Origin: Apostichopus japonicus
Taxonomy: Eukaryota; Echinodermata; Holothuroidea; Aspidochirotida; Stichopodidae
Direction: 5' to 3'
Assembly: GCF_037975245.1 (NCBI RefSeq)
Contig: NC_092569.1
Span: forward strand, 19,027,501-19,091,500
DNA: 64,000 nucleotides
Below are positions 1 through 64,000 of the stretch, one piece after another; the first letter of the stretch is position 1; each line of letters begins with the position of its first letter. The translations under genes were made by a program, and so were the position numbers. The notes under the pieces were generated by a model. That model searched no databases and was not told where the DNA came from. It saw only the letters and a program-made list of their open reading frames with translations.

Positions 1-38
1 AATTGCCCCAGGGCGAATGATAAGAAAAAATAAACGCC

Positions 39-69
<31 letters not shown>

Positions 70-277
70 CTACTTGAAGTTTGACCCATGCACGTCAGAC
101 ATCACATGTACATTGTACAATATATGTGTGTCGTTTACATGAGTAAAGTTCATTATTGGTACAATTCATGAAGACGATTGATAAATAACCTCACTTTTTC
201 AAACTTCTATCCCTTAAATAACTCTACATCAATACGAACATTAATAGCTCGGAATGAAAGGTGATAGACATACTAAC

Positions 278-1277
278 CGTCCAACCTTTGCCTCGTTGAT
301 TGTTATCACTGTGACAATACACCTCAAAGGGATCTGGATAACTATCTGGTTTAATGGTATGGATACCATTTGGACTTGTAGATACACAACGATTGGTCAC
401 TTCAATGCAGTCCCTTGGGAATTCAGATAGTTGGTGAAGGGAACAATATGGTGCTGAAAAGAAGGTAAATTTATGTTAATCTCATGAAGTCAAACAGCTA
501 TTTGATGTAACGTTAAATATAAAGTTGTGAGTTTACTTAATATATTATACATATAATGATACGAGGGACACCAAACAATTAACCATGTACGTATGAAACG
601 GGTAAAATTAGTGCAGAAACATAAGTTAGAAACCATCCGAATGGTAATACTTACATGGACCCATTCTTCTGTCGTTCACCACAGCAAACGTTTGATGATT
701 ACTCTGCATAATTCAAAACAATTCCCATTAGACCACATGTATGCAAATAAACTTTTCAACATTGTTTTCTTGGGGCAGACCCTCTTCATCTATCTTTTGT
801 TTATATGTTTCCAGTAAATGACCGAAATAATTCTAGTTTTGTTCAATATCCGATAGCTGTTACAGCGCAAAGATATATATATATATAATTATTATATATT
901 GCTAATATATTTCATGTTACTATACCAGCCCGTAACGCAATACCGGTGGCGTAACCAGTGATTTACGATCCGTCCAAACGTATTCGGTTTATCAGTAAAA
1001 CGTGTATTGCTTGTTCTTTGTAAGTGAAAACTACTAAACGCTTAAACTGCCTTGTCATAATTTAACTTTCGATCTAACCGTTAAGATTGTTACCATTCTA
1101 CCATTCTATTTATTGTTATCATTCTAATCAAAATACATTTCAAACGATATATTAACGTAAACGACACAAAATTATTTCATAAAGAGTTGATCTCACCTCT
1201 TTCACAGAGCAGATAAGGCTTGGTGGCAGTATAATGAAGAACGATGCAAAGACCCAAACCCTTTTCGGGATCGACAT
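278..1277 (-). CDS. Fibrinogen-related secreted protein, 5' three exons (partial)
   Basis: A three-exon model read on the minus strand. Exon 1 (1277-1197) encodes 27 residues starting MSIPKRVWVFASFFIILPP, a signal peptide, and ends at an AG|GTGAGA donor. Exon 2 (703-655) follows a TATGCAG acceptor and ends at a strong GTAAGT donor. Exon 3 (453-278) follows CTTCTTTTCAG and ends at GTTAGT. Exon phases agree across both introns (0, then 1). Exon 3 reads PRDCIEVTNRC, then HTIKP, then DPFEVYC, then GWT. That is the start of a fibrinogen C-terminal domain (FReD) as found in ficolins, tenascins and invertebrate FREPs. In such proteins the domain binds glycans or acetylated groups and the protein is secreted, often as an immune lectin. 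The remaining 150 or so residues, with the Ca-binding and ligand pocket, must lie left of the window. I see no further exon in 1-277. Confidence 0.82.
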
Positions 1278-1435
1278 TTTCTTGAGAAAATGCGTACGAC
1301 TTACAATTGAACAATGATCTGCTGAACTCACAGTTGGCACGAAATTGGTGGTAACAGCGTTTAAATAAAAAGCAAGGAAGGCAGACGTTTCTTATAGGAA
1401 TTAATACAATTAGCTCGTCATGAGATTTCCAGACT

Positions 1436-1603
1436 TTTTGATTGTAGTTCTGTATCTTCTGTTACCTTGAAGTAGTAAATGCAAACGGCTAAAGACAATA
1501 CTGAGAAACAAGGAAGTATTTCTGATTGAAGTTCTATTTCTTCTGTTTCCTTGAAGTAGTAAATGCAATACGGTTAAAGACAATTGTGAACATCAAGGAA
1601 GAC
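1436..1603. repeat. 84-bp tandem duplication, two copies, upstream of the FReD gene
   Basis: The segment starting GATTGTAGTTCTGTATCTTC at 1440 recurs with a few mismatches as GATTGAAGTTCTATTTCTTC at 1524. Both continue into CCTTGAAGTAGTAAATGCAA, so the period is 84 bp. It sits within 350 bp of the fibrinogen-gene start codon, on its 5' side. The rest of 1278-2507 shows no gene I can support. Confidence 0.75.
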
Positions 1604-4600
1604 AGTAGTACCCTTTCGTTTAGTTGGCTATTTGTTTGTTGTACAATCTCAATCTAAATAAACAACTCAAAGGGGGAGGAGATACGTGGATTATATTACC
1701 TCATATGACAATTGTAACTTGAAAAGCGACGATTTAAGTTTACACTTAACAGCAATGATACAGTATATGGATGTGTTGAATTGGTTTGGGAATGTTCATA
1801 AACCACAGTACGTTGCAAAAAAGGAAACCAAATAGTTGGACTATCAGCCAAATCTGTAACGAAATTTCAATTTCAATTACCATAACACATACACATTTCA
1901 ATCAAAAGTTAGCATTATCAATTCGCAGTCGGTACAGGTGCGTCGCTGACTCCATGACCATCCCCACCCCTCCAAAGCAAAACTTTCACAGTATTTACCA
2001 TGTACGTGTGACCTGCAGGTTGTCAATAAAATACTTCTGCATATTAGCTCACTTACCTTATGGACACATGTACTACCCACATGTATATGTCCTCATAAAT
2101 ATAAATCTTACCACGTCATTCGATATTAGTATGTCAGAGAAAACATATTAAACGTCATTAGAGGTATACTTAATGAGGAAACATTGTCAAATATGTTAGT
2201 AATCAAACATATATATGTTTCCTATCGTTTCTGTTGGCAACACGCTAAAGTAGAATGCATTGTCTGACTGCATGTATTTAAGAGGTCATTTGAGTTCATG
2301 GGAGATTCATTTCAGATGGATATTGCTCTTACATGGTTGGTGAGATGAGTGGTGACGTGTAGGAGAGGAGGGGCGAAAGGCGTAGTGAACAATTCGAATG
2401 ATCGATATTGGCTATGATGCGGCAATGTTAATATTTGAACTTTCCATTTGCAGGCACGACTAATGGAAAATGAAAGTTTATATTGAAGGGGAGGGAATGC
2501 GAAGTAATGACATTCATAAGTGCTATAACGTGTTCTCAATATCGCCAAGGGTTGATTATTCATATGATATATGTAGTAATTAAACCGGTTAAGTAAGACA
2601 TGAAACTTTCATCGATTGGTTTTGAATCAACATACGGTTTGCAGATTGTACCATTTAGCGTGTGGTTGAGGTATGCGGTACGTTTGATCCAGTTTGCAAA
2701 TGTCGTTACAGTTTTTACGTGTAGATTATACGCAGTGTTTAGTCTAATCAGTTCATTCAGCGTACATTGGATAAATTTTATCTTCTCATTGTCAACTGAC
2801 TTAAGCAGTAACAATTATGTATCATTGAATTATAGTGGAACGGAAATAATCATAAATTAACGCATATAGTTAAGCTAGAGGATTTCACAAAGTGGTCGTC
2901 GTCGACGAAAGCGAAAGTTTACAAGCGAGGAACAACGAACGCTACTTGCTCAGATTAAACCCGGACATAGAATGCCAGCATATCTGACTCTGATTTCGAG
3001 CAAACCGTATCCTATATTGTATATGTGAAACGAAACGGTTGTATATGCATATTGCACTCAACGGCAACATTTCTAAGCGCCGCAGCATGCAGTGTAATAA
3101 AAGGAACATGGTATTCCCATATTTGCCTCATAACATGTAACTTTTAAGTCTCGTGATAAGATGACGCAAAAAAAAAAACTTTGCAACTTAATACCTGAGG
3201 TAATTGAGGCCATGTTTTGGATCGCGCCACTAGCTTCGGAAAGCAAAGTATCAACATCTTCATTGCTTCTACCAATTAAAGTTAAAAATTTGAATACAGG
3301 AACGCGTCGTTCGGTCAGTAGGAGTCAGTATTAGTATATGTTTCTCCTTCTTAGTTTACTTATACTTAACAATTTTAAATTGTATCATTTCTATATCGTC
3401 TTGTTCTAAACTTGTCCTCAATTTAGGCTGAATTGAACTAAAGCGCACATTTGTGAAGACGTCAAGAATAACGAATCATCATCCACAGCTATGCACACGC
3501 GACGTTCATTAGAGAGAAACGAAGGCAGACGAAATAAAAAAGTTGCCTGGATAACACTTTTGAGCTCGTTTGCGACAACGTCAATAATACAACAGAAAAT
3601 GATTATTGTAAATTAACATTTATATTACATTACATATTGGGACACGGCAGAGCTAGTATTCATTGGCATTTTCAATTTCTTTAACTTCTCGAAGTGAAAT
3701 CAATATAAAATTCTGTCTATGAAGCAAAAACAAAACAACAATTGAAACATTTTCCATGATTTCGCAATATGACGTGCACGCCTTTAAGATTTCCTCTCTT
3801 TAAAACGGACTTTTTTATTAAATTTTGTAATAATAAAAAGTAACACAAGTAATAATACTGTAATTATTATTCTTCTAATGATAATTCCGTACTCGTTTTG
3901 AGTCTGTTTAGTCTCCAAATCCTATGGTAGCCTATATTAAGGTATGCATATATATTCCTATATGTCTATATATGCCTATATGCCTATATGCCCATGGTTG
4001 ACTGTATTCCGCTCACTCACGTTGGGTCATTTGAACTCGTACTTGCGTCATTATGGAAATGTATAGTATAGAATGTAGAATGATACTTTAGTGCTGAAGT
4101 AGTCACTCGCGCTGCTCTTAGTTTATCAAACTATTACTGGTATGCATTACAAGTAGACGTCTAGTCTCCTACTCGACCTATCCACGCTGTTGTATAGTCT
4201 CAAGAACGAACCAACAATTTGGTACACCCATTATGCTCTATTCGATGATTTCTTCTTATGTTGTTGATACGATACGTCTCCGATAATCGAGGTTTAGATA
4301 TGCTCAACTAAACTAGTACTTTGCAGAGAGAGAGAAATGTAGCGCAGTCCAAATCAACCTTCTTATAATGATCAAATTGTGTTGTGCATTATAACTGTAT
4401 ACATTGAAGGTGAACATACGGATGCGATACTCTATGACTCGGCCAGAAGGAATGAAAATGTAATAATAATTAACAGAGTTGTTGTAAGAACCCTTTTCTG
4501 TGAGATATTATTATATGTTAAATAAGATATAATGTGGACAAATAAGGCTTCGGTGACTTATCACTTTATCACGTTTAATGCCACATTTGACTTCGTAATG

Positions 4601-4843
4601 AAAACTTACAAAGTTAAGTTTGATTGTGCTGAGATAATTATAAACATAGGTTAGATATATTTCGTTGTTCCTGGGAGTAGTTAAAGCCACTTTGCTAATT
4701 TCGTACTTACACACACTTGTTAATGTAATATTTAGCAATATAAATACTGCTTGTCTTCCCTAAACGATCACATAAAATCTTCCATCGGCTGATTTGACTT
4801 CGATGTTCACTCAGTCTATTTTCAGTTGACGATGTTTGCGATA

Positions 4844-5113
4844 GAGATCATGATCATGTAGCTTACAGTCTGCTGTAGTGATTTTATAGAGATCATGATC
4901 ATGTAGCTTACAGTCTGCTGTAGTGATTTTATAGAGATCATGATCATGTAGCTTACAGTCTGCTGTAGTGATTTTATAGAGATCATGATCATGTAGCTTA
5001 CAGTCTGCTGTAGTGATTTTATAGAGATCATGATCATGTAGCTTACAGTCTGCTGTAGTGATTTTATAGAGATCATGATCATGTAGCTTACAGTCTGCTG
5101 TAGTGATTTTATG
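4844..5113. repeat. 45-bp minisatellite, six copies, next to the GPCR stop codon
   Basis: The unit begins GAGATCATGATCATGTAGCT and repeats six times, almost identically, ending 16 bp from the GPCR stop codon. On the GPCR strand this is the 3' UTR. Copy 2 of the duplication has one unit only (about 27185-27230), so the expansion is specific to copy 1. Each unit contains the self-complementary ATGATCAT. The 86-codon frame across the array is only a by-product of a unit length divisible by three. Confidence 0.95.
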
Positions 5114-5129
5114 CTGCTCTTAAAAATCC

Positions 5130-6542
5130 TTATTTCCTATAAAAACACTTTACGATTGCTAAGCATTCTTTTCTAAATTTCTTATCTAACAAACAATAAA
5201 TGAATGGGTTGACAGCATTGTTAACAAAACCAATGATACGACCTAACTCAATATTGGTGTATAAAAACTCGTTGGTTTCTCTTGCTGAGACGATAGTGGC
5301 AGCAGGTAGAAGCGAAAAAACCAACATTGGCAAAATAAATGCCACAGAGATCACTGCGGTCAAGAACAGCATCATGGTAATTCTACGTTGTGCTGCCATC
5401 TTCATGACGCTAGACAACGAAGCATCCTGCTTCTTTCCCTTTCTGGTACTTACGAAATTAATCTCTCCCTTCCGAATTGCTTGACTGATTTTATTTCTAG
5501 AAGAATCAGTACACTTATTTAAACGGTCCAATTTAGTACGAGGTGAACTACGGGGACAAGTAATTGATTTTTCCAAATGGCCCCCCTTTTGATTGTCTAT
5601 TCCATTTTCTTGACTGTTCAGGTTATCAATTCCAGGTTCCGTTATATTGCTGTCTTTCTCAATTTTGACCCCACAATCACTGTTTTTACCTGATATTGAA
5701 GGGCTTACTTGGCTGAATCCAGTGTGAAAATCGGTATTGTCTTTGGTTTCATTCATATTGACTTGACTCACTACCGCGGTTCCTGTGTCCGTGTCATAAG
5801 AAAATGTGTGTTTCTCTGTGGTTTTTCGGGAATCATTGTCGTGTGAACTCACGTTAGATTCATGCTTCGTTTCGGTCATTTGCTCTTCAGTGTTAGTATC
5901 TGTAACCGTTATTGATTCATCGTTAGGCATCGACGATGTAACATTTCTGTGTTTACGGATAGCTCGCCACACCATAACGTAAAATGATGTTGTCATCAAA
6001 AGAGCTATACATATCAGCAGGCAGATCCCAGTTTGCCAGATAACATGTAGAAATTGGTTGTTATCTGCATTTGTACAAGTGACAGTCTGATGTTCCAACA
6101 CATACACCTCCGCTGTCGCTAAAATTGGAGTGCTAACAGCAAAGCACAGTACAGTAACAGCAATTGATATCATCAATGCAGAACGGACCGACAGACGTTG
6201 TCTATATGGATGACATATGGCCATATAGCGATCAAAGCCAACAATTGAACTGCCTAATAAAGAAAGTAATATACACGTTATTACTAGGTAATGAGATAAC
6301 TTACATATATATATCATACGGTTGTTTTCACCAGCGTTTACGATGAATGTTATCATGAATGGTGTAGTAGCGCATAGAATGAGATCTGACACAGCCATAA
6401 AGGAAATAAACACAAAGGTGCTCGATGTTCGGGCCTTATGAAGGTAGACCCGCAAAACCAGGAGGTTGCCAGGTGTACCAATCAGCCAGACAACAGCGAG
6501 AAAGATGGAGAGGACAAGATCGGATGTTAGGCCCTTATTCAT
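5130..6542 (-). CDS. Class A (rhodopsin-like) GPCR, intronless, 470 aa
   Basis: A seven-helix receptor in one uninterrupted frame. TM1 has GN at residues 25-26 (N1.50), TM2 SDL with D53 (D2.50), and TM3 starts after C80. FDRYMAICHP (103-112) is the DRY motif, and C156 in loop 2 can pair with C80. TM5 is about 170-195. The third cytoplasmic loop is long (about 200-385), rich in S, T, N and K. TM6 lacks the usual CWxP tryptophan and reads FILPMLVF. TM7 ends NPFIY (445-449, NPxxY), followed by a basic helix 8. The N-terminus is only about 9 residues, as in many peptide or amine receptors. The ligand cannot be told from sequence. The methionine at 6542 is the natural start because TM1 follows at once. 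It is duplicated at 27246-28539, where the copy is broken. It is expected at the plasma membrane, coupled to G proteins. Confidence 0.93.
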   Translation of the reverse strand: MNKGLTSDLVLSIFLAVVWLIGTPGNLLVLRVYLHKARTSSTFVFISFMAVSDLILCATTPFMITFIVNAGENNRMIYICKLSHYLVITCILLSLLGSSIVGFDRYMAICHPYRQRLSVRSALMISIAVTVLCFAVSTPILATAEVYVLEHQTVTCTNADNNQFLHVIWQTGICLLICIALLMTTSFYVMVWRAIRKHRNVTSSMPNDESITVTDTNTEEQMTETKHESNVSSHDNDSRKTTEKHTFSYDTDTGTAVVSQVNMNETKDNTDFHTGFSQVSPSISGKNSDCGVKIEKDSNITEPGIDNLNSQENGIDNQKGGHLEKSITCPRSSPRTKLDRLNKCTDSSRNKISQAIRKGEINFVSTRKGKKQDASLSSVMKMAAQRRITMMLFLTAVISVAFILPMLVFSLLPAATIVSARETNEFLYTNIELGRIIGFVNNAVNPFIYCLLDKKFRKECLAIVKCFYRK

Positions 6543-6907
6543 ATTAAGTCATGTATCGTCAATTTAATATATGCGAAGAAAACTTTATTTTCAACTGACT
6601 GAGCACCCTTTTTGAAGTTGATTCACTTAGGCCATAGTCTAAACGGCAGTACAGGACTAACATACACAAAAGACAAAAGCAGGTGCATGTCACTTTGGTT
6701 TGTCAAATGTTCTTATTTGTTCCAGGTGATAAGTTAAGTCATTAAATTGATGAATAACTATATTCTTTTAATCTGAATTGTATTCTTAGTTTATTTTTGT
6801 TACGAACGGCAGCACGAAGTCGATTCTCAAGAAAACGGAACCCTGCAATTGTCCAGTGCAAGCTAACTGATAATAACTCAGTCAATTTTACAATCCAGTG
6901 AGAGTGA

Positions 6908-6990
6908 TGTCCACGTAAATTAAATATACACTTATATCCACATAAATGAAATATACACCGATATCCACATAAATTGAATATACACTGATG
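6908..6990. repeat. 27-bp tandem repeat upstream of GPCR, three copies
   Basis: Units resembling TCCACATAAATGAAATATAC recur every 27 bp, with TCCA at 6910, 6937 and 6964. The matching site in duplication copy 2 (28893-29005) has four units. The array lies about 370 bp upstream of the GPCR start codon in both copies, so it predates the duplication and has since changed in copy number. Confidence 0.8.
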
Positions 6991-7866
6991 CTACAAAACT
7001 GCTTCTATTAGCAATAAATATCCATATTGTGTCAGTGTCACCGAAAGCAACATCGGAAGTGTCTTTCATGTCCCTGTTGAGAATATACGTGACGGTTAAA
7101 TAGTTCAAAAGTTATTTGCAAACAATATGCAAATGATCGATTCACATATTGCCTAGCGTTGCGAATTCGACAGTCAACAAATTGAGGAAACGAGTTATAA
7201 CAACAATGCTCCACCAATAGAAAGCGATGTCGTTTGCATGTTATAAATCATGCTTACTATTTAACAATATGCCCAACGATGGTGGATAAAATAGAATGAT
7301 TTGCAGCAACTGAAGAAGTATTCCACGTAAACGTAACCAAATATTACCAATCGATGGAGCCTTCAAATCAGTGACGTTAGTATAAACTCTATTTTGTTAG
7401 ACGCCAACTAAAATTTCCCAAGAAATATTCACCGCAGTCTTTGCTCCAGAGGTTTGTGACGAACAAGCAGTAATTTTCGATTTCTATTTAATTGCAATAA
7501 AACCTTTCACAGGTTTATATCATCTTTAAAGAAAGTAAAACCATAGCTGTTAGTATACAATATTATTGATTACATGTACTATCGCTCAATATCGAATGTA
7601 GGTTATACATAATGGGTATGACGAAAGTGCTTTCTGGATAAGTACAGTCGATGCTGCAATTTTAATATCGTAGTAATGCTACTTCACATATAGAAACATA
7701 TATGTCGGGGTAGTAATTTCCATTGCTAACAAGAAAGACAATTATATTCGATGTTCAGTTATCGATCGGTAAGGAGTGCTTTCTGCTTGCAACTAAATTT
7801 AATAGGCTTTTATCTTGAAATATGTATGTAGGTTAACAACAACGTTTAATTTCTTGATAGTCTTCT

Positions 7867-7876
7867 GGAAATTCCC
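7867..7876. promoter_or_regulatory. NF-kB-type decamer in a truncated methyltransferase-gene promoter relic
   Basis: GGAAATTCCC (reverse GGGAATTTCC) fits the NF-kB/Rel consensus GGGRNWYYCC. It lies in 7861-7985, which matches the promoter of gene A (34681-34800). No methyltransferase-like coding sequence follows here: homology ends near 7985 in A-rich sequence. It is therefore probably a non-functional remnant. Confidence 0.5.
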
Positions 7877-8352
7877 AATTTTGCAATGTACATTAAACCT
7901 TAACACAGCCACGACTAGCTTAAATACGTCATGTAGATATTGCGGGTGGCCATATTAAAATCTGGAAGGCAAAGTTAAAAAGAAAAGATACAAAAAAAAA
8001 TTAAAAAACCAGACACAGTGCACCATATGCACTAATTAACAACTGGGACTACTTTAAAATGATTACCGTGGTGTTTCTTTCAAACAACAGTACAGTGCAA
8101 GTGACCGTGTTATTCCACCATCGGTACTTTCCGACATAGAAATTGTGCACTTTGCGCCATGTTACCGCCAAATTGTACACGTGTGTATATAGTTACATTC
8201 TCACATGGTTGATTTTGAATCGCAAAAGATTAAAAGAAAAAATAATCATGGTTGAGCGCCTGGGGAACTGCCCCCCGAGGCCCTGCCCATGCCCTCTTTT
8301 CGTCCCGTAGGACCTGGCGAGGAGTTAGTTCCATTGATACCTTCTAAATAGG

Positions 8353-8512
8353 TTACACATCCGGTTTTCCAAACAGTTTGAAAACAGTCTCAGCAGTTGT
8401 CCCGTTTGGTCTGGTTCCGGTGTCGTACTCATCCCAGTACCTAGACAGTCTAGCCTGTATATGGATTTGTAAACCTTCTTTTGCAGTTGAAAGCTTGATT
8501 CGCAACGTAACA
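8353..8512 (-). pseudogene. Coding-like terminal exon, family unknown
   Basis: On the minus strand an acceptor-like GTGTGTATACAG is followed by an open frame to a stop at 8353. It includes RIKLSTAKEGLQIHIQ and then a segment with YWDEYDTGTRPNGTTAETVF. The amphipathic, charged composition looks protein-like rather than random. An overlapping frame to 8325 is equally open, so the frame choice is uncertain. GC content rises locally in 8240-8330, unlike the neighbours. No partner exon was found. It may be a fragment of a mobile-element gene. The rest of 7986-8584 shows nothing else I can name. Confidence 0.3.
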
Positions 8513-8584
8513 CTGTATACACACCCACGTACCTTATTCACGATTAACAACTTATTTATGTTGATAAGCTGTTTTAAATGATCA

Positions 8585-10550
8585 ATCAGACAATCAAACG
8601 CGTAGACAATCAATCAGACGCGTAGACAATCAATCAGACGCGCAGACAATCAATCAGACGCGCAGACAATCAATCAGACGCGCAGACAATCAATCAGACG
8701 CGCAGACATTCAATGAGACGCGCAGAAAATGAGACGCGCAAACAATGAGACAATCAGACAATGAGACAATCAAACAATCATGCACGCAGCCAATGAGCCA
8801 AAGAGCCAATGAGCCAATGAGCCAAAGAGCCAAAGAGCCAAAGAGCCAAAGAGCCAAAGAGCCAAAGAGCCAAAGAGCCAAAGAGCCAAAGAGCCAAAGA
8901 GCCAAAGAGCCAAAGAGCCAAAGAGCCAAAGAGCCAAAGAGCCAAAGAGCCAAAGAGCCAAAGAGCCAAAGAGCCAAAGAGCCAAAGAGCCAAAGAGCCA
9001 AAGAGCCAAAGAGCCAAAGAGCCAAAGAGCCAAAGAGCCAATGAGCCAATGAGCCAATGAGCCAATGAGCCAATGAGCCAATGAGCCAATGAGCCAATGA
9101 GCCAATGAGCCAATGAGCCAATGAGCCAATGAGCCAATGAGCCAATGAGCCAAAGAGCCAATGAGCCAATGAGCCAATGAGCCAATGAGCCAATGAGCCA
9201 ATTAGCCAATGAGCCAATGAGCCAATGAGCCAATGAGCCAATGAGCCAATGAGTCAATGAGCCAATGAGCCAATGAGCCAATGAGCCAATGAGCCAGTGA
9301 GCCAATGAGCCAATGAGCCAGTGAGCCAGTGAGCCAGTGAGCCAGTGAGCCAATGAGCCAATGAGCCAATGAGCCAATGAGCCAATGAGCCAATGAGCCA
9401 ATGAGCCAATGAGCCAATGAGCCAATGAGCCAATGAGCCAATGAGCCAATGAGCCAATGAGCCAATGAGCCAAAGAGCCAATGAGCCAATGAGCCAGACA
9501 ATCAGATGGTTATAAACGCCAAGCAGACAATCACGCACGCACACAATCAGACACGCAGACAATAAGACGGGTAGCCCATCTAACATTCAGACAGTCAGAA
9601 GACGAAGACAATCAGACACGTAGCTACTCAAAGACGCAATCAATCAGGCACGCAGCCAATCGCACCAAATAAGGCACGCATTCAATGAGACACGCAGCCA
9701 ATTGGACAATTAGACACGCAGAAAATCAGCCATGTAGACAATCAGACAATTAAACAAGCAGACATGCACCCAATCAGATGCGCAGACTATCAGAAAACCA
9801 GAAACGCAGACAATTAGACAGGCATACAGGCAGACAATCACACAATAACACAGTCACACAAGCAGACGATCAGACGCGAAGACAATCAGACAGTCAGACA
9901 CGCATACAGTCGAAAATTCACACACGCAGTCGGTCTGATATTTAGAAGCACCGACAAGCAGACACACAGACAAACAGACAATCAGACAAGCTGACGCGCA
10001 GACAATCAGACGAGCCAACAATCAGACAAGCAGGCTATCAGACACGCAGCCCGTAAAGACAATCACACACGCCACCAGTCAGACAATTAGACACGCAGCC
10101 AGTCAGACACGCAGTCAGTCGGACAATCAAACACGCAGACAAGCAGGCAAGCAGTCGCGCAAACAATCAGACAAACAGACAAGCAGACAATCATTTGCGC
10201 AGAAAATAAGATCAATTTAACAATCAGGTTAATCAGACGGGAAGACAACAAGACGCACAGACTTTCAAACAATTAGGTCAATCAGACACGCAGCCAGTCA
10301 GACAATCAAACACGCTGCCAGTCAGACAATCAGAATCGCAGCCAGTCAGACCATCAGACACGCAGACAGTCAGATAATCAGACAATCAAATGCGCAGACA
10401 ATCAGGCCGACCGGCAGACAATTAAACGAGCAGACAATCAGACAATCAGGTCAATCAAAGGGAGTGACATTTAAACGCGCAGCCAATCAGAAACGCAAAC
10501 AATCAGACAATGAGAATCAGGCACGCAATCAACCATGCACGTAACCAATC
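8585..10550. repeat. Minisatellite block: 20-bp, 8-bp and degenerate CAGACAATCAGA-type arrays
   Basis: Three zones follow one another. 8585-8760 has units of about 20 bp (AGACGCGCAGACAATCAATC). 8790-9497 is a nearly pure array of the octamers GAGCCAAA and then GAGCCAAT, about 88 units, with the first variant at 8820-9035 and the second dominating to 9497. 9500-10550 is degenerate AGACAATCAGACACGCAGAC-type sequence. The long stop-free frames across 8690-9586, reading SLAHWLIG or AKEPKSQR over and over, are artefacts of the 8-bp period and are not genes. 10551-10854 has no feature I can support. Confidence 0.95.
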
Positions 10551-10854
10551 ATTATCCAGAGGAAAATTTACATTTGATTAATGAAAGGACCTTCAATTGA
10601 AATGTTAATTCAATTGCTTAGTACCAGTTTTCTTCTCGAGATAACATTAAAAGCTTACATGTTTTGCAGTAGAAGTAAACTTGAAGCAAACAGGTGTGAT
10701 GTCATATATACACACACTTAACTAATCGGTTTTCTTGCCTTTTCTTCCGTATATTCAGATATAATTAACCACTTTAGGTAAAGTTGGATCCCTAGCCAAT
10801 TCTAATGCAAAATAAACAAAACAGTTTGCTGTTAGTGTGCAGGCAATGAAATGA

Positions 10855-11299
10855 AGCCTATTATTATCTGTGGCTTACATCACATACATAATAGATTTAA
10901 ATATGAATATATTATACTTAGAATACCTACAAAATCTAGGAATATCTGTGGTTTACACAAATTACGTGACATATGAAATAGATTTATCTCTGTAGATCTG
11001 TGGCTTACACAAAAATAACATAGTTCACTTATTTATGAATATCTGTGGCACCACTCAACATAGATGTATCTAGGAATAACTGTGACTTAGAAATACATAC
11101 GAATCATATTCATCTATGAATATCTATGAACTAAATAATAGATTAATCAATGAATATTTGGGGCTTACACCATTTTACATAATGGATCTATCTATGAATA
11201 TCTGTGGCTTGGAATACATACGAAACAGATTAATCTGTGAATATCTGTGGCTTACAAAACTTACATAGTTAATTTACTGATGGATATATGTGGATTACA
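10855..11299. repeat. Satellite (TATCTGTGGCTTACA family), left part
   Basis: Degenerate units of about 43-50 bp carry the core GAATATCTGTGGCTTACA. This is the left end of the satellite that resumes at 14562 after the LINE. The last unit ends in the variant ATATGTGGATTACA (11286-11299), which is repeated exactly at the far side of the LINE. Confidence 0.85.
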
Positions 11300-14200
11300 C
11301 AAAACCAGATTGGTCAGGTCAAGATGATGGTCAATTTTGATCAGCTGTTCAATTGATCTCTCTGCCACTGGTAACATGTAGCCAAGTGCAACCTGTCGCA
11401 TGGTTGGGGTACTGGACCCCCTGTCAGACGTTACACCAATCTGACTAAGAGCTGAATAACTCATCCAGCCTCTACCAACTCACCTTGCCAGCCGCAGTAG
11501 AGTCGGCATAAATCCTTTACCAATAAAGAAAATGAAACAAAAAAGAGGCCGTGATGCCCATGTCCATAATGGGTCCAACTCTACAGGTGGAATTTGGATA
11601 CCGGAGAATGCTGTACTTCGAGATGTTAAGCCACAGGATGAAGAGTTGGATCCAAAGCCGAAAGGAAGGTTCAACTTAGATGGGAGTACAAGCAGGAACC
11701 ACACATATTTATTCATATGTACTTACAATGTAAGAACATTGAGAAGAGAGGAAGTCCTTGATACCCTTCTCGAGGAGGTCGAAAGTATAAAGTGGCACAT
11801 AATAGGACTTGCAGAAACAGGACGCCCAAGTGATCTCATAAAGCTAACAAACTGTGGTCACACATTGTTTACTACTTCGGCAACAAGCAGAGGCTGCAAC
11901 GGTGTTGGCTTCCTAGTAAACAAAATCATAGAAGGCAATACCTTGGATTATAAGGAAGTCTCATACAGGATTGTATATTTAAGACTACAAATAAGTAAGC
12001 AACATACATTAAAAGTTATTCAAGTGTATGCACCAACATCAAGTCATGGTGATTACAAAATTGAAGGATTGTACAAGAACGTGGATGACATGATGGCAAC
12101 TGTGAACTCGACCCATACAATATTGATTGGCGACTTAAACGCCAAAATAGGAAAGAAGAAAGACAGCGATGAGAAAGGAATAGGCCCATTTAGGGTAGGA
12201 GATCGTAACAAAAGAGGTCAACGGCTGTTGGAGTTTGTTTCAAGTAGAGACCTAATAATCGGCAACACATACTTCAAGAAACCTGTCAAAAGATACTGGA
12301 CGTTGGAGAGTCCCAATGCCGCGACACATAACCTGATTGACTACATAATCTGTGACCATTAGATAATCTTGATGGATGTAGGAATAGTACCAAAGGTTGA
12401 TACAGGCAGCAATCACATATTTGTGAGAGCTAAGCTGAGGATTGATAACAAGATGGAAAGTTTGAGAAAGGTCCAGAAACCCAAGAAGAAGCATAACAAC
12501 CTGGATGTGCTCTCTGTCAAGAAACAGCAATTTCAACTTGAATTACAGAATAGATTTGCTTTATTGGAAGATCTAGATGAGGACAAACCACTGGATAAGC
12601 GCTACGATGATATCATCAACACTGTAATGGAAGAAGCTAAAAAATGTGACTAAAGACACAAATAAACCAGTTAAGACTACGGATAAAGAAAACAATGAAA
12701 TAAGGTAATTAAACGAGTAAAGGAAAGCCCTTAAGCCTTTCACACAGTTGTCAACACACAAGCAGATTGAATACACAGAACTGAACAAAATCATCCGTAA
12801 AATGAGAAGAAACCGAAAAAGAAAGTACAGATCAAACATAGTGAAAGTAGTGTTAGAAAACAACAAAGGACCAAGAACTATAAATAGGAAACTGGAAGGA
12901 GCAAGCAAGCTTATATCATCTATAAGAACAAAAGATGGTTTGGAGGTTACAGACAAAACACAGATCACAGAAACTATTGAATCCTTCTACATAGAGCTGT
13001 ACAATACTGACATACCAAATTGGAGGCATTATTGCGATTGGTCGAGCAAGGCTAAAGATGTTCCACCGATTTTAAAAGCGGAGGTACAAAGTGCTTTTGA
13101 CCATATCAAAAAAAGGAAAGGCTTCTGGAATGGACCATCTGACAGTATATATTCTTAGGCTGGGAGGAGAAAGCGTTATACATGTTCTAACAAAACTGTT
13201 CAATAGAATTATGAAACTAGAAGAAATACCCACACAATGGAATGAATCAAAAGTCATTATACTATTCAAGAAAGGCGATGTGAAAGATTTTAAAAACTAC
13301 AGACCAATCAGTTTGCTACCTTATGTGTATAAACTCTTTACTAGGGTTATTCTTGCCAGGATAGGAAAGCAATTGGATGAGAATCAACCCCGTGAGCAAG
13401 CAGGCTACAGAGCAGGATTCAGAACCTCTGACCATCTACACAATTTGAGTCAGATAATAGAAAAAGCAAAACAATACCGTTTCCAACCTATGCCTTGGCG
13501 TTGTGGATAACGAAAAGGCATTTGATAGCCTGGACCACTAGTCATTGCTGAATGCTTTGGAGAAACAGTTAAGTCAAAAGTATATTCGCCTTATCAAAGC
13601 AATCTATAATGACCCAAGTGCAACGATATACCTGGAAAATATGACATCAAACGCTTTTGACATTCTGAAAGGTGTTAGACAAGGCGATCCGATCTCCCCA
13701 AAACTCTTCATAGCGGCTATGGATGATGTCTGCAGGAACCTAAAATGGCAGTCACAGGGAATTGGAAGTGGATGGTGAACATCTAACTCATCTTAGATGT
13801 GCAGATGACATATTGCTTCTAGGCCACACACCTCAGGAACTGGAGACAATTATTTGTGAGTTGAGTGAAGAAAGCAAAAAGGCAGGCTTGAATATGAACA
13901 TGAAGAAGACAAAAGTAATGATGAGTAATAGATCACAAGACCACTCGATTACAGTTGATGGCGAAATCATAGAAAAAGTAGACAGTTATGTATACTTGGG
14001 TAAAAAATATCTTTGGAAAATGACACAGTAGGAGAGGTAAACAGACGTGGGCAAAGTTTGGCATGCTCAGTTTAATATTGCGGGATGAGAGCCTTCCAAT
14101 GACATTGAAAAAACAACTCTTCAATCAATGTATTATTCCAGTGATGTCTTATGTGGCAGAGACATGGACAACTACCAAGAGGTTAGAAAAGAAGCTGAGA

Positions 14201-14561
14201 GTGACAGAGAGAGAGAGAGCAATGGAAAGAATTATAAGGGGGTGTTACAAAAAAGGATAAAGGGAAACCAGGACTTGAGAAACAGAACAGGCGTTTTGGA
14301 TATTATCCAAGTCATAAAGCAAAAGAAGTGGAGATGGGCAGGGCATTTAGCTAGATGTCAGGATAAGAGATGGACACATAAATTGACATGTTGGACACCA
14401 AGGGGTTATGTCAGGAGCAGAGGTAGGCAGAGTAGGAGATAGATGGATGACATAAGAGAATATGGTGGGGTCACATTGAAAAGAACAGCTCAGGATAGAG
14501 GGAATTGGAAAATTGGTGAAGAGGCCTTCCTTCTGCAGTGAAGCGAAATAGGCTAGATAAG
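11300..14561 (+). mobile_element. RTE-type LINE (endonuclease plus reverse transcriptase), decayed
   Basis: A non-LTR retrotransposon of about 3.26 kb in the plus direction. The apurinic-type endonuclease lies at about 11532-12362: TYNVRTLRREE, LAETGR, IQVYAPTS, ILIGDLNAKIG and NLIDYIICDH. The reverse transcriptase is spread over several frames. NYRPISLLP is near 13300, then AGYRAGFRTSDHL, QGDPISPKLF near 13685, and CADDILLLG near 13800 (the catalytic FADD box with F changed to C). The tail has WRWAGHLARC near 14340 and RSRGRQSRRWMDD, typical of RTE-like endonuclease-reverse transcriptase proteins. The endonuclease frame ends at a TAG at 12360, and at least six frame changes or stops follow, so it is dead. 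Plain GC-richer 5' leader at 11300-11500. It is inserted in the satellite and flanked by a 14-bp direct repeat. Confidence 0.88.
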
Positions 14562-16079
14562 ATATGTGGATTACATCACTTACATAATGTATTTCTCTAT
14601 AAATATATGTGGCTAAAACACAAACGGAAACAAATTTACCTATATGAATATATGAGGCTTACACAACTAACATACTTATTCATAAATATCTGGGCTTACA
14701 TCACAAAGGTAATGGATTTATCGATGAATCTGTTTCTTACACAACTTTCATTATCGATTTATCTCTAAATATCCGGAATTAGAAAAACCACATAGACTAA
14801 TCTATGTAGCTAACAAAAGTTACATAGCTAATTTACATATGCAATGTGGTTTAATTGGCATACATAATGTATGAATCTAGGAATATTGTGTGTCTTTGAA
14901 TACATAAAAATCATATTTATATATGAGTACGTATGACCTGCATAGGTGAGTTATCTCTCAACATATGAGGCTTACAATATTTAGGAATATGATTAAACTA
15001 TAAATACCTGTTACTTAGAATACTTACGAATATATTAACTTATTTATGAATATCTGTGGCTTTGAACACTTACGGATAAGATTAAACTATGAATATTTGT
15101 GGTTTAGAATACTTACTTATTGGATTTCACTATGACTATCTGTAACTACCCGTAACTTAAAATACTTACGGATAGGATTAAACTATGAATATCCGTGGCT
15201 TAGAATACTAAATCATTTGATTTAACTATGAATATCTGTGGCTTAGAATACTTTCGAATATGATTAAACTATGAATATATGTGGCTTAGATGATTTACGA
15301 ATAGGATTAAACTATGAAAATTTGTGGCTTAGAATTATGACATATAGATTAACTTACTTATGAATATCTGTACCTTGGAATACTTACGAAGAGGATTAAA
15401 CAATGAATATCTGTAGCTAAGAATACTTACAAATAGGATTAACTATGTATATCTGTGGCTAAGGATACCTACGAACATATTTAAAACTATGTATATATGT
15501 GGCTTAGATACTTACTAATTGGATTAAACTATGATAATCTGTGGCTTAGAATACTTACAATAGGATTAAAATATTAATATCTGTGGTTCAGCATACTTAG
15601 GGATAGGATTAAATGATGAATATCCGTGGCTTAGAATACTTAATCATTAGATTTAGCTATGAATATCTGTAGCTTAGAATACTTTCGATTAGGATTAATC
15701 TATGAATATACGTGGTTTAGAATAATTACATATAGGGTTAATCTATGAACATCTGTGTGACTTCGAATACTTACGAACAGGATTAAACGATGAATATCTG
15801 TGGCTTAGAATACTTACAAATAGGATTAATCTTTAAATAGACTTAGAATACTTACGAATACTTAGACTTAGAATACTTACGAATAGTAATAATCTATGAA
15901 TATATGTGGCTTAAAATACTTACTTACAGTCTTAATCTATAAATATCGGTGGCTAAGAATACTTTCGAATAGGATTAAACTATTAATATCTATGGCTTAG
16001 AATACTTACAAAAAGGATTAATCTATAAATATCTGTGGCTTAGAATACTTACATATAGGCTTAAGTTATGAATATCTGT

Positions 16080-17100
16080 GGCTTAAAATACTTACAAATT
16101 GGCTTAACCTATGAATATCTGTGGCTTAGAATACTTGCAAATATAATTAATCAATGAATACCTGTGGCTTATAACACTTAATTATAGTATTAAACTATGA
16201 ATATCGAAGCTTAGAATACTTACGAATAGGATTAAACTACGAATATATGTGGCTTAGAATATTTAATTATAGTCTTAATCTATAAATATCGGTGGCTTAG
16301 AATACTTACGAATAGGATTAAACTATTAATATCTATGGCTTACAATACTTACAAATAGGCTTAAACTATAAATATATGTGGCGTAGAATACTTACAATAG
16401 GATTGATTAGAAAACTTACGAATAGGCTTAAGTTATGAATATATGTGGCTTAGAATACGTAAGAATTGGATTTAGTTATGAGTATCTGTGGCTTAGAATA
16501 CTTACGAATGAGCTTAAGTTATGAATATATGTGGCTAAAAATACGTAAGAATTGGATTTAGTTATGAATATCTGTGGCTTAGAATACTTACGAATTGGCT
16601 TAACCTATGAATATCTGTGGCTTAGAATACTTACTAATAGGCTTAATCTATGAATATCGATGGCTAAGAATACTTACGATTAGGATTAAACTATGAATAT
16701 CTGTGGCTTAGAATACTTACAAATAGGATTAATCTATAAATATCTGTGGCTTAGAATACTTACAAATAGGCTTAATCTATAAATAACAGTGGCTAAGAAT
16801 ACTTACGAATAGGATAAAACTATGAATATCTATGGCTTAGAAAACTTGCAAATAGGATTAATCTATAAATATCTGATCCTTAGAATACTTAAGTTAAGGC
16901 TTAAGTTATGAATATCCGTGGCTTAAAATACTTACAAATTGGCTTAACCTATGAATATCTGTGGCTTAGAATACTTGCAAATATGATTAATCAATGAATA
17001 TCTGTGACTTATAACACTTAATTATAGTATTAAACTATGAATATCGAAGCTTAGAATACTTACGAATAGGATTAAACTATGAATATATGTGGCTTAGACT
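16080..17100. repeat. 840-bp higher-order duplication inside the satellite
   Basis: The stretch starting GCTTAAAATACTTACAAATT at 16081 recurs at 16921. The distinctive run with AATCAATGAAT, then TTATAACACTTAATTATAG, then ATATCGAAGCTTAG is found at about 16150-16215 and again at about 16990-17055. The spacing is 840 bp, close to 19-20 basic units. Confidence 0.85.
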
Positions 17101-18289
17101 ATTTAATTATAGTATTAAACTATGGACATCGAAGCTTAGAATACTCACGAATAGGACTAAACAATTAATATCTGTGGCTTAGAATATTTACGAGTAGGAT
17201 TAATCTATACATATATATGACTTAGAATATATACCTACGAATAGTATTAATCTATGAATATATGTCGCTTAAAATACTTACTTACAGTCTTAATCTATAA
17301 ATATCGGTGGCTAAGAATACTTACGAATAGGATTAAACTATGAATATCTATGGCTTAGAATACTTACAAATAGGATTAATCTATAAATATATGTGGCTTA
17401 GAATTCTTACGTATAGGCTTAAGTTATGAATATATGTGGTTTAGAATACGAACGAATATGATTAAATTATGTTCATCGGCTGCTTAGAATACTTACGAGT
17501 AGGATAAATCTATACATATATATGACTTAGAATATATACCTACGAATAGGATTCATCTATGAATATCTGTTGTATATAATACTTAAAGTATTAAACTATG
17601 AATATCTGTAACCTATAATACTTACGAATAGGATGAAACTATCAATATCTGTGGCTTACAATACTTACGTATAGGCTTAAGTTATGAATCTATGTGGCAT
17701 AGAATACTTAATCATTGGATTTAGCTACGCATATCTGTGGCTTAGAATACTTACTAATAGGCTCAATCTATGAATATCGGTGGCTTAGAATACTTACGAA
17801 TAGGATTAAACTATCAATATTTGCGGCTAACAATACTTACAAATAGGATTAATCTATAAATATCTGTGGCTTAGAATACTTACGAATAGGCTTAAGTTAT
17901 GAATATATGTGGCTTAGAATACTTAAGAATTGGATTAATCTATTAATATATGTGGCTTAGAATACTTACGAATAGGATTAAATTATGAATATCTGTGGCT
18001 TAAAAAACTTACGAATAGGATTAAACTATTAATATCTGTGGCTTAGAATACTTACGAGTAGGATTAAGCTATGAATATCTGTGGCTTAGAATACTTACGA
18101 ATAGGATTAAACTACACCATTAACATAACAGCTGTATCTAGGAATATATGTGGCATACAATACTAACATTGAATATAGGTATCTATGAATAAATGTGGCC
18201 TACAACACCAACAAGACAGCTGTATCTATGAATATATTTGGCTTACAACACTAACATATAATATATATCATGAATATAAGCGACCTACA

Positions 18290-19230
18290 ACATAAACGTA
18301 ACATCTGTATCTATGAATATCTCTGGCGTACAACACTCACATAACAGCAATATCTATGAGTATATATGGTCTGCAACACTAACATAATAGATATATCTAT
18401 GAATATCTGTGGCCTGCAACACTAACATAGCATATGTATATATGAATATATGAAAATATGTGGCCTACAACACTAACAAAACAGCTGTATCTATGAATAT
18501 CTCTGGCGAACAACACTCACATAACAGCAATATCTATGAGTATATATGACCTGCAACACTAACATGATAGATATATCTATGAATATAAGCGGCCTACAAC
18601 ATTAACGTAACAGCTGTATCTATGAATATCTCTGGCCTACAACACTCACATAACAGCAATATCTATGAGTATATATGGTCTGCAACACTAACATAATAGA
18701 TATATCTATGAATATCTGTGGCCTGCAACACTAACATAGCATATGTATATATGAATATATGAAAATATCGGGCCTACAACACTAACAAAACAGTTGTATC
18801 TATGAATATCTCTGGAGTACAACACTCACATAACAGCAATATCTATGAGTATATATGGCCTGCAACACTAACATAATAGATATATCTATGAATATAAGCG
18901 GCCTACAACATTAACGTAACAGCTGTATCTATGAATATCTCTGGCCTACAACACTCACATAACAGCAATATCTATGAGTATATATGGTCTGCAACACTAA
19001 CATAATAGATATATCTATGAATATCTGTGGCCTGCAACACTAACATAGCATATGTATATATGAATATATGAAAATATGTGGCCTACAACACTAACAAAAC
19101 AGCTGTATCTATGAATATCTCTGGCGTACAACACTCACATAACAGCAATATCTATGAGTATATATGGCCTGCAACACTAACATAATAGATATATCTATGA
19201 ATATAAGCGGCCTACAACATTAACGTAACA
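18290..19230. repeat. 309-bp higher-order repeat, three copies
   Basis: TGGTCTGCAACACTAACATA occurs at 18367, 18676 and 18985, exactly 309 bp apart, and the flanking units between these points match almost perfectly. The 309-bp block is seven basic units with one carrying a short internal duplication (GAATATATGAAAATATG). This marks recent amplification within the older array. Confidence 0.93.
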
Positions 19231-19600
19231 GCTGTATCTATGAATATATGTGGCTTGCAACACTGACATAACAGCTGTATTTCTGAATATATGTGGCCTA
19301 CAACATTAACATAACAGCTGTATCTATGAATATATGTGACCTACAACACTTACATAGCATATGTATCTATGAAAATATGTGGTCTACAACATTAACAGAA
19401 CAGCGGTATCTATAAGTATATATGGCTTGCAACACTAACATAATAGATTTATCTATGAATATATGTGGCCTACAACACTAACGTAACAGCTGTATCTATG
19501 AATATATGTGGCCTGCATCACTAACATAATAGATGTATCTATGAATACATGTGGTCTACAACACTAACAAAACAGTTACATCTATAAATATATACACTAC

Positions 19601-21019
19601 AACAATAGAGCATTCATAACCCTACATTTTTGACATAAATACAAACAACTTGTGACAAGCGTAAAACCATGTTGTGATAATTCGATAACTTACTTTATAC
19701 TGACATCACCGAAAAGTGCACATAGCAAATTGAACTTGACACGGTTTTATTTGCAGAATGGAATCGACATCGGCAGGTATGGAATTGCCGTTCGGTATAG
19801 TGCGTTTGTACATAAATACAGTGGCTGTTGTATCTCTTTCGTGGTCTTCCGTTCGCAATTATTTTGCACAATTGCAAAAGTTATATCTTAGTCTTCCCTT
19901 TTTTTCGGGAAAGGAAGATAAGGTGTCGTGGAATGCCAAGGTAATGTATGTGGTTGGAAAAGTAAACCAAACGAGCTGATGTCTAGAACAGATATTTCCT
20001 AACGAGGCACGGTGTGGATAATTGGGTGAAACGCTTGTACTCAAGCGACATACTTTCTTGAATGCAAAAGTATGTACTGTTTCGCTGAATTAGATATTTC
20101 AAAACAAATTTTATTACTGAACTTTAATTGCAAGTGTCATGTCATAGTAGCGCCTTCAGCTACATGATAATGTTTCCCCCAAAAAATTCTTTACAAACGT
20201 GTGCTTGCTGTAAAAACAAAATTGAAAAGTGGTGTACAGCAAAATCCTAAATTTGTTCTTTTCGCCATCAGCGGTGAAAATACCAGTGAGCTACGAGGCA
20301 AAAGAAATAATTGATACTCTCGTGGTCTTCAAATTTGAAGAACGTGGAGAGAACGTAGAGGTATGCGCTAAATATTGTTCTCTCATAAAAAGGAGAATGA
20401 AATGTCAGATTTCTTTTAATCGCTGGTTTAAGTTGATCCAGTTATCCGCGAGATAAGTTATGGAGATTTTTAATGAAAATGGAATTAAATAATTAAACAC
20501 GTTTGGTATCGATTACATTTGTTTAATTTCCCATTTGTAACTAGATACTTATTTTTTTTTTAGATAAGACCGAGTTTTAAGTACCCATTTTTGTATCGAT
20601 AGAATAAATGGTTTATCTTGACTATGCGTAGTTATTTTGGAATAACAAATAATCATTTATACTTACGTTGAGATTTGTAATTTATTACGCTTTGTTTGGT
20701 ATCTGTTGAATAAATGGTTAAAATCGGTCTCAATGGGGTCTCAATGAAATTGTTGGAGTGGGACTTCTTCCATTGTTAGTAAGACGATCCAGAACATTGA
20801 GTATAAAAACAATGTACTCACGGTTTTTCTTCTTCATCTGTTCCCTTCCTTCCCCTCGGTCCCCTTACTGTCCCTAAAAACTTACCACGGACCGGCAAAG
20901 TAAAAGATCAGTCGATCACCACGATTGACAAATAGAATCCAATGGAATCCAATCAGCTTCTGAGAACGCAAGAAAATCCTGTGTTTTGTTCCGAAAATGC
21001 TGCAAATACATTCGAAAAA
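19601..21019 (+). other. Unique segment within the satellite, two exon-like stretches
   Basis: Satellite stops near 19600 and resumes near 21020, so this is either an insertion or a gene fragment. Two stretches look like exons on the plus strand. 19757-19940 follows TTTATTTGCAG, opens with ATG at 19758, runs 61 codons and ends CCAAG|GTAATG. 20272-20360 follows TTCGCCATCAG, encodes VKIPVSYEAKEIIDTLVVFK and ends GTAGAG|GTATGC. Their phases do not join directly (0 against 1), so an exon is missing or one call is wrong. I do not recognise the protein. Confidence 0.3.
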
Positions 21020-21324
21020 CATTTATCTATGAATATCTGTGGCTTACATCCCTTAATAGATGAGTCTATGATTATCTGTGACTTTAAATACATACGAAAC
21101 ACGTTTAGTCTATTTAAGAACATCTGAGGCTGAAACATCTGACATAGCTAATATATTTATGAATATGTGTGTGTATTACATCACTTACATAGTGTTTTTA
21201 CCTATATGAATATACTGTATGTGGCTTAGAAAACGTTTTGGGTTACCTTATTATGAATATCTGTGGCTTACATCACTAACAAACTAGATGTTTCATTGAA
21301 TATATGTATACATATACGAAACAG
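21020..21324. repeat. Satellite, right remnant
   Basis: Several degenerate units of the same satellite (ATGAATATCTGTGGCTTACA near 21028 and again near 21255) end at ATACGAAACAG, just before the U2-like sequence. Confidence 0.8.
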
Positions 21325-21500
21325 ATCGCTTCTCGGCCTTTTGGCTAAGATCATGTGTAGTATCTCTTCCCTTTAGAGGGGAATGGTGGGTGATACACAC
21401 CCGGCGATGATCACACAGTCACAGTCTCAATGCACGGGCACTGGGGTTGAGAGCGGATCAGTCGTTCGGTAGTTTGGTTTTCGTGCCCAGGTTCTTTCCT
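21325..21500 (+). pseudogene. U2 snRNA-headed chimeric repeat
   Basis: Positions 21325-21368 match the 5' end of U2 snRNA: ATCGCTTCTCGGCCTTTTGG, then CTAAGATCATGTGTAGTATCT. This covers stem I and the branch-point-binding GTAGTA. After about 45 bases the homology ends. The Sm site and stem-loops III and IV of U2 are absent. An unrelated GC-richer body with inverted motifs (GGGTGATACACACCC) follows. This is therefore not a working spliceosomal gene. It is best read as a U2 5' end fused to another sequence, either a retropseudogene chimera or the head of a U2-derived SINE. Confidence 0.72.
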
Positions 21501-22234
21501 GGGTGACCCTTCTTAAAAAGTATACGGTATACAAAACAGACTAGGCCTAATCTAACTTGTAAAAACAATTTACTTACAAATTGGACAGAGAGCCTCACTA
21601 TCTGGACATTTAGTTCCAAAAAAGCTGAATTTATTTCCGAAAATCCTGAATTTAATTCCCAAAATCCTGAATTTAGTTCCAAAAATCCTGAATTAAGTTC
21701 CGAAAATCCTGAATTAAGTTCCGAAAATCCTGAATTAAGTTCCGAAATCCTGTATTTAGTTCCGAAAATCCTGAATTTAGTTCCGAAAATCCTGTATTTA
21801 GTTCCGAAAATCCTGAATTTAGTTCCGAAAATTCTGAATTAAGTTCCGAAAATCCTGTATTTAGTTCCGAAAATCCTGAATTTAGTTCCGAAAATTTTGA
21901 ATTTCGTTCAAAAAATGTTGTATTTAGTTCCGGAAATCCTGTTTTTAGTATATTGCGCTCCATATTGTTACAAGGGTTGGAATTGTTCGCATTGACCTAT
22001 ACCAGACTAAATTCTCCAGCAGCTTGTCCATGTGGAATAAACGCGAGTTTTTCCGGTTATACTATCTGCCAATGATAAGTTATATAAATATGGTTCTACT
22101 GGAAACCGCGATGAGGAACAATTGTTCGTAAATATTATTGGTACTAACATAAAGATAATTCAGTACCAAAACTGTGGAGAAGATACTCCATTCCGAAGTG
22201 TGCAAATGAAGCTACTATTTAAGAAAGGTCACCC
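21501..22234. mobile_element. MITE-like element with GGGTGACC terminal inverted repeats
   Basis: The left end GGGTGACCCTTCTTAAA at 21501 is matched by the reverse complement of the right end (GGGTGACCTTTCTTAAA, ending 22234), with 20 of 22 terminal positions identical. The interior holds a subterminal array of 21-bp units (TTCCGAAAATCCTGAATTTA) at about 21610-21955. No transposase frame is present, so it is non-autonomous. No clear target-site duplication is visible. A GGGTCACCC end next to another short array is also seen at 39750-39765. Confidence 0.7.
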
Positions 22235-23922
22235 AAAATAGAGCCTGTGTAACACACAACTGTTCCACTTTCAACCCCAGTCCCATTAAAGGTATAGTGG
22301 TTTAAGTTAACGTCTGCTTATAAAGGCTATATACTGAAAGCCCATGTACAGTGTACACAGACAGGCCTGCACGTGTAGACCAATACAGTGCATCAATTGA
22401 TCAGATAAACCAGTCTTTATCTTTTCCGTATGGGAGTATAGCTGTTAATTTGATTAACAATATAGCATTTAAATTCCTCCATACTTTGATGAATAGATGA
22501 TGAACGCACAACTTGGTAACGACATTCGAGATTATCCGAATCAATGAGGTTTACCTACCCTGCCTGATCTAGCCTTGATGCGCTTAACCCGACACTGAAT
22601 AACAAAAACAACATAAGAAAAGCCTTTTATAACAGTTTGAATGAAAGCATCATGCAACAGACTGAACGAATATATCAGTTCCACCGCCAAGAAAAAGAGG
22701 AAAAAGAAAAAAGAAAGAAGATGATTTAGCTTTAGCGGTAAACAAAATAAGCAATCCCGTACAATTATGAATATCCCGGCACACTGTATTCATCTCGTAT
22801 CATAACAATCAAGTTATATCTTCTGTAATTCTTGTATAGATTTGAATAGATTAGTTTTATATTGCATACCTTTGATCAGAATTTCTTTAGTTGGATTATG
22901 CTCTGACGTCACGACAGATAATGGCGAGTTTTGGAAAGATATGACTGTAAGACCGACAATGCATGTACGGTGACGTCACACATTTTTCATTTGAGATATT
23001 TTGACTTCGAATTTATTGGGAACCAATCAATCAAATATCTTTTTTAAACCTTTTGAGATCGGTTAATACTTAATGAAAGTTAAATTGAAACTTACGGACG
23101 CGGTTAAACTAGAAATAGATTAATTCCCGTACATATCTTTTTTGTCTTCTCTTTGCAGGGAAAATGATTTCAGAAGACATGTTGGTGGCTACTATATATC
23201 ATGTTTGGGGAGCAGAACACAACCTGCAACTGACTTATAATGATGAATATGCATACATGGAACACAACCAATTATGTTAGTTTACCTCTAATCTCTCTCT
23301 CCTTTGGAAGACGACGAAATTTCGGATTTCGTTACAATGACGTCATTAGCACAAACGGGTGCACCGTATGGACTATCTTACACCAAGTGAAGCTTTAGTC
23401 ATTTTCGTATTTATGTTAATCGTGTATATGTGTGGTGTATTGCATATAGAAGGGTGACACGTTTGTTCTCATGAGGTAACAGCTGTACATTTGTCTATTA
23501 TAGAAAGACAAAGATAGCTTGAAACGTATTGTTGTTATGTCATAGAGAGACAACTTCAACTCTTACCTCAGTATTGCTAGAAATCCCTCTATAGAGCCTG
23601 TCTGACAAAGACAATATGAAGATGTGACCAATTAATGTGAAATAAATCATCGAACTTACCAGGGCTTTTTTACTCTAGTCCATTTAATGTCTGGTCACGG
23701 ATTCGGATCTTCTGGAATCCACTACATTTGCTGTGAAGTTGTGGTGATATAGTTTTCGTGGCTTGAGGATAACTATTTGGTGTTTCATTTGGAAAAGAGT
23801 AATCCTTTGAACCAATAGTCAAACGACTTTCTCGAGATATTAAAAATGAAAGAATCTAACAAAACATTTTAGGCTTTATTATTTGCGTGTAGAGAATGTT
23901 ACAAATGAAGCAATCTTGTTTT
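22235..23922 (+). other. Region without a recognised gene, one exon-like end
   Basis: Most of this stretch shows nothing. A candidate last exon is at 23159-23279: TCTTCTCTTTGCAG, then an open frame with MISEDMLVATIYHVWG and YNDEYAYMEHNQLC to a TAG. Its entry phase (1) does not fit the exon-like piece ending at 20360 (phase 0). Its owner is unknown. Confidence 0.3.
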
Positions 23923-24989
23923 GACATTTATAAGTGATATAACGTGTTCTCAATATCACTGTCAGCCAAGGGTTGATTATTCATATTATATATGTAGTAA
24001 TTAAATCGGTTAAGTATGACATGAAAGTTTCAGCAATTGGTTTTGTATCAACAAACGGTTTGCATATTGTATCATTTAGCGTTTGGTTGACGTATGCGGT
24101 ACGTTTGATCCAGTTTGCAAATGTCGTTACAATTTTTATTTGTGGAATACGCAGTTTTTAATCTAATCAGTTATTTTAGCGTACATTAGATACATGTTAT
24201 CTTCCAAAGGTCTACTAGGATGTGATGCCTACTCGCTTTTCCAAATAACAATCATCATTGAATTATAGTGCGGCAGCATGCAGTATAATATTAGGAATAT
24301 AGTATACCCATGATTGCCTCAAAACATGTAACTTTTAAATCTCGTGATACGATGACGTAACCAAACTTTGCAAATTAAAAGCTGAGATAATTGAGGCCAT
24401 TTTCTAGATCACTTTACTAGTCTCGGAAACAAAATATCAACATTTCCATTTGCTTCTACCAATTAAAGTTAACAATTTGAAATACAGGAACGCGTCGTTC
24501 AAGGAGTCAGTATTAGTACATGTTTTTCCTTCTTAGTTTACTTTACTTAACAATTTTAAATTGTATCATTTTTGTATCGTCTTGTTCTAAACTTGTCCTC
24601 AATGTCGGCTGAATTTTTCACATTTGTGAAGACGTCAAGAATAACGAATCATCATCAACAGCTATGCTCACGCGACGTTCATTGGAGATAATCGAAGGCA
24701 GACGAAATGGTAGATGCCTGGATAACACTTTTGAGCTTGTTAACTTTGATATTGTCACCAGTTTCCCATATTTTGCGATCTCGCGTTTGAGCGTCTACAT
24801 AAGTTTGCTACAACATCAATAATACAACAGAGAATGGTTATTGTAAATTTACCGTCGATTACATATTGGGACACGGCAGAGCTAATAGTCATTGGCTTTT
24901 TCAATGTATTTTACGGCTTGAAGTACGAATAAGTTTTTGTTATTTTAAAATCCATTATTTAAGTAAACTCAAAGCAAACTACTAATATT

Positions 24990-25420
24990 ATTAATGTTAG
25001 GAATTGCTTATTCGGGGACAAGTAATTATTCCAAAGTGTATTGTTAAATGGAATGTAAACTTCGATTATAGCTCTCTACAATGGCGTGTTATCTTTCAAA
25101 TGCCTTTCAAGTCGTTAAAGGAGACACAATTACAATACTTTCAATTTTGTTTTCTTCATCGTATACTTGGGACAAACCATCTTATGAGTTTGATGGGTTT
25201 AATTGACAATTCCCAGTATACTTCCTGTGGCCAAAAGGAGGGGTTGATTGAACACTTGTATTGGGAGTGTTGAGCAACATGTTTTTAATAGGCCATTTAT
25301 TTTTTGTTTCCAAGTCGGATATGGTTTTCGGCTATCAACTATTATTGGAGCATCCGTTGGATTTTTTTAATATTTTTTCATATCAAATATTATATTCCAA
25401 AAGAGATTAAATATGAGCAT
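24990..25420 (+). mobile_element. Tx1/L1-type LINE, 3' fragment
   Basis: A plus-strand frame at 25004-25273 reads WRVIFQMPFKSLKETQLQYF, then FLHRILGTN, then CGQKEGLIEHLYWEC. This is the C-terminal Zn-knuckle (zf-RVT) region seen after the reverse transcriptase in Tx1/L1-like LINEs. The frame ends at a TGA and nothing upstream continues it. The fragment is absent from duplication copy 1. Confidence 0.7.
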
Positions 25421-25577
25421 TCCCAACGTTAACGAATTTTGTATAATTCAAATTTCTGTTACAAGTTGAGACATACTTCGATCATGGTAAACATCGAGGA
25501 CCACTATAATCATACAATCTCTAAAGAGACACTTTTAGTAATTGTCTTATGCTCTTTGAATATTGAATATTTGTAAT

Positions 25578-25757
<180 letters not shown>

Positions 25758-27245
25758 TCTTAATATAAGTTTCTTTATCATGGCAAATACTTGACAAGAA
25801 ATGATGACTAAAAAAATAATAATAATAATGTTAGGACTTGCAAACAGTCTCATTTTGATTCGGAAATGGTATCTTACATTGACAAGAGGAAATACAATGT
25901 AACGTGGCTCTCAAGCTGACATAATCAACAGAGAGGTTATAACTTTGTTGTTGGTAACAGTGAGGGATAAACATTAGCAAGAAACCCCTCCAAGACAATA
26001 CAACAATGAGTCAAAGAATTTTGCTTAGGATTTGAAATTATGTCTATGGAGAAAAACAGAACAAAAAATGACACATTTTCCATGATTTGGCAATATGACG
26101 TGCCTTTAAGATTCCTCTCTTTCAAACAGAACCTTTTTTTTTTAACTTTTGTAATAACAAAAAGTAAAAAAAGTAATAATACTGTAATGTATATTCTTCA
26201 AATAATAATTCCGTGCATTGAGTCTGTTTAGTCTCCTAGTCCTATGTATGCCTATGTATGCCTGTGTATGCCTATATATTCCTATATATGCCTATATTCC
26301 CATGGTTGCCTGTATTCCGCTCACTCACGTTGAATCATTTGAACTCGCACTTGCGTCATTATGGAAATGTATAGTGTAGAATGATACTATAGTGCTGAAG
26401 TAGTCACTCGTGCTGCTCTTAGTTTATCAAACTATTACTGGTATGCATTACAAGTAGACTTCTGGTCTCCTAAATGACCTATCCACGCTGTTGTATAGTC
26501 TCAAGAACGTACTAATAACCTGCCACACCCATTATGCTCTATTTAATGATTTCTACTTATGTTGTTGATACAAAATGTTATTGTCCTTGAAGCTTTACGC
26601 TGACAATAACATATAAAATACCTATCCAACAGTCGAGGTTCAGATATGCTCAACTAAACTATTACTTTGCAGATAGAGAAAAAAAAAAGCGCAGTCCAAA
26701 TCAAATTGTGTCGTGCATCATAATTGTATTGAAGGTGAAAATATGGATGCGACACAGATGCAATACTCTATGACTCTGTCAGAAGGATATGAATGAAACA
26801 ATAATTAACGGAGTTAGTGTATGAACCCTATTCTGGGAGATATTATTATATTTCAACCAATATATGATGTCGACAAGTAAGGCTCTGGTGCTAACCACTT
26901 GATCACGATTAATGCCACATTTGACTCCGCAATGAACATTTACAAAGTTAAGTTTGATTGTGCTGTGATAATTGTAAACATAGATATATTTTGTTGTTCT
27001 TGGGAGTTGATTTAGCCACTTTGTGAATTTCGTACTTACACACACTTGTTAAAGTAATATTCAGCAATATAAATACTGCTTGTCTTCCCTAAACGATCAA
27101 CATAATCATCAACATAAATTCTTCCATTGGCTGTTTTTACTTCGATGTTCACTCAGTTTATTTTCAGTTGACGATGCTGCAATAGAGATCATGATCATGT
27201 AGCTTACAGTCTGCTGTAGTGATTTTATGCTGCTCTTAAAAATCC

Positions 27246-28539
27246 TTATTTCCTTTTAAAACACTTTACGATTGCTAGGCATTCTTTCCTAAATTTCTTA
27301 TCTAAAAAACAATAAATGAATGGATTGACAGCATTATTAAAAAAACCAATGATACGACCTAACTCAATATTGGTGTATAAAAACTCGTTTGTTTCTTTTG
27401 CTGATACGATAACGGCAGCAGGTAGAAGCGAAAAAACCAACATTGGCAAAATAAATGCCACATAGATCACTGCGGTCAAGAACAGCATCATGTTAATTCT
27501 ACGTTGTGCTGCCATCTTCATGACGCTAGACAACGAAGCATCCTGCTTCTCTCCTTTTCTGGTACTGAAGAAATTAATCTCTCCCTTCCGAGTTGCTTGA
27601 CTTGTCTTATTTCCATCAGAATCAGTAGGCCTACAGTTCAACCTGTCCACTTTAGTACGAGGTGAACTACAGGGACAATTAACTGATTTTTCCAAATGGC
27701 CCCCCTTTTGATTGTCTCTTCCATTTTCTTGACTATTCAGGTTATCAAACCCTGGTTCCGTTATATTGCTGTCTTTCTCAATTTTGACCCCGCAATCACT
27801 GTTTTTACCTGATATTGAAGGGCTTACTTGGCAGAATCCAGTCTGGAAATCGGTATTTTCTTTAGTTTCATTCATATTGACCGGACTCGCTGCCGCGGTT
27901 ACTGTGTCCGGTATTGATTCATCGTTAGGCATCGGCGAGGGAACATTTCTGCGGATAGCTCGCCACACCATAACGTAAAATGATGTTGTCATCAAAAGAG
28001 CTATAAATATCAGCAAGCAGAACGCATTTTTCCAGATAACATGTATAAATTGGTTGTTATCTGCATTTGTACAAGTGACACTCTGATGTTCCGACACATA
28101 CACCTCCACTGTCGCTAAAATTGGAGTGCTAACAGCAATGCACAGTACAGTAACAGCAATTGATATCATCAATGCAGAGCGGACCGACAGACGTTGTCTA
28201 TATGGATGACATATGGCCATATAGCGATCAAAGCCAACAATTGAACTGCCTAATAAAGAAAGTAATATACACGTTGTTACTAGGTAATAGGATAACTTAC
28301 ATAGATATAGCATAGGATTGTTTTCATACAGCGTTTACATGGAATGTTATTATGAATAGTGTAGTAGCGCATAGCATAAGATCTGACACAGCCATAAAGG
28401 AAATAAATACAAAGGTGCTCGATGTTCGGGCCTTATGAAGGTAGACCCGCAAAACCAAGAGGTTGCCAGGTGTACCAATCAGCCAGACAACAGCAAGAAA
28501 GATGGAGAGGACAAGGTCGGTTGTTTGTTCCTTATTCAT
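27246..28539 (-). pseudogene. GPCR copy 2, frameshifted pseudogene
   Basis: This is the paralogue of the receptor at 5130-6542. The start MNKEQTTDLV and TM1-TM2 read open from 28539 but stop shortly after TM2 (HVNAV). The rest, from TM3 (LCKLSYYLV) to the end FKRK, is open in the next frame from 28313 to 27246. Aligning with copy 1 shows one extra base in the first extracellular loop, near 28324, which explains the break. The remaining domains are well kept: FDRYMAICHP, loop-2 cysteine, TM6 FILPMLVF, NPFIY. Loop 3 is about 40 residues shorter. The long intact 355-codon frame suggests recent loss. A sequencing error or a start downstream of TM2 is possible, but the latter would give a five-helix protein. 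Confidence 0.85.
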
Positions 28540-29112
28540 ATTAAGTCATGTGTCGTCAATTTAATATATGCGAAGAAAATATTTTTTAACTGACTGAGTA
28601 ATCTTTTTGATGTTGATTCATTTAAAAAGCAGTACTGCCATGCAGGTGCATGCCACTTTGGTTTGTCAAATGTTCTCATTTGTTCCAGGTGATAAATAAA
28701 GCCATTAAAGTGATAGATATGTGAATAAATATATTCTTTTAAACTGAATTGTATTCTTTGTTTATTTTTGTTACGAACGGCAGCACGAAGTCGATTCTCA
28801 AGATGAATATCCTTAGTAGCTAAACCCTGCAATTGTTTCCAATGCAAGCTAACCGATAATAAATCAGTCAATTTTACAATCCAGTGAGAGTGATGTCCAC
28901 GTAAATGAAATATACACTGATGTCCACAGCAATTAAATATACACTGATGTCCACGTAAATGAAATATACACTGATGTCCACATAAATTAAATATACACTG
29001 ATGCCACAAAACTGCTTCTATTAGCAAAAAATCTCAATATTGTTTCAGTGTCACCGAAAGCAATATCGGAAGTGTCTTGATGTCCCTGTTGAGAATTTAC
29101 GTGACTGTTATA

Positions 29113-29143
29113 TCAGGGAGTTGTTATTGAAACAAATCCCTGG
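29113..29143 (-). mobile_element. 31-bp palindromic insert, copy a
   Basis: TCAGGGAGTTGTT at the left and the inverted AACAAATCCCTGG at the right make a 31-bp unit. It is absent from the same site in duplication copy 1. It is flanked by TTATA on both sides (29108-29112 and 29144-29148), a 5-bp target duplication. Reverse complemented, it matches the insert at 29340 in 28 of 31 positions. Confidence 0.7.
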
Positions 29144-29339
29144 TTATATAGTTCAAAAGTTATTTCCAAACAATATGCAAAGAAGCGATTACAATTTGTT
29201 TTAGCGTTGCGAATTCGACAGTCAGTAAATTGAAGAAACGAGCTAAAACAACAACGTTCCACTAATAGAAAGTGATGTCGTTTGCATGTTATAAATCATG
29301 CTTTCTGTTACACAATATGGCCAACGATGGTGGATTTAA

Positions 29340-29370
29340 TCAGGGATTTGTTTCCACAACAACTCCCTGA
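29340..29370 (+). mobile_element. 31-bp palindromic insert, copy b
   Basis: TCAGGGATTTGTT ... AACAACTCCCTGA, 31 bp, flanked by TTTAA on both sides (29335-29339 and 29371-29375). The homologous site in copy 1 (about 7285) lacks it. It lies in opposite orientation to the insert at 29113. Confidence 0.7.
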
Positions 29371-30157
29371 TTTAATGAAGTGATTTGCAGCAACTGAAGA
29401 AATAATGCACGTGAACTGCACAAAATATTAAAAATTGATGGAGTCTTCAAATTAGTGACGTAGTATAAACTCTTATTTGTTAGACGCCTACTAGAATTTC
29501 CCAAAATAGTCACCGCAGTTTTTGTTCTAGTATGTATAAAACATATAAAAGGTTTGTGACGACAGAGCAATGCTTTGCGATTTCTACTTATTTGCAATAA
29601 AACCTTTCACAGGTTTATATCATCTTTAAAGAAAGTAAAACCATAGCTGTTAGTATACATTATTATTGATTACATGTACTATCGCTCAATCCCTAATGTA
29701 GTTTGTACATAATGTTTATGACGAAAGTGCTTTCTGGATAAGTACAGTCGATGCTGCAATTTTAATATCGTAGTAATGCTACTTCACAGATAGAAACAAA
29801 TATCTCGAGGTAGTAATTTCCATTGCTAACAAGGAAGACAATTATATTTGATGTTCAGTTATCAATCGGTGATGAGTGCTTTCTGCTTGCAACTAAGATT
29901 AGTAGGCTTTTATCTTGAAATATGTATGTATAGGTTAACAACATCGTCAATTTCTTGGTAGAGAACGTTAGGCGAATAGGTAAATCGCTTAGAATATGCT
30001 ATCTATCTAATGATCCTATTTCCTACTTATTTATCCATTATTTATGTTAACCATTTCAGAACGGGAAAACCCTCTGCATTATAATAGTAATCTCTCCTAT
30101 ACGCTTTTCATACAACACAGATGTAAAGAAGTAGTCTGGGGGGGGGGGGGTGAGGTG

Positions 30158-30654
30158 CATAGGCGTACGGGACCATTTCAGGGGGGGGCAGAAACTTTTG
30201 TGCCCGAAAGTTCCCGTGACACTATCTAAGCGGAGCGCCACCATCGGTTTGCGCGTAGATTTTTTTTTGGCAAAAAATGCCTCTCAGATTGCCGGAAATG
30301 GCACTTCTGAGGCCTTTCAAGTTGCATCTAAACATTCTTTATTTATAACCTCACGTTTTAGAAATGTATACTTCCTCAAAAATTTTCGGGCATCATGATG
30401 CTAAATAAAAAAAAATCATAAGGCCTATATTAACATTAATGTCACAAAACATATAACACAAAACTGTTTACACGGAATTGTCAAGCAAAAATTTGAAAAA
30501 GATTCGGGCAAGCTGCTGCATATATATATATATATATATATATTTCTCCTCTTAGGCTGCCCGAATTTTTCAGGACTTTTGCCCGAATTTCTTGTCCTCT
30601 GGAAATTTGGGGGGGGCAGTCTTCCCCTGCCCCCCCCCCGCCTCGTACGCCTTT
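30158..30654. mobile_element. Non-autonomous DNA element (MITE), 497 bp, with 9-bp target duplication
   Basis: The ends are imperfect inverted repeats. The left reads AGGCGTACGGG followed within 12 bases by GGGGGGGGCAG. The right reads, inverted, AGGCGTACGAGG followed by a G run and GGCAG. GGTGAGGTG flanks both sides (30149-30157 and 30655-30663). The interior has mirrored GCCCGAAAGTT / AATTCGGGCA motifs and an (AT)n tract near 30522, with no coding frame. A 9-bp duplication would fit a P-like or hAT-like origin, but the G-rich flank makes the exact length uncertain by one base. Confidence 0.72.
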
Positions 30655-30663
30655 GGTGAGGTG

Positions 30664-33600
30664 GGTGGTAGGGGCCAGTTTCTAGTAGAATGTGTTCTTT
30701 ACCTTTAGAATGACAATCGAGTAGAAAGCATGAGGCAAGAAAGTGGTTGTGATCGCTTCGAAGTTTAATGTAACAAAACAGTTACAGATCATAAATACGA
30801 TTTTGAGTTCTTCATAAGACTATTTGCTCCCGTGAAAAAATAATTTACGATCTTGCTGGACCTGGTACACACAATCACATAACACGGTACTCACATTTTA
30901 TTCAATAATCTCATTTTGTGAGGTTATATAAAGTCAATATGATTATACATATATGCATTTATTTCAAGGACTACATATCAACACTCGGGCCCCCCCCCCC
31001 CCCCAAGGAAAAAATGAGAAAAAAAGAAAAGTAAAAAGAAGCCCAGCTGGGTCAATACCTGTCAGTAATTACAGCATCATCGCCTGCCATTGCAGTGCCT
31101 AATGTGTTGCCTTATAAAACGGTATTGTTTAAGTTCGAAGTTTTGTTCGGCTTGCTCCAGTAAGATAATGAAATGTTGGTGACGATGTTTAGGTATTAAG
31201 AATCTCTTTACACACTGGTGCTGGTCTCATTTCACATTAGCTTAACAATGATTTTATTGTCAAACCAAATGATGAAAAACAAATGTTTACTGTCATCGTT
31301 GACGATGTGTTTTTTCCCCCTAAGCGTGGTTGAAAGGGAAATTTCCGTTGGTTCGACATCGGGCAAAGGTAACTGCTGCCCTCGCCAAATGGTGTTTAAG
31401 TGTTCATGGTGTGACCTTTTAAACCCGCCTCCCTTCTTTGCATACGTACGTATTATGTGAGTTGCATGCTTCTTTCCTCTCCTAGTTCAGAGTGGTGTCG
31501 CATGTGCTGTTGAAGCAAGAAATCCTAAGTAGTATGTAAGTATTCTGTATGTTTGATACATGTTATTGATGGTTAGGTATCGTAATTGTATATTTGTTTA
31601 TTATCACATTTTAAAGATTTGCAATTAATGATGTTGCTATATGCTTGTGTCTGTTTTCTTTATTGCCATATGGTGTATTTGTTGTATTGCTTATTTGTAA
31701 GGGTATCTTGAGTTAAAGTATTGTCTTTGAAGAGCATTTTTCCAGAGTTTTATATTTTTGTTGGTATTCTGTACATTCTCAAGAAAGAAGCGGTAAACCT
31801 CAGAAACCCGCTGTATGCCCCTGAATGCACATGTATATCGCTGTATGTTGTACTGGTAGTGTTTGCCCGGTAACGATAGTAAGTTGAGCGTTGTTATTAT
31901 TATTAATGTCGATCTTTCTCTGTATTTTGTGGTTTTATTTTACCAAATGTTTATTCTTATGTTTCTTATTTTTGTGCATTAATCATAAAGCGGAAATCAT
32001 ATTCAGTAATATGTTATGATTGATTTGTGCAACTTCATGTGTTTTGTTTTTCTAATGTTTGTATATATATATAGTAACGTTAGTTTTGATATATTTTTTT
32101 CTATTTAATTTTCACCGTGGATCAGGCACTCCACGTGTCAAATAAAAGGGTTAATAAAAGATACAACAAAAAAAACTCCGCCTGCATGTTTAGCTTCATT
32201 GGGAGAAGCATCGGTGATATCTACCATTGAGTTCCAATCTGGTGATCCTTTACATGTTGTACCTCAAATAGTTTGGTCAACCAAACAGAGGTTGCTATAG
32301 ACACTTGTTTTTTTTATATATATTTTTTTATATATATCCCACATCGCAGGCTGCACCTTGGTTACCAAGCACTCATTACACAATGCATGTGATCAATGCT
32401 GTCCAAGTAGACTAAGCGGACAGAGGGGAATTTAGACTTGATGAACTTCTTCAACACAACGCGACATCAACTTTGTAATGTAATGTCTGTGCATAGCATA
32501 TATATTTACAATTAATTCTTACAAAACATCCTATAGCGTGATGGCAATCGCGGCAGTTCTTGTGTACTACCTTCACAAACTTTGATCAACAGCTAGATAT
32601 TGGAAGGTTCACATATAAACTGTCAGAGTGCGTGGTCGAATCACGGTATAACACATCCATGGTTCAAAGCGTTGTGGTAATTAGGAGAACCATTATTGTT
32701 GAAAGTTAAACTAGTTTTGACTAATTACACTAATGAACAATTTATTGGACGATTCCGTTTCTCTGATCTTCCATGTTGTTTTAGTTTGTTAGAAGAATGA
32801 CTAATTGTGTGATAAGAATGCGGAGAGGGGGAAAGAGACCGACTAGGCGTAAACGTCCAATCACACCCTCATTTAGTGCCATACGCCGCAAATATATTTA
32901 TATCTACGTTTAAAGTGTGCATTTCGTTTTTAGCGAGGTTGATATGAAGTGATATTAAAATAAAATAGATCTATCATAAATTAATCAATTGATAGCCAAA
33001 ATAACAGGCAAATCTTTTTCCGCAATTTCATAACTTATTTGACTGTAACAGCAAAAAAGAATACAATTTCATATTGAGTATTGTAAACGATCCTTTACAT
33101 CGAGAAGCCTTTTTCATACTGGAACCAGGGGTAGCCTTTTGTCAACCATCAGTTCCGTGAAGGACCGATACAGGAAACTTCAAAGGCGACATGGCAGAGT
33201 CGAGTATTTCTAAAGCGTACTACTCCCCTGAATAAGTGTTACAAATGCTGCATATTTGTTTTTGTTTTTCAACTTCGTTTTCCTTTTATATAAATTCATA
33301 TTTTTAATTGCATGAAACGCATAAACATGTTTTTCTTGTAAGGTTTATATTTAAGCTTATCATGAAAAACTATGTATTCTGTAGTTATAAGAATTTATTA
33401 ATAAAAAAAGTCGATAAACTGTGTAAAAGTATGCACTTAGGAGCACGACGTCGCCATCACCATGTATTCTTAAAGGAGTATTACAGTGATATTAGCATAA
33501 TTTAATACATAATGAATATCTCAAACCAGAAAAGATAGAGAAACAATGCTTGTGCATCTAATCGATTAATTTAATAAAAAAAATAAAAAATTGTAGTAGG

Positions 33601-34680
33601 AACAATGAGATTAGGCGAAAGTTGCTATGACTTCAAACTTATAGTAAACAAACTTAACAATTAACAGCAATAAACACAATTTTAGAAAAGTACCGTACAT
33701 TCACTTGATAGAACAGTTAAAATCTCTCTTATTATTAGCAGTTAAATGATTATGTGTGTGTTTTTGCGCGTGTGTGTTCAAAACATTCATTAGACGTTGG
33801 TTTGTTACTATATGCCTATGCGTCATTAGGACTAACCATATATACGCAATAATTTTACAATCATACATTATTGTTATTCATAATGACGCGTATGGGAACA
33901 ATCAAACTATAACACAAGTTTTGAACACACACAAAACAAAACAAAACACACAAGAACCAAAAAATAAAATAATCGAAAGCATGAAATATAGCAATATCAA
34001 CAAACAAATCTAAACACACACGCACACACAAAACATGGCAATGTAACCTCTTTTTGTAAACACAAGACTATAGTTCTAACAGAACGAAAAAGGTAAATAG
34101 CCAAAATCGTTTTTACAATCCACATAATTGAAATCATCTTCTCTGAGACTCTAACAGTGAACTCCAAACTTCCCAATATCCCTTAATCGAGGCGATGCTT
34201 CCTAGGACGCTTCCTTCGTTGCTCAACTATGTGATATATATTAATGTAGTCAATTATGTGAAATGGTTCATCTGGCTGCGGAAATATAAATAAATAAAAT
34301 GAAGTTGTGTGTTTCCTTGTATTTCAAGAAATATTCAACACATTGTGGCACAATATTAAACTGACTAAATTACTCGAGGTCCTAAGCGATAGTTGCCTTG
34401 CTCTGTCAATATTCATTGATAACTTTCTACTCAGTTTGCTGTTCAGAAATATGTACATTTATGGCGAAGAACACAATAGGTTATCAACGGTTAGCCGTTT
34501 TGTCACATATAGATGGTATATGTTCATTTATTAGTTATAAAACATTATCTTTACGTATTTGTTTTATGAATTTGAATCGTTCGAATCGATTTTGCACGTT
34601 GCACTCAATGTGTCAAGGTTTGTTGTCTATATATAACTTGTACAAAATGATTGTTTGCCTAGTTTACTCAGTTTGTATTG
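30664..34680. other. Non-homologous stretch inside duplication copy 2, no recognised gene
   Basis: AT-rich sequence, with a C-run at 30990 and scattered short frames, none with protein-like content. At 32105-32170 CAGGCACTCCACGTGTCAAA is followed by two AATAAA-type signals and an A-rich stretch, like a transcript or retroelement 3' end on the plus strand. Together with 29966-30148 and the MITE, this separates the two homologous parts of copy 2. I see no terminal repeats that would show it to be one mobile element. Confidence 0.6.
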
Positions 34681-34686
34681 TCATCT

Positions 34687-34696
34687 GGAATTTCCC
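34687..34696. promoter_or_regulatory. NF-kB-type decamer upstream of methyltransferase-like gene A
   Basis: GGAATTTCCC (reverse GGGAAATTCC) fits GGGRNWYYCC and lies 206 bp upstream of the gene A ATG. It is within TCATCTGGAATTTCCC, a block shared with gene B (41149-41164) and the relic at 7861. Binding is inferred from consensus only. Confidence 0.5.
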
Positions 34697-34901
34697 AATT
34701 TTTGCAATGTTCATTTAACCGTAACACAGTCACGACTAGCTTAAATACGTCGTGCAGATATTGCGGATGGGCATATTAAAATCTGCAAGGCAAAGTTAGA
34801 AGCTATGATAGTAGAAGACCAGTGGAGTTTAATACACATTTTGCCCACGTGTGAAAAGCATGTATCGTTACATATCTGACTAGCTACCAGACATCTTCAA
34901 A

Positions 34902-36676
34902 ATGCGGGAAAACATTTTACTTACCAGAGATCTAGGCGACGTCTTCGATTCAATATTAGAGATTTACAAGACAATTGAACAAGACAGAAATCGGAGAAAT
35001 AGTGACAAAGAGCTAAAAGATATTTGTCTTGAGTATATGCAAAAGACAAGCCGGATTTACAAATATGATCTACCGAGGGAGTCTGATAGGGTTGACTTTT
35101 CTGATCCGTTAAAGCAATGGAGTTACATGTTTGTGTACACCTTACGCCATGTTGATCTCGTCTCATATGCCCTAGACGCCACCAGTGACATTGGCATTTT
35201 GACGGACTCGGACGCTTGTTGTTCACCAACTGTATGTATGATTGGGGGCGGACCAGGCAGTGATGTCCTAGGGTTGTGCATTCACCTTCGGGAACATGGG
35301 CACACAGCCCCAATGCCATCGGGGCTTCATGTTCTTGATAAGTATACCGAGTGGCAGGGCACTTGGCAGCTGTTTCACCAACACCTTCCAGAGAGATTTA
35401 ATCTCGCTATACCAGAGATGAAATACCACGCTTTCGATTTCGAGGACAATGATCTCTCTCTGGAGCATCAGGAGATTGTGAAGACATCGAACATTGTTAC
35501 CATGATAAAGTCTCTATCGCCAGTTGCTGCTTGGCTACGAACACGTAAAAAGTTGAATAGAGGTAATTAACATACATTGTACAAGGGTTTACCACATAAC
35601 ATTGTCTCCTGTTTATGTACATGGCTGTTAGCGTTCGAAAGACACAGAGATTGAGTTAATCAATACTAGAAACCGTTAATAATATTTTTTGTTTTATAAA
35701 AGCCATATAATCACTTTTAAACATCCTGATACTTTCATATCAGTATAATGTAGTAATGGAATGTAATTTTCAGGCAATTTACCCTTAGGGTGAGTAAACA
35801 ATTGTAACGTTTGGTATGATACCTGTAATGCCAATAGTTACGTTTATATAATACCACCTGTCTGAACTTCTATATTTATAATCCTGTCTTGTAAGGATGA
35901 TGGTTAGGTAGGCTTGAAGAAGAGGGTGGGCCCTATTGAACGATATTCATCGTAGCTAATCTTCTGAGAGGATTATGCCCATTAACAACTTCTGATCTCA
36001 CGGTGAATTCTTACTAGTTTCAATTGCCTTCTGTTACTGTTACTTGTCATGTTAGCCTCAGTCTGAAGATCATGCTAGGATCGAACGTCAGGCCAACTAC
36101 TTTTACACATTCTCTGATACACAGGCTCTCTAGTGGATAAGCAGTTTGCTAACAGTTTTATTTTATTTTGTTTTAATTGCGGTAGAACTGGGAATGATGT
36201 ATAGATTGATCTCTATCATGTTAGGTAGACTTGGATAGGTTTCATTACTGCGAGGAAATGGCAAAATTACTTCTAATGACACTAATTATATTAGTGTTTT
36301 TTATTTATTTATTTATATATTTTCAGATGGCGTAGAAACGGATGATTGTACGTCCGTGTTTGAATGGCATTCCGTATTCAGCATTCTGAAACATATGAAA
36401 CCAGGTGCCTTCTTGTTGTACATAGACAATCGAACCGGTCCTCAAAGAAGAATTCTTATGGATGCTTTGGAGTGTTTCGATTTTGAGATACTCTATGATC
36501 ATGTACTTTATGGTCAATTTCTAAGCAATAGCGTTTTCTCTGTGTCAGCCAGGGTATTCAATATAGAGTTCGGTTTTAAGCCATGCACTGTTGCAGGTAT
36601 TAACGAAGTCATACTATTGAAGAAGAAACCATATTCAGAACACGTTGTCGATGTCGACTCAATATTGGATTCGTAA
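34902..36676 (+). CDS. Methyltransferase-like protein A, two exons, 336 aa
   Basis: Exon 1 is 34902-35562 (220 codons plus one base, donor AG|GTAATT). Exon 2 is 36327-36676 (acceptor TATTTTCAG), and the joined frame is open to TAA. The layout is that of a class I SAM-dependent methyltransferase fold. It has a helical N-terminal part, then VCMIGGGPGSD (111-121) as the glycine-rich motif I. VLDKY (144-148) places an acidic residue at the end of strand 2, followed by FDF (178-180) and IVTMIKSLSP (198-207). Exon 2 opens with VFEWHSVFSILKHM and continues to GAFLLYIDNRTGPQR as a strand-5 region. The substrate is unknown. There is no signal peptide or membrane helix, so it is probably cytosolic or nuclear. 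Two paralogues (B and C) lie within 25 kb. An intact frame and conserved splice sites suggest a working gene. The function is inferred from fold motifs only. Confidence 0.85.
36063..36092 (+). other. Hammerhead-ribozyme-like motif, degenerate, in the intron of gene A
   Basis: CTGAAGATCATGCTAGGATC followed by GAACGTC resembles the CUGANGA - stem II - GAAA core found in hammerhead motifs of Penelope-like retroelements. Stem II (GATCAT/AGGATC with a GCT loop) has one mismatch, and the GAAA is reduced to GAA. It is thus at best an inactive remnant. The surrounding 35940-36180 has the look of a dispersed repeat. Confidence 0.25.
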
Positions 36677-39600
36677 AAGAAAATAGGATTTGAAAGGGAA
36701 AGACATTTGGTCCCCATGCTGATTCTTAAAGTGTTGAAGTGTAATCGAATAAACATTTAAAATATTGAATTTAAGTGAGCAACATCACAAATGGTATCCA
36801 GCAAAATAGGTAATGGTTACAAGGTATATGTAAAGTAAAATACATGACCAAAATTTTACCCAAAGCCGATGTAACTGATTAATAATAATGGAAAATAAAG
36901 ACATGTAAAAATGTTAAGACAATCTCATTTTCATGCATGGAATCTGTTGATTCATCTTTTAGTGCGACTTCATAGCGAAAACTGGCACATATTAAGCTGC
37001 TAAGTGCTCATTGTATACACATATAAGAACAGCATGATATGGTTGGTTTTTGCACCATGGGCTCATATATCTACATTCATTGTCCTTATTAGAATACTAT
37101 GCCGTCGTTATTCTTTAAACCGTGCTACGAAAAGCATGGCATCAATAAGTGATTGCTTTGCTTCCTTTCAATACAGCCGTTTGCATTTGGGTACAACAAT
37201 GTTACCAAGCCTACCGTGAACCATGCAAGCTAAGATTCAATTCACCCAAATAAATAGTATTGAGTTGATTATGTCGCCTAAATACGTTTCATGTTACTAT
37301 GAATCATACGGACAAAGACTGTAAAGAACGCGGGCTGTAGTGATCGACCCGCGTAAATTTTTACATAGTTACAGCTGCTTGACAATCCATTGTGTGTAGT
37401 AGCTGGCAATTGCTATTTCAAAATGCAAACAAAGCTGAAAAAGAAAATGGTTTGTTAGAGCGTGGTTTAAGCAAGTGGTGCATGACATATTCTTTGTATC
37501 TGAGGTCATTGTCATTGACATCCCCCGAGCAGGTAAAAAAAAATAGCTGCGAGGTTTTCTATATGAAGTATCTAGTAGGTTATATGTATACTGTATTGGC
37601 CGCAAATATGCTAGATATTCTAATATGGTCACCTTTGGTCAAAAGTCTTGAATTGTTTTCATCTTGTACTTTTATTGTTGTTGTTATTATTTTTAGGTTT
37701 TCTTAAGTTTGATAATTTAATTTTTAATTTTATTCCAGGTATTGGTTCTTTTGTACAGTGCTCTTGAGCATTGTTCATTATAATGATAACAGCACTTTAA
37801 TATATGGTATTTATTATTATTTTATTATTACAAGCTTCGGGGAAATTATCCTCACTTAGACATTCAGTCATCTTGTGTGTTCCTTAAAAATATCTGAGGA
37901 CAATTTGGAGAGTAAAGACCTCCAGGGATGGTACTTTTTGAAAACTTCTAGCAATTATAGCGTACAATAATTTGGAGCCTATACTGACTAACTTTATGGT
38001 ACTGAATCTTGTCAGGTAGCAATGTTCTTCCGAATCAACTAACTCATATAATTGTCAAAAGAAGGCAAGTCATCTTTCATAGTTTTATTTACTAATATAT
38101 GTAAACATTTTATGCTACTCGCAATGAAACTACACGATGCTTTAACTCGTTTAAGTTCGTTTTTTTTTTTAGCTTTGATATCTTTTTTACGGAAGTTGTA
38201 CATGGTACATGGCATGGATACACCCGCGGATTTGCCTCATTACTTTGATGACGTCAAATAATATTTTAAGTTTGTCACAGGAAATGAATATATAAACTTG
38301 GTACGAGGATACCGCGGTGATAAATATGGCTTGTTACCGGGGGCATACTTAAAGAGGAAGTGAGGGGGTATCGCATCCGCCATTAAAGTTAGAAGTTGGT
38401 CTTTAAGTTCGATACTATGAACAGGGACAGCGAATCCTGGGAATATGCATGGGGTCACCCCCCTTTGATCATCACAATAGCGCGTTTAGACCGAGTTATA
38501 GTCCTAATTTACAGTATAAAAATTTCTGAGAAGGCACCATTAGTTGTCAAAATTTGTATATGATTAAAACATCTGAAATTGAGGCAGCTACTGGGGCCTC
38601 AAATTGCTATTATGCGAATTTGTAAACACTTAACATAGTCCCGCGACTTACGTGAATTTGAAATTTCTCATCCCCTCTTCAAGTCCCTCTTTCGTCGAGA
38701 AGTCTTGATCGACCAGAGACTATAGTCGGTTTCGATCTATACCACCTTGAGAAATTGTGTATACACATGTCCCTTTTCTTTAGCAAAATAGTGTCCGATT
38801 TATGTATTCAGATATATCGCCGTTATTGTTTAGTACGACACCTTGTTGACACCTACCCTTCTCTCAATAAAGCACAAATGACACGTTTAAGCTATACGCT
38901 GCTCTCTTTCTTTCATTTTTTTTTTGTGCTAAAACTAATCAGTCATCATAGTAGTTCATTTTATTTTCGAAGCTATGCAGCCTTATCAAAAACTGCAATG
39001 CTGTTCATTCACTCATTTTATCTCACTTACTCTCTGAAGAAACAAATTAAAAATGACAAATTAAAAAAAAAAACTCTTGTTTTCCATTTACATGTTACAT
39101 AATGATCCCTCATATATGTTAATATAATATTTGAATGACATTAGTATACCCCTCATTAACCTCCAGTTTGTAAACAAGTGACTTAATAAGATCACATGTC
39201 ATCGTTTTTTAATGCTACGGTTATACGTTTGGTAAAATTGCTGACCAAGCGCAAAATATTCCGAACTGTCAAAGTTTCGTGAGGAAGCTATGCAAAGGGA
39301 TAGAAACAAAACTTGCGGCAAGTCAACCAATCAACCAATTTTCAGAAAAGTTCCTAGTTGACCCTCTCCGATTTTTATGAAATTTCAATAGAATGATACA
39401 ATGTGGCTCAAACGAACACATACGGAAAACTAAAATCATACTCCATTTAGTTTTTGAGATAAGACTTATCGGAATTCGATCCAGATGCCTTTTGTTTTCG
39501 TGCGCTCGAGTCGCGAGAAGTAATTTGCTGTGATATTTCCCGACTTTGAAGCTCATGTTACAGTCTTCGTAACAGGTAAAGAAGTACAATTTGGTATTCC

Positions 39601-41148
39601 TCCTCACAGTTTGCCAAGTTTCCTTTTGCTTTCTAGCTATGGTCACTTAAAGTAGGCAAATAGTACCAATTTGGTACTCTTTTGGTATTAAGTTGGTACT
39701 CTTTTGGTACTCTTTTGGTACCAATTTGGTACTCTTTTGGTGCCAATTTGGTACTCTTTTGGGTCACCCTGATGGTGGAATATTAGCAGAAATGTACTCT
39801 TGTCTCATCTGCATAATCTGTCATGGGCACAATGTTGCAGTGGTAGTCATTGGAGAGTCGCTGCATATCAATCTGGCCATTATCAGTTGGAATAAAACTG
39901 AAAACCCAAATTTCAGTTGAGCTACAGCGATTGTGAGTTTCTGGCGAAATTCTGTCACTTTTTTTCCACCGTGTTTGAACAACTGCCATTTCGTCATTTC
40001 ATTCGATTTGGCTGAAAATTCGGCAGTCAGTTGTGCGAATTAATTATCCATACATGTTGTCATATTTGATAAATTTGAGGTCACGAGAGGTCATATTTAT
40101 TTCGGTTTTTCATTTTCCTCCCAAACCCTCACGAGAGGTAATTTTTTCAGAAAACTTAAAAAATGCTACAACTCTAGAGGGTTTTTACAAATCTGCTTAA
40201 TTATTACAATTGAATGATAGTGCAAAAAAAATTCCATGTGAGGGTCCAAAGCAGAGTTGAAGACTTTATCAAGTCAAATGTTTACTTGTTATTCAGGCTT
40301 CTTATCTAGTTCGATGTCATTCTCTGTAAAAAGACTACTTGTCAGATTTGCAGGTTGACGTTTCCCACGGTTTGTTTATGTAATACAACATGTGAGCAAA
40401 ATCTATATGGTTGGAGCCGATTCCAATTTCTGCTCTTTAACGTTTTTCGGTGGTATGTCGATTGTAATCAAGTTGCAGGTCGTTCTATGATTTAATGGGT
40501 GCAATTTTCGTGGGCAATTCTGGGTCAGCACAATTCAAACGTGATATCCATAATATTTTAGCAGATTAAGCAGATGAATACTTTATTTACATTTTCGTTC
40601 TATTATTGCGTGAATTAAAACTACGATTCCCATGTACTGTTGGTTCTTTGTGTTTGCAATGGGGCATAGCTTATCCCTATAAATTAGTTCAACAATCTAT
40701 TTCATAAAATAAGTTCATGACAGTGTTTCCACTACGAAGGCATACAACTTCCTAACATTGTAACAAGCTATGTCTGCATAAGGAGCAAAAGGCAAGGGAA
40801 AAGGAGTTGGGAGAAAATGGAAATGACACCGTTATCCCGCCTATGTCTTATATTTTTCGCACAAACAAATGGGTAAACTGCTCAGAAATATACCCAATCA
40901 AAATTAATTTCGCAAATATATGCTTTGCTGTGCTTATGCAGCGTCGCTGCACTTGTTTTTTTTAATATTCGATTCAATCAGAATACGCCGTAGCTATAAG
41001 CATACCACTTTAACTTGACCTAATGCAGTGCAGACACGGTGAATGCTTTATTTCAATAAAATGATGTAGATCTAAGCACGATCTAGTGACTTGCGCAATG
41101 ATTGTTGTGCTGCGTTGTGTTGTGTTAATTGTGAATGAGCTAATGACA
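36677..41148. other. Intergenic region between genes A and B, no recognised gene
   Basis: AT-rich, with short frames of low-complexity content only. At 39660-39765 a short array alternates TTGGTACCAATTTGGTACTC and close variants, ending in TTTTGGGTCACCCTGATGG. The GGGTCACCC end resembles the terminus of the MITE at 21501. No other feature could be supported. Confidence 0.6.
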
Positions 41149-41154
41149 TCATCT

Positions 41155-41164
41155 GGAAATTCCC
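41155..41164. promoter_or_regulatory. NF-kB-type decamer upstream of methyltransferase-like gene B
   Basis: GGAAATTCCC (reverse GGGAATTTCC, a classic kB site form) lies 195 bp upstream of the gene B ATG, inside TCATCTGGAAATTCCC. That block also occurs upstream of gene A, while most other upstream sequence has diverged. Confidence 0.5.
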
Positions 41165-41358
41165 GATGTCGCAATAACAATGTTGCGGTTAAGAGAACAG
41201 TATCGTTGCAGCCCTTTGAAGTAAATACATCGCAGTAAGCTTTTATTGCCAAACACAAACTAGGTCTCAGACGGCAAGGAAGTGGTACAAAACAACTTAA
41301 TGTAGGAGTATACAGCAACAGTTGTGCGAGAATTACTATACACTTAGTGACAGCAAAG

Positions 41359-43520
41359 ATGCCTCTGGTTATAGACACCATAACGTTTTTGATTCAATGT
41401 TTGAAGAAATGGATGAATGGAGATGATGTAGATAATAGAGATGATGTAGAAAATGGAGGTTATGTAGATAATGGAGATCAGGAACTGGAGTTTCGTGATA
41501 TATTCGATGCAGTGATCAACCTTTACAGAGAGTTTGAAAGGATCAAAGCTGGTGGCAATGGTAATGTGCAACTGAGAAATACCTGCAGGTTGCGTTTGAA
41601 TGAAATGAAGCGAGTTTATGGATATGATTTACCGAACGCCTCCGCGAGAATCGACTACTCTGACATCTACACCCAGTGGAGTTACATGTACGTCTACATG
41701 TTACGTCATATCCATCTTGTCTCTTACGCTTTAGATGAAACCGTCGGTAATGGCATTTTGACTGACCCAGAAGCTAGCCATTCTCCAACTGTGTGCATGA
41801 TTGGAGGTGGGCCGGGCACTGATGTACTTGGGTTGAGCGTTCATCTTAGGAAATATGGACATAAAACACCATTAAGCTCTGGAGTGTATGTTCTTGATAA
41901 GTATACCAAGTGGCAAACCGGTTGGGATTGGCTTCATATGTTTCTTCCGAAAAGGTACCAAGATGGTATACCCCAAGTCAACTACCGCGGATTCGATTTC
42001 AAGAACAATGAACTGTCTGTTGAACAGCAGCAGATATTGAAGAAAGCAAATATCGTTACGATGATAAAGTCTCTCTCACCTGTCGCCGCCTGGCTGAAGG
42101 AACGTCCAAAGTTGTTCAAATGTAAGCAAAGTACAGTAAAACAAAAAATTAGCCAGTTACTTGACTAAATCACTCAACTTAAAAACAATGACTTGAAGCA
42201 AAATATAAGGTTTGATGTGTTGTAAACCTTTACAGAGTATTGTAATATTTACCATTTTTATATTTAGAGAAATGGCTCATTAAATATTCATGGCTCATCA
42301 CTATAGTAGCTGGACTCCTTAGAATAAAATACACAGACTAGTATCAAAATATAAGACATTAATGGAATAATGGCCTCTAATCATATCACTGCAATATATT
42401 ACAAAGGTTACATGGTAACATTGTGTTGAATTATCGTCCAAAAGTGTTCTAATGTATATGAAGTTAAATCTTCTGTTGGCTAAAATGATTAAAAAACTGT
42501 AAATCAATGAATTCAAATTAATCCTATACGCCTGGACTGAAGAGCCGACGTCAACATTAACTTAGCCTTAAAGGAGCATTTTAGATGTGTAGCATATTGT
42601 AAAGCTGAGTAACGTGAGCACCGGAATACGAATAGAAACATTTAAGAGCTCAAAAGTTGATGTACCAAAACAAAACTAACATTTCTGCCAAAACGTAACT
42701 GTTTACATAACTAGTTGTGACATTGATGATTCGGTAATCTTGCATGAAGAAATGGAATACATCTTTTACCATTCTCAACCTATCAATCTAGTACCTTGAT
42801 CCATGATCGAACGAAATAGTATCTGACAATTTACTATATATTGAGATTCCTTGCTGGCTTCTCATGATCCACGTTTACCAAAATGACTTATGTTATTTTC
42901 TGGCGTTTTTTAACTTTACTTTTAAAGGAATGTGGTTCTCAATTTATCACCCCCCCCCCCCCCGTAAGACTATGAATCAAACTAAGGTTATCTTTATTCA
43001 AGCCTTCTAGGTTGTTACTGATTCGGGCGACTCATATCTCCCCCCCCCCATTCCCCCACCCTCCACATGCACAAGCAAACCTTCTCCTCCTCTGCTTTAC
43101 CACTGCTGGATATTTGAAAAACTATTACAAAGGACATTTTCGTTTCATATTAACAGTAAATTTGTTCTTACATACCATATTTTTGGTTTCTCTCTTTTAT
43201 TACTTACAGTTGTCATTGGACCAACTGGACGACCAACATCAACGGTGTATGAATGGCATTCCGTCTTCAGCATACTGAAACATATGAAGAAAGGGGCTTT
43301 CCTGCTCTATATCGACAATCGAACAGGTCCTCAAAGAAAAATTCTCATGGAAGCCGTGGATTGTTTTAACTTTGATAAACTTTACGATAAAGTTCTTACC
43401 GATCAAAGAATGCCAACTAGTATTTTCTCCCCTAAGGCAAACCAGTTTAAGAGAGAGATTAATTATAATCCTTGTACAATAGCTGGCATTAATGAGGTTA
43501 TATTAGTGAGAAAGAAATGA
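41359..43520 (+). CDS. Methyltransferase-like protein B, two exons, 357 aa
   Basis: Paralogue of A. I chose the ATG at 41359 (MPLVIDTITFLIQCLKKWMN) because the upstream in-frame GTG has no advantage. Exon 1 ends at 42121 (donor T|GTAAGC, phase 1) and exon 2 is 43210-43520 (acceptor TATTACTTACAG). Motif I is VCMIGGGPGTD, followed by VLDKY, FDF and IVTMIKSLSPVAAWL, then EWHSVFSILKHM and LLYIDNRTGPQR. It has a longer N-terminus than A and C, with an acidic repeat (DDVDN, DDVEN, YVDNGD) encoded by a short internal DNA repeat. The intron of about 1.1 kb contains two C-runs. A mobile element starts only 61 bp after the stop. Same caution on function as for A. Confidence 0.85.
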
Positions 43521-44264
43521 TAAAGCCAATTTCAGTGCTGGGGGTTGGTAAGAAGAAGAAGAAAAAAACTTTAACATCGCCTACACTGAAAACTTTAATT
43601 GGTTCACCGACTAACATAACGTTAGTCCATCTGGTGCCTCTCCCGACTAACATAGCCTTAGTCAGTTGCTATACCGACTAATTTATTCCTTAATCAGTTG
43701 GATTTCTTAGTCGGTCATCTTAGTCCGTCAGCTTAGTCGATCAACAATTTCTTAGTCGGTAAATGTATATCAGTCAGTTACATTAGTTGGTGACATTAGG
43801 CGGTCTTTACCGACTAATTTATATGAGCCACCGACTAGTTTATAGCAGGTTTTACATTAGTCAGGATGGTGCCTCTCCCGACTAACCTTTCTTAGTCGGT
43901 ATCGATTGACTAGTTGCACTGACTAGAATCACTGAAAGAATTAAACCCGACTAGTTTCACTGACTAGCATCACTGAAAGAAAAGAGAGCAGAAGAAACAC
44001 AAATAATGTGTACGTTGGCAGTATTTATTTCTGATAAAACTTCTGATGTCTACAAAGGCTGACTTTCCACAGATAGAGAAGAAATCACTGTAAACAAAAA
44101 TCTGAAAATATGATTTTATTCCAACAAAGTTAAGACAAGTTAATGGATCAAACATGAATCGCAAAAGTATAGCACTGCACAATAATGCAAAGTTGAATCT
44201 TGGGCAAGGGTTCCTCATGACTTTCGTTTTAAAGTGGTACCCCAAATCGACACCAGTTAAGTCT

Positions 44265-46483
44265 TCACGAACAAAGAGTGTTTCTCTTAACTACAAATGG
44301 CCTCCCACTTGTCTTCAGGAAGCCAAAATCTGCACCATTATTGACCTGTGAACAGAAAATATGATATACGTGTAAGCGCAGATACAGATATAGCACATGA
44401 TAACTCACATTATCATAAACATACATTAAATGTATTACATTTACATTAAAATTTTATAACATATTGGGAGGTATACATTTAAATCTAGGTCCCTCAAATT
44501 ATAAGCCAGGAATAGCAGCTTTACCAAATAATTATTAGCTTTGAACAGCATAACACCAAGTTATTTTTCAAAGCTTAATAATTATGTTAATCATGTTAAT
44601 AACGATCCCAATAGACCGGGAGCCCAGTGGGTTTGGTTAGCTGGGAAGGTAACCAATTGCCTTGTACATCACAATGTTCACAGTGCATTCCTGTATGTGA
44701 AACCAGACGACTGGCAACCGACTGTGGTGAGTGTGGCTGGGAGAGCAATTTTAAAGTCACCTGATAGCTAACCTAGATCAGTTTTCATGGTAACACATCA
44801 AAGTAAGTACAATGTGTCAGGTATGGCCCCAAGAGCAACAAATGACCATCGCCAGTAATTATTGGTGGTGGGGTACCCCTGCCAGTGATCTATAATTGAC
44901 CCCTCAAGGCTGACCTAGGTCAGCTCATGAGGTAACCACTTGAAACCTACTGGAAAATGTTGGTTAGGACTTCAGATACAACTGATGGGCATTGCCAGTA
45001 ATTTTTATTAGTGGGGTACCCCTGCCAATAGACCCCCAAAATGCCCATCCCCCATTGACCTAGATGAGCTCATGATGTAACCAGTTGAAAACTACTGGAA
45101 AATTGTATCACTTCATATATAAGGGATGGGCATTTCCAGTAATTTATATTGGGGGGGGTACCCCTTCCAGTAGACCCCCAAAATGCCCATTCCCTCATTG
45201 ACCTAGGTCAGCTCATGAGATAACCAGTTGAAAAATTACTGGAAATGATAGGTATCGTTTCATATGTAAGGGATGGGCATTTCTAGTCATTTACATTGGT
45301 GGGGTAACCCTGCCAGTAGACCCCCAAAATGCCCATCCCCCATTGACCTAGATTAGCTCATGAGGTAACCAGTTGAAAACTACTGTAAAATGATTGGCAG
45401 GACTCTATATGTAAGGGATGGGCATTGCCAGTAATTTTTATTGGTGGGGTACCCCTGCCAGTAGACCCCCAAAATGCCCCCCCCCCTCATTGATCTAGGT
45501 CAGCTCATGATTTAACCAGTTGAAAACTACTGGAAAATGATTGACAGGATTCTATATGTAAGGGATGGGCGGACTCTGGCAGTGGTGGCCCACCAATATA
45601 AAATACTGGATATGCCCATCCTTACATATGAAGTGATACCTATCATTTTCCTGTAGGTTTCAACTGGTCAAATCATGAGCTCATCTAGGTCAATGAGGGG
45701 ATGGGCATATTGGGGGTCTACTGGCAGGGGTACCCCACTAATAAAAATTACTGGCAATGCCCATCCCTTTTATCTGAAGTCCTAACCAACATTTTCCAGT
45801 AGGTTTCAAGTGGTTACCTCATGAGCTGACCTAGGTCAGCCGTGAGGGGTCAATTGTTGATCACTGGCAGGGGTACCCCACCACCAATAATTACTGGCGA
45901 TGGCCATTTGTTGCTCTTGGGGCCATACCTGACACATTGTTCTTACTTTGATGTGGTTACCATGAAAGCTGATCTAGGTTAGCTATTAGGTGACTTAAAA
46001 TTGCTCTCCCAGCCACATCCACCACAGTCGGTTTGCCAGTCGTCAGGTTTCATATACAGGAATGCATTGTGAACATTGTGATATACCAGGCAATTGGTTA
46101 CCTTCCCAGCTAACCAAACCCTCTGGACTCCCGCTCTACAGATCAGTGAAAATTTGACCAAACTTATGAAGCTTGCACGTAAATGATATACTAGACTGTT
46201 TTTTTTTTAAAACAGGTTATGAAAAGTATCTTTAATATCATTAAACAGTTGGGTACAATAGTTAAACTCACTCTTCCATCTTTTTTCTCTATGGTACTTG
46301 TTCCTTTGCTTTTTGGACTCTTGGATAAACTCTTTTGTTCTGCGAAGGGTACCAATATATCATCTTAAAACATGTCTTTAAGCCATATATAACACAGTTC
46401 TCCTCTTCTGTTGTTGCCTCCACACTGGTGTCATACATCACAGGAAACCTCACCCTTGACTTAGATATTTGGCTTTTCAATTC
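44265..46483 (-). CDS. Putative element-borne gene, two terminal exons
   Basis: On the minus strand, exon 46483-46289 follows TTTTTTTTTTCCAGCAG. It reads ELKSQISKSRVRFPVMYDTS, then VEATTEEENCVIYG, and runs to a TAG at 46289. A second piece, 44345-44265, follows a good acceptor (TTTTCTGTTCACAG). It reads VNNGADFGFLKTSGRPFVVK and ends in TGA, with an AATAAA signal about 150 bp further on (near 44118). The first piece must use an internal donor to join the second, and I cannot fix which one. The sequence looks like protein but I do not recognise the family. The gene would run in from the right end of the 43582-48356 element. The intron would contain the palindrome. Confidence 0.35.
44625..46150. 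repeat. Large imperfect palindrome with 147-bp tandem units in one arm
   Basis: The left arm from 44635 (GGTTTGGTTAGCTGGGAAGG) to about 45110 is the reverse complement of the right arm, about 45600-46130, with roughly 90 percent identity by eye. The left side continues with direct repeats carrying AGGGATGGGCATTGCCAGTA at 45123, 45271, 45416 and 45563, about 147 bp apart. These fill the loop of the hairpin. No coding content. Confidence 0.85.
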
Positions 46484-48356
46484 CTGCTGGAAAAAAAAAA
46501 CAGCAAAGTATTCATCATTTGAAAAAGAACAAAAAAAAAGTTGTCACCACAAAGTTATGTGAGATTTGCTTCCACTATAGTCTCAAAAAACAATCCCAAA
46601 GTTTGAAGCAGACTGTATAAAGCTGAAAATTTGAACAAGAGTGTCATCACCATTGCAACCAGAATCAAATGCCCAGAATACAGAGATAATAATACATGGG
46701 CTAAATCGTTGTTTGTTATTATGATCTTTAAAAATATAAAATTTTAGAAACAGAAATGCACTGAGCCAACTTATTTATAGGCATAATCGTTTTTAGTTGT
46801 TATTTTGCTTGCTCACATAACAAGCCTGTTTAGACCTAGGCTAGAGGAGAATCAGTACTTTGTTACACTAAGTTTGTCTTTCGGTCGTTTTGATTTAGTC
46901 TTACTAGTAGTACCAAAGTATATAATGGACCGGCGAAGACTAGAGAATACCCAGAGTTTTAGGAACTGCGTTAAACTGTATGATCTGATCTATTATTTAC
47001 GTCAATGAGTTTCATTCAATCTAGGATCAAAAAGAAAAAACTAATTAATCTTAACCTTTAAACTTTGCTACTAAACAGATATGCTATCATAATCTACAAA
47101 TAGATGCATATACATATATACATAAACAGAATAATTTGAATTCGCGCAAGTGAACCCTGCACTACATTGGACAGAAAAAAAACGTGCAATTAGACCAAAC
47201 TAAACATACTAAATTTTCCGTTACTTCTACATAAAATATCAATACAAATACAACAACTTACTCTTTTGGCAGTATACTGAAAGCACATGTTATAATAACT
47301 TCAGACTATCAAGCTTTCCTGAGAAAAAACGGTTAGTACTTCTTACAGTAAACAAGTCGACCGTGAAGGAATGTTGCAATTGTTTCCTGGGCGTGACCGG
47401 AAATTAAATACTAAAAAATGATAAATGAAAAGGTTAAATAGAACTGAAGCGTGCATCCTGACTGCTCGCAACATATAATACCGTTGACTAGCCAACATAA
47501 TTTGTTCAGCCTACTGTGACCGTACGTTTGAAGGTCTAGCCTTGCTTATTCAATATCACAAAGCCTACCCATTTAGATTCACATGGGAAATTACAGGAAA
47601 TCTTTACCAAATGAGTGTAGACTTCAGATAAACTATTGAGACTTATAGTTCCAGCATTTGTTTGGGAATAAATTAGAAGATTATGTGCCACTGTTCAATC
47701 TAGCCCAATACACACATAACACATTGTTAATTGGTGTTTAGAATGCACACTTTAGTGTTGAGAATGCACTGCAGTACCCAGTAGAAGCCTATAGGCTACT
47801 CACTGTCATTGCACTTGTGTATTGCGAAACGCCAACGTGACAACGGTAGCGTTACACTAACCATAATACAGTACTAGTGCCAGTGGCCTAACAATTAACT
47901 TTAATTTTACCTTCAAGTTAAAGGAATAACAGGTAGGCCGATGATGGCAGTTAATACCTCCATTCTTCTAAAGACCTTCTTGGGTGATTTACGGTTGAAA
48001 GTTGCTTAGAGTGATCGTATGAAACTATGCCAAGTCAAGCAAGCTGCCGGCCGTTGCCTCTCGGTTTCCAAATTGAAGTGAATCGAATTGGGTTAAAATA
48101 CATTAGTCCGTCGACACCGACTAAGCTACGATTATGGCGTAAATCGGGTGTCCGTATCGTTCTTAGTCCATGGGTTAAAATACCTTAGTCCGTCGCCACC
48201 GACTTAGCTGTGATTATATTTTCCTTAGTCAGTGTAAACTGACTAAGAAGCAGCGATGAAACGAAGATTTTTGCTAGTTCGTGTGCATTGACTAACGTTA
48301 CAGACTAATTTAACGTTGGTCCGTGGCAATATTGACTAGTTTACTTTTTCAGTGTA

Positions 48357-51300
48357 CGAATAATAAAAAATAAACTATTATCGATGGTTGTGAATTCCGC
48401 ATATCGCATTCATATAGCGAGAAGCTCTAGCTTAGCCTAAAAGTGTTACTTAATTAGTATTCTAGTTGTTTTCAGAAACGCTCTCTATTTTTCTAATTTC
48501 AGAAGATATATCCAGATCACAGTTACATTCTATATATGTCTAATAAGGCCTACAGCTGTACAAATAAAGCTATGTTTAAAATCGAATTGTGTGTAGATTT
48601 AATAAATGCTAAGAAATTGACAATCAAATGCTTCAGTCATTGGACCCATCTTTTCTTTAATAGTACGTTGCATGAGTTACACACGAATATTTCAAACCAG
48701 TTCAATAACTGTGGGTCAATTTCTCACTATATCATTGGCTTAGTCTTCATTCCGTGAATTGCAGAGAATAACGGTTCAAACAGCAGATATAGGTAACAAC
48801 ACACCAACGTTCAGGTATCTCATTATTCATGATTTTAACAAGCACCGTATTCGACTGAACAACATTTTCATCAAACCCTCTACTTCGTTTTCTAACAACA
48901 ACAAAATCTATCAACAGCTAAACAGTTTTTACGAACAAACATGTAGGTTACGTGTCAACTCAGTATAACATGCGATCATTACAGGAAATGGAAGCTGTGT
49001 ATATCTAAAATGTTACGGAAGTATTTCATTTTGACTTATGCGAGTTGCCATTAATCTGAACGTATACGACATACTCCACTCACCTTTGCTATTCAGTAGC
49101 TGTCTTGTCATCATTCAATACGAACAGAAAGCAATCCGAGATGACTAACTACTTCATAACTTTCCAAAGAATATTTTATTATTAGACGCATTTAATGACG
49201 CATTCTCGGATGTGATTCCATGCCGGAATACAGGATTTAGTGAAACATAACTTCAACCGAATCGTCACTTATAGATTTACTAACATCCGGCAGTTATACC
49301 GCAAACATCACATACCCAAAGTATATAAATACAGGCCCCCAAAAAAGCATATATAATGATAGAATCTGAATCAAGCAAAATTAAACATAATAATCTTATG
49401 TTATCAAACTAACTGTGCATTATAAACCACAGTTACCCGTTAATTTCGTGACTATGACATACCGGTACGGCTATATTAGTGGTCGACCATTTGTTAAAAA
49501 AAAAAATTATATTGAACTTCTTATGAATACATAAATTTGAACGTTTACTTGGAGATTGTTGTCATTAGCGGCAAACTATACTCAGCTGTATAAACCCAAG
49601 CAAACTCGATATTGTTACAATGATTTTATAACTGTAGATCTAGTAATATAATCTTCTACGCAAACCGTGTATTTCCCTACAGTACTCTTACAAGTGTCTG
49701 TAACAACAGCTTTCAATATACAATACCTTTGTTCGCGACCCGCCATACATTCAGTGCACGATTCCTTAAATGACAGAAGGAAAATCCCGATTGCGCAATC
49801 ACGTCCCATGCACATCTCTTATTACAAGAGGCGGTAACAACAGCATTCAATATATCTGACGCTGGCAAACACGAGCACTGGAAAATAAACACAGTGTACC
49901 CTGAATAGGGTATGAAAGGTCACGCATCTACACAGGCACTGAAGCATTCCAATCAAACTAACACAGGTACCTTAGAAAGAATCCTGCCTCGTTGCTGAAC
50001 TTACAACATTGCAGCTGCGGAGGTTCGTTGATTTGCTCAAAGCAGGCTGGACGTAACACTTTTGTGAAATATGCGGAAAATGTTGTTAGCAGCACAAACT
50101 CGACCATGTGAATAAGCAAGATGTTTCTGAGATCGAAGGGACAGGCGGAAATAGACAGAACTGGCAAAGTTGTCAGTCTGCAAGCTCTGTTTGTATCGGG
50201 GAATTAATTTATGGCGCAAATTGTACCTCATTATTACGGCTTAATGACTCAAGTGACAAGTATAAACCGAAATCATGTGTTCATCACTCTCATATATTCT
50301 GCTGTTGTTTGCACAAATATGATTAGAAAACGAACCATATTAACATATTTTGATATTAATTTGCACAGACATATTTATTTCCTTGTAATCACATTTTGTA
50401 ATAATCGAAGTGGTTGTAGATGACAGTAGGCAAGTGTTTCCCGCAGCGCTTTCCAACAACGATTCAATGGAAATGTACCGCACTAAACAAGGAAATCAGA
50501 ACATGATTACTAACATGAATCGCTTAACTTAACCCCGTGAACATTTTTTGTGCCATCACATGACCATTATGAATGAATTTAAAGAGGCCTTATTCTTTTG
50601 TTAGAGACATTATTCTTTCGTGTTTGTAACATTTTATGATAATCGAAGTGGTTTTGGATGCCAGCAGACAGGCGCGCTCTGGCATGCTCTCATCAATTCA
50701 ATGTTAAAATACTACATTAGTAAAGGAAAAACAGCGCCCATTAATTGCTTAATTTAATCCCGTGCAAAATGTTGTACCATCAAATGACTATCATAAATGA
50801 ACGTAAGATAAATTATTCTGTCGATTTAATTACATTTCGAGATAATCGAATTGGTTCTAGGTACCAGCAGGCAAATGAGCCTTTAGAAGCACTTCGATTG
50901 TCACGAAATGTTACTAAAACGAACAATTAATGTCCCTTTCATTCGGTTATGATATTCATTTTATGGCACAACATTTTTCAGATGTCCAAAGTAAACAATT
51001 AGTGTATGAGAACAAATGAAATATGTAGTAGTTTGAGTTTGGGTTTGGGCTTGAGTATATTTTCCAAAACAATAAGAGAGGAGTAATAAAAGATAAAACA
51101 AGGTGGTGGAGGAGGACTGAAAAAGCTTGTACGAAACTCATTTAATAATATTTCGAGGTGTGTTTTTATTCGATCGGGTACGGTATCTGTCAACTCGCAG
51201 GGGTCACTGGTAAAGAGTCGCTCACAACAAGTTGTTAGCATTAAAGCAGTGTAGTGACATGCATATGGTAGTATAACTATACATAGTCGATATCATAATA

Positions 51301-51514
51301 TGCAAACAAATTGTGGCATAGGCCCGATATTTTTTTACAAATGGATTCTGCAACATTTCTTGATTCATTTCTGCTGTGGAGAGTCGATAGAAAGAATTTG
51401 AAAAAAATTGAAAGAATTCTTTCGCAAAAGAGGACTGAAAGTGTCAGGACGAAATGATTAACTGGCCGCTTTTGGCTTCGTCTCTGTAAACTGCCAAGCA
51501 CTGAAAAAAAATGA
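48357..51514. other. No firmly recognised gene; weak exon-like stretches
   Basis: AT-rich. On the minus strand 50107-50005 opens with ATG, has a hydrophobic start (MVEFVLLTTFSAYF) and ends at a perfect GTAAGT donor. 49880 follows TTTATTTTCCAG and joins in phase, but the frame stops after 18 codons. That would give a secreted peptide of about 52 residues, of unknown nature. A cysteine-rich frame at 49615-49815 overlaps in another frame. Three stretches (50400, 50640, 50840) share GATAATCGAA and a following CAG-GCA-rich motif, a loose repeat of about 220 bp. Confidence 0.3.
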
Positions 51515-51760
51515 CGAACTCATAAAGAGCAGTACGAAGACATCTTACCAATCGAAGGAGTTCAGGTCCCAGATCCAAATGGGTTAAGCGACTGGGTAGG
51601 GGAAAGGACTGGAGTGAGCAACTGGTCACCATGCATGTATTTCGACATTGCTGAATAACTTACCAACATCGACAACGTTGCGCTTGGGACACGTCTACTG
51701 ACTGGCTACAAAGAGGAAAAGTTACATGGAGTCTGGCTGGTAGAGGGAAGCTGTTTACCT
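51515..51760 (+). pseudogene. Decayed coding fragment, mobile-element-like
   Basis: A plus-strand frame reads EDILPIEGVQVPDPNGLSDW, then SNWSPCMYFDIAE, a TAA, then LTNIDNVALGTRLLTGYKEE in the same frame to a TGA. The composition and the in-frame continuation past the TAA show a protein sequence that has been broken. It resembles the N-terminal part of uncharacterised, often repeated proteins of marine invertebrates that carry recombinase-like nuclease domains. That link is from memory and uncertain. Confidence 0.4.
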
Positions 51761-53893
51761 TGATATAAGCGCCGACAGCCCCTTTTGCTTTTTAAAGACC
51801 AATTGCTTACCATGGCAACGTCTGAGGAATGTTCCCTGGTCAGCGAGGGTTTGCCTTAAGAAGGACAACGGGAAGATATAGAGTGGTTACTGTACGTGTT
51901 TTGCCGGGTATATATGTTTTTCACCAGGCCTTACAGTCAAGTACAACGTACCATAACGTTGCGCTAATTCTGTTTCATATGTTAACCTGTTAGGATACTG
52001 TTGTATATTTCTTCAAAGCATACTTACATTCTAAGCCTACAGCCTACCGATAAGTTAAGGACTTGGTGCATCGGTTCTGTTAAATAGTTGCCACAAATCT
52101 ATCAGCTGTAAAACTCCCAGCTAGGGCAGATTTAAACAACCATTTACTTTACGTTTCGGGAATAGTGGTACCATCAAGGTAATCAAACTGGTGTGCTTTC
52201 CCATCAAACACCATCACCGGACCTTACCTATCTAATATCTGACCATGCAACAGTTGATGAAGATGGATGGTTTGCGTTATTAATTTTGCACAATTAACAG
52301 AGCACAATCATACATTTGTCTTTTCGGTTTAAGGTTCAGTCATGATTGCTATAACGTACTCGTTCAATGTGTCAACGTTATTGAACATATACTATTAGTT
52401 GTTTTCTTAAACAGATTGCGCACTGCAGCAGCCATACTTTGAAAGGTTGTTCTTGCATGGAGAAGTGTCTGGACCAAGACGCCTTGTACTTCCATGCCAT
52501 GTTCATGGACCAAGTACGGGACTAAACACCCTCTTGAACCCTTGATGGTTTGTGAGATAAAATGGAAGAAGCATCTGCATTTCTCAAACCATGGTATGTG
52601 ATCGCTAACTGATCCATGTATCAAAATCTACACATAACTACATACCTGAATTTAACTATGCATGCTCCCTTTAACAATCTCCCACCCACCCACACCCCTC
52701 CCCACCATCAGGATAATTTTTTAGCTGTAATGGGTGATTGAAATACTTTTGACGGTTTCCATTCTACTCAAAATCATTTACATTTACTAGCTAATATATA
52801 AATTATCCAGGAAATCAAATTTTGAATAATGTTGGGTCAGATTTCTTTCTAAATCTTAATTGCTGCTGCTCACAGTATGCTAGGCTGATTATTTCCTGTT
52901 TGACAATCCCTTCTATGAATTCATATATATTTTCAAGGTTGTGTTGGTTTAACTGCAGGAACTGAAGCAGAATATACCTCTGCCTGGCAGCTTTTTAATC
53001 CCTGGCGTGCGGACAAGAAAGTCTCTACTATAGCCTAAAAGGCTTATCATACACTTGTCTAAGTCTAATTGAAGCATTACAACTGAGGAAAGACTTATAA
53101 AAGAAAATAGGCTGATGTACATTGCATTTTAAAAGGAAAAGTTAAAGATGAAGTATAATAAGATATAATAAATGTGTAGAAAAATGATGCAAACATTAAT
53201 AAGTTAAGAAAGTAATGTTTGGAAAATCTCTGGTTGGAGTAGTGTAGAAAAGAAATATAATATAGAGTACCTTAAAAATGTAATACGTTGAAACATGAAA
53301 GATAGACAGAATGCTTATAAACTGCTTCTAGTGTACTGTTGCAAGTGTTCCTTCTTACTTTAATGACGTAAGAAAGTATTGAGTGGGAAATGTTTGGGTT
53401 GGGGTTACTCTTCGATTTGATTGTACTCCTCTGGTTGCATAGTGTGGAAGAGAAATATAATATAGAGTACTATAAAATGTAATACGTTTAAACATGAAAG
53501 ATAGACAGTTTTTAAAGCTTATAAACTGCTCCTAGTGTACTGTTGCAAGTGTTCCCTCTTGGGTTAAAAAGCTAATGCTTAATTTCAAAATGGCAAAACC
53601 ATAGGTACTTGAAGGAAATACACGGATTCATGCTAAAAATGCAATGTTTGGCAAATATAAATATTAAGATATAGCTACTAGGATGGAATAAGTAAAGATG
53701 TTTAATATAACGATAATGATGATAAATATGTGTGAACATTGCACATTCTATTGAATCAGGGAACTGCTATAAGTTAATGACATCTCCCTGTGTGAATGAG
53801 CTATATAAGATGTTGGCATTCTAGCAAGGTGACTATTTTATTTTATATAATTGATATAAATGTCAGTTATGATACTAAAAGTGGCTGCAAAAC
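51761..53893. other. No recognised gene; short local repeats
   Basis: At 53225-53340 and 53400-53550 the run GTGTAGAAAAGAAATATAAT and following AGAGTAC, ATACGTT, AACATGAAAGATAGACAG occurs twice, about 205 bp apart, a local duplication. A candidate plus-strand exon at 52412 (TTTTCTTAAACAG, then a cysteine-rich open stretch HCSSHTLKGCSCMEKC) is too short to call. Confidence 0.4.
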
Positions 53894-54829
53894 TCATAAA
53901 ATAACACCAATGAAAAACACTAAAGTTATTGGCAAAGTTTCTTTTATAGTTTTAAATGGTTTCATTCTCCCAATTTCTCTTTCAAAATTAACTCGAGCAT
54001 TGGTTATTTTCTTCGTCCTATCAGCTGCTTCCCTCGTCATCTGCTTAACACCCTTACTAGCTGGGTATCTTTAAAGCTTCGTTTAGATTTCTTGACTTTT
54101 CAATGAAAACTTCAGTACAAGCACGGTTACACCTTAATGTTTCTTAGTATAGAATACAATCAAGGGTACACCTTCATGTTTCTTACTATAGTATACAAGC
54201 AAGGGTACACCTTCATTGTTTCTACTTCATTAAAATCAAGGGTACACCTTAATGTTTTGTACTTCAGTACATTCAAGAGTGCACCGTAATTTTTTAATCT
54301 TAAATTTGAGTTAGGTAGTCATTGTTTGAAGAATAACATCCATATCTGACCAGAACACAAGTGGTTCTGATTCGGCACTTAAAATATTTTACCAAGTGTT
54401 TACTACTTCTGAAATTATTAAAACTGATACTTTAAACAAGCAAGTTATGAATTGCGATGCCATTGCTAACCTCAAGTTCATCAGTTACATAACAAGCTCA
54501 GTCTTTGTCTGCAGTTTTCTCTTCCGTCCAGATTTCCTTGGTGATGCTTTGCAGTTACGACGAGCTAAGCTAGCAGAAAGCGAGATGGTCATATAAGTTA
54601 TCAAAAGAAATTTTGGAAGGCAGTCCTATTTCTTTTAACGTTAACGTCACTCTTCAAAACAAACGTAGCACTTGACAAAGAATTATACAATTGTTTATAG
54701 TGCAGCTGCCACCTTTAACTTGGCTTCCAGGGTGGTTTCCACTTCATCAACTTTGCTTCTCAGGTTCTGCATCTCATTTTGTTTGGTGACACAGCCTCGA
54801 CATGTGCAACTTTCTATTTTGAATGCTTT
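53894..54829 (-). mobile_element. ISL2EU/Harbinger-like DDE transposase, remnant
   Basis: Three minus-strand coding pieces lie in the order expected for one transposase. First, 54829-54713: ESCTCRGCVTKQNEMQNLRS and a short coiled coil, 39 codons with a fair acceptor. Second, 54600-54485: ASPRKSGRKRKLQTKTELVM, matching the GRKR-L--I-EFF region that precedes the catalytic core in this family. Third, 54073-53894: KGVKQMTREAADRTKKITNA, then RVNFEREIGRMKPFK and LPITLV, which matches the R-H-ERAIGR-K-F end of the DDE_Tnp_4 domain. The catalytic centre between pieces two and three is missing and replaced by a short tandem repeat. The element is inactive. Terminal repeats were not found. Confidence 0.65.
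54125..54290. repeat. Tandem repeat of about 40 bp in the transposase remnant
   Basis: GGGTACACCTTCATGTTTCT and variants recur about five times with a period of about 40 bp, in the place where the transposase core would be expected. Confidence 0.75.
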
Positions 54830-55944
54830 CTTGAAAGATAGATGTAAATATTGGTTACTCATTTGAAAAATTATTTAAATATCCAACAAGGAATATTATC
54901 TGACCTACATGCTACACACCTCTTTTTTCTTAGTTTGAATCGAATGCGACCCGTTTGGGACATTCATCAGTAACAAATAAACCTAGAAGGTATTTATAGA
55001 CTCGGAGTGACTCAGACTACGACAAGCACGTATGCAGTTACCGCCTCATTTAACCAATTTAAGTAGGTCCAAATACCAATTTTCCGTACACAGCCTCTCA
55101 GATAGTGTAAAGCATTAGTTATTGTAGACAAGGTAACCGCACTATGATCATTGATATATCATTTGTCATGTTTACAGTACTTATATAACATGAAGCTACC
55201 TGATCTAAGTACCAGTCAATTATCTACACGGTAGAATTTACTGCTCATTTCCTTTTAATAATTGAGCAACATCCCGCTTCGGTTTTTCAGACGAGAATAA
55301 AGCGTTTACAATGATGAAACCCAGAAGGCTTGATTCAACGTTGATGAGAACTTGAGTTTCGTTAGGGATTCCTGGCTTGCCCCCCCCCCCCACAACTCTC
55401 CCCCACTTTAACATACGTACACATTCACATACTCCTACCTAACTGTACACGGCAGCTGCAACTCCGAAAAAACACCCTCCCATTTGCAACACACACATAT
55501 AATCATATAAATATAGTACATATAGTACACAGCCACACGCAGTAGTTGTTCCGTTCTCGTTTTGTATTCATATTCCAGTGTACCCACAAACTGTGTTCTC
55601 AACAGTATTGATATCGTGCGCTCTTCTCATGTGTCTCTTAATTCAAGTATGTAATGATACGATCGCTGTGTGTAATATATTTACCACTTTGTAATGGTAA
55701 TATGTATACAGACGCAATCGGGGGATTCCCCAACGTAGTTCGCCGCTGACTATGTATGTGTTAAGTAAATACTGTTTGGTACGATAACAATCGACTGTTT
55801 AGGATCAAGTTTACTGCAAATAAACCAGAGAAAGAAAAAGGGGGGGGGGGGGAGGTTGCTATGCAGAGTGTTAAATTATGGCTCTCTGGGTGGACCGGAT
55901 TTACAAGTTATTTAGTCATATCTGGATCATGATTGATTTCACAG

Positions 55945-56151
55945 GGCGCTAAAAGAGACGAAATCTACTTGACATTTTCCAATGGTATAGAGACAACTGA
56001 GTTGGGTAACTTACCATTAGAGTCTGCAGAGTCTGCAGAGTACATAGAGTTTAACAATGTAGAACAAACCGATGCAGCAAAGGATGAGAACAACAAAGGG
56101 AAAAATAGATACACACATGGATATCTGAAGGTTTCACATACATTTATTTGT
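55945..56151 (+). CDS. Orphan exon with two YxxF tyrosine motifs
   Basis: After a fair acceptor (GATTGATTTCACAG) an open frame of 69 codons reads DEIYLTFSNG, then LPLESAESAEYIEFNNVEQT, then NKGKNRYTHGYLK. It is acidic and hydrophilic with two Y-x-x-F motifs (YLTF and YIEF). This is what the cytoplasmic tail of a single-pass receptor with endocytic or SH2-binding signals can look like. A possible donor is AAG|GTTTCA at 56151; otherwise the frame ends at TAA 56160. SAE is duplicated by a 9-bp DNA repeat. No partner exon was found in 54840-55940, where a C-run and AT-rich sequence are all I see. Confidence 0.4.
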
Positions 56152-56522
56152 ATAGTTTAAGCCAATTTTATAATCAAATGAATGAATGAAAATGAATGTT
56201 AAAATAGAGTAAACTATAAACACCAAAACTAACAGAAGTTAACGCAAATGATCAATAAACCAAAGGAAAAAGAAACAAAAGAAAGAGGCAGACAGAAACA
56301 ATGACTCTTTTCGACCCTACCATCCTCCTCCTCCCCGTCACAAGTTTGAAATACGTTACTGCTTACCATTACATACATTTAATTTAGTGCTACCATTTTG
56401 ATATGAACAGGCAACCTGAAACACATTTAACGTAATTTCTTTCTCCCTTTTTATGGCAATACTCTGAGATAGACAATCAACTATAATCAGTTGGTACTAA
56501 CTGTAATGACCGATATGGTTTA

Positions 56523-58711
56523 CTACATTGAGATTTTTTGTAGTAATATTACTTCATTTGTGCCGGCAGTTGTACATGGCCTAAAATTCATCATGCTCAT
56601 CAATTTACGAGCATCCGGAGAGAAAATTTCAGTGGGCATCCGAACATTATGAAGAACTCTGTCAAATTTTACTTCAAAATTGAAAAATCGTACAGTTTCC
56701 ATTAGAATTTCTCTCTGAGGTCCTGTTTGGTTATCAATATATAGTAGGAAGGCACCTGCTGTCATGTGTTTGAGGATGCTGAAGACAGAATGCCATTCGT
56801 CAATGATCACTCGAAGACGGCCATCTGGACGGTAACTCCCTGTTATATGAAAATAAGCCTTATAATGACGTGCGTAATGTCATTTGATCCAATTGAAAAT
56901 TCGTCTAAATATATTCAATGGATAATCCATTGACTGAATTGTTGGTGATATTTTCGAAATGCATCTGACAACAGCGGATTTAACGATGTAATCAAGGCAA
57001 ATTATTCGTAAGCGATTTACATATAGGCCTATCTCTATTATATTTAAGAACCTTAATCACATCGGAAAATAATATGTCCACACACACAACGGGAATTAAA
57101 ACCTTTTCTGAAAACTAGTTTGTTGACATTCTCTTTGCAGAGTATACATTAAAAGTTTAGCGAACATTCCAAATGTATCATATTTCATAGATGAATCACA
57201 CAGAAAATGATAGTAGGAAGGTTAGTGACGGCAAATCAATTAAAGCAATATTGGGAGGGGAGGGGGTAGGGGTTGCAGAATGTGGGTAATGTAAGCTGCC
57301 TCGCAATAGCATAAATTATTTTAATTCGGTATCAATTACCAGGGAACCACTTTAAACTGTGAAAGAGATGATGTCACATATATACGTGGACAGCAAAGCG
57401 TGGAAGAGAAAACAAAATAAGCAAAACACGACATTTCATCATTATGAATATTACTTAATTTTGTTTTACTATATTGTGAACATTGAAAAAACATATTACT
57501 TTGAACATTGCGGAAAGCAAGATTGTAATTTAATCGTTTATTTCCATGTTAATCTTTTTTTAGACTAAAGGGACATTTTTCAGGCCAGTGTCAATAGGGG
57601 AATTGTTGATTATGTATATACGGGTATAGAGCAGCTTTTTAAATTTCGTTCAAATCGTGTTAATATAATTACCCACAGAGCATCACCCACAACACCAACA
57701 CACTTTGAACAGCATAAGCTTTGATATTAAAGCCTGTAAGCCAAATCCAGAAATATTTATTGTAAATTTCTCATTGTATTTACAATTAACCTCACTAACT
57801 GTGTGAGTGAGATGCTAAGCTCAATATGATGTGGAAGTAACATAATTATCTTAACGGTATTCCCCAGAATTAATACGACAAGTTAATTGTAAATAACTCC
57901 GACGAGTAACGCCTCAGGTTTAGACACATGGATGGAGAGGAGTCATGTAGTTGATCACTTTTTAACTGCCATAATATGTTCATCCGTGGGGCATACATTA
58001 CTTAACCTAAAGAGATGCATTATACTTACATCGGGATGATTTCTGTACAGTTCTCAACCAAGCTGCGACAGGAGACAGTGATTTGATCATGGTAACAATT
58101 TTTGCGCCGGAAACGATATTCTGATTGGTCAAAGAAAGTTCATTTACTGTGTAATCGAATTGACGATAGCTCACCTGCGGTATACAATAGCGGTAAATGT
58201 TTGGAAGAAGAGGCTGCAAAGTTTCCCATGACCAGTTCCATTCAATGCACTTGTCAAGGACGTTGACTTGACCGGATAGTGGGGTTGTACATCCATGTTT
58301 TCGGAGGAATACACATAAACCCAGAATATCACTGCCCGGTCCACCACCAATCATACAAACTGCTGGTGGTCGACCATATGGTCTTACAAACATTAGTCGC
58401 TCTTGAACCGTGACATCAAGAGCATAGTAAACTAGATGAACATGGCGCATCATGAACAAGTACATATAAGCCCATTGAGTAAACCTGTCCTCAAAATCAA
58501 TCCTCAATTGCTCTGAACGAAGATGCCTGTAGATTTTGCTGATCTTTTTCATGCGTGACAGACATATTTTCTGCAACTCTCGGTCATTATATTGATGTTC
58601 CCATTGACTGTAAATTGCAACGACAGCGTCAAAAATATTGCGAAGATCCTCGTTATCGTTGCTGTGAATTCTGAGCGATCGAAATAGGCTTTCGAAGTTG
58701 TTACCCGCCAT
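56523..58711 (-). CDS. Methyltransferase-like protein C, two exons, 332 aa
   Basis: Third paralogue, on the opposite strand. Exon 1 is 58711-58030 (MAGNNFESLFRSLRIHSNDN to KSSR, donor T|GTAAGT, phase 1). Exon 2 is 56839-56523 (acceptor TTTCATATAACAG). The frame is open across the junction (R-W-S-Y-R). It keeps VCMIGGGPGSD, VLDK, IVTMIKSLSPVAAWLR, EWHSVFSILKHM and LLYIDNQTGPQR. Differences from A and B: the residue after VLDK is C, not Y; FDF is FDY; and NRTGPQR is NQTGPQR. The intron is about 1.2 kb with no recognised content. No perfect kB decamer is upstream. AGGGGACTTCT at 58851 is a near match with two deviations. Probably a working gene; the function is inferred as for A. Confidence 0.85.
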
Positions 58712-59316
58712 GCTGTTGTAAATATTATGTTAGACTTCACATACAGTCAGTTGCTGATATTGTTGCTTTGGTTAAAGGAAACGGTTCAAAGAACAATGTA
58801 CATATGACGTTGCTGTGTATTGTTATCAGAGGTACAATGCGTGTTGAAATAGGGGACTTCTATCTAAGATAACGTGATATATTTAATACCTTAATTGTAA
58901 TGTAACTGTGGTAACGAAAATCGTTTTGGATATACACCTTCAGATTTCGATGCTGACTATGCAGTACGTACATTATGTATTTGTAAGGCTTTGGAAACTT
59001 TGTTTTCTATTATGAACTTTGTATTGGATGCGATGTTACCGAATATTGGTGGTAGTGCTCATTTTGACGGTAAAACGGCTTCCTGTAAACTATTATTTAA
59101 AGAGTAGATGCCAAGCGAATATTAAGCATTTCAATTTATAAAAGTTATTGGCTATAACCTACTTAGCCTGTGCAGGAGAGTCTACGATTTTCTTCAATAC
59201 CACGCTCGTTAAGAGATCACGTCAGCCGCAGCTCAAAGGCCACTCTGCATCATATATACATTACCCTTAATGGAAACCCAAATCTACTATTGGGTCCCCA
59301 CTAAAGGTAACCATTT
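58712..59316. other. 5' flank of gene C, no further gene
   Basis: AT-rich sequence. The only candidate signal is GGGGACTTCT at 58852-58861, similar to a kB site but not matching it fully. From 59100 onward I see nothing I can name. Confidence 0.4.
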
Positions 59317-59940
59317 CTAATTTCGGCATACGGCGTTAGCGATAGCCAGATGTAACTCTGGGTGCTCGTTAAGTTTATAATTATGACTGTACTTGAGACC
59401 CTCTGGTGTGCTACCCCATGTCCTCTGTTGGGCATCAGGAATGACTTGAACTGCATTATTCACATCATTACAGCTTACGTTACCTCCTGTAACAGTTCTG
59501 ACTGGTTCATTCTGTGGGGTCCTGTCCACACTGATGGGCTCTCCCTCCCAGATGTTAACTTGTTCTTCCGCGTTGGAGATATTGTTTTCTATCTGCATTT
59601 ATTCCAGATTCTGATCCATCTCGACTTGCTACCTTTTCAGCTTGCGTATTTCTAGCAGCTACGTCTTCTCCCCCCCCCCCCCCCCACCCTAGACGATTCA
59701 ACTTTCAATATCGGTTCCTTCAGTTTCAATGAAGATGATGCGCTACTTCGACTAGACTTTCCTTCGGAAATATGGTCACCATGTTTCGACGCACACGATG
59801 CCTTCTTTGCCAATCCATCCTGCGACTCTCGCACAAAACTCCTTGTAGTAGGCTTCTTGGGCCTCAAACTTACGGCAAGCATCCCTAGCTGCGGCTCTTG
59901 GTATTAAACTGCAATACTCATTGAATTTGTCCTCATAAGA
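59317..59940 (-). other. Degenerate retroelement-like coding remnant
   Basis: Minus-strand sequence with protein-like content, including RAAARDACRKFEAQEAYYKE near 59900 and a hydrophilic stretch at 59317-59598. The style is that of the charged N-terminal part of a retroelement polyprotein. It is broken, and the family could not be assigned. A C-run lies at 59671. Confidence 0.35.
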
Positions 59941-60059
59941 ACTAATAAGGCTATTTGGCGTTTCAAATATTTTAATAACAATTTCTTAATATCATGCATC
60001 TGTCTATATTTTATATTTTAAATTTTTCCAATATACTTAATTATAATAAGCTGAATATG

Positions 60060-60480
60060 GATGAAGCAGATTGTTGTGATGTGCCTCTGACGTCTGCCGA
60101 GTGTTTTGATGCTCTGAATTCACTGTCCATGGTAAATCCTCTGGTCCTCTGGTAGCGGTGGACTATCAGTCGATTTTTACAAGACCTTTTGGCCACTTAT
60201 CGGGGAATACGCTAATACTAACTTTTACTTGTTTGCTGAGCAGGGACGTGCAATTATTGCCTTAATTCCAAAGCATGGCAAGGATAAGGACTTTATTAAG
60301 AACTATCGCCCAATATCACTCTTTAACACTGACTACAAGATCTGCGCCAAAGTTTTATCAACAAGAATTAAACTTATTCTCTCCAAAGTGATTAGCAATA
60401 GTCAGACGGGTTTCCTTAAAAACCGCTTTATTGGGGGAAACGTCCGCTTTGTTTTGGATTTAATTGCTCTCTTAAAATGA
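60060..60480 (+). mobile_element. Tx1/L1-type LINE, reverse transcriptase N-terminal fragment
   Basis: The plus strand reads IALIPKHGKDKDFIKNYRPI, then SLFNTDYKICAKVLSTRIK, then SNSQTGFLKNRFIGGNVR. These are the first RT blocks of L1/Tx1 LINEs (compare NWRPISLLNTDYKILAK and QTGFIKGR). Upstream, 60060-60228 still shows LTSAECFDALNSLS but with stops at about 60152 and further frame changes. The RT core with the catalytic aspartates is absent, so the piece is dead. Confidence 0.8.
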
Positions 60481-60690
60481 TAGACTGAAGAATTCAGTCT
60501 TCTTTGAGACTGAAATTTTTTTCAGTGTTATACACTGAGTTTAGACTGAGAAACACTCTACTTAGACTGTATTATCAGTTACACCGTTCAGTCGCTGTTT
60601 TGGACTGACTGTATTAACCAATCAGCTAATCACATGTGGCATGGCATCTTACCATTTTCAGTCTCTGTATTCCACTGAAAAATGTATCCA
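60481..60690. repeat. Cluster of short inverted ACTGA / TCAGT motifs
   Basis: At least ten copies of AGACTGA or TCAGTCT in both orientations, including ATACACTGAGTTTAGACTGA near 60530. The style recalls the subterminal arrays of the 43582-48356 element. It directly follows the LINE fragment and precedes the gene candidate at 60913, so it may be the left end of another DNA element. No right end was found. Confidence 0.5.
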
Positions 60691-60912
60691 ATCAGAGAAC
60701 AGAAATGCGCCTACGTCATCCGAAAACTTGCAAATACGCCGAACAAAAAACAAGTGACAACGAGCGCTACAACTTGTGTACATATATACTACTATATTCT
60801 TCGCTTAGCCAGGTACTCCCTGTACTGTACGTACGCACGCCGTACACACAGCTAGGCATGAACGAGACAGACGACCGTATGTCTAAGCTAGAGTAAAGGT
60901 TATAAATTAGCA

Positions 60913-62519
60913 ATGGGTGAGTCTTTAAGAACTTTTCTTACAAATAAAGGTTTCCACGAAGTGAAAACAGTTTTCGAGGGAAAGGTATGTATGTTTTTTG
61001 TTGTTTTCCAATTAATACAGAATAAAAGCTTGGCAGTTCGTAACGTTAGTTATTCTAGGCTTGTGCGCGAGGTAGGCCTAGCTAGGCTGTACCATAGCAA
61101 ATAGGGCCTAGGCTGTTGTTATAATTGGTGGGGCCTATTAACACGATCGTCGGGCGAATAAGCACGTCGGTCCTGCATATGTACCCGATCGTCGGGCAAA
61201 TCAGCCCGCCTGTCCTGCATATGTACCCGATCGTCGGGCAAATCAGCCCGCCTGTCCTGCATATGTACCCGATCGTCGGGCGAATAAGCACGCTTGTCCT
61301 GCAATATGTACTCGATCGTCCCAAAATGAATCTAGCCTAGGCTAGGTTAACCTCATAACAAATACTTGAACATAATAATGCTGAAGAAATTGCAAAACAC
61401 AGTACTATTATGCATAGATTGTAAGCACCCTTAATTATTTGAAAAATGTAGTTACTGCTACAGCCATTACAGCATGAAGCTATCACGGTACCAGATCGTC
61501 TGGCAAATTAGCCCGCCTGTCCTGCATATGTACCCAATCGTCGGGCGAATAAGCACGCTTGTCAGGACTGCAATATGTACTCGATCGTCCCAAATGAATC
61601 TAGGCTAGGTTAACCTCATAACAAATACTTGAACATAACAATGCTGAAGAAATTGCAAAACACAGTACTATTATGCATAGGTTGTAAGCACCCTTAATTA
61701 TTTGAAAAAAATGTAGTTACTGCTACAGCCATTACAGCATGAAGCTATCACGATTCTGTTAAACAATTACCATTGTATTTAAATCATGTGGAAACTGGAA
61801 AAGAATTGGTATGCTTTTGCTATTTTATTAAACATATAGTGGGCCATCAGTCTTTACTATAAGATTTTACAGTAATATTACCATTCACTAATCTTATGAA
61901 ATCAGTTTGTTTTACAAGCAGATAGACATATTAGTGAAATCAGTAGGCTAAAATGTAAATCATATTCCTTGTTCACTGGTTTCCTATGCTGATGAAATGG
62001 AATCAGGAGATGTCATGAACAATTTATCCTTAAAAAGAGAAATTTCTGAAAACAACTAACAACAAACCTTGCTTGGTAACCATGTACCTGCCAAAATCAA
62101 CATGATAACCCATAAATGTTAGGTTGAATTTGAATCCACCTTCACATAACACATCTCACCCGCCATGGATGACATATTGCTGCCTATCATGAATTGATAT
62201 ATCTCCTTCGTACAATGCCAGTCATGTTCTTCTTTCTCCATTCTCTCCTAAATATTATTCTAGTCTAGTCCACATCGAACTCTACCTCTCAACATATCAT
62301 TTTTTAAGAATGTTTTGATTCATACCATATTGCTTGTCCTTTATCACATTTATTTTTATCTTCACCAAACAGGTGGGCACAGATATTGAGAGCGCAGCAC
62401 TGGGCAGACAAGGACAATATTGGCAGCCTTTCATCCTATCTCTCGGACCAGAATTGAACCCCAAACAATTCTTCATTGTGGCAGATAAACTGGCCATTCC
62501 AACAGGGACAGAGGCGTAG
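60913..62519 (+). CDS. Small two-exon gene candidate, 72 aa
   Basis: Exon 1 (60913-60984) encodes MGESLRTFLTNKGFHEVKTV and ends GGGAAAG|GTATGT. Exon 2 (62373-62519) follows TTCACCAAACAG and encodes ALGRQGQYWQPFILSLGPEL, then NPKQFFIVADKLAIPTG, ending in TAG. Both junctions are phase 0, so they join in frame into 72 residues. The first exon resembles the start of a SAM-type helical domain. The second resembles a segment (L-PKQFF-I-D-LAIP) of longer, often multicopy, uncharacterised invertebrate proteins. I infer a reduced or element-associated gene from which middle exons have been lost or missed. Confidence 0.4.
61144..61755. repeat. 42-bp palindrome-bearing repeats and a 265-bp tandem duplication
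   Basis: CGATCGTCGGGC begins units at 61144, 61186, 61228 and 61270, exactly 42 bp apart. Each unit carries the near-palindrome CCCGATCGTCGGG followed by CCTGCATATGTA. The last units plus the following sequence (61328-61487, from GAATCTAG to GCTATCACG) are repeated at 61596-61752, shifted by 265-268 bp. All of this lies in the putative intron of the gene candidate. Confidence 0.93.
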
Positions 62520-64000
62520 AACATACATTTAACATAGACTATACACCCCCTCTACAACACTAGTTTTGTGAGTTCCATGCTTCCATGGTGTATGGAATTT
62601 TGCAACCAACAGAAGTGAAGTCTCTAGTCCGTATCCTTGCACATCAATAAGGGCAGTCAGCATGGAGTAATTTCAAGGAGTGAATGTTACATTTTATTGC
62701 TCTGTAGGCCGGAACCCCGTCTGTCAGCGTGGAGTAACTTTAAAAGGGTGTGAAGACTCGCGCAAAAAGAACGTCTAATGCCGGTAATCTGACCTAGTTT
62801 CAAATGAGGTGTGACAGAAGTGTTAGACACTGCCATCGATCCCAGAAAATACAAACACAGCTTGCTACCATCCGTAATTAGACACTAGTGTACAGTCAGT
62901 ACATACAGCTGCGGTCAATACCCACATCACAGTGTATAAACGATACAGCGATGAACATCTCAGGTCCAGCTAAAGATATCAAGGTATCACGTTTCATTAA
63001 TGTCTGTCTTTGTTAGCGACACGAACAAACATCACTTGCAAGCAACAGAAAGTTAACTTTTTCAGATGGCTGCATGCTGTTTGGGACAAGTCTTCAATAC
63101 CTTTAAGGAGTAACTAACACATACCCTAAAATGTTAAATTGATTACCCAGAGTTTACCAACAGTTTTATATGAATAGGGCTCCAGAAATAAATATTTCAT
63201 TGATTTTTGGTTGTCAAAAATGTTTTTTAATGATACTGATCTAATTATGAATGTAATTAAACAAACACCTAGTTGCCAAAAAAACTTTGTTGTATGATTT
63301 TTCGAGCATGTTATTTTAATGTTTACTTTAATGTTCCCACATTTCACTGCACTCACTATGTTGAAGGTTTATTTAATTAAGCAATTAATTAAGCTAATAT
63401 TATTTATTATGCACAATATTCCATAACTTGTGCCATGAAAAGCAAGTAACCTGATTATTATAAATTCAGTAACTGTAGAAAATTCCATTTGAGAATATCC
63501 TTTCCTCATTATTTTTTAGTCGACTTTGAGTCACATTTTTTTTTCAGCTTGAGCCCGACATTCACGTCAGATAATTTATAAAACTTCAAAGTTTGATTGA
63601 AATCCCAATCAAAATCACTATACATGATTACTATCAGAAAGTTAAGAAATAATTGAGGGTGGTATAATAGTCACATGTGCTGTTTTTGCATACAAATTTG
63701 CTTTATATGAATGCCATATCATGAAATTGTGAATGCAGTATATAATAATTCATGTTTATCTAATAGCCATTATGAAGTTAGTGCCATTCTGTTAACTGCT
63801 TGTAATATGTTGTTTTGTGTGTGCTGGATAATGACTTTCAGCAATCGCCAATCTATATCATTGAAACACAAAGTATTTAAATGTTGACGGCACTGATATA
63901 TAGTTTAACAATTCCTAATATTTTATAAATAACCTGCTGAAAATTTGTCATATGTTTTCCCCATTTTGAAATCATTCTAAGAAATTGTTGCTACTATACA
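62520..64000. other. No recognised gene
   Basis: AT-rich sequence with only short, unremarkable frames (for example 63126-63356). No repeat, RNA gene or conserved exon could be supported up to the right edge. Confidence 0.6.

Follow-up and report, generated by a model that had tools for sequence, protein, structure and literature searches.

Short palindromes with 7-bp target duplications in the Apostichopus japonicus genome as probable excision scars of a P-superfamily transposon

The window (C9:19027501-19091500), by which we mean the whole 64-kb stretch of Apostichopus japonicus DNA analysed here, contains a region at approximately 5.9-7.9 kb (copy 1) that is repeated at approximately 27.9-30.0 kb (copy 2), with 1744 of 1916 aligned bases identical in the insert-bearing block. 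An ORF on the minus strand at 27246-28313 matches the rhodopsin-family receptors (7tm_1, 8e-24). Elsewhere, the window holds an array of approximately 4.6 kb at 14950-19600 built of a 43-bp unit (TATGAATATCTGTGGCTTAGAATACTTACGAATAGGATTAA type), in which longer periods of strong similarity appear around 18.2-19.3 kb, and a set of nested inverted repeats at 44612-46138, with arms of up to 259 nt that display 96 % complementarity and lie 644 nt apart.

Copy 2 carries two short palindromic inserts. An earlier note on this DNA had described them as 31-bp units, inverted relative to each other, 227 bp apart and identical at 28 of 31 positions, and a direct letter comparison bore out their positions, orientation, spacing and identity. 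The boundaries required correction: the outermost base pair of each 31-mer belongs to the target, so that the true unit is 29 bp long, of the form CAGGG...CCCTG, and the flanking repeats are exact over 7 bp instead of the 5 bp originally claimed, unit and repeat still totalling 36 bp. The first unit (scar 1) occupies 29114-29142 on the plus strand, between copies of GTTATAT at 29107-29113 and 29143-29149, and comprises CAGGGAGTTGTTATTGA followed by AACAAATCCCTG, which we read as the two ends of an excised transposon, joined centrally. The second (scar 2) occupies 29341-29369 in the opposite orientation, reading CAGGGAGTTGTTGTGGA followed by AACAAATCCCTG on the minus strand, between copies of ATTTAAT at 29334-29340 and 29370-29376. 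The repeats, all annotated on the plus strand, are exact. Both scars display a 1-nt overlap at the centre, left-end changes (ATTG in scar 1, GTGG in scar 2) and a common right-end variant, CAGGGATTTGTT, which we designated the T-arm; the exact degenerate 30-mer was present genome-wide at these two places only. Hairpin z-scores of -5.46 and -5.93, with 0 of 200 shuffles equally good, indicate that the palindromes are not a product of chance. A scan of the window (64 kb) for palindromes of 20-39 bp enclosed by an exact repeat of 7-8 bp picked up both scars and one tandem-repeat match at 39718, and the same scan of three shuffled windows returned none. The additional match (39718-39754) is itself a palindromic tandem repeat, GTACCAATTTGGTAC-TCTTTTG-GTGCCAATTTGGTAC, with TCTTTTG on both sides.

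Alignment of the two copies supported the earlier statement that copy 1 is empty at both sites, each insert forming a 36-bp gap. The single targets in copy 1, GTTAAAT at 7095-7101 and ATAAAAT at 7286-7292 (both plus strand), differ from the corresponding duplicated targets at one or two bases each. A third paralog on contig C22 (L006) also lacked both palindromes. As neither copy 1 nor this paralog carries them, both palindromes look like gains in copy 2. At site 2, L006 and L008 contain an unrelated short A/T-rich stretch that is absent from copy 1. No arm with fewer than two mismatches was identified in the window flanks (L003 and L004). A separate 19-bp insert (TATGTATAAAACATATAAA) with a short internal palindrome is present at 29531-29549 in copy 2 only, and no clear target duplication was found around it.

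A genome-wide search (671.6 Mb, 35 contigs) was utilized to identify relatives of the two units. Searching with the locus as DNA yielded 33 matches, mostly to the insert alone and spread over many contigs, whilst the pattern CAGGGAGTTGTT-N5-AACAACTCCCTG, with up to three mismatches, occurred at 233 places, compared to 0 for the reversed control. The earlier note had held that a lack of other genomic copies would speak against transposition; instead, hundreds of relatives lie on many contigs, and this family duplicates 7 bp rather than 5. Among 50 listed of the 233 places, all with perfect arms, the abutting 7-bp repeat was exact in 32 and carried one mismatch in 13, two in four and three in one; none of the 50 displayed an exact flanking repeat of 8, 9 or 10 bp. 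As a control, left and right flanks of different places were paired, and of 2450 such pairs one was exact and 42 had at most one mismatch. The target consensus of the 50 listed places was GTNNNAC, with T at position 2 in 45 and A at position 6 in 41, and at the outer positions G (position 1) in 26 and C (position 7) in 25. IS481EU and other superfamilies with duplications of approximately 5 bp were dropped as candidates since the duplication is 7 bp, and no match emerged from phage records. Spacing of the 57 listed places on contig C1 revealed three neighbours within 1 kb, against 0.15 expected, one of them being a repeat within a single scar (L104), and a further arm with at most one mismatch was found in one of 15 3-kb loci (L035-L049); clustering of family places is only suggestive.

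A longer parent with the same ends, which the earlier note had named as a check on its reading, was found in the form of four two-ended elements of 4.5-13.1 kb sharing a 33-bp terminal inverted repeat (TIR) that begins CAGGGAGTTGTTATGGAATG and starts with CAGGGAG. A pattern built to omit the common palindromes matched 302 places and yielded at least two kilobase-spaced facing pairs among the 100 listed; two more complete elements, on C12 and C17, came from a search with the first 25 nt of the TIR and up to two mismatches. The four elements lie at C2:29714454-29719013 (4560 bp, duplication GTTTAAC), C3:19626415-19638456 (12042 bp, GTCTGAC), C12:11435185-11439664 (4480 bp, GGTAATG) and C17:23626432-23639549 (13118 bp, CTGAAAC), and the 7-bp duplication is exact in all four. 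The TIR of the C2 and C3 elements is CAGGGAGTTGTTATGGAATGGAGTT[C/G]TGTCTTC, and the two elements align with one another to the left and right of nearly 7 kb of C3 interior that is absent from C2. Within the C2 element, at L112:4377-4415, there is also a 25-bp scar-like unit, CAGGGAGTTGTTATGGAATCTCCTG (minus strand), with exact 7-bp repeats TACAGAC.

The P-type RNase H domain (PF21787) matched 45 times in the genome, and a 628-aa open frame inside the C3 element displayed both PF21787 (1.8e-29) and PF12017 (2.1e-5). No GTP-binding domain was seen in this ORF; three further P ORFs in the genome have one. The part of the C17 element that was retrieved was 99.2 % identical to the C3 element over 4597 bp, with an equally long open frame. 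Since each long element carries its own TIRs and the two duplications differ, the transposase was evidently inside when the element moved, although the 628-aa ORF may be a nested passenger that was carried along rather than original to the element. The parent combines three features of the P superfamily, namely a P-type transposase, a duplication of 7-8 bp and a TIR of approximately 30 bp that starts with CA. Six other transposase loci (L105-L107, L109-L111) displayed no facing pair of these TIRs within stretches of 4.5-5.2 kb, although L111 contained one TIR arm with one mismatch and no partner; this result says little, as the C3 and C17 elements span 12-13 kb. Convergent to the C3 transposase ORF is a 365-aa ORF (L122:2137-3231; C3:19635137-19636231, minus strand), with a 99 % copy in the C17 element, whose C2 counterparts gave no Pfam match at the curated cut-off. 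Relatives of this ORF, with identity down to 30 %, are also convergent to other P-transposase matches on C17 (at approximately 16.77, 17.78, 20.92, 21.11 and 25.08 Mb), and blastp gave it only a weak similarity (E 0.011 and 0.036) to the C-terminal region of other P ORFs; the ORF may represent a second gene in a P-superfamily lineage.

The first 16 nt of the TIR (CAGGGAGTTGTTATGG) occur exactly at 1977 places in the genome. We examined junctions at 20 of the 100 listed among these, all on C1 and taken in listing order. Two-armed units were present at 16 of the 20, comprising 17 units in all, and the other four had no clean second arm, L085 and L088 being one-armed and L100 and L101 having a mutated second arm. 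The one-armed places were considered as parent ends and rejected: L088 runs into a local repeat, and neither yielded a parent. The 17 units measured 25, 26, 27, 28, 29, 31 or 34 bp with constant ends, and their 7-bp repeats were exact in eight, with one mismatch in three and two, three or four mismatches in two each. Overall, units of 25-36 bp were observed, varying at the centre. Most centres fit the joining of two identical tails, CAGGGAGTTGTTATGGAA, as in (overlap bracketed) ATGG(AA)CAAC for 28 bp, ATGG(AA)CTCCC for 25 bp, ATGGA(A)ACAAC for 29 bp, ATGG(A)CAAC for 27 bp and GTT(AT)AAC for 26 bp. The overlap was 2 nt in ten of the 17 units, 1 nt in two and absent in one, and four contained unmatched bases; all 77 possible direct joins (12-18 with 8-18 nt) would give a 2-nt overlap in 11 cases and a 1-nt overlap in 21. 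The binomial probability of ten 2-nt overlaps in 17, 2.6e-5, is a guide only, because it assumes equally likely joins and independent scars, and L089 and L090 share flanks.

A larger set of 89 units (22-42 bp, starting CAGGGA and ending TCCCTG), which was partly selected by flank or spacer and counts copies in duplicated DNA separately, displayed a 1-nt overlap in 42 units, 2 nt in 19, none in nine and unmatched bases in 19. The longest match of any arm to the TIR in this set, from which the longer products (the whole of L115 and the L117 68-mer) and L130 were left out, was 19 nt. End variants recurred with different junctions. The T-arm was found in both window scars (29 bp), in L027 (28 bp) and in L018 and L030 (26 bp; two copies of one duplicated place), and the ATTG variant in window scar 1 (29 bp) and L010 (26 bp). 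This pattern argues against a mobile 29-mer, as a copied mini-element would carry its centre along.

Retention of the TIR falls abruptly. In comparison to the 1977 places for the first 16 nt, the first 20 nt were present at 26 places, and the first 25 nt gave 17 exact ends, or 24 with up to two mismatches. Approximately 1950 places (1977 - 26) therefore match the TIR over its first 16 nt without reaching nt 20, whereas no more than 26 extend that far, and by this count nearly all arms in the genome appear to end somewhere from nt 16 to nt 20. The palindromes retain up to approximately 18 nt of the TIR from either end, and the 26 longer matches are not all intact ends: L116, L118 and L119 leave the element sequence immediately after nt 20, and L115, L117 and L130 are partial products. 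These last three retained more. L130 (83 bp, flanked by exact GTCATAC) comprises approximately 66 bp of one end and a short other end, and L117 (68 bp, flanked by exact GTTCGAC) approximately 58 bp of one end and a short other end. L115 is a complex product in which a 36-mer (18 + 18 nt) lies beside 60 bp of one end, and no clean 7-bp repeat was found there; the junctions of L115 and L130 fall at 17-18 nt. L104 contains a 22-bp direct repeat of target and tail that looks like a templated insert. At L091:94-166 (C1:3254291-3254363), 25- and 27-bp units with different centres follow each other head to tail, separated by a single target copy, an arrangement that would fit repeated use of one site; the outer right target copy is mismatched at four of seven bases. 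At L009:1501-1610 (C22:12434820-12434929), three 29-bp palindromes lie in tandem with a period of 36, separated in each case by one 7-bp target-like copy.

We consider it very probable that each palindrome marks a donor site, since healed, from which a P-superfamily transposon was excised. In the first step of the proposed process, an element with the 33-bp TIR would insert and duplicate a 7-bp target, with the approximate GTNNNAC preference seen across the family. The transposase would then cut one strand at the element end and the other approximately 17-18 nt into the repeat, leaving a 3' tail, CAGGGAGTTGTTATGGA(A), on each side of the gap; we infer this cut from the TIR length in the scars and from the biochemistry of Drosophila P. 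Finally, the tails would be sealed by end joining, often at 1-2 nt of microhomology and sometimes after partial copying of the gap. The junctions of this last step are observed directly, and Pol theta is the likely enzyme. The expected residue is a 25-36 bp palindrome between two copies of the target. In copy 2, the process would have occurred twice, in opposite orientations, after copies 1 and 2 separated. Given the right-end variant that they have in common, the two window scars probably derive from one subfamily, perhaps by a local hop. Excision and its cut position are read here from scars, sampled at 20 of the 1977 16-nt places; the stagger is best read as 17-18 nt.

Comparable residues have been described in Drosophila. 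The P transposase cleaves the element at its 3' end and, on the other strand, 17 bp inside its 31-bp repeat, generating 17-nt extensions (PMC7776569). PMC2895639 gives P as starting with CA and describes repair junctions consisting of the 8-bp duplication, up to 17 nt of TIR, microhomology or a small insert, the reversed TIR and the duplication again, some junctions losing more sequence. The Apostichopus japonicus units resemble the D. melanogaster P{wa} scars in their flanking duplications, TIR tails and short microhomology, blunt or small-insert joins, and differ in a duplication of 7 bp rather than 8 and a tail limit of approximately 18 nt rather than 17 (PMC2895639). Two further classes of the P{wa} assay also appear here, partial gap copying followed by joining (L117, L130) and an apparent templated insert (L104), yet unlike in that assay the scars are natural, numerous and situated in the assembled genome of another organism (PMC2895639). 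Galileo of Drosophila likewise has a P-type transposase and 7-bp duplications, with the consensus GTANTAC there and GTNNNAC here, but its TIRs are unusually long, reaching kilobases in some copies, in contrast to 33 bp here, near the 31 bp of P (PMC4168063). TIRs of the P superfamily span 27-31 bp in PMC1562414.

The observations of a target duplication, a genome-wide family and kilobase-sized parents with the same ends support the earlier view that transposition was involved, whereas the idea of a 31-bp minimal MITE with 5-bp duplications did not survive, given the 7-bp duplication, the variable centres and the few places that keep more than 18-19 nt. A truly mobile MITE of 25-36 bp, amounting to little beyond two inverted repeats and moved in trans by a P-type transposase, is nonetheless the best of the alternatives, if an improbable one. 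Many identical 29-mers do lie at unrelated sites with exact 7-bp duplications, elements that could supply a transposase exist in the genome, and the parental TIR and target duplication expected of a MITE are present, as they would be for any excision scar. However, the interior that MITE copies inherit in common is absent: the units have no interior, their centres read as joined parental ends, which accounts for the variation, and end variants occur across different junction lengths. That 25-36 bp units vary centrally in the manner of joined 33-bp TIR ends points to excision repair and not to copying of a fixed mini-element. The fall in retention between nt 16 and nt 20 of the TIR also opposes a mobile unit, and a 29-bp duplex could hardly pair its own ends. 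Drosophila P requires 138 and 216 bp of terminal sequence, and P-MITEs of anophelines retain somewhat less than 100 bp per end (PMC1562414). The Anopheles gambiae P-MITEs are similarly short and non-autonomous, with P-family ends and P-type target duplications, but those have a central region that is inherited, together with longer P-derived ends and duplications of 8 bp, unlike the interior-free units with variable junctions seen here (PMC1562414).

Internal deletion through aborted gap repair, in which sister-templated synthesis precedes end joining, is less probable still as the general route. L117, L130 and L115, with approximately 58-66 bp of one element end, fit products of this kind, matching the SDSA+EJ class of P{wa} (PMC2895639), yet by count nearly all arms end before nt 20, where no synthesis is needed; aborted gap repair is a minority route of the same excision process. 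A local event of templating or replication slippage, restricted to this locus and raised as the alternative in the earlier note, draws on the proximity of the two inserts, their common variant and the restriction of the exact 30-mer to them, but hundreds of relatives on many contigs, those examined having 7-bp duplications of their own, and the full-length parents refute it as an account of the family, leaving it the barest chance and at most a role in one scar seeding the other.

Several observations count against the excision reading. Duplications were imperfect at 18 of the 50 listed places and 9 of the 17 C1 units, and one 29-mer accounts for 38 of the 50 listed places, a set chosen for its 5-nt spacer. 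The four C1 places without a clean second arm, together with L116, L118 and L119, are unexplained or decayed. The tail of approximately 18 nt exceeds the 17 nt of Drosophila P, and the right-end variant of the window scars was on none of the parent ends found with up to two mismatches.

If healed excision is the correct reading, an apparent record-small transposon becomes a pair of excision scars with an identifiable parent family, and a caution follows: a short palindrome flanked by target duplications need not be an element and can be a scar. The family appears to be a new one of the P superfamily with an unusually legible excision record, though it may already stand in Repbase or Dfam. Among the titles and abstract openings listed, our literature search showed no genome-wide set of P-type scars, and among the papers listed no description of the family; a printed account is possible. 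This kind of scar is already known from Drosophila experiments; the number and clarity of natural scars are the interesting part. Scars may also be preferred sites of re-entry, as in L091 and L009 scars stand in tandem and share an intervening target copy. The long elements, with their open transposase frames, are candidates for biochemistry. On balance, we favour the view that this genome is a legible ledger of its own P-type excisions, in which excision has removed most of the family's insertions and the scars record germline end joining. Were this so, microhomology, templated inserts and partial gap repair could be read without experiment, and a genome with so many scars would permit a statistical reading of the P-superfamily cut position and of animal germline end joining outside Drosophila.
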